From Candidatus Stoquefichus sp. (GTDB taxonomy: Bacteria > Bacillota_I > Bacilli_A > Erysipelotrichales > Coprobacillaceae): a DNA stretch of 35,771 nt. Shown here in pieces: positions 1-35,771 of this stretch. The stretch covers positions 1 through 35,771 of the forward strand of contig JAETUM010000025.1 in the NCBI GenBank assembly GCA_021768625.1, given 5' to 3'. Made by a program: the position numbers and the translations under genes. The notes under the pieces are model-generated. The model was given only the letters and a program-made list of their open reading frames with translations, was not told where the DNA came from and searched no databases. How positions within the stretch are numbered: the first letter of the stretch is position 1; every line of letters begins with the position of its first letter.

Positions 1-39
1 ATTACACAAGCAGTTCAACTTTAACTGCATAAAGAAAAT

Positions 40-62
40 GAAGTTGTCTGCTCGACAACTTC
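40..62 (-). terminator. Rho-independent terminator after the oxidoreductase pair
   Basis: Perfect 9-bp inverted repeat (40-48 and 54-62) with a 5-base loop. Read on the minus strand it is followed by a T-rich stretch. It lies about 90 bases beyond the stop of the first minus-strand gene, so it most likely ends the two-gene oxidoreductase transcript. Two weaker small inverted repeats (10-15/23-28 and 89-93/99-103) lie beside it. Nothing else is recognisable in bases 1-149. Confidence 0.6.
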
Positions 63-149
63 AATAAAAACAATTTTAATTATTTCATCTGTCTACTTGA
101 CAGGGGCGGTTCATAACTTCAATTTCGTTACAGCCTCTTATCTCTTCTA

Positions 150-1142
150 TTATAAATTTTCGTCTGCTGTAAAGACAACACCTGCTGATTGTCTTGCTTT
201 TGTTGCTATTGTCATAGCAATTAAGCTTTTTTCCATCATTTCTTCTACTCTTTGATAATCTTTGTTTTCTATGATCTTAACAAATTCCACAAATTCATAA
301 TACATACGATGAGTATCACCTTGTAAGTTAATTTCTTCCTCAGTGCCATCATTTCTTAATAACTTAAATCCTCTTAAATTATTAGCTGGAGTTGTGATGT
401 TAATACATCCTTTATCTCCCTGTATATTTGTAGAAATTGGAGCTTTACAATCTTTTGCACCAATTAAGACTGCTTTAAAGTTTCCATAATCTAATGTCAT
501 GATTCCTGAAGTATCAATACCTTTTTCAATATTAGCTTGATATTTCACTTCTTTTGGTTCTCCAAATAATGCTACCATTAAATGAATATTATAAATATTT
601 AAGTCCATTAATGCCCCACCTGATTTTGTATAGTCAAATGCAGGTAAAATATTTCCTTCTTTAAATGCATTATATCTTGATGAATATTGAGAATAGTTTG
701 CTGTAATAATTTTAACATTTCCTACTTCATCTAACATTTCTTTTATTTTTAATACATTTGGTAAATATTGTGTAGAAATAGCCTCAAGTAACATTAATTC
801 TTTTTCTTTAGCTAACTTATTAAGTTCTTCAAGTTCTTTAATATGTGATGTAAAAGGTTTTTCACATATAACATGTTTATTTGCAAGTAATGCTTGTTTA
901 CACATTGCATAATGTAAATGATTAGGTACTCCTAAATAGATAACATCAACTTCATTATCATTTAACATATCTTCATAACACTCATATGTTTTTTTAACAT
1001 TATTTGCTTTTGCTAGTTCTTGAACTTTTTCGTATTCAGCAGGAATAGATGCCATAGCCTCTAATTCAACACCATCAACATCATGTATAAAGTTAAATAA
1101 ATCATGGACAATCATTCCACATCCAGTAATTCCTAATTTCAT
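150..1142 (-). CDS. Gfo/Idh/MocA family NAD(P)-dependent oxidoreductase
   Basis: Cytoplasmic oxidoreductase of 330 residues, normal for the family. The N-terminus has the Rossmann motif GITGCGMI (residues 4-11), and ICEKP supplies the family EKP lysine that contacts cofactor and substrate. A C-terminal alpha/beta substrate domain follows. These enzymes oxidise or reduce a sugar or cyclitol hydroxyl with NAD(P); the substrate cannot be read from sequence. It sits 1 base after the stop of the upstream oxidoreductase gene, so the two are translationally linked. Their shared promoter carries the same operator pair as the neighbouring glycosidase operon, which suggests that it processes the sugar released there. 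Confidence 0.88.
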   Translation of the reverse strand: MKLGITGCGMIVHDLFNFIHDVDGVELEAMASIPAEYEKVQELAKANNVKKTYECYEDMLNDNEVDVIYLGVPNHLHYAMCKQALLANKHVICEKPFTSHIKELEELNKLAKEKELMLLEAISTQYLPNVLKIKEMLDEVGNVKIITANYSQYSSRYNAFKEGNILPAFDYTKSGGALMDLNIYNIHLMVALFGEPKEVKYQANIEKGIDTSGIMTLDYGNFKAVLIGAKDCKAPISTNIQGDKGCINITTPANNLRGFKLLRNDGTEEEINLQGDTHRMYYEFVEFVKIIENKDYQRVEEMMEKSLIAMTIATKARQSAGVVFTADENL

Positions 1143-1143
1143 A

Positions 1144-2169
1144 TTATTTAGCCTCCTTTGCTACCTTTGTACCTTCTTCAATAATTCTTAATACCTCTAT
1201 AACTTCCTCATCTTTAACAACCTTTTCTCCATGATTAAAGATGACATCATATAAATTATCATAAATAATTCCATAGTCTCCTATTTCTGTAGGAACTTTC
1301 TTTGTAACATCATTTCCTTCATCATCAATATATGATAATGTTCCCCATTTATCTTCTGGTAATGGATCAAAACTAATTTCAATTGGACCAGGTTTTGGTT
1401 TTTGTGCACTTTGATGTCCTAATGCAGGCATTAAGAAACTTCCCTTTTTACCATGAACAATAAATCTAGGATAATCTAATTTAACATAATAACTTGTTTT
1501 AACAATGGCTTTAACTCCATTATCATAGAAGAAATCAATATCATAATAATCATCAGATTCTCCTGGGTTATCTATACTACGGCAATCATAAACAACTTTT
1601 TTTGGTTTTCCGAATTGTCCAATAATTTGATCAATAGGATGAACAGCTAAACCATAAAGTATACCAAATCCTTTTCTATCTTTAATGCTAGGACGATAAT
1701 AATCATAATGTGATTCAATTTCAACAAGATCTCCTAAAACACCTGATTCAATCACTTTTCTTACTGTACGCATATCAGCATCATAACGTCTATTTTGATT
1801 AGACATAGCAACTAATCCTTTTTCTTTTGCAAAAGCAAAGACTTTTTCAGCCTCTTTTGCTGTCATCGCAAATGGTTTTTCGCATAAAACATTTTTACCA
1901 TGTTCTAAAGCCATCATTGTATAAGAAACATGGAAAGCATCTGGTGTATTAACTACAACTAAATTGACTTCTTCGTCATTCATAACTTGATCAATATCAG
2001 TTGTAAAAGTGATATGTGGATACCAAGTTTCTCTTTCCTCATCACCTTTTCTATCTTCCTCTCTACGATAGATATACTTAACTTTGATTGTGTCTGGTCT
2101 TCTTTCAACATATGGTAAATGGTAACGACACACACTATTACCAAAACCAATATAAGCAACTACTAACAT
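1144..2169 (-). CDS. Gfo/Idh/MocA family oxidoreductase, YhhX-like
   Basis: 341-residue dinucleotide-dependent oxidoreductase. The opening YIGFGNSVCRYHLPYV, the NVLCEKPFA segment, the QNRRYDAD stretch, ESHYDYYRP and the FIVHGKKGSF block match, from memory, the layout of E. coli YhhX/YdgJ-type proteins, a subgroup whose substrates are poorly defined. The ATG is preceded by AGGAGG with good spacing. It is the first gene of a two-gene operon with the following oxidoreductase. The leader contains two TGAAAT-N3-ATTTCA palindromes that recur at the RpiR-type regulator gene, so induction together with the glycosidases is likely. Family assignment is firm; the reaction is not known. Confidence 0.88.
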   Translation of the reverse strand: MLVVAYIGFGNSVCRYHLPYVERRPDTIKVKYIYRREEDRKGDEERETWYPHITFTTDIDQVMNDEEVNLVVVNTPDAFHVSYTMMALEHGKNVLCEKPFAMTAKEAEKVFAFAKEKGLVAMSNQNRRYDADMRTVRKVIESGVLGDLVEIESHYDYYRPSIKDRKGFGILYGLAVHPIDQIIGQFGKPKKVVYDCRSIDNPGESDDYYDIDFFYDNGVKAIVKTSYYVKLDYPRFIVHGKKGSFLMPALGHQSAQKPKPGPIEISFDPLPEDKWGTLSYIDDEGNDVTKKVPTEIGDYGIIYDNLYDVIFNHGEKVVKDEEVIEVLRIIEEGTKVAKEAK

Positions 2170-2242
2170 TATATTTTCCTCCTCTTTTTATATTTTTATT
2201 TTACCTTTTTCGTCTTTTAAGCTATAGATGAAAAAAGCTTTT

Positions 2243-2289
2243 TGAAATTTGATTTCATAAAAATAAAAAGTATTTGAAATTGAATTTCA
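2243..2289. promoter_or_regulatory. Twin operator of the RpiR-type regulator before the oxidoreductase pair
   Basis: Two perfect palindromes, TGAAATTTGATTTCA (2243-2257) and TGAAATTGAATTTCA (2275-2289), have centres 32 bp apart, about three helical turns. The same pair with the same spacing and almost the same intervening bases is found at 8187-8233 beside the RpiR gene. The GAAAT-N3-ATTTC type of palindrome suits RpiR-family regulators. It is placed to control the minus-strand oxidoreductase pair that starts at 2169. Confidence 0.75.
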
Positions 2290-2314
2290 TTAATATAATA
2301 TCTCTATCTTTTCA

Positions 2315-2350
2315 TAAAAAAACTTTAGGAAATAAGTATTCTCCTAAAGT
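2315..2350 (-). terminator. Rho-independent terminator of the glycosidase operon
   Basis: Inverted repeat ACTTTAGGA (2322-2330) and TCCTAAAGT (2342-2350). On the minus strand the stem is followed directly by seven T residues. It lies 15 bases after the stop of the VOC protein gene and separates the glycosidase operon from the oxidoreductase promoter. Confidence 0.8.
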
Positions 2351-2364
2351 CTTTTATCTCGTAT

Positions 2365-2868
2365 TTACTTTCCATATTTTGCAATATCTTGTTCAATATT
2401 ACCCTTATGTTGTAAAGATTTATCTGTATATTGCATAATCTCAAATTTATTACCATCTGGATCATGAATCCACATTTGCCAAGTTTCTGATTGTCCTTTA
2501 TTTGGTTCTATATCAATTTCAATACCTGCTTGAACTAATTCCTCTCTTGCTGCATGAATATCATCAACCATCAATGCAAAATGAGAATACCCTAATCTTG
2601 TGTCTGGGGTTTCTTGTTCTAATTGTCCATCAGCCTTTGGAAATAATTCCAAATATTGACCAGGTGCAAGTTCAATAAAAATATAGGCAATTCCTTTTGG
2701 ATTTGTTTCAGCTCTAGCTGCCCATGCTCCACGATTTGTTTGTCCTTTGTATGCTTCATATCGCGTGATAATTTTAGCTTTTAAACCTAACTTATTTTCA
2801 TAAAAATCTCTCATTTCATCCATTTTATCTGTATAAAATGATAAATGCATAACTTCATTAAATTTCAT
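2365..2868 (-). CDS. VOC (glyoxalase/bleomycin resistance) family protein
   Basis: 167-residue protein with two beta-alpha-beta-beta-beta modules of the vicinal oxygen chelate fold. All four metal-ligand positions are occupied: His8, Glu74 (in YLELF), His96 (in YSHFAL) and Glu143 (in KFEIM). It is therefore probably an active metalloenzyme such as a lyase, isomerase or dioxygenase. The motif HDPDGNKFEIMQY is typical of the second module. It is the last gene of the glycosidase operon, 13 bases after the broken glycosidase gene and just before the operon terminator. Its position suggests a role in carbohydrate or reactive-aldehyde handling, but the substrate is unknown. Confidence 0.85.
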   Translation of the reverse strand: MKFNEVMHLSFYTDKMDEMRDFYENKLGLKAKIITRYEAYKGQTNRGAWAARAETNPKGIAYIFIELAPGQYLELFPKADGQLEQETPDTRLGYSHFALMVDDIHAAREELVQAGIEIDIEPNKGQSETWQMWIHDPDGNKFEIMQYTDKSLQHKGNIEQDIAKYGK

Positions 2869-2881
2869 TAATATTCACTCC

Positions 2882-4336
<1,455 letters not shown>

Positions 4337-4340
4337 TTTT

Positions 4341-5090
4341 TTATTTCTCCTTTTCTTTTAAAATTTCAATAGCTTCCTTTATATTATGAACAATATAATC
4401 TGCTTTTTCCTGTATAATTTGAGGAGATTTTTGAAATGTAAATGATATATCTGCTACCCTTAACATAGGTAAATCATTGTATGAATCACCAATTCCAGCA
4501 ATCTTCTCTAAGCATAATAATTCTTTTAACTTTATAATAGCTTGCCCTTTAGAGCATCCTTTCGCAACAATATCAATAGAATCAACATTTTGAAATGCTT
4601 GCACATCTTGATATCTTTGATTGATTTCTAATGTAATTTCTGTTGCTCTTTCTACTGTACTTTCTATTAATGAAATACTATATATATCTTCATCTCTCAT
4701 TTCTTCTAAAGAATGAATAATAACTTTATCCTCATCATTTTGAATATTTGTACAATAAAAGTTCTTTTGTGATAATGTTTGAACTATTAACTCTGTTTCA
4801 TTTTTATATGTTAAATAAATTTCATTAATAATATCAAAGGGAACTTTCTTTCCATATAGTAATTGATAATCCTTATCTAAAATAGCACCTCCTGTACTCA
4901 CAATAAAGAAATCAGGTTTTAACACTCCTTTTAAAGGCTTCAACAAACCAGAAAATGGTCTACCTGAACAGATTCCAAAAAGATTTCCATCTTGTTGAAA
5001 CTGCTTAATTTCTTGAATATCTTGTTCTTTAAATTGAGAGCCATTTTTAAAGAATAATGTATTATCAAAATCACTGGCAAGAACTTTCAT
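4341..5090 (-). CDS. HAD-superfamily Cof-type sugar-phosphate phosphatase
   Basis: 249-residue cytoplasmic phosphatase. The nucleophile motif DFDNT (Asp7, Asp9) is at the N-terminus, and GIGDSYNDLPML is the C-terminal magnesium motif of the Cof/IIB subgroup; the long cap domain lies between. I start it at the ATG at 5090, with the ribosome site AGAGGAG about 9 bases upstream. An upstream in-frame ATG at 5111 lacks such a site. It lies between two glycosidase genes in one operon, 4 bases before the broken one. The likely role is to remove phosphate from sugar phosphates that build up during glycoside use; the exact substrate is unknown. Confidence 0.88.
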   Translation of the reverse strand: MKVLASDFDNTLFFKNGSQFKEQDIQEIKQFQQDGNLFGICSGRPFSGLLKPLKGVLKPDFFIVSTGGAILDKDYQLLYGKKVPFDIINEIYLTYKNETELIVQTLSQKNFYCTNIQNDEDKVIIHSLEEMRDEDIYSISLIESTVERATEITLEINQRYQDVQAFQNVDSIDIVAKGCSKGQAIIKLKELLCLEKIAGIGDSYNDLPMLRVADISFTFQKSPQIIQEKADYIVHNIKEAIEILKEKEK

Positions 5091-5145
5091 ATCATATTTC
5101 TCCTCTTTCATTATCAACAAACTAATTTTTTTATAAAGATTAATG

Positions 5146-5169
5146 AGGATATGATAATTATCATATCCT
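5146..5169. terminator. 24-bp perfect palindrome between glycosidase and HAD genes
   Basis: AGGATATGATAATTATCATATCCT-type perfect palindrome with no spacer, starting 7 bases after the glycosidase stop and ending before the HAD start. On the minus strand it is followed by an AT-rich stretch but not a clean T run. It could be a weak terminator or mRNA processing stem within the operon, or a protein-binding site. Confidence 0.45.
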
Positions 5170-5175
5170 AATCAT

Positions 5176-6641
5176 TTAATCTAAATCTTCACCATTTGAA
5201 GCAATAACTTTCTTAAACCAATAGAATGAATCTTTTCTAGAACGGTGTAAATCTCCATTTCCTTGATCATCCATATCAACATAGATAAATCCATATTTCT
5301 TATCCATTTGTCCAGTTCCTGCAGAAACTAAATCAATACATCCCCAAGTTGTATAACCAAATAAGTTAACTCCTTCTTCTACTGCTTCTTTCATACATTG
5401 AATATGACGACGATGATAATCAATTCTTGCTGGGTCATGACATACACCATCTTCATCTTCTTTTTCAATTAAGCCAATACCATTTTCAACATCAAATAAA
5501 GGAACTTGATATCTATCATTGATAATGTGTAAGAAATGTTTAAATCCTAGTGGATCAATTTGCCATCCCCAAGCATTTGCTTCAAGATATGGATTCTTAA
5601 CTGTTCCTAAAACATTTCCACCAGTTGTATCAAGCATTTCATCAGTATGTGTTGTCACAACACCAGATGCATAATAAGAGAATCCTAAGAAATCAGCTTT
5701 ACCATCCTTCAAAATTCTCTTATCTTCCTCTGTGATTTCTGGAGCATAACCCCATTCTTCCCATACTCTCTTTGCAAAAGATGGATATTCTCCTCTCACT
5801 TGTGTATCAGCACAATAACAGAAGAAATCTTGGAACTTTTTATATCTTGCAAATGCATCTTTAGGATCTGGTGTTAATGGATATGACATATTTCCACAAA
5901 TCATTGCTCCTACTTTAATATTTTCATCAATTTCATGTGCAACAATTGTTGCTTTTGCAGAAGCAACCATTTGATTATGCATATATGCAATATTTCTTTG
6001 TGCAATATCTCTTGGTGTATCTTCCTGAGGCATAATAATATTCAATTCATTAAATGTCATCCATTTATTTACTAAATCTTTATACTCTGTAAAACATACT
6101 CTTGCAAATTCCACGAATTCATCAATCATGGCACGGTTTCTCCAACCACCATGTTGTTCAAGCAAAGAAACTGGCTCATCATACTTATAAAGTGTAATGA
6201 CAGGATCTATACCATATTTACGACATTCTTCAAAAACACTACGATAGAATTCTACACCCTCTTTATTCACTCCACCTTGAATACCATAAGGATAAATTCT
6301 TGCCCATGAAATAGAAGTGTTAAATGTTGTATAACCCATTTCTGCCATTAAAGCAATATCTTCTTTATAACGATGATAAAAATCACTTGCCACATGATTA
6401 GTATAATGTAAATCATCAAAAATTTGGAATTTGCATCCTTCTGGCAATTCATCAACTGCTTCCCATTGCTTATGAACTCTTTGCCCATTTTCATCTAAAT
6501 ACCAAATTTGACGACGTTCTGTTGTAGACCCTGCTGTACAGTAATCTACTAATACTGGTGATTTTCCTCCTTCATTCCAACCACCTTCAATTTGAGCAGC
6601 ACTAATTGAACCACCCCATAAAAAACCTTTTGGAAAACTCA

Positions 6642-6642
<1 letters not shown>
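5176..6642 (-). CDS. Family 1 glycosidase, 6-phospho-beta-glucosidase-like
   Basis: 488-residue (beta/alpha)8 enzyme, normal GH1 length, cytoplasmic with no signal peptide. The acid/base is Glu199 in TFNELN and the nucleophile is Glu386 in VENGIG. The phosphate loop reads GTGQMDKKYG: Lys448 and Tyr450 are kept but the usual Ser is Gly442, so recognition of a 6-phospho sugar is likely but not certain. The usual His of the LYHFDLP-type motif is Lys153 (TLYKYDEP), shared with its two operon neighbours. Its start overlaps nothing, but its stop codon region holds no ribosome site; its own ATG has a family-typical MSFPKGFLWG start. It is the second gene of the operon. Confidence 0.88.
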
Positions 6643-8132
<1,490 letters not shown>

Positions 8133-8142
8133 TTATATTTTT

Positions 8143-8170
8143 ATTTTATAAAATAGTGTGTTAAATTCAA
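8143..8170 (-). promoter_or_regulatory. Candidate sigma-A promoter of the glycosidase operon
   Basis: On the minus strand TTGAAT (8165-8170) is followed after 16 bases by TAAAAT (8143-8148), 26 bases before the first glycosidase ATG region. The twin RpiR-type operators lie just upstream of the -35 box. This is a consensus reading only; the start of transcription is not shown. Confidence 0.45.
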
Positions 8171-8186
8171 TAGAATTTATAGACTT

Positions 8187-8233
8187 TGAAATTTGATTTC
8201 ATAAAAATAAAAAGTTATTGAAATTTGATTTCA
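8187..8233. promoter_or_regulatory. Twin operator between glycosidase operon and RpiR-type regulator
   Basis: Two identical palindromes TGAAATTTGATTTCA (8187-8201 and 8219-8233), centres 32 bp apart. They copy the pair at 2243-2289, including the intervening ATAAAAATAAAAAG. The right copy overlaps the likely -35 region of the regulator gene (-10 TATAAT at 8252-8257), which fits autoregulation. The left copy is upstream of the glycosidase promoter. Confidence 0.78.
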
Positions 8234-8281
8234 TTATGTATTCATGTTTGTTATAATAAATATATATGGAGGTCAACAAAA

Positions 8282-9070
8282 ATGATTAAAGAACTTTTTT
8301 ACACAACAAAATTAACACCACAGGAACAAGCTGTTGTTTCCTATATTCATCAAAATCCAGGGTGTATTCTTAAGCTTAATGCTAAAGAACTTGCACAAAA
8401 AAGCTATGTTAGTTCTCCAACAGTTATAAGACTTGTTAAAAAACTAGGATTCAAGGGTTATTTAGATTTTCAAAACACATACATACAAGAATATATGATG
8501 TATGAAGATAATAAATTGGAAAGATTAAATAAGGATAGTACAATTGATGATATTATCCAAATATTACCCCAAATATATAAACATGTTTTCTTAGAAACAC
8601 AACATATGATTCGTAAAGAATCCTTTGTAAGAACAATAAATTATATGCTTCAGGCTAAACAAATTGATTTTTATGCAAATGATAATAACTTTTCACAGGT
8701 TCAATCCGCTTGTTTAAAACTTAATACTTTAGGTATAAGAGCTCAAGCATTTAATACAATTAATCAAAGTTATGTTGAATCTTTTCGTTCTCAAGATGTT
8801 TTATCTTTTGTTGTAAGTCATTCTGGAAAGAATCAAACAATGGTTGATGTTGCATACTATTTAAGGAAAAAAAGAGTACGTGTTATAGCAATTACAGGTA
8901 AGCTTGATCCTACTTTAGAATTGATTTGTAACGAAAGTTTATATATTGATTCTTCTTTACATCATGCTCCTGGAAATATTATGTTATATGGTTTATCTAT
9001 TCATTATATTATTGATATTCTTGTCACTTCTCTTGCAATTAGAAAAGGTGAACAAAGCAAAAAAGAATGA
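8282..9070 (+). CDS. RpiR/MurR-family transcriptional regulator (HTH plus SIS domain)
   Basis: 262 residues. The N-terminal HTH_6 region (about 1-75) has LNAKELAQKSYVSSPTVIRLVKKLGFKGYLDF, typical of RpiR regulators; residues about 110-250 form a SIS sugar-phosphate-binding domain (SHSGKNQTMVDVAYYLRKK is the phosphosugar loop region). The start at 8282 has GGAGGT 8 bases upstream. It is divergent from the glycosidase operon, and the shared 32-bp-spaced palindromes occur at both target promoters. It probably senses a sugar phosphate from glycoside breakdown and controls the glycosidase operon, the oxidoreductase pair and itself. Whether it represses or activates cannot be told. Confidence 0.88.
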   Translation: MIKELFYTTKLTPQEQAVVSYIHQNPGCILKLNAKELAQKSYVSSPTVIRLVKKLGFKGYLDFQNTYIQEYMMYEDNKLERLNKDSTIDDIIQILPQIYKHVFLETQHMIRKESFVRTINYMLQAKQIDFYANDNNFSQVQSACLKLNTLGIRAQAFNTINQSYVESFRSQDVLSFVVSHSGKNQTMVDVAYYLRKKRVRVIAITGKLDPTLELICNESLYIDSSLHHAPGNIMLYGLSIHYIIDILVTSLAIRKGEQSKKE

Positions 9071-9087
9071 AAATATCATTCTTTTTT
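9059..9087. terminator. Bidirectional terminator between convergent genes
   Basis: Perfect 12-bp stem (9059-9070 and 9076-9087) with a 5-base loop and A/T runs on both sides. It contains the stop codons of both the RpiR-type gene and the convergent oxidoreductase gene. Confidence 0.85.
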
Positions 9088-10039
9088 ACTTATGAAATGA
9101 TTTTCTTATTTTCTCTGTTGCTTCAATAATATCTAATGAGTCTTGATGAGACATTCTAGAACTTTCATTGAGATGATTAAGTACACAATAATGGACTTCT
9201 TCAATTTCTGTGTAAAAATCATCATAAATATATGATTTTTCTATCTTATATTCTTCTCCGCTATTTAAAATAATCGTAGCCTCTTCTGGTCTATAAAACG
9301 GATTAGCAATAAGCTTTCCTAAAGTTCCATAAATAGTCATCTTTTTTTCTTTATTTTCATTAAACGCAATATCTATCAATGCAGTTTGTCCACTTTCAAA
9401 TGTTAACTCAATAATATCGTTAGCATCTACTTCATATTCATATTGAACTTTTGATGTTATATGTTTTATTGGAGAGTGTATATAATCTAGTATTGAAGCT
9501 AAATTATAACTTCCAACGTCATTTAAAATGCCACCTTGATCTTTTTCATGCAAATAATGTCCTGGTCTATATCCAACTTGATATGCAAAACAAGTTTCTA
9601 CTCTCAAAATATCACCAAGAATACCATCATCAATAACTCTTTTTATATCTGCGATTAAAGGAATAAATCTGGTTTTCATTGCTTCCATAAAAAAGACTTG
9701 CTTCTCTCTTGCTAAATCACAAAGTTCTTTTGTTTGTTGATATTCTAATGTTGCTGGTTTTTCACATAATACAGCTTTTTTTCTCAAAAGTGCTTCTTTA
9801 CACCATTGATAATGATCTTTATGTCTTGTTGCAACATATACAGCATCAACATGTGGATCATCCAACAACTTCGTATAATCATCATAAGTTATCACTTCAG
9901 GATATTCCTCTTTCCATCTTGCACGATTATCTTTTCCATAAGAAGCAATAGCATATAGCTTTCCATGTCGGCTTTGCTTTAAACTTATTGTAAAACGTCT
10001 TGCTATATTTCCTGCACCAACAATTCCCCAATTAATCAT
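9086..10039 (-). CDS. Gfo/Idh/MocA family oxidoreductase
   Basis: 317 residues. Rossmann motif GIVGAGNIARRF at 5-16; the catalytic-region lysine is in VLCEKPAT; FMEAMKTRFIP resembles the dihydrodiol/glucose-fructose oxidoreductase subgroup. It is the last gene of an eight-gene operon, directly adjoining the glycosidase gene (stop and start on consecutive bases). Placement after glycosidase, isomerase and epimerase genes suggests oxidation or reduction of the released sugar or sugar phosphate, but the substrate is not deducible. It ends in the shared bidirectional terminator. Confidence 0.87.
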   Translation of the reverse strand: MINWGIVGAGNIARRFTISLKQSRHGKLYAIASYGKDNRARWKEEYPEVITYDDYTKLLDDPHVDAVYVATRHKDHYQWCKEALLRKKAVLCEKPATLEYQQTKELCDLAREKQVFFMEAMKTRFIPLIADIKRVIDDGILGDILRVETCFAYQVGYRPGHYLHEKDQGGILNDVGSYNLASILDYIHSPIKHITSKVQYEYEVDANDIIELTFESGQTALIDIAFNENKEKKMTIYGTLGKLIANPFYRPEEATIILNSGEEYKIEKSYIYDDFYTEIEEVHYCVLNHLNESSRMSHQDSLDIIEATEKIRKSFHK

Positions 10040-12074
<2,035 letters not shown>

Positions 12075-12108
12075 TTTTATTATTTCCTTTCTTTTTTATA
12101 AAAAAACA

Positions 12109-12768
12109 TTATGACTCATCACAATGATGAATCATAATGAGTTTGCCTTTTAATCCAGGATAATCTCCAGATTCTACTTTTTCTAAATTATCTTTATGTG
12201 CAATAAACCATTTATTCTTCTTTTTCAAAATACCTTGTCTTTCTTCAAGAGAATCACCTGTTCCTTTTAATAGTAAACAAATTGTCATAAACCCTTCATC
12301 ACTTACACTTATGGGTGTGTAATGTAATGTTGTTCCATAACATTCAACAATGACTCCCTTAGGCACATAGAAACATTCACATAGTGAAGAATCATATGTT
12401 TGATCCTTCATATCCCACAGATGTCCGACAACTAATACAAAGTCAGTCACAGCAACAATTGTTTCACTACCTTGGTGATACTCAATTCCATTTAAGACTT
12501 GATTATCACCAGAAACAACACCAGCCATAACATCTAAATATCCATAAACTTTCTGTGATAACAAACGAATGGAAGGAAGTTTTTCTAAGGCTTCTACACT
12601 TGGTATATAACAATTTCCAGATTTGGGAGGACGGACGCTTGATAATACATATGATATTGCCTCATTAATATCTTCCTTAATAATTTTTCCATAAGTTTGA
12701 AACGATTGATCACGAACATCATTTATGTGATATTTGGGATTTAACTTTTGCAATTCTTCTAAAGTCAT
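12109..12768 (-). CDS. DUF4867-family protein
   Basis: 219 residues of a family I know as DUF4867, often found in Firmicute sugar operons; function unproven. Recognisable blocks are LNGIEYHQGSE, a TDFVLVVGHLWDM stretch, FYVPKGVIVECYGTTLHYTPI and NKWFIAHK. The repeated His residues and beta-rich pattern suggest a cupin-like sugar isomerase or epimerase fold (inference). I start it at ATG 12768, which follows the RpiB stop by one base (TAGTATG) and implies coupling; an in-frame TTG at 12789 is an alternative. It probably acts on the operon's sugar or sugar phosphate. Confidence 0.75.
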   Translation of the reverse strand: MTLEELQKLNPKYHINDVRDQSFQTYGKIIKEDINEAISYVLSSVRPPKSGNCYIPSVEALEKLPSIRLLSQKVYGYLDVMAGVVSGDNQVLNGIEYHQGSETIVAVTDFVLVVGHLWDMKDQTYDSSLCECFYVPKGVIVECYGTTLHYTPISVSDEGFMTICLLLKGTGDSLEERQGILKKKNKWFIAHKDNLEKVESGDYPGLKGKLIMIHHCDES

Positions 12769-12769
12769 A

Positions 12770-13219
12770 CTATTTTTGTCTTTCTTCAATATCCTTTAAC
12801 ATATCAATACGTGCTTGATGTCTACCACCTTCGTATTCACCAGTTAACCATGCATCTACAATCATCTTTGCTAGTTCTAAACCAACAACTCTTGCTCCAA
12901 ATGCTAACATGTTCGTATTATTATGTTCTCTAGATAACCTTGCTGAATATGGTTCACTGCAAGTCACACAACGTATTCCATTCACTTTGTTAGCAGCTAA
13001 AGAAATACCTACACCTGTTCCACAAATAACAATACCTTTATCTACTTCACCACTAACTACTGCATTTGCTACAGCTTCTCCAGAGATTGGATAATCAAAT
13101 CTTTCACTACTATCTGTCCCAAAGTTAACAACTTCATATCCATATTTTTCTTCGATATAAGCAGTGATTTGTTTTTTATATTCCACTGCTACATGATCAT
13201 TACCAATTCCTATCTTCAT
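12770..13219 (-). CDS. rpiB: RpiB/LacAB-family sugar-phosphate isomerase
   Basis: 149 residues. Asp8-His9 (GNDHVA), catalytic Cys66 in ICGTGVGIS and His98 in REHNNTNML match ribose-5-phosphate isomerase B. The family converts ribose 5-phosphate or, in related enzymes, allose 6-phosphate or galactose 6-phosphate to the ketose form. Beside an AlsE-like epimerase it most plausibly isomerises an aldohexose 6-phosphate. Its stop is one base before the DUF4867 start. Confidence 0.88.
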   Translation of the reverse strand: MKIGIGNDHVAVEYKKQITAYIEEKYGYEVVNFGTDSSERFDYPISGEAVANAVVSGEVDKGIVICGTGVGISLAANKVNGIRCVTCSEPYSARLSREHNNTNMLAFGARVVGLELAKMIVDAWLTGEYEGGRHQARIDMLKDIEERQK

Positions 13220-13239
13220 ATTTTCCCTCCAATTTTTAT

Positions 13240-14169
13240 TTATCTATTGACACTTGCCATTCTAAAATAAGTATACTGCTTTCCTTTTAATGATACTGAT
13301 AATTGATGGATATTTTCTGGTGATGTACAACCACTAAATCCTCCATCTCCTATAGCATGTATATCAGCACCTGTTTCCTTCATTTTTAATGCAATTAATC
13401 GAATTGTTTCAGTATCTGCACATTCGACAGAACTATTGAGGAATGTCATTGCCAAAGTTCTTGGTTTATAACGATGTATAAACTCTACAAGTTGCCTAAT
13501 CATTTCCACTGTAATTCCATGTCGAGAACCAGGAGCTGGCAAATCAATACAGTCTGCACCAGCATCTATTAACTCTTTAATAATTTCTTTTGCATCATAA
13601 TCTGCTAATGGGTCACCTAATACCTTTTCATTGATACCATCTTCCCATTTACCAGCAAAAACAAAAATTTGATCTTTAAATTTTGTTTTTATACGCTTTG
13701 TTGTTTCAACAACATCTCTAATCGATGTTCCACTTCCAGGATTTCCACCTAGAACAATAAAATCCGCTCCTAAATCAATACATTTTTGTACATGTTCATC
13801 ACTCGCCAACATTCCATCACGACGATAAAGAGCTTTCTTTCCACCATCTTCACTACCAGCTTTGGGACATCCTAAATAAATTCCTATAGGACGTCTACAC
13901 TTTTTCTTTAACTCTTGAAAAGACAATCCACATAACCCAGGATTATTATCAAGATTATCTAAATCAAAAGTATTTAACATAACCATATCTGCTCCAAAAG
14001 CAAACATTAATTCAGAGTTTGTTACTCCTCTTACTAATCCTTCCCCAGCAAATAATAGATGTTGTCCCATAACAACACGACCTTCTGATTTAAAAACTGA
14101 CTCTTTTAATTCCATTGGAGACATTTTTTCAATCTCTTGACCTGTTGCACTAATTAATCTTGTAACCAT
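13240..14169 (-). CDS. TIM-barrel-like protein of PTS operons (DUF7916-like)
   Basis: 309 residues, not assignable to a proven function. The repeated beta-alpha pattern suggests a TIM barrel: MVMLNTFDLDN, IGIYLGCPK, GADFIVLGGNPGSGTS, IFVFAGKWEDG, GADCIDLPAPGSRHG, ADIHAIGDGGFSG. It resembles a family usually seen next to PTS genes and sometimes mislabelled as a haloacid dehalogenase or PEP mutase; I call it DUF7916-like from memory. It lies 4 bases after the EIIB gene in the operon. A role as aldolase, epimerase or isomerase in the same pathway is inference. Confidence 0.6.
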   Translation of the reverse strand: MVTRLISATGQEIEKMSPMELKESVFKSEGRVVMGQHLLFAGEGLVRGVTNSELMFAFGADMVMLNTFDLDNLDNNPGLCGLSFQELKKKCRRPIGIYLGCPKAGSEDGGKKALYRRDGMLASDEHVQKCIDLGADFIVLGGNPGSGTSIRDVVETTKRIKTKFKDQIFVFAGKWEDGINEKVLGDPLADYDAKEIIKELIDAGADCIDLPAPGSRHGITVEMIRQLVEFIHRYKPRTLAMTFLNSSVECADTETIRLIALKMKETGADIHAIGDGGFSGCTSPENIHQLSVSLKGKQYTYFRMASVNR

Positions 14170-14173
14170 ATTA

Positions 14174-14473
14174 CTATTTACCTAATAACTTTAAAGCATG
14201 TTCTAGAACTTTTGCTCCATTCATCATTCCATAATCTTGCATTTGAATCACTTCTACTGGTTTGTCTGAATATGTTTTTTGAACATTTTTTAATTCATAA
14301 CGTACTTGTGGTCCAAGCAAAATAACATCTGCGTTGTCTCCATATTGAGCAATTGATCCTACTGGATGTGCCTCAATATTAATTTCAATTCCTTTTGCTT
14401 TTGCAGCATCTTTCATTCTATTAACTAATAAACTTGTAGACATTCCTGCTGCACATACTAATAAAATATTCAT
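14174..14473 (-). CDS. PTS lactose/cellobiose-type EIIB subunit
   Basis: 99 residues. MNILLVCAAGMSTSLLV has the phosphocysteine Cys7 and the P-loop-like CxxGMSTS of the lactose/cellobiose EIIB class; ILLGPQVRYEL is the second signature. It takes phosphate from EIIA and gives it to the sugar on the EIIC side. It is separated from the only EIIC gene of the window (20050-21387) by several kilobases, but shares promoter operators with it, so the two probably form one transporter. No EIIA gene is seen. Confidence 0.92.
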   Translation of the reverse strand: MNILLVCAAGMSTSLLVNRMKDAAKAKGIEINIEAHPVGSIAQYGDNADVILLGPQVRYELKNVQKTYSDKPVEVIQMQDYGMMNGAKVLEHALKLLGK

Positions 14474-14485
14474 ATTTTTTTCCTC

Positions 14486-15139
14486 CTATAATTTTCTTAA
14501 TTCTTTACAGATTTCTTGATAACTTTTTTCTTTTCCAAATAATGCGCTTGTTCCTAAAATAAATCCACTGACTCCTATTGCTGATAACTCTTTGATCTTT
14601 TCTGGTGAACATGCTCCATCTATCATCACTTTGTAACCACCATAGTTCTTTGCTTCTTCTACGAACTTTTGAAACTTCGGTGTCACAAAGTCAAGATACT
14701 TTTGTCCTGCAAAACCTGGGTTTACACTCATAATCATAACATAATCACATAAGTGCAATACTTCTTTTACTGATTCAAATGATGTTCCTGGATTAATTGC
14801 AATTCCTGCCGAAGCACCTGTATCTTTAATCATTTGAAGCGTTCTTGTAATATGAGCATCTGTTTCTGGATGAACATAAATAATAGAAGCACCTATTTTC
14901 GCAAATTTTTCAACATAAGCACTAGGATTTGTAACCATTAAATGAACATCACAAGGCTTTGTTGCTGTTTGACAGATATACTCAATATCTTGCAATCCCA
15001 TTCCAAAATTAGGGACGAAATTACCATCCATCACATCAAGATGGAAGATATCAATACCACCATCTTCTAAATCTTTTATTTCTTTTTCCAAATTTCCAAA
15101 ATTCGCACACATCATACTTGGACATAATAATTTTCCCAT
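14486..15139 (-). CDS. Ribulose/allulose-phosphate 3-epimerase family (AlsE-like)
   Basis: 217-residue TIM barrel. His33 and Asp35 (HLDVMDG), His66 (DVHLMV) and Asp174 (MIDGAC) are the metal and proton-transfer residues of ribulose-phosphate 3-epimerases. CPSMMC, VHPET and IDGAC, rather than the usual HxEA and DGGI motifs, resemble the allulose-6-phosphate epimerase AlsE. With RpiB in the same operon, the pair could carry an aldohexose 6-phosphate via a ketose 6-phosphate to fructose 6-phosphate. It is the first gene of the eight-gene operon; AGGAGG precedes the ATG and an AAACGTTT operator lies just upstream. Confidence 0.83.
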   Translation of the reverse strand: MGKLLCPSMMCANFGNLEKEIKDLEDGGIDIFHLDVMDGNFVPNFGMGLQDIEYICQTATKPCDVHLMVTNPSAYVEKFAKIGASIIYVHPETDAHITRTLQMIKDTGASAGIAINPGTSFESVKEVLHLCDYVMIMSVNPGFAGQKYLDFVTPKFQKFVEEAKNYGGYKVMIDGACSPEKIKELSAIGVSGFILGTSALFGKEKSYQEICKELRKL

Positions 15140-15513
15140 AACATTCCTCCTTGGTAAAACGTTTACTCTTTGTGCAATGAATAAAGGTATTCCTACCTTT
15201 TCTACTACTATTCGACATTATTCAATTGTATGTTTATGATAAGCCTTATTTTATAAATATAGTACTCTTCACTACATACAAAGAATCTCATTAATCTTAT
15301 ATTCCCTAGCTTGCAATTTTATTTTAACCTTGATGGGTAAACGTTTCCACACAATCTAATGGCATATCTTATGCCATTTATTGTTATTCTTACATTTTTT
15401 GTACGAATATACGCATATATTTACCATTTTTATCCATTTTGAGTAAACGTTTTCATGAAAACGTTTGAAAATATGTGAAAAAAATTATATAATAAAATTG
15501 GGGAGTGAAAATC
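15140..15513. promoter_or_regulatory. Divergent control region of the epimerase operon and LacI regulator
   Basis: This 374-base gap holds several operators. AAACGTTT-centred sites lie at 15154-15166 (just before the epimerase start), 15335-15349 and 15443-15468. The last is a perfect 22-bp palindrome (15445-15466) formed by two AAACGTTT cores 14 bp apart. They suit the LacI regulator transcribed to the right and also resemble CcpA cre sites. A separate palindrome GGCAT-N5-ATGCC (15361-15375, extending to a 9-bp stem 15358-15378) and the string TTCGACATTATTCAATTG at 15211 recur upstream of the EIIC gene. No small gene is seen here. Confidence 0.7.
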
Positions 15514-16560
15514 ATGGATAAAAAAAAGAGTATCTCTATTAAAGAAATCGCTAAGCTATCTCAGGTTTCTGTTGCGACAGTTTCAAGAGTTATTAATAAT
15601 AATGGACGATTTTCTGAAGAAACAAGAAAACGAGTACAAAAAATAATAGATGAATATGGATATACAACAAATATGGCAGCGAAAAGTTTAAGAATGTCAA
15701 AATCTAAAACAATCGGACTTATTGTTCCTAATATTGACAATGAATGGTTTTCTCAGTTAGTTTTAAAGATTGAGAAATATTTCTTTGATAAAAATTATTC
15801 TGTGTTTATTTGTAATACATCTCAAGATGAAGAAAAAGAGGTTGCATATTTTAAGACATTAGATTCAAAAATGGTTGATGGGATTATATGTATTTCAGGA
15901 ATTGAGGAAATACCTACAAATGCTATCTCAAGAGATATTCCTATTGTTTGTATAGATAGAAAGCCTAAGGATCATGCTAATGCTTATTATGTTGAGTCTA
16001 ACCATTATAGTGGCGGATATTTAGCAACTGAGGAATTAATTAAGAAAGGATGTCAAAGGATTGCTATTGTATCAAGAAATAAAACATTATCTGTTAATAA
16101 ACAACGTTTAGAGGGATATAAGCAAGCATTAAAAGATTATGGATTAAAAGAATATACTGAATTACAATTATTATTAGAGCCTTCAGAAGCTAATTATGAA
16201 GGAGCACGCAAAATTATTAATCAGCTCGTTAAAGAAGGCATTGCCTTTGATGGCGTCTTTGCAACAAATGACTGGCGTGCTTATGGTGTTATGGTTGGCT
16301 TAGCAGAAAATAATATTAATGTCCCTTCTGATGTTAAAGTCATAGGTTTTGATGATATCTTTATTTCACATTCATGTCATCCATCTATGTCTACTATTCG
16401 TCAAGATGTTTCTGGTCTTGCTCTTAAAGCAGCTAGTTTATTAATGGATCTTATTGATAATAAAGAAATACAAGTTGACCAAAGACGTTTTATTCTACCA
16501 GTAGAAGTCATAGTGCGGGATTCAACTGATCAAAAGATAGAAAAAAGTACTTTAGATTAA
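15514..16560 (+). CDS. LacI-family transcriptional regulator
   Basis: 348 residues from the ATG at 15514 (GGGGAG 8 bases upstream; an in-frame GTG at 15505 overlaps that site). Residues 5-60 are the LacI HTH with hinge helix (ISIKEIAKLSQVSVATVSRVINN, AAKSLRMSKSKTIGLIVP), followed by a periplasmic-binding-protein-like sensor domain ending VIGFDDIFISHSCHPSMSTIRQD. It is divergent from the epimerase operon. AAACGTTT palindromes lie between them and also before the EIIC gene, so it likely controls both and itself in response to a sugar or sugar phosphate. The C-terminus runs into a shared terminator. Confidence 0.9.
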   Translation: MDKKKSISIKEIAKLSQVSVATVSRVINNNGRFSEETRKRVQKIIDEYGYTTNMAAKSLRMSKSKTIGLIVPNIDNEWFSQLVLKIEKYFFDKNYSVFICNTSQDEEKEVAYFKTLDSKMVDGIICISGIEEIPTNAISRDIPIVCIDRKPKDHANAYYVESNHYSGGYLATEELIKKGCQRIAIVSRNKTLSVNKQRLEGYKQALKDYGLKEYTELQLLLEPSEANYEGARKIINQLVKEGIAFDGVFATNDWRAYGVMVGLAENNINVPSDVKVIGFDDIFISHSCHPSMSTIRQDVSGLALKAASLLMDLIDNKEIQVDQRRFILPVEVIVRDSTDQKIEKSTLD

Positions 16561-16577
16561 ATCTAGAGTACTTTTTT
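16541..16577. terminator. Bidirectional terminator of LacI gene and convergent glycosidase
   Basis: 17-bp stem with one T/C difference (16541-16557 and 16561-16577), loop TAA, with A and T runs at the ends. It overlaps the end of the LacI gene and serves the convergent glycosidase, which stops at 16581. Confidence 0.85.
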
Positions 16578-16580
16578 GTT

Positions 16581-18939
<2,359 letters not shown>

Positions 18940-19042
18940 AAACACACCTCCGTTCTTCTACATTGTAAAATGAACACTTCTTAATATCCATAGAATCGTT
19001 CGTCACAAAGTAAGACAATTTATCTTATAAAGAAAAAGGTTT

Positions 19043-19525
19043 CTATGCTTCATACATAAACAAAGCAAATAAACCTATGATTGTTACAGCAATTGCAAAA
19101 ATATTAACAATTTTAACTGTATTTTCTTGAATTCTAAATCCATATTTACCATAAAGAAGATTATTAACTTGTTTTGCTTTTGTACAATGGTAATCTGCTA
19201 AAAGTGCAAAAACAACAACAACAATCCTCATAAAAAGACTTGTTCCTAAACCTTCTTTTATATAACCCCAAGGGAAAATAGCTAGTATAAAAGCAATAAT
19301 AGTAGCAAACAACGCTGCTCCAATATATGGATTTTTCTCATCTTTATGCTTTTCAATTCTCTTTTTATCTTTTTTAGATAAAGACTTCTCCTTCTCTATC
19401 TTTTTATTGTCTTCATATTTTTCTGAATAGCTTCTTTGCTTCACCTTTATAACTTCAGCTCCACAGCTATCACAGAACTTTGCTGAATCTTTTAATTGAG
19501 TACCACATTTTCTACAATAAATCAT
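19043..19525 (-). CDS. Zinc-ribbon membrane protein
   Basis: 160 residues. The N-terminus is a zinc ribbon with CxxC pairs (YCRKCG and FCDSCG), followed by a highly charged Lys/Glu linker (about 28-66) and three probable membrane segments (about 68-88, 95-112 and 137-157). No signal peptide. This architecture is common in low-GC Firmicutes and has no fixed function. It pairs with the next zinc-ribbon gene, 12 bases away, probably in one transcript downstream of the PTS EIIC gene. Confidence 0.75.
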   Translation of the reverse strand: MIYCRKCGTQLKDSAKFCDSCGAEVIKVKQRSYSEKYEDNKKIEKEKSLSKKDKKRIEKHKDEKNPYIGAALFATIIAFILAIFPWGYIKEGLGTSLFMRIVVVVFALLADYHCTKAKQVNNLLYGKYGFRIQENTVKIVNIFAIAVTIIGLFALFMYEA

Positions 19526-19537
19526 ATATACACCTCA

Positions 19538-19969
19538 TTACTTTAAAATAATCTGAGACAAATTCACCAATGTAACAAAAATACTCAAAAAGATAGAAAC
19601 ATAAGCATAATTTTTATTACCATTAGGTTCATATCCTTTTTTCAAATCTTGTTTATCAGTATATAAAGACGTAATACCACAAATCATTGCAATTATATAT
19701 ATAAACATACTAATGATGTAAGGAATTTTCACATTTCCTCCTAGAGCATTAATAACTGTTCCAATAATGAAGTCAAAACCAATTAACCCAATAAGAAATA
19801 GTAACATTCCTAACTTAGACCAACTATTAGTTCGAGGATTTTTCTTCAATTTTAGTGCCTTTGATTCATCCTTTGTATCTGGTAAATCTTCAACTGCTTT
19901 TCCACAATGATAACAAAATATAGAATCAACAGGTATTTCTTTATGGCAATGCGGACATTCTTTCATCAT
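19538..19969 (-). CDS. Zinc-ribbon membrane protein
   Basis: 143 residues. N-terminal zinc ribbon (CPHCHK and FCYHCG), a short charged linker, and three hydrophobic segments (about 52-75, 83-100 and 122-141). It resembles its neighbour in layout but not closely in sequence. AAGGAG precedes the two adjacent ATG codons; I use the first. The role is unknown. Confidence 0.75.
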   Translation of the reverse strand: MMKECPHCHKEIPVDSIFCYHCGKAVEDLPDTKDESKALKLKKNPRTNSWSKLGMLLFLIGLIGFDFIIGTVINALGGNVKIPYIISMFIYIIAMICGITSLYTDKQDLKKGYEPNGNKNYAYVSIFLSIFVTLVNLSQIILK

Positions 19970-19994
19970 TATTTCTCCTTTTTCATTTGAATGA

Positions 19995-20018
19995 AAGAAG
20001 GCTTTTTCAAGCCTTCTT
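19995..20018 (-). terminator. Stem-loop after the EIIC gene
   Basis: 10-bp perfect stem (19995-20004 and 20009-20018) with a TTTC loop, 32 bases after the EIIC stop. On the minus strand it is followed by a short T-rich tail, so it is a terminator, perhaps partial, between EIIC and the zinc-ribbon genes. Confidence 0.6.
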
Positions 20019-20049
20019 AAATTGTCAATTAAATTTTTATATATAAGTA

Positions 20050-21387
20050 TTAAGCTTCAGCAGCTTCAGCTTCCATTTTTGCAACTTCAGCTTTCTCATA
20101 TGCTTTCCAGAATGGATAGAATATAACTAAAACAATTGCAAGGTTGATAAATACAACTAATGCTCCACCAACAGATCCACCAGCACCCATATATCCTAAG
20201 ATTGGAGATGGTGTTGCCCATGGTAAGTTCAAGTACATTTTACCAACAAATCCAATTGAAGTCAACCAATAAGTCAATGCTCCACAAACTGTATGAGTTA
20301 ATACGAATGGGATTAATAAGAAACCATTCATAACAACTGGTAAACCAAACATAATTGGTTCAATAATGCAGAATACTGCAGATGGTAATGCGATAATACC
20401 TAATGGTCTTAAATGAGGTAATTTCTTGCTTGACATAAACATATAAATTAAGATTGGCCAGCAACTAGATACCCATTGAGAAAGTCTTGATAAGTTAGCA
20501 GTCCATACATATGGTAAATCCTTAACAGCAGTTCCAGCCATGAATGCAGTATTATTTTCTGCAGTCCATTGTGGTAAGAATGCATTAGTAACTGCACCAG
20601 TGATATTATCACCATGTAAACCACAAGTCCATAATAATGCTGATAAGAATTGTTGTAATGTAAAGACGAAGATATTATCAGCTTTTCCTAATACAGGTAA
20701 TAACATTTGTCCAACCATTTCTGGAATATTTAATCCAGCTAATGTTCTAATTCCCCAACAAACTAATGTAATGAAGAAATAAGGAATAATTGCTGAGAAA
20801 CTGTTTGCAATTGCAGGTGGTACAGTATCAGGTAACTTAATAACGATATGTTTTTTATAACATAAATCGATAATATTAATAGCAATAGCACCAGCGATCA
20901 TTGCAGTGATAAGTCCAGCTCCACCCCAATATGTTGTTTCAAGTGCACTAGCACCAACACTTAGTGTTCCATCAGCAGCTGTAACAACTAAGTTACCAAC
21001 AGCATTGTAGTTCAACAAGATAAATGCAAACATTGCACCAATTGCTCCTGTTGTTTTACTGAATCCTTTGATTTCGGCATATTCAGAACCCATGGCAATT
21101 ATAATATAGATTGCCATCATTCCCATAGATAAGCTGTTAACCAATGCCAAGTCACCAGCCCATGGTTTCAAGAATGGAATTAGCGCTGTTTCTGTTAACC
21201 CACCATCAGAGCATAACAAGAAAATTACTAAGAAAATTGACCCTACCATTGTAACTGGTAATGCAGCAACCATTGCATTTGTAAGTGCTTTTACAAATGG
21301 AATTTGTCCAAATTTTGTCATTGGTCCAGCAATGATGTCAACTTTTTCCATTAAAGAATCCATAAAAGATTTCTTTTCAACAGACAT
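20050..21387 (-). CDS. PTS lactose/cellobiose-type EIIC permease
   Basis: 445-residue integral membrane permease with about ten hydrophobic segments. Family signatures are ANSFSAIIPYFFI, WTCGLHGDNITG and IIEPIMFGLPVVMNG, typical of cellobiose/lactose-class EIIC. It imports a sugar and presents it to EIIB for phosphorylation. The matching EIIB is at 14174-14473. Its promoter carries AAACGTTT and GGCAT-N5-ATGCC sites shared with the EIIB operon. It is divergent from the PRD-type regulator. No EIIA lies nearby; phosphate supply must come from elsewhere. Confidence 0.93.
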   Translation of the reverse strand: MSVEKKSFMDSLMEKVDIIAGPMTKFGQIPFVKALTNAMVAALPVTMVGSIFLVIFLLCSDGGLTETALIPFLKPWAGDLALVNSLSMGMMAIYIIIAMGSEYAEIKGFSKTTGAIGAMFAFILLNYNAVGNLVVTAADGTLSVGASALETTYWGGAGLITAMIAGAIAINIIDLCYKKHIVIKLPDTVPPAIANSFSAIIPYFFITLVCWGIRTLAGLNIPEMVGQMLLPVLGKADNIFVFTLQQFLSALLWTCGLHGDNITGAVTNAFLPQWTAENNTAFMAGTAVKDLPYVWTANLSRLSQWVSSCWPILIYMFMSSKKLPHLRPLGIIALPSAVFCIIEPIMFGLPVVMNGFLLIPFVLTHTVCGALTYWLTSIGFVGKMYLNLPWATPSPILGYMGAGGSVGGALVVFINLAIVLVIFYPFWKAYEKAEVAKMEAEAAEA

Positions 21388-21640
21388 AAAATTTTCTCCC
21401 TTCGTTGATTTTTAGAAAACGTATGTAAACGTTTTCCCTTTACGACTATAGTTTAGCATTACTTCTTTCTATTTTCGACATAATCAATCGGCATAATAAA
21501 TGCCAGAATATTCAGTCTTTAATCGGAAAGCCTTGATATATCAATGTTTTTTTAAATTATAAAACTTAAAAAAATATGGGAAATCGTTTACACATTTATA
21601 CTTTTTTGATATAATTTTTTATGGAAAAGGAGGAAATTCT
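21388..21640. promoter_or_regulatory. Divergent control region of EIIC and the PRD-type regulator
   Basis: AAACGTTT core at 21427-21434 within TGTAAACGTTTTCC, with a half-matching AAACGTAT 10 bp away. GGCAT-N5-ATGCC lies at 21490-21504, and TTCGACATAATCAATCG begins at 21474. All three recur before the epimerase operon. A 14-mer at 21579-21592 (GGAAATCGTTTACA) matches the CcpA cre consensus at all but the first fixed position and lies before the regulator gene. The regulator start at 21641 has AGGAGG upstream. Confidence 0.7.
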
Positions 21641-23545
21641 ATGAATCTTAAAAAGAATGAAATAGAGATTATTAAACTTCTCATATCAACATCTCACTAT
21701 CTCACTTCTTACGATATTGCTATTGCAACTGGTATTAATAGACGTTTAGTGAGGGACGAAATGGCAAATGTCAAAGAAATTCTTAAATCATTTGATTTTG
21801 AATTAGTTTCCAAAACATCTAAAGGATATATCATTAAAGGAAAATGTTCTGATTCCATTTCAAGATTAGAGAAGATTATAGCTGATGCTGAGCGTCAACG
21901 TGAATCTGTTTTTCCCACTTTACCAATAGAAAGAAGAAATTATATCTTAAAAAGATTACTAGATAAAAATGATTATATAAAGATTGATACACTTGCTGAT
22001 GAATTATTAACGAGTCGTTCAACAATTTCTAGTGACCTCAAACGTATCAAACATGATATTAAAAAATATCATTTATCATTTAAACAAAAACCTAATTATG
22101 GAATTTGTATTGTGGGTGATGAAGTTGATAAGCGAAGACCTTTAGGTGATTATCTTTTTACTAACTTAAATGAATCTAAAATGTTTTATGATTACTTAAA
22201 TTCATATATTACCCAAAGTGATTCTTTGGAGAATGGTATTATTGATATTATAAAGAAGAACAATATTGAAATGTCTGATATTACCTTATGTGACTTCTTA
22301 ATCTGTTTATCAGTCAGTACATCAAGAATTATGCTAGGCCATGTGATTACAAAATCTCCTGATCTTACTCCTATTCAAGGGAGAATGGAATTTATTGTTG
22401 CTAAAGAAATAGCAACTTTCATAGAAAACAGAATTAATTGTCACTTTAATGATTTTGAAATTAATCAAATTGCTATTCAATTGATTTGTAAAAGAATAAC
22501 AACTGATACAACCCTTCATAATCGTCAGTCATATACTTTATCAAAGGAAATTTTACAAGAGATTGAAAAACAAACTTTAATTCGTTTTGATAGTTCAGGA
22601 TTCTTTTCAAGATTTCAATTCTATGTTGAAACAGTTCTTCTTTGCATCACATATAATGAAAAGATACGTCATCCATTATATGATGAGCTGAAAACAACAT
22701 ATCCTCTTGCATATGAGTTAGCAGAAATTACAGCAAACATTATAGAAAAGCATGTTCATCAACCTCTTTCTATGAGTTCACTTGCTTTCTTTACAACTAT
22801 TTTTAATACTGCAATTAATAGTCAAAAGCCTAATAAAAAGAAAGTTTTATTTTTATGTGGACTAGATGTCGCTTCTACAAAACTCAATACGCTTATCATT
22901 CAAGAGAGATTTAAAAATCAAATAGATATTGTAAAGACAAGCCAATACTATAAAATATTTGAAGAGGATTTTAGTGCTTATGATTTTATTATTTCAATAA
23001 TACCTATACATAATGATTTACCAATACCACACATTAATATTTCTGAAACTATAGATCAAGACGATTTAGATAAGATTCAAAATTATTTATCATATTACTT
23101 TAGTAAAAATAGATTAGAAACATTATTTCATCCAAAACTATATAAAGATAAAGTTAAACTTAAATCATATAAGGGAATTATTGGTGAATTTAACAAACTC
23201 TTAAAAGCACAATACCCTTCAATTAAATCATTGAAAAGCAATATTATTATAGACAACCAAGAGAACTTTATAACATTTCCTTATAAATTAGCTATTATTA
23301 AGCTGAATAAGGTTTTAAATAATAATAATATTTTATCTGTTTTACTTTTAGAAAAACCAATTATTTATAACAAACAAGAAATTCAAATTATTATTTTATT
23401 CTCTTGTTTAGACAATAATCGTTATATATATAATACACTAACAAACATTTTAAATAACCTGTCTTCTCATCCTGAGAAAACTGATGAGATTTTAACAAAC
23501 CCTAGTTATCCTCGTTTTTTATCAATACTCAAAGAAAACCAATAA
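21641..23545 (+). CDS. PRD-containing transcriptional regulator (LicR/MtlR-type) with degenerate phosphorylation sites
   Basis: 634 residues: HTH domains at about 5-60 and 95-140, two PRD-like regions (about 190-290 and 300-400), an EIIB-like domain (VLFLCGLDVAS, about 402-480) and an EIIA-like C-terminus (about 500-634). Such regulators are switched by PTS phosphorylation. Here the expected PRD histidines seem replaced (IAIQLI where IALHLI is usual, FFTTIF where a LHF motif is usual), and the EIIA-like site reads FITFPYK, with Tyr where His is expected. Only the EIIB-like Cys remains. It faces the EIIC gene and likely controls it and the EIIB operon, perhaps with altered signal input. Residue assignments are by eye. 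Confidence 0.8.
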   Translation: MNLKKNEIEIIKLLISTSHYLTSYDIAIATGINRRLVRDEMANVKEILKSFDFELVSKTSKGYIIKGKCSDSISRLEKIIADAERQRESVFPTLPIERRNYILKRLLDKNDYIKIDTLADELLTSRSTISSDLKRIKHDIKKYHLSFKQKPNYGICIVGDEVDKRRPLGDYLFTNLNESKMFYDYLNSYITQSDSLENGIIDIIKKNNIEMSDITLCDFLICLSVSTSRIMLGHVITKSPDLTPIQGRMEFIVAKEIATFIENRINCHFNDFEINQIAIQLICKRITTDTTLHNRQSYTLSKEILQEIEKQTLIRFDSSGFFSRFQFYVETVLLCITYNEKIRHPLYDELKTTYPLAYELAEITANIIEKHVHQPLSMSSLAFFTTIFNTAINSQKPNKKKVLFLCGLDVASTKLNTLIIQERFKNQIDIVKTSQYYKIFEEDFSAYDFIISIIPIHNDLPIPHINISETIDQDDLDKIQNYLSYYFSKNRLETLFHPKLYKDKVKLKSYKGIIGEFNKLLKAQYPSIKSLKSNIIIDNQENFITFPYKLAIIKLNKVLNNNNILSVLLLEKPIIYNKQEIQIIILFSCLDNNRYIYNTLTNILNNLSSHPEKTDEILTNPSYPRFLSILKENQ

Positions 23546-23550
23546 ATATG

Positions 23551-23584
23551 AAAAACCACTGATTTCAAATAATCAGTGGTTTTT
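23551..23584. terminator. Bidirectional terminator between regulator and bile salt hydrolase
   Basis: 14-bp perfect stem (23551-23564 and 23571-23584) with a 6-base loop and A/T runs on either side, between two convergent genes. Confidence 0.9.
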
Positions 23585-23586
23585 TA

Positions 23587-24549
23587 CTATGCATTTTGCA
23601 TAAATACTTTTTGAGGTTTTAAAAGTGGATATGTAATAAGCTGACAACTATCAATATTTTCTTTATACATATCGATTCCTATGATTTGTTGGTTATCATA
23701 ACTTGTATAATAATATATGCACTTTTTCATATCACAACATGATGTATATCTTGTTATTTCATAATCTTTACCAACTAAAACACATCCTTTTATTTGTTTG
23801 ACTGAACCAAGAATATGAAAGAATTGATTAATTTCGTCATATTCATTATCCATGCAAACAGAATTTAATTTTGTATAAGTTGCTCTTACAAAACGTGAAA
23901 GGGAAGATGTATCTCCTGGTAATCCTAAACCACCCATTCCCATACTATATGCTTTTAACTGTATTTTATCTGAAAAAGTATTCTTAGGATTTTCTCTAGA
24001 AATATGCATATAATTATTTAAAATAAAACGTTGTATATTAAATACTGGATCATTGGTCATAACACCAATATCATTATCATAAACTTTTAATCCACTTTCT
24101 AAACATTCAACAGTAATAGATTGACCCTGATCTGAAATGATCCAATGAAGTGGGGCTAGAGGTATTTGTTCATTAAAGGGAAGATTTACTAAATTCATAC
24201 GTTTTAACAATATTTTTGCTTCTTCTACACAACTACACTGTCCTAGTATCCATGGAATAAACTCAAATGGAGTAATGTTATCCATAGAACGCTGATAATT
24301 TTTATAACGTGCTTCTGTAAATCTTAATCCTGCCATACTTAGTCCCTTTTCATTTGTTGCGTCAAAATATAATGGATAGTCATCAATAATTTTAGCAATT
24401 CCTATCATAGCATAATGAGATTTCATATGATTAACTTCCTTAAATACAAATGTATAATATCTTGGTGTTATAGTTATAACCTCATCATAAGAACCTTTAA
24501 CATCTAAAGTCCTTCCAAAGTAATGTTTATACGTAATACCTGTACACAT
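23587..24549 (-). CDS. Choloylglycine hydrolase family, probable bile salt hydrolase
   Basis: 320-residue Ntn-hydrolase. I start it at ATG 24549 (AAGGAG 9 bases upstream) because Met removal must expose nucleophile Cys2 (MCTG); an earlier in-frame ATG would bury it. Other active-site positions are Arg13, Asp16, Asn66, Asn166 (GVMTNDP) and Arg219 (SRFVR), within the typical APLHW and YSMGMGGLGLPGD blocks. It cleaves conjugated bile acids, and related enzymes cleave penicillin V; the GMGGLGLPGD block favours bile salts. No signal peptide. Before the satellite inserted, it lay about 58 bases after the acetyltransferase gene on the same strand. Confidence 0.9.
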   Translation of the reverse strand: MCTGITYKHYFGRTLDVKGSYDEVITITPRYYTFVFKEVNHMKSHYAMIGIAKIIDDYPLYFDATNEKGLSMAGLRFTEARYKNYQRSMDNITPFEFIPWILGQCSCVEEAKILLKRMNLVNLPFNEQIPLAPLHWIISDQGQSITVECLESGLKVYDNDIGVMTNDPVFNIQRFILNNYMHISRENPKNTFSDKIQLKAYSMGMGGLGLPGDTSSLSRFVRATYTKLNSVCMDNEYDEINQFFHILGSVKQIKGCVLVGKDYEITRYTSCCDMKKCIYYYTSYDNQQIIGIDMYKENIDSCQLITYPLLKPQKVFMQNA

Positions 24550-24607
24550 AATTATATTTCTCCTTTTTATAATTATATGCTTATTCATATAAACTATTCA
24601 TCTTTTA

Positions 24608-24643
24608 TTATATATCCTTTTTCATATGTATATGTGGGCAATA
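24608..24643 (-). pseudogene. Displaced original 3' end of the acetyltransferase gene
   Basis: Read on the minus strand, these bases encode YCPHIHMKKDI and stop (TAA at 24608-24610). The first part is identical to the acetyltransferase end at 33286-33311; only the last codons differ. This is the chromosomal tail left behind by insertion of the satellite. Confidence 0.85.
24618..24643. repeat. attL, left copy of 26-bp attachment core
   Basis: Perfect 26-bp match to 33286-33311 (begins TTTTTCATATGTATATGTGG, ends GCAATA). It marks the left junction of the satellite. Matching stops exactly at both ends. Confidence 0.92.
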
Positions 24644-24757
24644 AACTATTTAAAAATCAAAGGAATTATTTTATATTTTTATGTGTTATCTTACAATTAC
24701 TTTTATATTCTATAACCTTTTAAAGTTAATATATGTTAGTTAATTGTATATACAAAC

Positions 24758-24781
24758 TACCCCAAAAATTACCCCCAAAAA
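24758..24781 (+). repeat. Tandem ACCCC-AAAAA sites near the left end
   Basis: Two tandem copies of a TACCCCAAAAA-like unit, 115 bp inside attL. The same doublet in the same orientation lies at 33177-33198 at the other end, inside the last codons of the integrase gene. Position and symmetry suggest arm-type binding sites of the integrase (inference). Confidence 0.5.
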
Positions 24782-24862
24782 TATATGTGTTATATCAGGA
24801 TAAGACAGTTTATAAATAGACTGTCTTTGTTTATGTCTTAAAATGTGTCGAGTTTTGCTATG

Positions 24863-24944
24863 TTGAATAATTTTATTTTTTGTGTATAATCTATATATAT
24901 ATGGTGGTGGCACTCCGCTTGAGGAGAGTCATCATCATTTTTTT
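24863..24944 (+). ncRNA. Consensus promoter running into a terminator-like hairpin (candidate tiny RNA)
   Basis: TTGAAT (24863-24868), 16 bases, TATAAT (24885-24890) is an excellent sigma-A promoter. From about +5 the sequence folds into a 16-pair stem with one mismatch (24901-24916 with 24923-24938, loop 24917-24922) followed by seven T residues. The whole predicted transcript of about 48 bases is a hairpin, ending against the 3' end of the convergent sigma-like gene. It could be a small RNA, an antisense tail to that gene, or an outward promoter with attenuator. The other 220 bases between attL and here hold only the doublet above and a small stem at 24804-24829. Confidence 0.45.
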
Positions 24945-25287
24945 ATATCTCCAACCTATCTAAACTATCTCTTATACGTCTTTTAACTGTAGTTATCGAA
25001 CAGTTTAATACCTCAGCTATTTCTTCAAGGGAATAACCTAACAGAAACCTATAACCCAGTATAATATCATTACCTATTAGCTTATCTATCTTTAAATACC
25101 ACTCTATAACTCTTGTATGTGCCTCATCTAGTTCTTGTATCTTAGCACCTAATGTTTTATGAACTGTACTTTTCACATGATTGTAATCAATGCTATGTGT
25201 ACTCTCTAGATTGCTTTTGAGTATTTTATATTCTTTTAACGCTCTTTGATACTGGTTTAAATAGGCTTGTTTTTCTTTTCTGTTCAT
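24943..25287 (-). CDS. Sigma-70 region 4-like phage regulator (ArpU/DUF1492-like)
   Basis: 114 residues: N-terminal helical segment (1-75), then an HTH resembling sigma region 4 (GYRFLLGYSLEEIAEVLNCS, TTVKRRIRDSLDRL). Such proteins in Firmicute phages drive late gene expression. It lies downstream of the capsid gene, with its ribosome site (AAAGGAG) just past the capsid terminator, so it is probably expressed by read-through. It may activate the capsid operon, or recruit or disturb helper-phage late transcription; these roles are inference. Confidence 0.65.
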   Translation of the reverse strand: MNRKEKQAYLNQYQRALKEYKILKSNLESTHSIDYNHVKSTVHKTLGAKIQELDEAHTRVIEWYLKIDKLIGNDIILGYRFLLGYSLEEIAEVLNCSITTVKRRIRDSLDRLEI

Positions 25288-25305
25288 GGTTATATGCTCC
25301 TTTAA

Positions 25306-25329
25306 TAAAAAAGGTGAGAATACCTCACC
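25306..25329 (-). terminator. Terminator after the capsid gene
   Basis: GGTGAG (25313-25318) and CTCACC (25324-25329) pair around a 5-base loop. On the minus strand the stem is followed by six T residues. It starts 9 bases past the capsid stop. Confidence 0.75.
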
Positions 25330-25337
25330 CTCTTCTT

Positions 25338-26183
25338 TTATTCTGTTGTTGTAGCCTTGTTTTGTTGATAATAGATTGCATTTTTCTTATTATCTAATAC
25401 AAATGCATCATATACAATTCTACCCTCTACAAGCTCACCACTGATTCCTGGTGGATCTTGATGAGTTCTGTAATCTTCTAGCTTTGTAGGTGCAACTGTA
25501 GCACATGGATGAGCTAACATGAAACCAAAGTCTTCAGGTAATCTCACTGAAGGAATTCTCATAACTAGAGCTCCATCCAAGTTAGCAATAACACCTTTTA
25601 ATCTTAAATCATTACCTATATCTGTTTCCATTGTGATATCTTTACTCTTTTTCATAATTCTATATACGCTTGGAGTTACAACCAACACTCTATTAGTTTC
25701 AGGTACCTCTGCATTGTCTAATGTTTCCGTAGCCTTAGTAATCTCATCATATATATTCTCTGGTGTAAGAGTGATAGCAGTAGGTTTTGTTCCTGCGCCA
25801 TCACACATAACCCCATAAGTATATGTATCAACCTCAGGAATAACAACCTCTCGGTTTTGTCTAGCTAATGCACTTGCACTTGCTAAAGATCCCTGAGTTT
25901 CGTCATTATCCAATTTATCAATAACAAATGTAAATGATCTATCTTTCTTTAGTGTCATTTCTTCCGTTACTCCCTCTAAATCCTTAGGAGTTCCGAAACG
26001 ATTCTTTCCTGTTGTATCATTTCTTGAATAGTCATTCATACTAGCAGTGCTAACCTTGTACACCTTGACAGTATGAGCTCCCATCCAGTCAAAATCTTGA
26101 TTTGTCAATAATGACTTTTTACTTTCTGTAGAAAATTGTTCATCAACATAAGGCAAATATTTTGTAGTTAAATCTGTTGCCAT
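25338..26183 (-). CDS. Phage major capsid protein
   Basis: 281 residues. The opening LTTKYLPYVDEQFSTESK, the TVKVYKVSTASMNDYSR stretch, EEMTLKKDRSFTFVIDKLDNDET and the late RVLVVTPSVYRIM and EGRIVYDAFVLD blocks match major capsid proteins of Firmicute siphophages (HK97-like fold, family level from memory). It forms the head shell. It follows the scaffold gene by 13 bases, the normal head-gene order, but no protease, portal or terminase gene accompanies it. AAAGGA precedes the ATG. Confidence 0.83.
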   Translation of the reverse strand: MATDLTTKYLPYVDEQFSTESKKSLLTNQDFDWMGAHTVKVYKVSTASMNDYSRNDTTGKNRFGTPKDLEGVTEEMTLKKDRSFTFVIDKLDNDETQGSLASASALARQNREVVIPEVDTYTYGVMCDGAGTKPTAITLTPENIYDEITKATETLDNAEVPETNRVLVVTPSVYRIMKKSKDITMETDIGNDLRLKGVIANLDGALVMRIPSVRLPEDFGFMLAHPCATVAPTKLEDYRTHQDPPGISGELVEGRIVYDAFVLDNKKNAIYYQQNKATTTE

Positions 26184-26196
26184 TTATATATCCTTT

Positions 26197-26634
26197 CTAA
26201 GACTTAGGCTTAAAGGCCTCTCTTATAGGATCACTGCCTTTAGAAAATTCATTCTCTCCAGGAGGAGCTCCTATTGGTTGAAAACCTAAATCTTTCTTAT
26301 CTTCTTTCTTTTCTTCTTTTGTTTCGTAAATAGCTTGTAATTGATCTAACTTGCTATTTAGATCTTTTTCATCTGTAAAAGAAATAATGCCTGATAATTC
26401 TTGTGACATTCCTCTTTCACTTAATGCACTTTTAAGGATAAAGGCTTTCTCTCGCTTTTCGAGTGCGCTTAATTTCTCTTGATATTCTGCCTCAAAATCC
26501 TTTGTTGCGCTTTTTCTGTAAGAGGCCAGTCTTTTCTGTACGATTGCACTAACCTCATCAGAAGTATAAGTTTTTTGTTCCTTTACTTCTGTTTCCTCTG
26601 TTTGAGTTGTTTCTGTTTGTTGGTTATTTTCCAT
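26197..26634 (-). CDS. Phage capsid scaffolding protein (DUF4355-like)
   Basis: 145 residues, very rich in Glu and Lys, with a predicted coiled coil at about 45-65 and 80-115 (YTSDEVSAIVQKRLA, DFEAEYQEKLSALEKREKAF) and a Pro/Gly-rich tail. The composition and the position just before the major capsid gene are those of DUF4355/GP20-type scaffolds, which shape the procapsid. In a satellite it could set a smaller shell size (inference). Confidence 0.78.
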   Translation of the reverse strand: MENNQQTETTQTEETEVKEQKTYTSDEVSAIVQKRLASYRKSATKDFEAEYQEKLSALEKREKAFILKSALSERGMSQELSGIISFTDEKDLNSKLDQLQAIYETKEEKKEDKKDLGFQPIGAPPGENEFSKGSDPIREAFKPKS

Positions 26635-26711
26635 TCTTTTACCTTTCTCTGTTTATAGTCCAGTTGACTTATGAGCATGGCTGCCACACCATGAAAGAGA
26701 TTTTATCTATG

Positions 26712-26854
26712 AACTGTAGATAAATAAAAAATGACACAGCAACAACATATTGCACTTTATGAAGTGTTATGTCATTCCCATGTCATATATATGTATCAAA
26801 TATATAACTTCCAAGAGAGTGAATATCTTGGGGTACTTTTATTTACCTACAGTT
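26712..26854 (-). ncRNA. Candidate structured leader RNA of the capsid operon
   Basis: An 18-base inverted repeat (26712-26729 and 26837-26854) closes a 143-base region. The one non-Watson-Crick position is G-U in the minus-strand RNA but A-C in the plus-strand RNA, which points to a minus-strand RNA structure. Inside are further stems: 26811-26816/26826-26831, 26730-26736/26770-26776, and a 5-bp stem within the latter. A TATAAT box (minus, 26855-26860, with TAGTCA 17 bases upstream) abuts the arm, so the transcript may start within it. The scaffold gene begins about 78 bases beyond the 3' arm. Confidence 0.45.
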
Positions 26855-26869
26855 ATTATATCATAATTC

Positions 26870-27084
26870 TTCGCCTTTGACTAGAAATATGTCCAAAAGA
26901 AAAGCATATGAAATTAATCATATACTTTCTATTAAGCATTATGGATTTACTTTTTGTTTATTGAAAATTTCTTAGAAACATTTTATATTAATTCAAAAAA
27001 AACAAACATCTAGACAATAACGCTTTGTGAATATGTCTGGACTCTATGCCCAACATTATTATAACACACTATATATAGAAAATC
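26870..27084. other. Noncoding stretch of the satellite
   Basis: No gene is seen. A minus-strand TATAAT lies at 27058-27063, and an 8-bp stem with one imperfect pair (27010-27017 and 27033-27040) is followed on the minus strand by a run of eight T residues near 26995-27002. This may be another short promoter-hairpin transcript or a terminator. Otherwise AT-rich and featureless. Confidence 0.35.
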
Positions 27085-27105
27085 TTAACATTTCTTAACA
27101 TTTTT
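27084..27105. repeat. 22-bp direct repeat, copy 1
   Basis: CTTAACATTTCTTAACATTT followed by TT. The copy at 27296-27317 is identical. Similarity extends leftwards over a CTATATAT stretch. The two copies bracket the 49-residue gene, and each contains an internal TTAACATTT doublet. Confidence 0.8.
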
Positions 27106-27107
27106 AC

Positions 27108-27132
27108 AAAAAAGGCCACTTAATAGTGGTCC
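27108..27132 (-). terminator. Terminator overlapping the end of the 49-residue gene
   Basis: GGCCACT (27114-27120) pairs with AGTGGTCC (27125-27132) with one bulged base and a TAAT loop. On the minus strand it is followed by six T residues. It ends the early/middle transcript before the noncoding stretch. Confidence 0.65.
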
Positions 27133-27269
27133 TTCATTGTTATATATGCTTTTTTATATTGGCCTTTAGTATTCTTTGATAGCTTTATCTTGTCTGCTTT
27201 GTTTTGGATCAATGAAAGGAACTTCTTAAGTTCCTCATCATGCTCATATGATACTTTTATCTTAATCAT
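27120..27269 (-). CDS. Small satellite protein, 49 residues
   Basis: ATG at 27269 with AGGGGA 5-6 bases upstream, open for 49 codons to TAA at 27120-27122. The protein starts MIKIKVSYEHDEELKKFLSL and ends KKAYITMKDHY; it is charged, with a beta-strand/helix start, and has no membrane segment. I do not recognise a function. Its MIKI start and position match the next small gene upstream. It is bracketed by 22-bp direct repeats and ends inside a terminator stem. Confidence 0.65.
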   Translation of the reverse strand: MIKIKVSYEHDEELKKFLSLIQNKADKIKLSKNTKGQYKKAYITMKDHY

Positions 27270-27295
27270 GTCAATCCCCTATATATGTGAAAAAC

Positions 27296-27317
27296 CTTAA
27301 CATTTCTTAACATTTTT
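27296..27317. repeat. 22-bp direct repeat, copy 2
   Basis: Identical to 27084-27105. Here the repeat forms the last codons and stop of the 54-residue gene (coding KNVKKC). Confidence 0.8.
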
Positions 27318-27461
27318 CTTCTTGAGGTTGCATTTAATATACTGATAAACCAACTTAAATACCTCCTTCACACCATCTTCAGGAGCATAACATACAAGAT
27401 AATGATTTGTATTGGGTTTGTTATAAACAAAGCTAAGAGGGGCTTTCTGTATCTTGATCAT
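27297..27461 (-). CDS. Small satellite protein, 54 residues
   Basis: Start at ATG 27461 with GGGAGG 8 bases upstream; a longer frame from 27491 lacks a ribosome site. The protein runs MIKIQKAPLSFVYNKPNTN to a Lys-rich end KKKNVKKC. It is small and basic, with no recognised domain. It lies between the 120-residue gene and the 49-residue gene in the minus-strand operon. Confidence 0.6.
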   Translation of the reverse strand: MIKIQKAPLSFVYNKPNTNHYLVCYAPEDGVKEVFKLVYQYIKCNLKKKNVKKC

Positions 27462-27566
27462 GAGAAAAACCTCCCTATTCTTCCAATACATATACCCAAA
27501 TGTCTATGTAGACGATCATAAAGTATAAAGCTGCATTTTCCTCTTGTGACTGTGAGATGTCTACTG

Positions 27567-27929
27567 TTAATGATTATCTTCATTATATTGCCCCTCCACA
27601 TTTTCAAGCTCATTTACAAATTCTTTTTCCCACTTCCATAAATCGGCTTCAGTATCAGGAAAACATCCATTTTCTTGATGATACACTTTCATCCATTGAA
27701 AAGTAGCTGACGCATTCCACTTTATCATATCTCTTTCACATTCTCTACCTTTCATTTCTCCAAAATTGAATGCTAACATCATACAAGCGAAAATATCATT
27801 ACTTCCAAAGTGTTCAGGAATAGCTCTAATAACTCTTTGATAGTTTTTATTGTCTGTAAATGTTGTCTTTCCTAATATAGTTAATTGATCATCAACATAA
27901 TATTGATGTATATCTTTTATTATTTTCAC
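27567..27929 (-). CDS. Satellite protein of unknown function, 120 residues, AFNFG motif
   Basis: Starts at GTG 27929, with GAGGAA about 10 bases upstream. Residues about 24-60 (FTDNKNY ... MMLAFNFGEMKGRE) align with the shorter neighbouring protein (FTTNENY ... NVAFNFGYAIGR), so the two are paralogues. The C-terminal half is acidic with several Trp. The AFxxG-x-x-x-GR helix occurs in many small phage proteins without known role. Its leader carries three hairpins with the same loop. Confidence 0.6.
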   Translation of the reverse strand: MKIIKDIHQYYVDDQLTILGKTTFTDNKNYQRVIRAIPEHFGSNDIFACMMLAFNFGEMKGRECERDMIKWNASATFQWMKVYHQENGCFPDTEADLWKWEKEFVNELENVEGQYNEDNH

Positions 27930-27972
27930 TTTTTTATATTCCTCTCTTTCATTTTTCTAAAGAGAATGTTAC

Positions 27973-28075
27973 AATCCTATTGGTAGTATTGGATTATAAC
28001 CTCTCTAAGATATATGTTTTAACTCAATATCGTTGGTAGTGATATAGAGCTATATTTTATGTGTTGGTAGCACGT
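27973..28075. promoter_or_regulatory. Three hairpins with identical TTGGTAG loops
   Basis: TTGGTAG occurs at 27980-27986, 28033-28039 and 28064-28070, each flanked by inverted repeats: 27973-27979/27987-27995 (7 pairs, 2-base bulge), 28023-28031/28041-28049 (8 of 9 pairs), and 28059-28063/28071-28075 (5 pairs with one G-T). On the minus-strand transcript the loops read CUACCAA. They fill the gap before the 120-residue gene and may bind a protein or RNA. Confidence 0.55.
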
Positions 28076-28076
28076 T

Positions 28077-28268
28077 TTATATCGTACTCTTTGTACTTTG
28101 GTTATTTTTTACACTTCTACCTATGGCATACCCGAAATTAAATGCCACATTTAAAGCACTATAATCACAACCATATAACTTCTTTATCTTTAATAAGATA
28201 TCTATATAGTTTTCGTTTGTGGTGAATGGTGCTTTTATGATTTTTGCTATAAACTCATCTTTTTTCAT
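28077..28268 (-). CDS. Small satellite protein, 63 residues, AFNFG motif
   Basis: ATG at 28268 preceded by AAGGTACACCAAT. The protein has FTTNENYIDILLKIKKLYG and NVAFNFGYAIGRSVK, aligning with the 120-residue neighbour. Mostly helical and soluble. Function unknown; it lies 11 bases after the 63-residue coiled-coil gene in the early operon. Confidence 0.6.
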   Translation of the reverse strand: MKKDEFIAKIIKAPFTTNENYIDILLKIKKLYGCDYSALNVAFNFGYAIGRSVKNNQSTKSTI

Positions 28269-28279
28269 ATTGGTGTACC

Positions 28280-28471
28280 TTATTTATATATTCGTATTGT
28301 TTCTTCAATAGACAATATGCTATTATTGATTTCTTTTAACTCAGCAATCAACATTAACATCAATATCTCAAGTCTATCTTGTTTATCATCACTATCTTCT
28401 AGCCATGAAGTTTCATGTTCAAACTGTTTATCAGTTTCTTCAAAATAATCAGGTTTTTTATAATTTATCAT
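28280..28471 (-). CDS. Small acidic coiled-coil protein
   Basis: 63 residues from ATG 28471, with GGAG 9 bases upstream; the ATG at 28480 abuts that site and is less likely. An acidic N-terminal half (FEETDKQFEHETSWLEDSDD) is followed by a heptad-like helix (RLEILMLMLIAELKEINNSI, LSIEETIRIY). Probably an oligomerising accessory protein; no family recognised. It directly follows the origin region on the minus strand. Confidence 0.6.
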   Translation of the reverse strand: MINYKKPDYFEETDKQFEHETSWLEDSDDKQDRLEILMLMLIAELKEINNSILSIEETIRIYK

Positions 28472-28493
28472 GCTTTTCATCTCCTTTTTTAAA

Positions 28494-28692
28494 TTATCAA
28501 GTTTATCATTTTACCTATAGAGAGTGAGAATTTGATAAACTTGTACAAAACCATTGGTATATAATGGTTTACAAAGATTATCAATTGATAATTATGTAAG
28601 TCTAAAAATTATCAATATATATATCAATTTTATCAAGTTGATAATTATGTAAAAGCATTGATATATTCAATATTTTTTATCAAAATTATCAA
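28494..28692. repeat. Iteron-like array, candidate satellite replication origin
   Basis: TTATCAA occurs at 28494, 28578, 28609, 28630, 28677 and 28686, and its inverse TTGATAA at 28532, 28585 and 28638: nine copies in 199 very AT-rich bases. A perfect 16-bp palindrome ATTATCAATTGATAAT lies at 28577-28592, and the 15-mer TTGATAATTATGTAA is repeated at 28585 and 28638 (53-bp period). The array lies directly downstream of the primase-helicase gene, as in satellite islands whose initiator binds iterons beside its own gene. Confidence 0.7.
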
Positions 28693-28695
28693 ATT

Positions 28696-30474
28696 TTAAC
28701 CCTCTTTAGGAACAAGTGATAAAAATGTGATTTTATCTTTACCAAATCCTTTGACTTTTATATCTATGATATTGTCTTTTTTTAAATCCTTTTTAGCTCT
28801 TTCAAGAGTAGCACTTGCATATCCACACGCTTTGGCATACTCTAACAATTCTTTATTTTCCATAGTACTCTCATGTTCTTGTAACTGTTCTAGTATGAAC
28901 TCTTTAGCTTCTTCTTTGGCTCCCTTGCCTTTACGCTCATAAGATTTCTTACTCATAAAGTCCCTATCTTTTTTAGTGGTGAAACCTCTTAATGTCACAA
29001 CTCCATCATCAATGGTAAATAATGAAGTATCTTGAAGTTTAGCAACATTACATTTTTCATGAGATAAATAGCGTATATCATCTTCCCCAGTATGACCTAC
29101 TATAAAGACATTTCTTGCTATATCCCATATATCAGAGCTATCACTGATTCTACCTCTTGCTGATACGTCATTCTTCTTGTTTGTATGACATACTATTAAA
29201 GTTGTTACTCCTAATTCTTCACCAAAACCATTTAAAGGAGCTAGAGTGTTTCTCATTTGATTTCTATAGCCCATATTAACATTATTGGGTAAGAACCCCT
29301 GTAATGGATCAAATACCAATAATACAGGCTTGTGGGTATTAACTAACTCTTTTAAATAAGGACTATTATATTTCACTTCCTGAAACCTCTCATCACTTAA
29401 TTTAATTGTGAATATGTTATTCATATTAGCACCATTGACCCTCAGTCTTTTTTTTAATGTTGTATTCATATCATCTTCACTTGAGAAAAACATCACCTTT
29501 TGAGGTTTTCTTTCTTCAATAAGTGAGTAGTTCTCATCTTCAAAAAATGTATATGTGCCACTGCTTATAGAGGCGACTATATCACACCATATAGTAGTTT
29601 TTCCCACTCCACCATCACCAGCCAGGATAGTTATAGCTCCTTTAGGTATGAAATCACGTATCAGCCATTCAGGCTCTTTTTCCTCAACATCTGCCATTGA
29701 GATCATTTTAGTACTTAGATTTTTAGTATTCTCTTGATATGTACTTGTTCCTTTATCATATCTATCTGTAACACTTTGATAAATAGCCTTAACTTCTTCC
29801 TTTGTAAGTGGTGGATCACATTTAGCTTTGTTCTCTTGCCACAAAGCATTTAATATAGCTTTATCAGCTAGACCTTTAGATTGCAAAGAGCTTGCTAATT
29901 TAAACAACATATCATTTCTTTGACCTTGTGTTATTTTATTTTCCATATGTAAAGGCGTATCACTTGGGGGTCCAACTGGACCTGATAAAAAACCATACAC
30001 AAAGCCATCAGCTTGCACCACTGGATCGTTATTATCCCATTCATAACAACGACCATCTATTTGACTTGGTGGAGCCACTACATAACCGTTATTAGCTCTT
30101 ATATCAATACCAGGATAAATATTAACCCTATTCTTAAAGTCGCCCTCAACGTGATAATATAAGTGATAACCACCACTAGGTGTTTTGACCTTTGCAGTAT
30201 CAGGGAGGCCTACACCATATTCTTTCATTGATTCTAGACCTTTTGCCTCATGCTTAACATCAATATCTATAACTAATATCCCGTCACCTGTAGCAATACC
30301 TATGTTATAGTTTGGGTTGGTATTCCACCATTTTTTTATAGTTACCAAATCAGTTGTAGCCTCATTTTTCCATGATCTTAATACTTGGCCACTTTTACTA
30401 TTTGGTTGCAAAGGAAATACCCTAAGACCAGCTTTGGCATAATTCAAGGCACTTTCTTTTAAACTACGCACCAT
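28696..30474 (-). CDS. Primase-polymerase/helicase fusion (replication initiator)
   Basis: 592 residues from the ATG at 30474 (a second ATG 4 codons earlier and a GTG next to it are alternatives). N-terminal primase-polymerase domain (about 5-165): LRVFPLQ, the acidic LVIDID motif and PSGGYHLYYH. A PriCT-like helical region follows (about 180-235, QGQRNDMLFKLASSL). The C-terminal RepA/AAA_25-type ATPase has Walker A GDGGVGKTT (about 286-294) and Walker B LLVFDPLQ. Such fusions replicate satellites and plasmids. It is preceded by the excisionase-like gene, overlapping it, and followed by the iteron array. Confidence 0.85.
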   Translation of the reverse strand: MVRSLKESALNYAKAGLRVFPLQPNSKSGQVLRSWKNEATTDLVTIKKWWNTNPNYNIGIATGDGILVIDIDVKHEAKGLESMKEYGVGLPDTAKVKTPSGGYHLYYHVEGDFKNRVNIYPGIDIRANNGYVVAPPSQIDGRCYEWDNNDPVVQADGFVYGFLSGPVGPPSDTPLHMENKITQGQRNDMLFKLASSLQSKGLADKAILNALWQENKAKCDPPLTKEEVKAIYQSVTDRYDKGTSTYQENTKNLSTKMISMADVEEKEPEWLIRDFIPKGAITILAGDGGVGKTTIWCDIVASISSGTYTFFEDENYSLIEERKPQKVMFFSSEDDMNTTLKKRLRVNGANMNNIFTIKLSDERFQEVKYNSPYLKELVNTHKPVLLVFDPLQGFLPNNVNMGYRNQMRNTLAPLNGFGEELGVTTLIVCHTNKKNDVSARGRISDSSDIWDIARNVFIVGHTGEDDIRYLSHEKCNVAKLQDTSLFTIDDGVVTLRGFTTKKDRDFMSKKSYERKGKGAKEEAKEFILEQLQEHESTMENKELLEYAKACGYASATLERAKKDLKKDNIIDIKVKGFGKDKITFLSLVPKEG

Positions 30475-30895
30475 TGACCACCTCATAGGCCTTTAATGCC
30501 TTTGCCCTATTACTTATATCAAAACCTAAGTAATCACGCTTAAAACGCTCATATTCTTCTCTTGGTACCATTCTAGATTTACCAGTCTTAATAGCTCTCA
30601 TAATACCAATTTCTAGCCACATACTAACTAATTGTCTTGAACATTTGCAGTCATTTGCTATTTGTTCTACATCTAGCATATCACGATTTATAAGCTCCTG
30701 GACTGTATCCGTTTGGAACTCTTCCCATGTATGCTCAATCTTTCTTAATTCTTCAATTCTTACTAGAATTTCATTCATTCTAGCGTTGATCTTTTCCCAT
30801 TCTTTAGCACTTAATAGATTATCACTATTAGCAAGTCTAGAATATTCACTAGCTAATTGTGTATGCTCAAGAATGATTTTTTCCTTGTCTGTCAT
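30464..30895 (-). CDS. Excisionase/AlpA-like HTH protein
   Basis: 143 residues. An N-terminal coiled coil (about 1-60) is followed by a winged-helix/MerR-like domain (about 72-120: VEQIANDCKCSRQLVSMWLE, then MVPREEYERFKRDY), typical of excisionase or AlpA-type proteins. It may direct excision or activate early genes. Its end overlaps the primase-helicase start by about 11 bases, so the two are co-translated. Confidence 0.65.
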   Translation of the reverse strand: MTDKEKIILEHTQLASEYSRLANSDNLLSAKEWEKINARMNEILVRIEELRKIEHTWEEFQTDTVQELINRDMLDVEQIANDCKCSRQLVSMWLEIGIMRAIKTGKSRMVPREEYERFKRDYLGFDISNRAKALKAYEVVNGA

Positions 30896-30906
30896 ACTTT
30901 TACCCC

Positions 30907-31116
30907 CTATCTTTCGCTATATCCTTGTGACGAGCATTCATTACATAAAAAAGCAGTTCCAACAAAATCACAATCACAATTTACGAGTTCTTTTAACATT
31001 TTTTCATCTAGATGAACTTCTTTGCCACATCTAGGACAAGTGCAATAAAATTCATCTTCATATACATCAATCCTTAATTCTAAAGCGCTGCCATAATCCT
31101 TTTTAATATAAATCAT
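30907..31116 (-). CDS. Small zinc-ribbon protein
   Basis: 69 residues with three Cys pairs (CTCPRCG, CDCD and CNEC), likely binding zinc. An N-terminal beta-rich part (LELRIDVYEDEFYCTC) precedes them. It lies in the early operon between the Cro-like and excisionase-like genes. Function unknown. Confidence 0.7.
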   Translation of the reverse strand: MIYIKKDYGSALELRIDVYEDEFYCTCPRCGKEVHLDEKMLKELVNCDCDFVGTAFLCNECSSQGYSER

Positions 31117-31128
31117 TTTTTTACCCTC

Positions 31129-31332
31129 CTAATCTTTTAATAAATCTTGAACTTTAACATTTAATGCTTTGGCTACTTTGCCAGCTGTACCTGGCTTTAT
31201 TGCTTCGCCTTTCATCATTCTTCTATATGTGCCTGCGAAAATATCAGCTTTTTCACAAAATTCGCCAATAGATAAACTTTGATTAGCCATTGCTAGAAGA
31301 ATTTTGTTTGAATCTAATGTTATACCATTCAT
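31129..31332 (-). CDS. Cro-like XRE-family HTH protein
   Basis: 67 residues from ATG 31332, with GGGAGGTG 8 bases upstream; an in-frame GTG at 31341 overlaps that site. HTH region SIGEFCEKADIFAGTYRRMM with the XRE tail AGKVAKALNVKVQDLLKD. It is the first gene of the early operon, divergent from the repressor, with shared operators between. It probably acts as the switch partner of the repressor. Confidence 0.8.
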   Translation of the reverse strand: MNGITLDSNKILLAMANQSLSIGEFCEKADIFAGTYRRMMKGEAIKPGTAGKVAKALNVKVQDLLKD

Positions 31333-31341
31333 TTGTTTCAC

Positions 31342-31483
31342 CTCCCTAATTGCTATTGACTTAAGTTTTTACTTAAGTTATACTAAGATTAACATAAGTG
31401 ATTAATTATGTCAATGATTAAAAAGATAATTTTATACTTATGTTTATATCGAATTGTGTTATAATCACTTTGAGGTGATATAA
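31342..31483. promoter_or_regulatory. Repressor/Cro divergent switch region
   Basis: Four octamer sites: ACTTAAGT at 31359 and 31371, ACATAAGT at 31392 and its inverse ACTTATGT at 31436. A minus-strand promoter, TTGACA (31409-31414) with TAATCT 17 bases on, has the third site in its spacer. A plus-strand TATAAT (31460-31465) lies before the repressor, with the fourth site near its -35 position. This is a classic lysogenic-type switch layout. Confidence 0.7.
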
Positions 31484-31984
31484 ATGAGTGTAGGTGAAAA
31501 TATAAGAAGAATTAGAAAAGAAAAGAGTTTAACTCAAAAAGAATTAGCTAAAATGTTAGATGTTAGCGAGCCAATGGTAAGCCAGTATGAAAAAAAAGAG
31601 AATTTAAAATTACAAACTATACGCAAAATAGCTCATGCGTTAAATGTTTCTATTAGTGATATTGTTGATGATTGGAGTGCTTTCTCTATTGATGAAATAC
31701 AGGAAGATTTAATCAATCCACAAGAAAAAGAATACTATAAAGAATTAAATAAAAGACAAATCTCTTTAATCTATGATTTAATTGGTACAATCTTTAAAGA
31801 AACCGGCAAATATCCTATCAATCTAAACGATATAGACGGCCTAAACATCTTCATGAATAAAAAGCTTACAGAGTATAAAACTCTAAGTAACGAAGAACTA
31901 AAAGTAATAGAAAAAGATGTACTTAATTATCTTGATTTTTTACTAGACAAGGCACTAAAAAATAAGGAAAGCAAAAAAATGTAG
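31484..31984 (+). CDS. XRE-family satellite repressor (CI/Stl-like)
   Basis: 166 residues. N-terminal XRE HTH (residues 5-60: NIRRIRKEKSLTQKELAKML, SEPMVSQYEKKENLKL), followed by a helical C-terminal domain without an obvious LexA-like peptidase motif. A repressor of this type is usually lifted by an interacting helper-phage protein rather than by RecA, as for Stl in satellite islands. It is divergent from the Cro-like gene with shared operators and lies next to the integrase gene on the same strand. GAGGTG precedes the ATG. Confidence 0.82.
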   Translation: MSVGENIRRIRKEKSLTQKELAKMLDVSEPMVSQYEKKENLKLQTIRKIAHALNVSISDIVDDWSAFSIDEIQEDLINPQEKEYYKELNKRQISLIYDLIGTIFKETGKYPINLNDIDGLNIFMNKKLTEYKTLSNEELKVIEKDVLNYLDFLLDKALKNKESKKM

Positions 31985-31990
31985 TGCCTT
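31949..31990 (+). terminator. Weak stem-loop at the repressor 3' end
   Basis: 9-bp perfect stem (31949-31957 and 31982-31990) with a 24-base A-rich loop, followed by TCCCTTTTC. It could be a weak terminator between repressor and integrase. Confidence 0.35.
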
Positions 31991-32081
31991 TCCCTTTTCA
32001 TTGGACTAAAAATTTCTTGCACCTCAAAACGTCCTATATAACACATATAAACAACATTTTATATAGGAGGGATAAAACAAC

Positions 32082-33206
32082 ATGAGCATTACAAAAAGAG
32101 AATTAAAGAATGGTAAAATCGTATATGACAACGCATTTATGTATAAGGGTATACGATATAAGAAAAGAGGTTTTAAATCAAAAGGAGAAGCCGAAAACTG
32201 GGAAATTACAATCAAATATGAAGTGAATAAAAATGGATCATATTTTCAACCATGCGAGAAGAGATTTTTTGAAGTATATAAGGAGTTCTTCAGTATTCAA
32301 AAAGACAAGATGGCCTTAAATACAATTAGTTCATACAATACAGGTATACACCATATTAAGAAAAATAAAGTGTATAAAATGAAAATATTAGATATTAATT
32401 ATTCTATCTTACAAAGTTTCTTTAATGAATTAGCAAAGGATCATAGTAAGAGTTCATGTGAACAGGTCAAGAAAGTATTCAATGCTACTTTTACACATGC
32501 CATTAAAAATGGATACATGTCTTTCAACCCTATGCAATATGTGAAAATCAATGTAAAGAAGAACAACAAAGAAAAAAGAATAATCACAAATCAAGAGTTC
32601 ATCAAAATATGCAATTATTTCTTATCAGACAATACTTTTGAACACAAGAGTATATATATAGCCTTATGTATTGGATATTACACTGGAGCAAGAATAAGCG
32701 AGGTTATGGCATTGACAAAAAATGATATTGATTTTGAACATCATACAATCAGCTTTAACAAAAGACTAGAATACAGGGTTAAAAAAGAATATCTATACAT
32801 ATCTACAATGAAAACTCAAAATTCTTATGCTACATTACCACTTGCTAAACCAATTGAAAATCTATTAGAGGAGTGGTTTGAGGTTAATCCTTATGAAAAT
32901 ATAGTGTGCTTTGAAGATGGCAGCTATCCATCATATAACTATATTCAAAAGCATATCAAATCGGCAAGCAAAGAACTAGGTATACCATTTCATTTCCATA
33001 TGTTAAGACATTTATATGCTACAAATCTTGTAAAGAACAATGTCAATATAAGTGTTGCTAAAAAATTGCTAAGACACGCAAAGGTTGAAACAACTCTAGA
33101 CATTTATACACACACTAATTTTAGTGAAGAACAAAAAGCATTAGAAAGCGTATTTTCTAACAATTTGAATGATAATTACCCCAAAATTACCCCAAAAGTT
33201 AATTAA
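32082..33206 (+). CDS. int: Tyrosine-recombinase integrase
   Basis: 374 residues. An N-terminal AP2-like arm-binding region (about 1-60) and SAM-like core-binding domain (about 65-160) precede the catalytic domain with Arg in YYTGARISEVMAL, HMLRH, RHAKVETTL and the likely nucleophile Tyr in DIYTHT. It recombines attP with the 26-bp attB in the acetyltransferase gene. AGGAGG precedes the ATG. Its last codons contain the ACCCCAAAA doublet, and it ends 79 bases before attR, the normal place for an integrase. Confidence 0.93.
   Translation: MSITKRELKNGKIVYDNAFMYKGIRYKKRGFKSKGEAENWEITIKYEVNKNGSYFQPCEKRFFEVYKEFFSIQKDKMALNTISSYNTGIHHIKKNKVYKMKILDINYSILQSFFNELAKDHSKSSCEQVKKVFNATFTHAIKNGYMSFNPMQYVKINVKKNNKEKRIITNQEFIKICNYFLSDNTFEHKSIYIALCIGYYTGARISEVMALTKNDIDFEHHTISFNKRLEYRVKKEYLYISTMKTQNSYATLPLAKPIENLLEEWFEVNPYENIVCFEDGSYPSYNYIQKHIKSASKELGIPFHFHMLRHLYATNLVKNNVNISVAKKLLRHAKVETTLDIYTHTNFSEEQKALESVFSNNLNDNYPKITPKVN
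33177..33198 (+). repeat. Tandem ACCCCAAAA sites near the right end
   Basis: TACCCCAAAAT followed by TACCCCAAAAG within the integrase 3' end, same orientation as the left-end doublet. Candidate integrase arm sites. Confidence 0.5.
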
Positions 33207-33272
33207 AACACTACTTATCTAATGCTATTGTTTTAATTTATATTGATAAAATCAATATTTTTTCAATTTCAA

Positions 33273-33686
33273 CTATTCCAATATTTTTTTCATATGTATA
33301 TGTGGGCAATACTCATCTAAATATTCATCTCCATAAGTTTGATATCCATTTTTTAAATAAAACTGAGATGCTCTTACTTGTGCAGATAATACAATTTGAC
33401 TATACCCTAATTCTTTTGCTTTTTCTTCAAGGCATTTAAGAATATAACTCCCCATGTGCAAATGTCTATATTCTTTTAATACTGCTATTCTTCCTAAAAC
33501 AATTGTGTTATTCTCTTCAATCATCCTTGCACATCCTATAGGTTTATTCTCTTTAAAGGCAACAAGATGAATACAAGTTTCATCTTGTTTGTCAAATTCA
33601 TTTTTAAAGCCTTGCTCTTCTACAAACACTTTTTCTCTTATCATTTTTGCTTCCTGTGGTAATGTCTTATAAAATTGATAGTTCAT
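33273..33686 (-). CDS. GNAT-family N-acetyltransferase, target of satellite insertion
   Basis: 137 residues, an acetyl-CoA-dependent acetyltransferase of the small YjcF/ElaA-like type: VLGRIAVLKEYRHLHMGSYI is the acetyl-CoA loop, and AQVRASQFYLKNGYQTYG the end region. The final four codons come from the satellite: the last residues here are CPHIHMKKILE, whereas the displaced chromosomal tail reads CPHIHMKKDI. The protein therefore stays full length. Its start overlaps the end of the HD phosphohydrolase gene by 20 bases. Confidence 0.87.
   Translation of the reverse strand: MNYQFYKTLPQEAKMIREKVFVEEQGFKNEFDKQDETCIHLVAFKENKPIGCARMIEENNTIVLGRIAVLKEYRHLHMGSYILKCLEEKAKELGYSQIVLSAQVRASQFYLKNGYQTYGDEYLDEYCPHIHMKKILE
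33286..33311. repeat. attR, right copy of 26-bp attachment core
   Basis: Perfect match to 24618-24643. It lies in the coding end of the acetyltransferase gene, 80 bases past the integrase stop. Confidence 0.92.
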
Positions 33687-34932
33687 CTTTAATCTCCTTT
33701 GGAAAAAATATTTTTTTATCTGATTTATATTGTTTTGAATTTAGTATCGCTGAAACAATTTCTGATTTTGTTGGTAATGGTGAAAGTTCATCATCTATAG
33801 ATAATATTTCTATCTCATTTAATTCTCCTGTTTCTCCATAATGTAAATAAGGTATTTGTTTTTGATTATCACTAATAATATAATACCTTGGATCATATCC
33901 TAACTTTTGAGATAATTTTTCAATCTTATTTTGTTCACCTTGATTTTTTAACTGTTTATATTTGAATAACTTTCTATTCAAAAATCTTGAAGATAAATCT
34001 TTTAATATAAAATCATCTTCTTTCATAAATTCTCTAAAATAATACATAATAATAGATTCATCTAGATGAATAAAATCTTGTATTGTCATTTGTTTATGAA
34101 TAAATGGTAATAAATAATCCAGCTTTGTATTCCAACAATAGTCCATATCACATAAATCTTTCACTCTTAAAAAGATAGATTGTAATAAATGTTCATAACT
34201 TCTTGCTGTAGGATGATAATAAACTTGCCAATACATATGATATCTCGCTAGAATATAATTTTCTATTGCTTGCACGCCTGATTCTTTAAATACAATCTTA
34301 CCGTCACATATTCTCATTGTCCTTAAAATCCTTGACATATCAAATTGACCATACGTTGTTCCACTCATATACGAATCTCTTAATAAATAATCCATGCGAT
34401 CAGCATCTAATTGACTAGAAACCATTTGTATCAATATATGATTAGGATGTGTATGTTGAATAATAGAGGCAACATCATAAGGTAATTGTTCATAAACACT
34501 TGTTAAAATAGCTTGAACTTCACTATCTTCTAATATAATTCTAACTGTCATTGTTTCATGATTTTCATGGAATACACCTTCAAATGAATGAGAGAATGGT
34601 CCATGCCCTAAATCATGTAACAATCCTGCACACATGACACATAATTTATCATAATCACTAAGATATTCATTTACGCATTCTACCTCTAACATCTTTCTTA
34701 TAACTTGATACACTCCTAAAGAATGAACAAAACGTGAATGTTCAGCACTTTGAAAAACTTGATGTGTCCCTCCCAATTGTTTTATTCTTCTTAACCTTTG
34801 CATTTCTTTAGAATTAATAAGTTGCCATATAACAACATGATCAATATGAATATAATCATGAATAGCATCTCTTATAACTCTTTTCTCCTTTAACTCTATA
34901 CTTTTTAATGAAAATTTATCTTTAAAGTTCAT
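33667..34932 (-). CDS. HD-domain phosphohydrolase (YwfO/dGTPase-like)
   Basis: 421 residues from ATG 34932, with AAGGTG 6 bases upstream. Metal ligands of the HD fold are in SRFVHSLG, LLHDLGHGPFSHSFE and QLDADRMDYLLRDS, as in SAMHD1/dGTPase-like proteins; the closest match from memory is Bacillus YwfO. The substrate may be (deoxy)nucleoside triphosphates. It overlaps the acetyltransferase gene and probably forms an operon with it and, before the satellite inserted, with the bile salt hydrolase. Confidence 0.85.
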   Translation of the reverse strand: MNFKDKFSLKSIELKEKRVIRDAIHDYIHIDHVVIWQLINSKEMQRLRRIKQLGGTHQVFQSAEHSRFVHSLGVYQVIRKMLEVECVNEYLSDYDKLCVMCAGLLHDLGHGPFSHSFEGVFHENHETMTVRIILEDSEVQAILTSVYEQLPYDVASIIQHTHPNHILIQMVSSQLDADRMDYLLRDSYMSGTTYGQFDMSRILRTMRICDGKIVFKESGVQAIENYILARYHMYWQVYYHPTARSYEHLLQSIFLRVKDLCDMDYCWNTKLDYLLPFIHKQMTIQDFIHLDESIIMYYFREFMKEDDFILKDLSSRFLNRKLFKYKQLKNQGEQNKIEKLSQKLGYDPRYYIISDNQKQIPYLHYGETGELNEIEILSIDDELSPLPTKSEIVSAILNSKQYKSDKKIFFPKEIKDELSIL

Positions 34933-35033
34933 ATGTATCACCTTCTTTCATTATTGTAACAAATAACCCTCATTTTATAAATCATTATTCATGAATTATC
35001 CTTTAACTATCTTTTAAAAATATTGTATTTTTG

Positions 35034-35061
35034 TTGTTGTTAAATAAAAAAAGTGTATAAT
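35034..35061 (+). promoter_or_regulatory. Promoter of the ferritin gene
   Basis: TTGTTG (35034-35039), 16 bases, TATAAT (35056-35061), 28 bases before the ferritin ATG. No clear Fur or PerR box is seen beside it. Confidence 0.6.
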
Positions 35062-35089
35062 TATAGATAGAAAAATGGAGGGATTAATT

Positions 35090-35611
35090 ATGTTAGATAA
35101 AAAAGTTTCTGAATTATTAAATGATCAAATTAATAAGGAGATGTATTCAGCTTATTTATATTTGGATTTTGCTAACTTCTATACAACAAAAGGTTTAGAT
35201 GGTTTTGCAAATTGGTATCGTATTCAAGCAAAAGAAGAAATGGATCATGCAATTGGTATCTTAAATTATTTACAAGATAATGATTATGCTGTGACTTTAT
35301 CAGCTATCGATAAACCTGACAAAGTATTAAATAATCTTGATGATCCTATTAAATTTGGTTTAGAACATGAAAGATATGTGACTGAACTTATTCATACTAT
35401 TTATGGTGCTGCACATGAAATTCATGATTATAGAACAATGAAGTTTTTAGATTGGTATGTTGAAGAACAAGGTGAAGAAGAAAAGAACGCAAGTGATATG
35501 GTTTCTAAATTTGAATTATTTGGACATGATGCAAAAGCTTTATATCAATTAAATAGCGAACTTGCTTCAAGAACTTATTCAACTTCTTCTATTCTTGCTA
35601 GTGATGAGTAA
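35090..35611 (+). CDS. ftnA: Ferritin
   Basis: 173 residues from ATG 35090 (GGAGGG 8 bases upstream; an ATG five codons earlier overlaps that site). A four-helix ferritin with the complete ferroxidase set at FtnA numbering: Glu17, Glu50, His53, Glu94 and Gln127, plus Glu126, Glu129 and Glu130 of the third iron site. It forms a 24-subunit cytoplasmic shell that oxidises and stores iron. Single-gene transcript with its own promoter and terminator. Confidence 0.95.
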   Translation: MLDKKVSELLNDQINKEMYSAYLYLDFANFYTTKGLDGFANWYRIQAKEEMDHAIGILNYLQDNDYAVTLSAIDKPDKVLNNLDDPIKFGLEHERYVTELIHTIYGAAHEIHDYRTMKFLDWYVEEQGEEEKNASDMVSKFELFGHDAKALYQLNSELASRTYSTSSILASDE

Positions 35612-35616
35612 GCAAT

Positions 35617-35649
35617 AAGGTTTATCCTTTTATTGGATAAACCTTTTTA
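35617..35649 (+). terminator. Terminator of the ferritin gene
   Basis: 11-bp perfect stem (35617-35627 and 35635-35645) with a 7-base loop, followed by a T-rich tail. Of the remaining 120 bases, GAGGTGAA at the very end looks like the ribosome site of a gene beyond the window. Confidence 0.88.
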
Positions 35650-35771
35650 TTGTTTAAAATTTAACCCTAGATAAATGTTGGTAATTAATTTTAACTCCAG
35701 TATTTCGGTGTTAAAACAAGATTTACAAACTCATCACTTCATAAAAAGTGGTAAATTATTATTGAGGTGAA

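Follow-up and report, generated by a model that had tools for sequence, protein, structure and literature searches.

Organization and integration site of the element

Positions 24618-33311 of the window (the whole 35,771-nt stretch of Candidatus Stoquefichus sp. DNA analysed here) hold an integrated element that measures 8,668 bp from one att copy to the other and is inserted at the 3' end of a gene for an acetyltransferase (33273-33686, minus strand). A repeat search located an exact 26-bp direct repeat, TTTTTCATATGTATATGTGGGCAATA, at both ends, with one copy at the far end beside the late genes (24618-24643) and the other within the acetyltransferase 3' end (33286-33311). Rejoining the flanks in silico to reconstruct the empty site gave an acetyltransferase ending in ...CPHIHMKKDI, in agreement with orthologues of related genomes that carry no insertion and end in ...MKKDI or ...MKKDIE. 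A tyrosine integrase (32082-33206, plus strand; Pfam Phage_integrase 1e-25, phrog_1 1e-63) lies at one end of this discrete, att-flanked island at a specific site, as is characteristic of PICIs, and a repeat (D19) at 24755-24780, ACCCCAAAAATTACCCC, and again at 33179-33197 may supply the arm sites of the integrase.

The early region is likewise organized as in PICIs, with a repressor, a divergent early operon, a primase and a putative origin 3' of the replication gene. A CI-like repressor (31484-31984, plus strand; Pfam HTH_3 5e-15) faces minus-strand genes for a Cro-like regulator (31129-31341; phrog_4 6e-6), a small zinc-ribbon-like early protein (30907-31116; phrog_21057 1.5e-14), a 143-aa early protein with no assigned function and no Pfam or PHROG match (30464-30895), and a prim-pol/AAA helicase replication protein (28696-30486; Pfam Prim-Pol 2e-36, AAA_25 3e-26, PriCT_1 2e-8). 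The putative origin, 3' of the primase at 28494-28692, is an iteron cluster with nine copies of TTATCAA/TTGATAA, compared with a mean of 0.17 and a maximum of 3 in 2,000 mononucleotide shuffles of the same segment. At the opposite end, a sigma-70 region 4/ArpU-like regulator (24943-25287, minus strand; Pfam Sigma70_r4 3e-8, phrog_36 3e-6) is a candidate late activator. The initial annotation had described an 8.7-kb element with an integrase, a repressor, a divergent early operon, a primase-helicase and an iteron-like origin; the Pfam and PHROG matches bear out the genes and the shuffles bear out the iterons, with the origin function itself putative.

A capsid gene pair without packaging or tail genes

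The late region encodes a 281-aa HK97-fold major capsid protein (MCP; 25338-26183, minus strand), which matched phrog_422 'major head protein' at 1e-61 in a profile search. Its AlphaFold2 model (pLDDT 85) covers the complete HK97 fold and aligned with phage capsid proteins over nearly the full chain (Foldseek 4e-13; Z 17.9 to the phage Che8 capsid). Directly upstream lies the gene for a 145-aa capsid scaffold protein (26197-26634, minus strand), modelled with a long N-terminal and a short C-terminal helix. The matches of this sequence by itself were weak (phrog_172 1e-3; Pfam Gp46-type scaffold 0.02), and a PDB sequence search with a scaffold profile returned only repeat proteins, judged to be noise. 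The assignment draws as well on position and conservation: an open reading frame of at least 90 aa lies immediately 5' of the MCP gene in 100 of 104 relatives, the scaffold family occurs in 45/45 complete elements, and the scaffold alignment has a conserved C-terminal motif (IRKAMGL or AFKPK) that is absent from most of the phage scaffolds sampled. Both genes had been proposed as head genes from the sequence, and both assignments hold.

Further upstream, a 49-aa signature protein (27120-27269, minus strand) has homologues just upstream of the scaffold gene at 76 of 105 loci; it has no assigned function and no Pfam or PHROG match, and neither it nor a 70-aa protein gave a convincing family match. 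A copy of a 10-bp direct-repeat motif, AAATGTTAAGAAATGTTAAG, lies upstream of the scaffold-MCP operon (27080-27103, minus strand; one mismatch to the 24-mer), and a second copy of the 24-bp motif (27292-27315, minus strand) recurs without mismatch in C46 and C124, two prophage-like contigs of this genome. The 2.92-Mb genome has four sites of the 24-bp motif, two in the satellite and two in the prophage-like contigs. Tandem 10-bp repeats also lie upstream of the scaffold gene in some relatives (L105, L012 and L048); we attach no significance to them.

Among the ten element proteins scanned against Pfam and PHROG, none matched a terminase, portal, protease, tail or lysis family, as the initial annotation had stated; the sole exception, a match of the repressor HTH to a small-terminase profile (7e-4), is at chance level. 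Neither a large terminase nor a portal was detected in any of 45 complete relatives. Some family members have one additional head or tail gene, and the optional helper-type genes seen in relatives comprise a head-tail adaptor, a neck protein, a minor head protein, a tape measure and a small terminase, which might fit a foreign shell to the parts of the helper.

A family of related satellites

Genome contigs contained 134 relatives of the window MCP, nearly all in Clostridia and Erysipelotrichia, and the 80 that were retrieved are 64-74% identical to it across bacterial orders. Complete relatives (n = 45) span 7.3-9.6 kb and all carry both scaffold and MCP, in a collection assembled through the MCP, from which MCP-less members of the family would escape. 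The 37 att-bounded relatives have a median size of 8,653 bp. Eight further contigs have terminal repeats (28-124 bp) that mark them as circular, and another contig is self-repeating with a period of 8,513 bp. Relatives occupy many att sites with the same layout and intact reading frames. The element belongs to a large satellite family of Clostridia and Erysipelotrichia, with more than 100 relatives in gut Firmicutes. Commensal isolates with a member include Faecalicoccus pleomorphus DSM 20574 and Clostridium fessum SNUG30386. Within the GTDB phylum of the window genome, one of 392 genomes had it, namely the window's own.

Compared with prophage MCPs from the same genome and from related ones, the window MCP is only 27-31% identical, and in a quick tree the satellite MCPs form a group apart from those of phages. 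Judged by a dN/dS of 0.05-0.23, the MCP is under purifying selection. A satellite that encodes a scaffold and an MCP of its own but no packaging or tail genes, as first proposed from this one locus, has strong support, and the arrangement is repeated in more than 100 relatives. Two outcomes named beforehand as counting against that proposal were that the two proteins were not head proteins and that the element was a deletion derivative of a prophage; neither was found.

Candidate helpers

One relative (L011) interrupts a prophage MCP gene near codon ~88, and joining its flanks restores a 296-aa prophage MCP that is 46% identical to the MCP of C50, a prophage of the same genome as the window. 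A C50-type portal was present in only 2 of the 20 satellite-bearing genomes or records tried; a single helper type for all members is therefore unsupported and helpers must be diverse, which poses the question of one conserved shell against many portals. The search for a helper through DNA shared with whole prophages gave short matches only, and of these the 24-bp motif proved useful.

A proposed satellite-built shell on a helper portal

We consider it somewhat probable that the element is a PICI-like satellite that makes its own shell and borrows the portal, motor and tail of a helper. Excision and replication would rely on the integrase, primase and iterons of the element itself, and an active helper phage would lead to expression of the satellite scaffold and MCP. 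Satellite subunits would then form a shell around satellite DNA on the helper portal, with portal, terminase, connectors and tail contributed by the helper; helper dependence, a satellite-built shell and its size are what we infer from these genes. The chances are about even for the fuller version, in which the satellite's scaffold and MCP make the whole shell on a portal of foreign origin, the family is widespread in gut Firmicutes, and single adaptor, neck or tape-measure genes match different helpers.

The main rival to a satellite-built shell is redirection of the kind described for SaPIbov5 Ccm, in which the satellite MCP would co-assemble with the helper MCP, for example as pentamers, into a mixed shell; the satellite scaffold would compete with the helper scaffold to give small helper shells, and interference would be the main effect. 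We regard this as possible, though doubtful. An MCP homologue acting in this way is a published precedent, helper-type and satellite MCPs have a common fold at 25-31% identity, and small genomes suit small capsids. The divergence of the MCP is also compatible with a mixed shell, because Ccm, only 24% identical to the helper capsid protein, still co-assembles with it (PMC8569155). Nonetheless, every complete element here has a scaffold, whereas phi12 and SaPIbov5 have no separate one (PMC8569155), and the MCP model has a complete HK97 fold. Furthermore, candidate helpers have widely different MCPs but the satellite MCP is strongly conserved, a pattern that suits self-assembly more than adaptation to each helper.

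It is unlikely that the capsid pair is kept but unneeded for transfer, with the DNA travelling in ordinary helper capsids as for EcCICFT073 and the pair used for interference or immunity, or to back up a helper gene that has been interrupted. Such dispensability has been reported, since helper-assisted transfer of Gram-negative PICIs is stated not to need the capsid gene (PMC10111431), and packaged DNA was phage-sized in a lambda/EcCICFT073 test (PMC6092414). However, the pair takes up ~1.3 of 8.7 kb and is kept in every complete element despite this cost, among members sampled through the MCP, and dN/dS of the MCP reaches as low as 0.05. The narrow range of element sizes also stands against an unneeded pair, and suggests a physical size limit. 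A decayed prophage that lost its packaging and tail genes could leave capsid genes behind as well, but this is very improbable and was rejected given conservation, sizes and selection: more than 100 relatives share the layout at many att sites and vary little in size, their reading frames are intact, selection is purifying, circular copies exist, and broken genes or irregular gene loss were not seen among them.

Relation to known satellites

The initial annotation had held that known satellites either redirect helper capsids or carry a larger head and packaging set. This stands for P4 Sid, SaPI Cpm and cf-PICIs, but the contrast needs correction because capsid genes without the full set are already published, in SaPIbov5 (Ccm), in 21 of 29 reference Gram-negative PICIs and in the helper-embedded 11capE. 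Cos-type SaPIs with Ccm, SaPIbov5 among them, are, like the present element, integrated satellites with an MCP homologue; however, Ccm acts together with the helper capsid protein, forms no shells alone and has a helper lacking a separate scaffold (PMC8569155), whereas here the capsid gene never stands without a partner, scaffold and MCP being constant companions (45/45 complete elements). Gram-negative and helper-embedded PICIs are also small satellites in which a capsid gene is frequent. 11capE lies within the capsid gene of its helper, and L011 is similarly placed within a prophage MCP gene, unlike the window element in its acetyltransferase gene. The Gram-negative PICIs differ in hosts and gene sets (AlpA, Bro genes), and their capsid gene is optional and dispensable (PMC10111431), and we found no mention there of a scaffold-plus-MCP rule; here the pair occurs in 45/45 complete elements, themselves found through the MCP.

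Like the cf-PICIs, whose shells are completed with helper tails, the element has its own MCP and would supply a satellite-encoded shell. However, cf-PICIs carry a portal, protease, connectors, both terminase subunits and HNH, according to the summary in PMC10690885, whereas 0/45 complete elements here had a portal or large terminase. The Streptomyces satellites MulchRoom and MiniFlayer also encode an MCP and a scaffold, but have in addition a portal, both terminase subunits and an adaptor, and no primase (PMC10690885). P4 Sid, SaPI CpmAB, Rcm and PLE TcaP are satellite proteins that act on capsid size; they remodel the helper MCP and supply no shell protein (PMC12409344). None of the satellites that we found described in the open-licence literature exchanges the shell alone, and we found no description of phage satellites in these abundant gut hosts in the open-licence PMC literature.

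If the satellite-built shell is real, this family would stand midway between satellites that remodel the helper shell and cf-PICIs that encode a whole head. It would also allow testing of whether a portal nucleates a shell of distantly related subunits, a question that bears on how phage head assembly starts. The separate lineage of satellite MCPs provides a marker for finding such satellites.

The capsid gene pair and its element

The element (window 24618-33311) is bordered on both sides by an exact 26-bp repeat, and its integrase end lies within the 3' portion of a gene for an acetyltransferase that 38/43 genomes of the host's bacterial family possess. When the flanks are joined in silico, the acetyltransferase C-terminus becomes MKKDI, resembling uninterrupted orthologues. 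From this end, an integrase and a CI repressor are followed on the opposite strand by Cro, a zinc-ribbon-like protein, a 143-aa protein and a prim-pol/helicase, and beyond these by an iteron cluster, small genes, the scaffold, the major capsid protein (MCP) and a sigma-region-4 protein.

The scaffold and MCP of this element are a genuine capsid pair, as the initial annotation had proposed. The MCP (25338-26183, minus strand) was assigned to phrog_422, and its AlphaFold2 model (pLDDT 85) has a phage capsid fold, matching the capsid protein of Mycobacterium phage Che8 (Foldseek 4e-13; Z 17.9 over 245 residues) and the solved shell protein of EcCI2, a capsid-forming PICI (cf-PICI; Z 15.3). The family search alone gave weak support for the scaffold (26197-26634, minus strand). 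In 100/104 relatives, however, the MCP gene immediately follows an ORF of 90 aa or longer, and the predicted shape, one long helix and one short C-terminal helix, is that expected of a capsid scaffold. Pairwise dN/dS ranged from 0.05 to 0.23 for MCP; scaffold values ran from about 0.06 to 0.6.

Directly 5' of the scaffold (27120-27269) lies a gene for a ~50-aa protein (MIKIKVSYERPEEL...) with homologues in 76/105 loci and no convincing match in Pfam and PHROG searches; among the phage-type contigs searched, it turned up in L116 alone, and the family could serve as a marker for satellites. A conserved ~70-aa protein (KRLKMTTSREVRRTVNRVANMLL...; locus L016, 6983-7207), encoded 3' of MCP, has homologues in 21/45 complete elements and likewise no convincing match in a family search.

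A family of related satellites

Scanning with the MCP returned 134 relatives on genome contigs, the best 80 of the 134 at 64-74% identity, and 52 loci on viral contigs, about half at 59% identity or more. Most hosts belong to the Lachnospiraceae or Oscillospiraceae, and other Clostridia and a small number of Erysipelotrichaceae also occur; one genome, Clostridiales bacterium VE202-21, holds two distinct members (L066 and L091). The 37 elements bounded by att repeats, some just 14-16 bp and taken as candidate borders, span 7.3-9.6 kb (median 8,653 bp). Eight viral contigs of 7.7-9.6 kb carry terminal repeats of 28-124 bp (the weakest case, L020, 28 bp), and a ninth is self-repeating with a period of 8,513. 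The integrase follows MCP in L020, L105, L112, L113 and L115, and MCP is divided between the contig ends in L020 and L021, as expected if circles had been opened elsewhere.

All 45 complete elements carry the scaffold; all carry MCP as well, but MCP was the selection criterion. CI, Cro and a tyrosine integrase were each found in 44/45. The element without a tyrosine integrase, circular L115, encodes a 525-aa serine recombinase candidate (2793-4370), by which it probably integrates instead. Searches with six reference sequences each, which a highly divergent version could escape, detected large terminase and portal in 0/45. Apart from a truncated minor head protein and a tape-measure protein, the scanned element proteins long enough for either were replication proteins, and the remaining proteins of such length group with integrases and primases.

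Certain members bear a late gene that looks like one acquired from a helper: a head-tail adaptor (phrog_615; L010, L033, L019), a neck protein (phrog_222; L047), a minor head protein (phrog_115; L024), a tape measure (L019, L020) or a small terminase (L015), L015 and L019 being incomplete elements. The L024 genome also encodes a prophage portal of the type found in the L011 prophage and in C50, a prophage of the window's own genome. Tape measure genes on satellite-type contigs (L020 652-2430; L019 3516-5327; L103 about 3870-4706) could allow satellites to set tail length.

Links to helper phages

On L011 (2832-13211), a satellite interrupts a Gram-positive prophage's MCP gene, as the E. coli helper-embedded PICI 11capE does in its helper, and joining its flanks at ATGGACATT restores an intact 296-aa prophage MCP. 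Since the head and tail genes of C50 are of the same kind (MCP 46%, minor head 44% and tape measure 40% identical to their L011 counterparts), C50 is a candidate helper of the window element. The genome holds four copies of a 24-bp motif, AAATGTTAAGAAATGTTAAGGTTT. The satellite has two of them, one differing at a single position, and contigs C46 and C124, which both bear phage early genes, have one apiece; a reversed-pattern control gave zero sites in the genome. We infer that one regulator may control all of these sites.

In a quick tree, which does not fix exactly where the satellite group is rooted, 22 phage MCPs form a single branch (support 97) with the 102 satellite MCPs together outside it, and the satellite and phage labels require two changes versus 23 in shuffles. 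The window MCP is sister to that of L030, from another Erysipelotrichaceae genome (support 91). On phage contig L114 (5012-12860), a satellite-type MCP (59% identical) is flanked by large terminase and portal genes, with a putative scaffold and a second putative major capsid gene downstream; the satellite-type copy could have been captured from a satellite, could act as a decoy or could stem from faulty assembly.

Implications for capsid formation

This kind of satellite is known: PICIs with a capsid gene and helper-embedded PICIs (PMC10111431, PMC6092414), cf-PICIs (as summarised in PMC10690885 and PMC12409344) and the SaPIbov5 capsid-protein homologue Ccm (PMC8569155) have been described. 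In the open-licence literature we found no paper on this family, on satellites of these hosts, or on a constant scaffold and MCP pair without the remaining head genes.

The main rival explanation is mixed assembly, in which the satellite MCP would co-assemble with the helper capsid protein; Ccm shares just 24% identity with the helper protein and still makes the pentamers of helper shells (PMC8569155). The scaffold-MCP pair is conserved, strongly constrained and diverged from every sampled helper, which suggests a shell consisting of satellite subunits. Under such self-assembly, satellite scaffold and MCP would build the shell upon a helper portal and the helper terminase would fill it; if each particle takes up a single genome, its 7.3-9.6 kb of DNA would need a small shell.

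Follow-up and report, generated by a model that had tools for sequence, protein, structure and literature searches.

Does a heptamer that recurs between two small genes of a satellite-like element belong to a functional RNA, and if so, on which strand would this RNA lie and what would it act on? The question arises from the window, by which we mean the whole stretch of 35,771 bases that was analyzed.

The repeated heptamer and its surroundings

An earlier note had located the heptamer in a leader between two paralogues, and this holds: the gene of a 63-aa protein (28077..28268, − strand) lies upstream of the gene of a 120-aa protein (27567..27929, − strand), and the two products are related. 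Profile searches returned no Pfam or PHROG match for the 120-aa product, whose leader is overlapped by the RNA predicted below. Both genes are part of a satellite-like element with an integrase (32082-33206), an HTH repressor (31484-31984), a Prim-Pol/AAA primase (28696-30486) and small genes; among the relatives of the primase, the one with a species name comes from Faecalicoccus pleomorphus. A major-head-like gene (phrog_422) and scaffold-like genes were also observed within the element (25338-26634). Downstream of the primase gene (28480-28700) many TTATCAA/TTGATAA repeats occur, similar to those after the primase of the satellite L008; they are likely the iteron origin of the satellite.

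The heptamer TTGGTAG is present in three exact copies, all on the + strand (at 27980, 28033 and 28064) and spanning 91 bases. While their total number is at the level of chance in a window of this length (shuffle mean 3.66), none of 400 dinucleotide shuffles contained three same-strand copies inside approximately 100 nt, and the non-random clustering claimed by the earlier note is thereby borne out. Copies 2 and 3 form exact 7-nt loops on the + strand. Hairpin 2 (28027..28045, +) has a 6-bp stem and its loop UUGGUAG at 28033-28039; hairpin 3 (28059..28082, +) has a 5-bp stem and the same loop at 28064-28070, followed by UUUAUAU. Both lie within the match to the covariance model R1 described below, and the two are the sole pair in the window with identical 7-nt loops, stems of at least 5 bp each and a distance of 19-60 nt, and any such pair appeared in 8 out of 400 shuffles. 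Each stem includes a G.U pair, next to the loop in hairpin 2 and one position from the end of the stem in hairpin 3, that would be an A.C mismatch on the CUACCAA strand. Hairpin 3 would be the weak terminator of the predicted + strand RNA; the terminator scan did not call it.

Copy 1 (27980-27986) lies within a 13-nt loop of a longer stem (hairpin 1, 27973..27995), whose best fold is on the CUACCAA strand and which could be part of the 120-aa leader. Of the three hairpins described earlier with the heptamer as loop, those of copies 2 and 3 have it exactly, and copy 1 sits in a larger loop. A further hairpin at 28548-28570, which had been regarded as a fourth related one, does exist with a perfect 8-bp stem inside the repeat region; its 7-nt loop, GGTATAT, is unlike TTGGTAG.

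A predicted RNA family in prophages and satellites

Two CTACCAA copies 16-46 nt apart were found in 88 out of 315 genomes of the order. Most of these matches are due to chance, since a control with the reversed pattern gave counts at least equal, and inspection by eye together with the stem test kept 11 loci in 9 genomes (L206-L216). On the UUGGUAG strand of these loci the extended −10 TGNTAWAAT is followed by a hairpin at the 5' end and then by one or two that have the loop UUGGUAG. A final hairpin repeats this loop and, with the T run after it, forms the terminator. For L212 the scans reported both a promoter (TTGCCT-17-TATAAT with TG) and a 12-bp terminator. In two genomes of another family (L217, L218) UUGGUAG hairpins stand before non-integrase genes, and L219-L220 are without hairpins; one of the L217/L218 hairpins has a 12-bp stem 1.4 kb away.

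The covariance model R1 was built from 10 RNAs of the L206-L216 set, with the window excluded, and contains the loop UUGGUAG. In its alignment 96.2% of the cells are paired and 11 out of 16 pairs show two-sided changes, a value that was not reached in any of 500 shuffles. At E <= 0.01 the model found matches in 24 out of 315 genomes of the order. Class-wide it matched 10 out of 395 genomes at the same threshold, seven of which are from the order, the other three being without paired loops.

The family would consist of RNAs of approximately 90-140 nt antisense to the leaders of integrase genes in prophages and, in satellites like that of the window, to the leader of a small gene of the paralogue family. 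For 37 RNAs we recorded the opposite-strand gene starting about 10-210 nt from the RNA 5' end (30 genes scanned, three more found, four RNAs without such a gene by a simple rule); 22 of the 30 scanned genes match a recombinase family (1e-5), and both tyrosine and serine recombinases are among the neighbors (L283, L289). The other flank of the RNA holds a cargo gene and genes of the repressor region. In L207, L211-L214 and others, the inverted repeat ACGTNCTC..GAGTACGT lies upstream of the RNA, extends over the −10 and is a possible operator. The integrase ribosome-binding site is covered in the same loci by a CACGTC..GACGTG hairpin with a following T.

Applied to the window, R1 gave its top match at 28022-28082 (+) with 24.8 bits and E 0.005 (26 matches listed), the second-best match scoring 13.8 bits. 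The predicted antisense RNA spans 27981..28082 (+, approximately 100 nt), where the 5' end is deduced from the candidate extended −10 promoter TGTTACAAT (27967..27975, +; hexamer 5/6), whose distance to the 120-aa start codon is 38 nt. A simple promoter scan did not list TGTTACAAT. The phage RNAs have TGNTAWAAT at the equivalent place and strand, and the satellites L007 and L043 have TGTTATAAT there, 34 nt from the opposite start codon. Over the 315 genomes the 12 best members score 60-86 bits. With its low score, imperfect −10 and weak terminator the window copy is a weak member of the family.

The pairing, too, favors one strand. In 61 distinct hairpins we counted 25 G.U pairs on the UUGGUAG strand versus 4 A.C, i.e. 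G.U on the other strand (p = 1e-4). Because of this bias, the promoter and the terminator we assign the RNA to the strand complementary to the leader, and on these sequence features the UUGGUAG strand is most likely the functional one. The earlier note had taken the CUACCAA leader transcript as the functional RNA, which is the reverse of what the conserved RNA with its own promoter and terminator indicates.

Relatives of the 120-aa protein occur in its own genome and in only two others (98 related genomes; a profile over 315 genomes agrees). In one of these, L007, the loop is found in the same orientation on a different stem before the gene copy, and the RNA region of this satellite ends with a 13-bp terminator. 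The RNA of L043 is without the UUGGUAG loop; an R1 match there (22.3 bits) is a degenerate TTGGTAG pair and was left out of the counts. L008, the other genome with a relative of the protein and the nearest satellite by its primase, keeps both flanking genes and has no such hairpins. On whether loop and stems are conserved where the flanking genes are kept, the answer is mixed, with L007, where the downstream genes are retained, in favor and L008 against. A candidate for a paralogous leader in the own genome was rejected, as the match (L002) sits in a response-regulator gene resembling spo0A.

Short reading frames were observed next to the start codons. In the window, the end of an 8-codon frame (MKERNIKK, 27926-27952) overlaps the GTG with which the 120-aa gene starts. 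L007 has a hydrophobic frame of 32 codons, without Pfam match, whose end overlaps the start codon of the related gene (ATGA). Such an arrangement suggests translational coupling. At the place where a type I toxin-antitoxin system would have a small hydrophobic toxin gene under the antisense RNA, L007 has this 32-aa frame, and other loci have recombinases or members of the 120-aa family.

No account of such an RNA was found among the matches listed in literature searches on UUGGUAG (by title), on integrase antisense RNA and on Erysipelotrich prophage small RNA, and as far as these matches go this RNA I-like family of temperate phages and satellites is new. Phage records contained neither the window locus nor the RNA, and plasmid records did not contain the RNA. 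A protein-based search of viral contigs gave no relatives, and the triple-CTACCAA pattern matched mostly simple repeats in these contigs.

Concerted loops and the likeness to RNA I

To what extent the two hairpins agree was determined with a loop-free probe, the conserved 5' end, which was run on viral contigs and on 43 genomes of the family and yielded 25 distinct RNAs. Matches that repeated the first 110 bases of another one were left out, as were those without the extended −10, hence all 25 RNAs have this element. The same loop is present in both hairpins in 22 out of 25 RNAs (UUGGUAG 12, UUGGCG 5, UUGCCAG 3, UUACCAG 1, UUGCAG 1), and in L277, L282 and L286 the two loops differ by 1-3 bases. 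Shuffling of partners led to a mean of 7.5 and a maximum of 16 identical pairs in 100,000 trials, and without the UUGGUAG class 10 out of 13 are identical compared to a shuffle mean of 3.4 (reached in 4 out of 100,000); as related elements are not independent, these values are descriptions and not exact probabilities. The weaker R1 matches have other loops, again mostly the same one in both hairpins. A prophage in the genome of the window itself (L295) has stems nearly equal to those of L289, and both of its loops are UUGCAG. This concerted change suggests that the loop sequence sets who regulates whom. The earlier note had taken the fixed loop on differing stems to mean that the loop is recognized, perhaps by a kissing RNA, and the covarying stems and concerted loops of the relatives support this well.

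RNA I-type kissing RNAs are copy-number devices of plasmids such as ColE1. The model R1 matches ColE1 RNA I with 37.6 bits (E 2.8e-6), and the loops of its second and third stem-loop (SL2, SL3) are both UUGGUAG. We compared this to a sample of 13 ColE1-like plasmids, namely ColE1 and 12 of 60 matches listed (L308-L320). The SL2 and SL3 loops are equal in 11 out of 13 (they differ in L314 and L320) and fall into four classes, UUGGUAG, UCCCCA, UUGCCG and UUGCUG. Concerted loops are therefore also a trait of RNA I, even if not a textbook criterion for it. The target of RNA I is the opposite-strand RNA II, as stated in an excerpt of PMC8683028. An excerpt of PMC4485353 describes the recognition loops of plasmid antisense RNAs as YUNR U-turns in which mutations lead to new incompatibility groups; the UUGG of UUGGUAG fits YUNR.

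The family further resembles ColE1 RNA I in a length of approximately 100 nt, the antisense position, three stem-loops and the use of SL3 as terminator. Loops of 6-7 nt and a terminating last stem-loop are found in the phage members, while the window has two good loops and a weak terminator. The RNAs differ from RNA I in that they were seen before integrase or satellite genes of elements in Gram-positive gut bacteria and not at a replication origin, and in that the opposite transcript is a leader mRNA and is not known to be a replication primer like RNA II. The Rfam RNAI model (RF00106), which does find ColE1, gave no match in the window (E up to 5) and none in L206, L208, L211, L212 and L214-L216 (E up to 2). 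What the comparison supports is hence a likeness to RNA I in the way of working, and not common descent.

Other antisense systems were considered as well. The attenuating antisense RNAs of pT181 and pIP501 type control rep genes. They are comparable in that the family RNA, too, would interact with the leader of a Gram-positive element while it is being transcribed, and different in their target and in that no common switch was found for the family RNA. The immunity RNAs P4 CI and P1 c4 are small RNAs of a satellite and a phage that silence their own leader, which is close to the action considered here, but their structure is different and no Rfam match was obtained at the thresholds used. Prophages do encode antisense RNAs, e.g. 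lambda OOP, P22 sas and BTP1 STnc6030, two of which bear on superinfection exclusion; these are directed against cII, sieB and structural genes, and the excerpt of the source makes no mention of repeated identical loops (PMC7067206).

Potential mechanism and alternatives

The RNA family, its strand, promoter and terminator, the covarying stems and the concerted loops are supported by computation. With slightly more confidence than doubt, we propose that the + strand at 27981-28082 encodes a small antisense RNA of this new family which would lower the expression of the downstream gene by RNA I-type kissing. Transcription would start from the extended −10 beside the ribosome-binding site of the downstream gene, lead away from this gene and stop at a hairpin. 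Two hairpins of the RNA would display the same U-turn heptamer UUGGUAG, and transcripts reading from the upstream genes into the downstream gene (the integrase gene in most prophage members, the 120-aa gene in the satellite of the window) would bear the complementary CUACCAA hairpins. By analogy with RNA I, the antisense RNA could then kiss the CUACCAA loops and pair with the leader, resulting in less expression of the downstream gene. That the RNA is expressed, kisses, has this target and regulates in this direction we infer. Points against the proposal are the failure of the Rfam RNAI model to match, the weakness of the window copy, the better overall fold of the leader strand in the window, the missing hairpins in L008, and the genomes G023 and G030, whose two elements share one loop.

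Masking of the leader by the RNA lowers the predicted accessibility of the ribosome-binding site in the window from 0.49 to 0.17. There is no such drop in L007 or in most integrase leaders, with weaker shifts in L206 and L215, and a general switch in which the RNA frees or closes the ribosome-binding site was rejected. Given that neither this common switch nor a target in trans was found, repression could be a matter of attenuation, processing or transcriptional interference.

A target in trans is the best of the alternatives, and a possible though rather doubtful one. Here a small RNA of the UUGGUAG strand would act through its identical loops on other mRNAs, be they from the element, from a helper phage or from the host, which would agree with its own promoter and terminator and with loops that are equal within one RNA and change together. 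However, sequences complementary to an element's own loop do not recur within about 10 kb, and sites of the own class near ribosome-binding sites occur in 5 out of 17 elements tested, about as often as those of other classes. The concerted loops are shared by ColE1 RNA I with its target on the opposite strand; we therefore dropped loop identity as an argument against a target in cis. A fixed host target is unlikely because two different loops are present in 4 out of the 6 genomes that have two elements (G000, G005, G038, G068; the same loop in G023 and G030).

The proposal of the earlier note, that an RNA-binding protein recognizes the CUACCAA loops of the leader mRNA, now appears unlikely. 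The leader strand does fold well: in the window it is more structured over the whole leader (z −4.9) than the + strand (z −0.9), and in L007 it reaches z −5.6. But the other strand is the one with the promoter, the terminator and the excess of G.U pairs, and a protein reading a fixed loop fits badly with a loop that varies by element and does so in step in both hairpins. Similarly improbable is that the window copy resembles the phage RNAs only by chance or as a decayed remnant. Its low model score, weak −10 and weak terminator would be in line with this; the clustering beyond chance is not, and in front of the related gene both L007 and L043 have retained the antisense promoter in this position, L007 also the loop. 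We give hardly any weight to the idea that the repeats act as DNA, either as operators or for recombination, with the hairpins as dyads. They do lie beside integrase genes, and several members have inverted repeats over the −10. Against this, the stems covary under loops that are constant or change in step, wobble pairing follows one strand, and a DNA-binding protein would read the stem sequence.

If the antisense RNA with kissing loops is real, it would mean that plasmid-style RNA incompatibility extends to the control of integration among the temperate phages and satellites that inhabit Gram-positive gut bacteria, and its loop classes would offer a clean natural set for testing how two kissing loops evolve together. 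As a speculative extension, by analogy with plasmids, the RNA might be an incompatibility determinant: the RNA of a resident element would target in trans the leader of a newcomer that shares its loop, and so shut off the integrase of the newcomer (in satellites, its small operon), so that loop classes would be groups of mutual exclusion at integration. They would then mirror the RNA I loops that define plasmid incompatibility groups. The loop pattern in the genomes with two elements is compatible with such an exclusion and is no proof of it.

Finally, one prophage possesses a second terminator-like hairpin (L253:16838, −) which has the loop UUACCAG, as in the RNA of that prophage, and lies 7 kb away from it.
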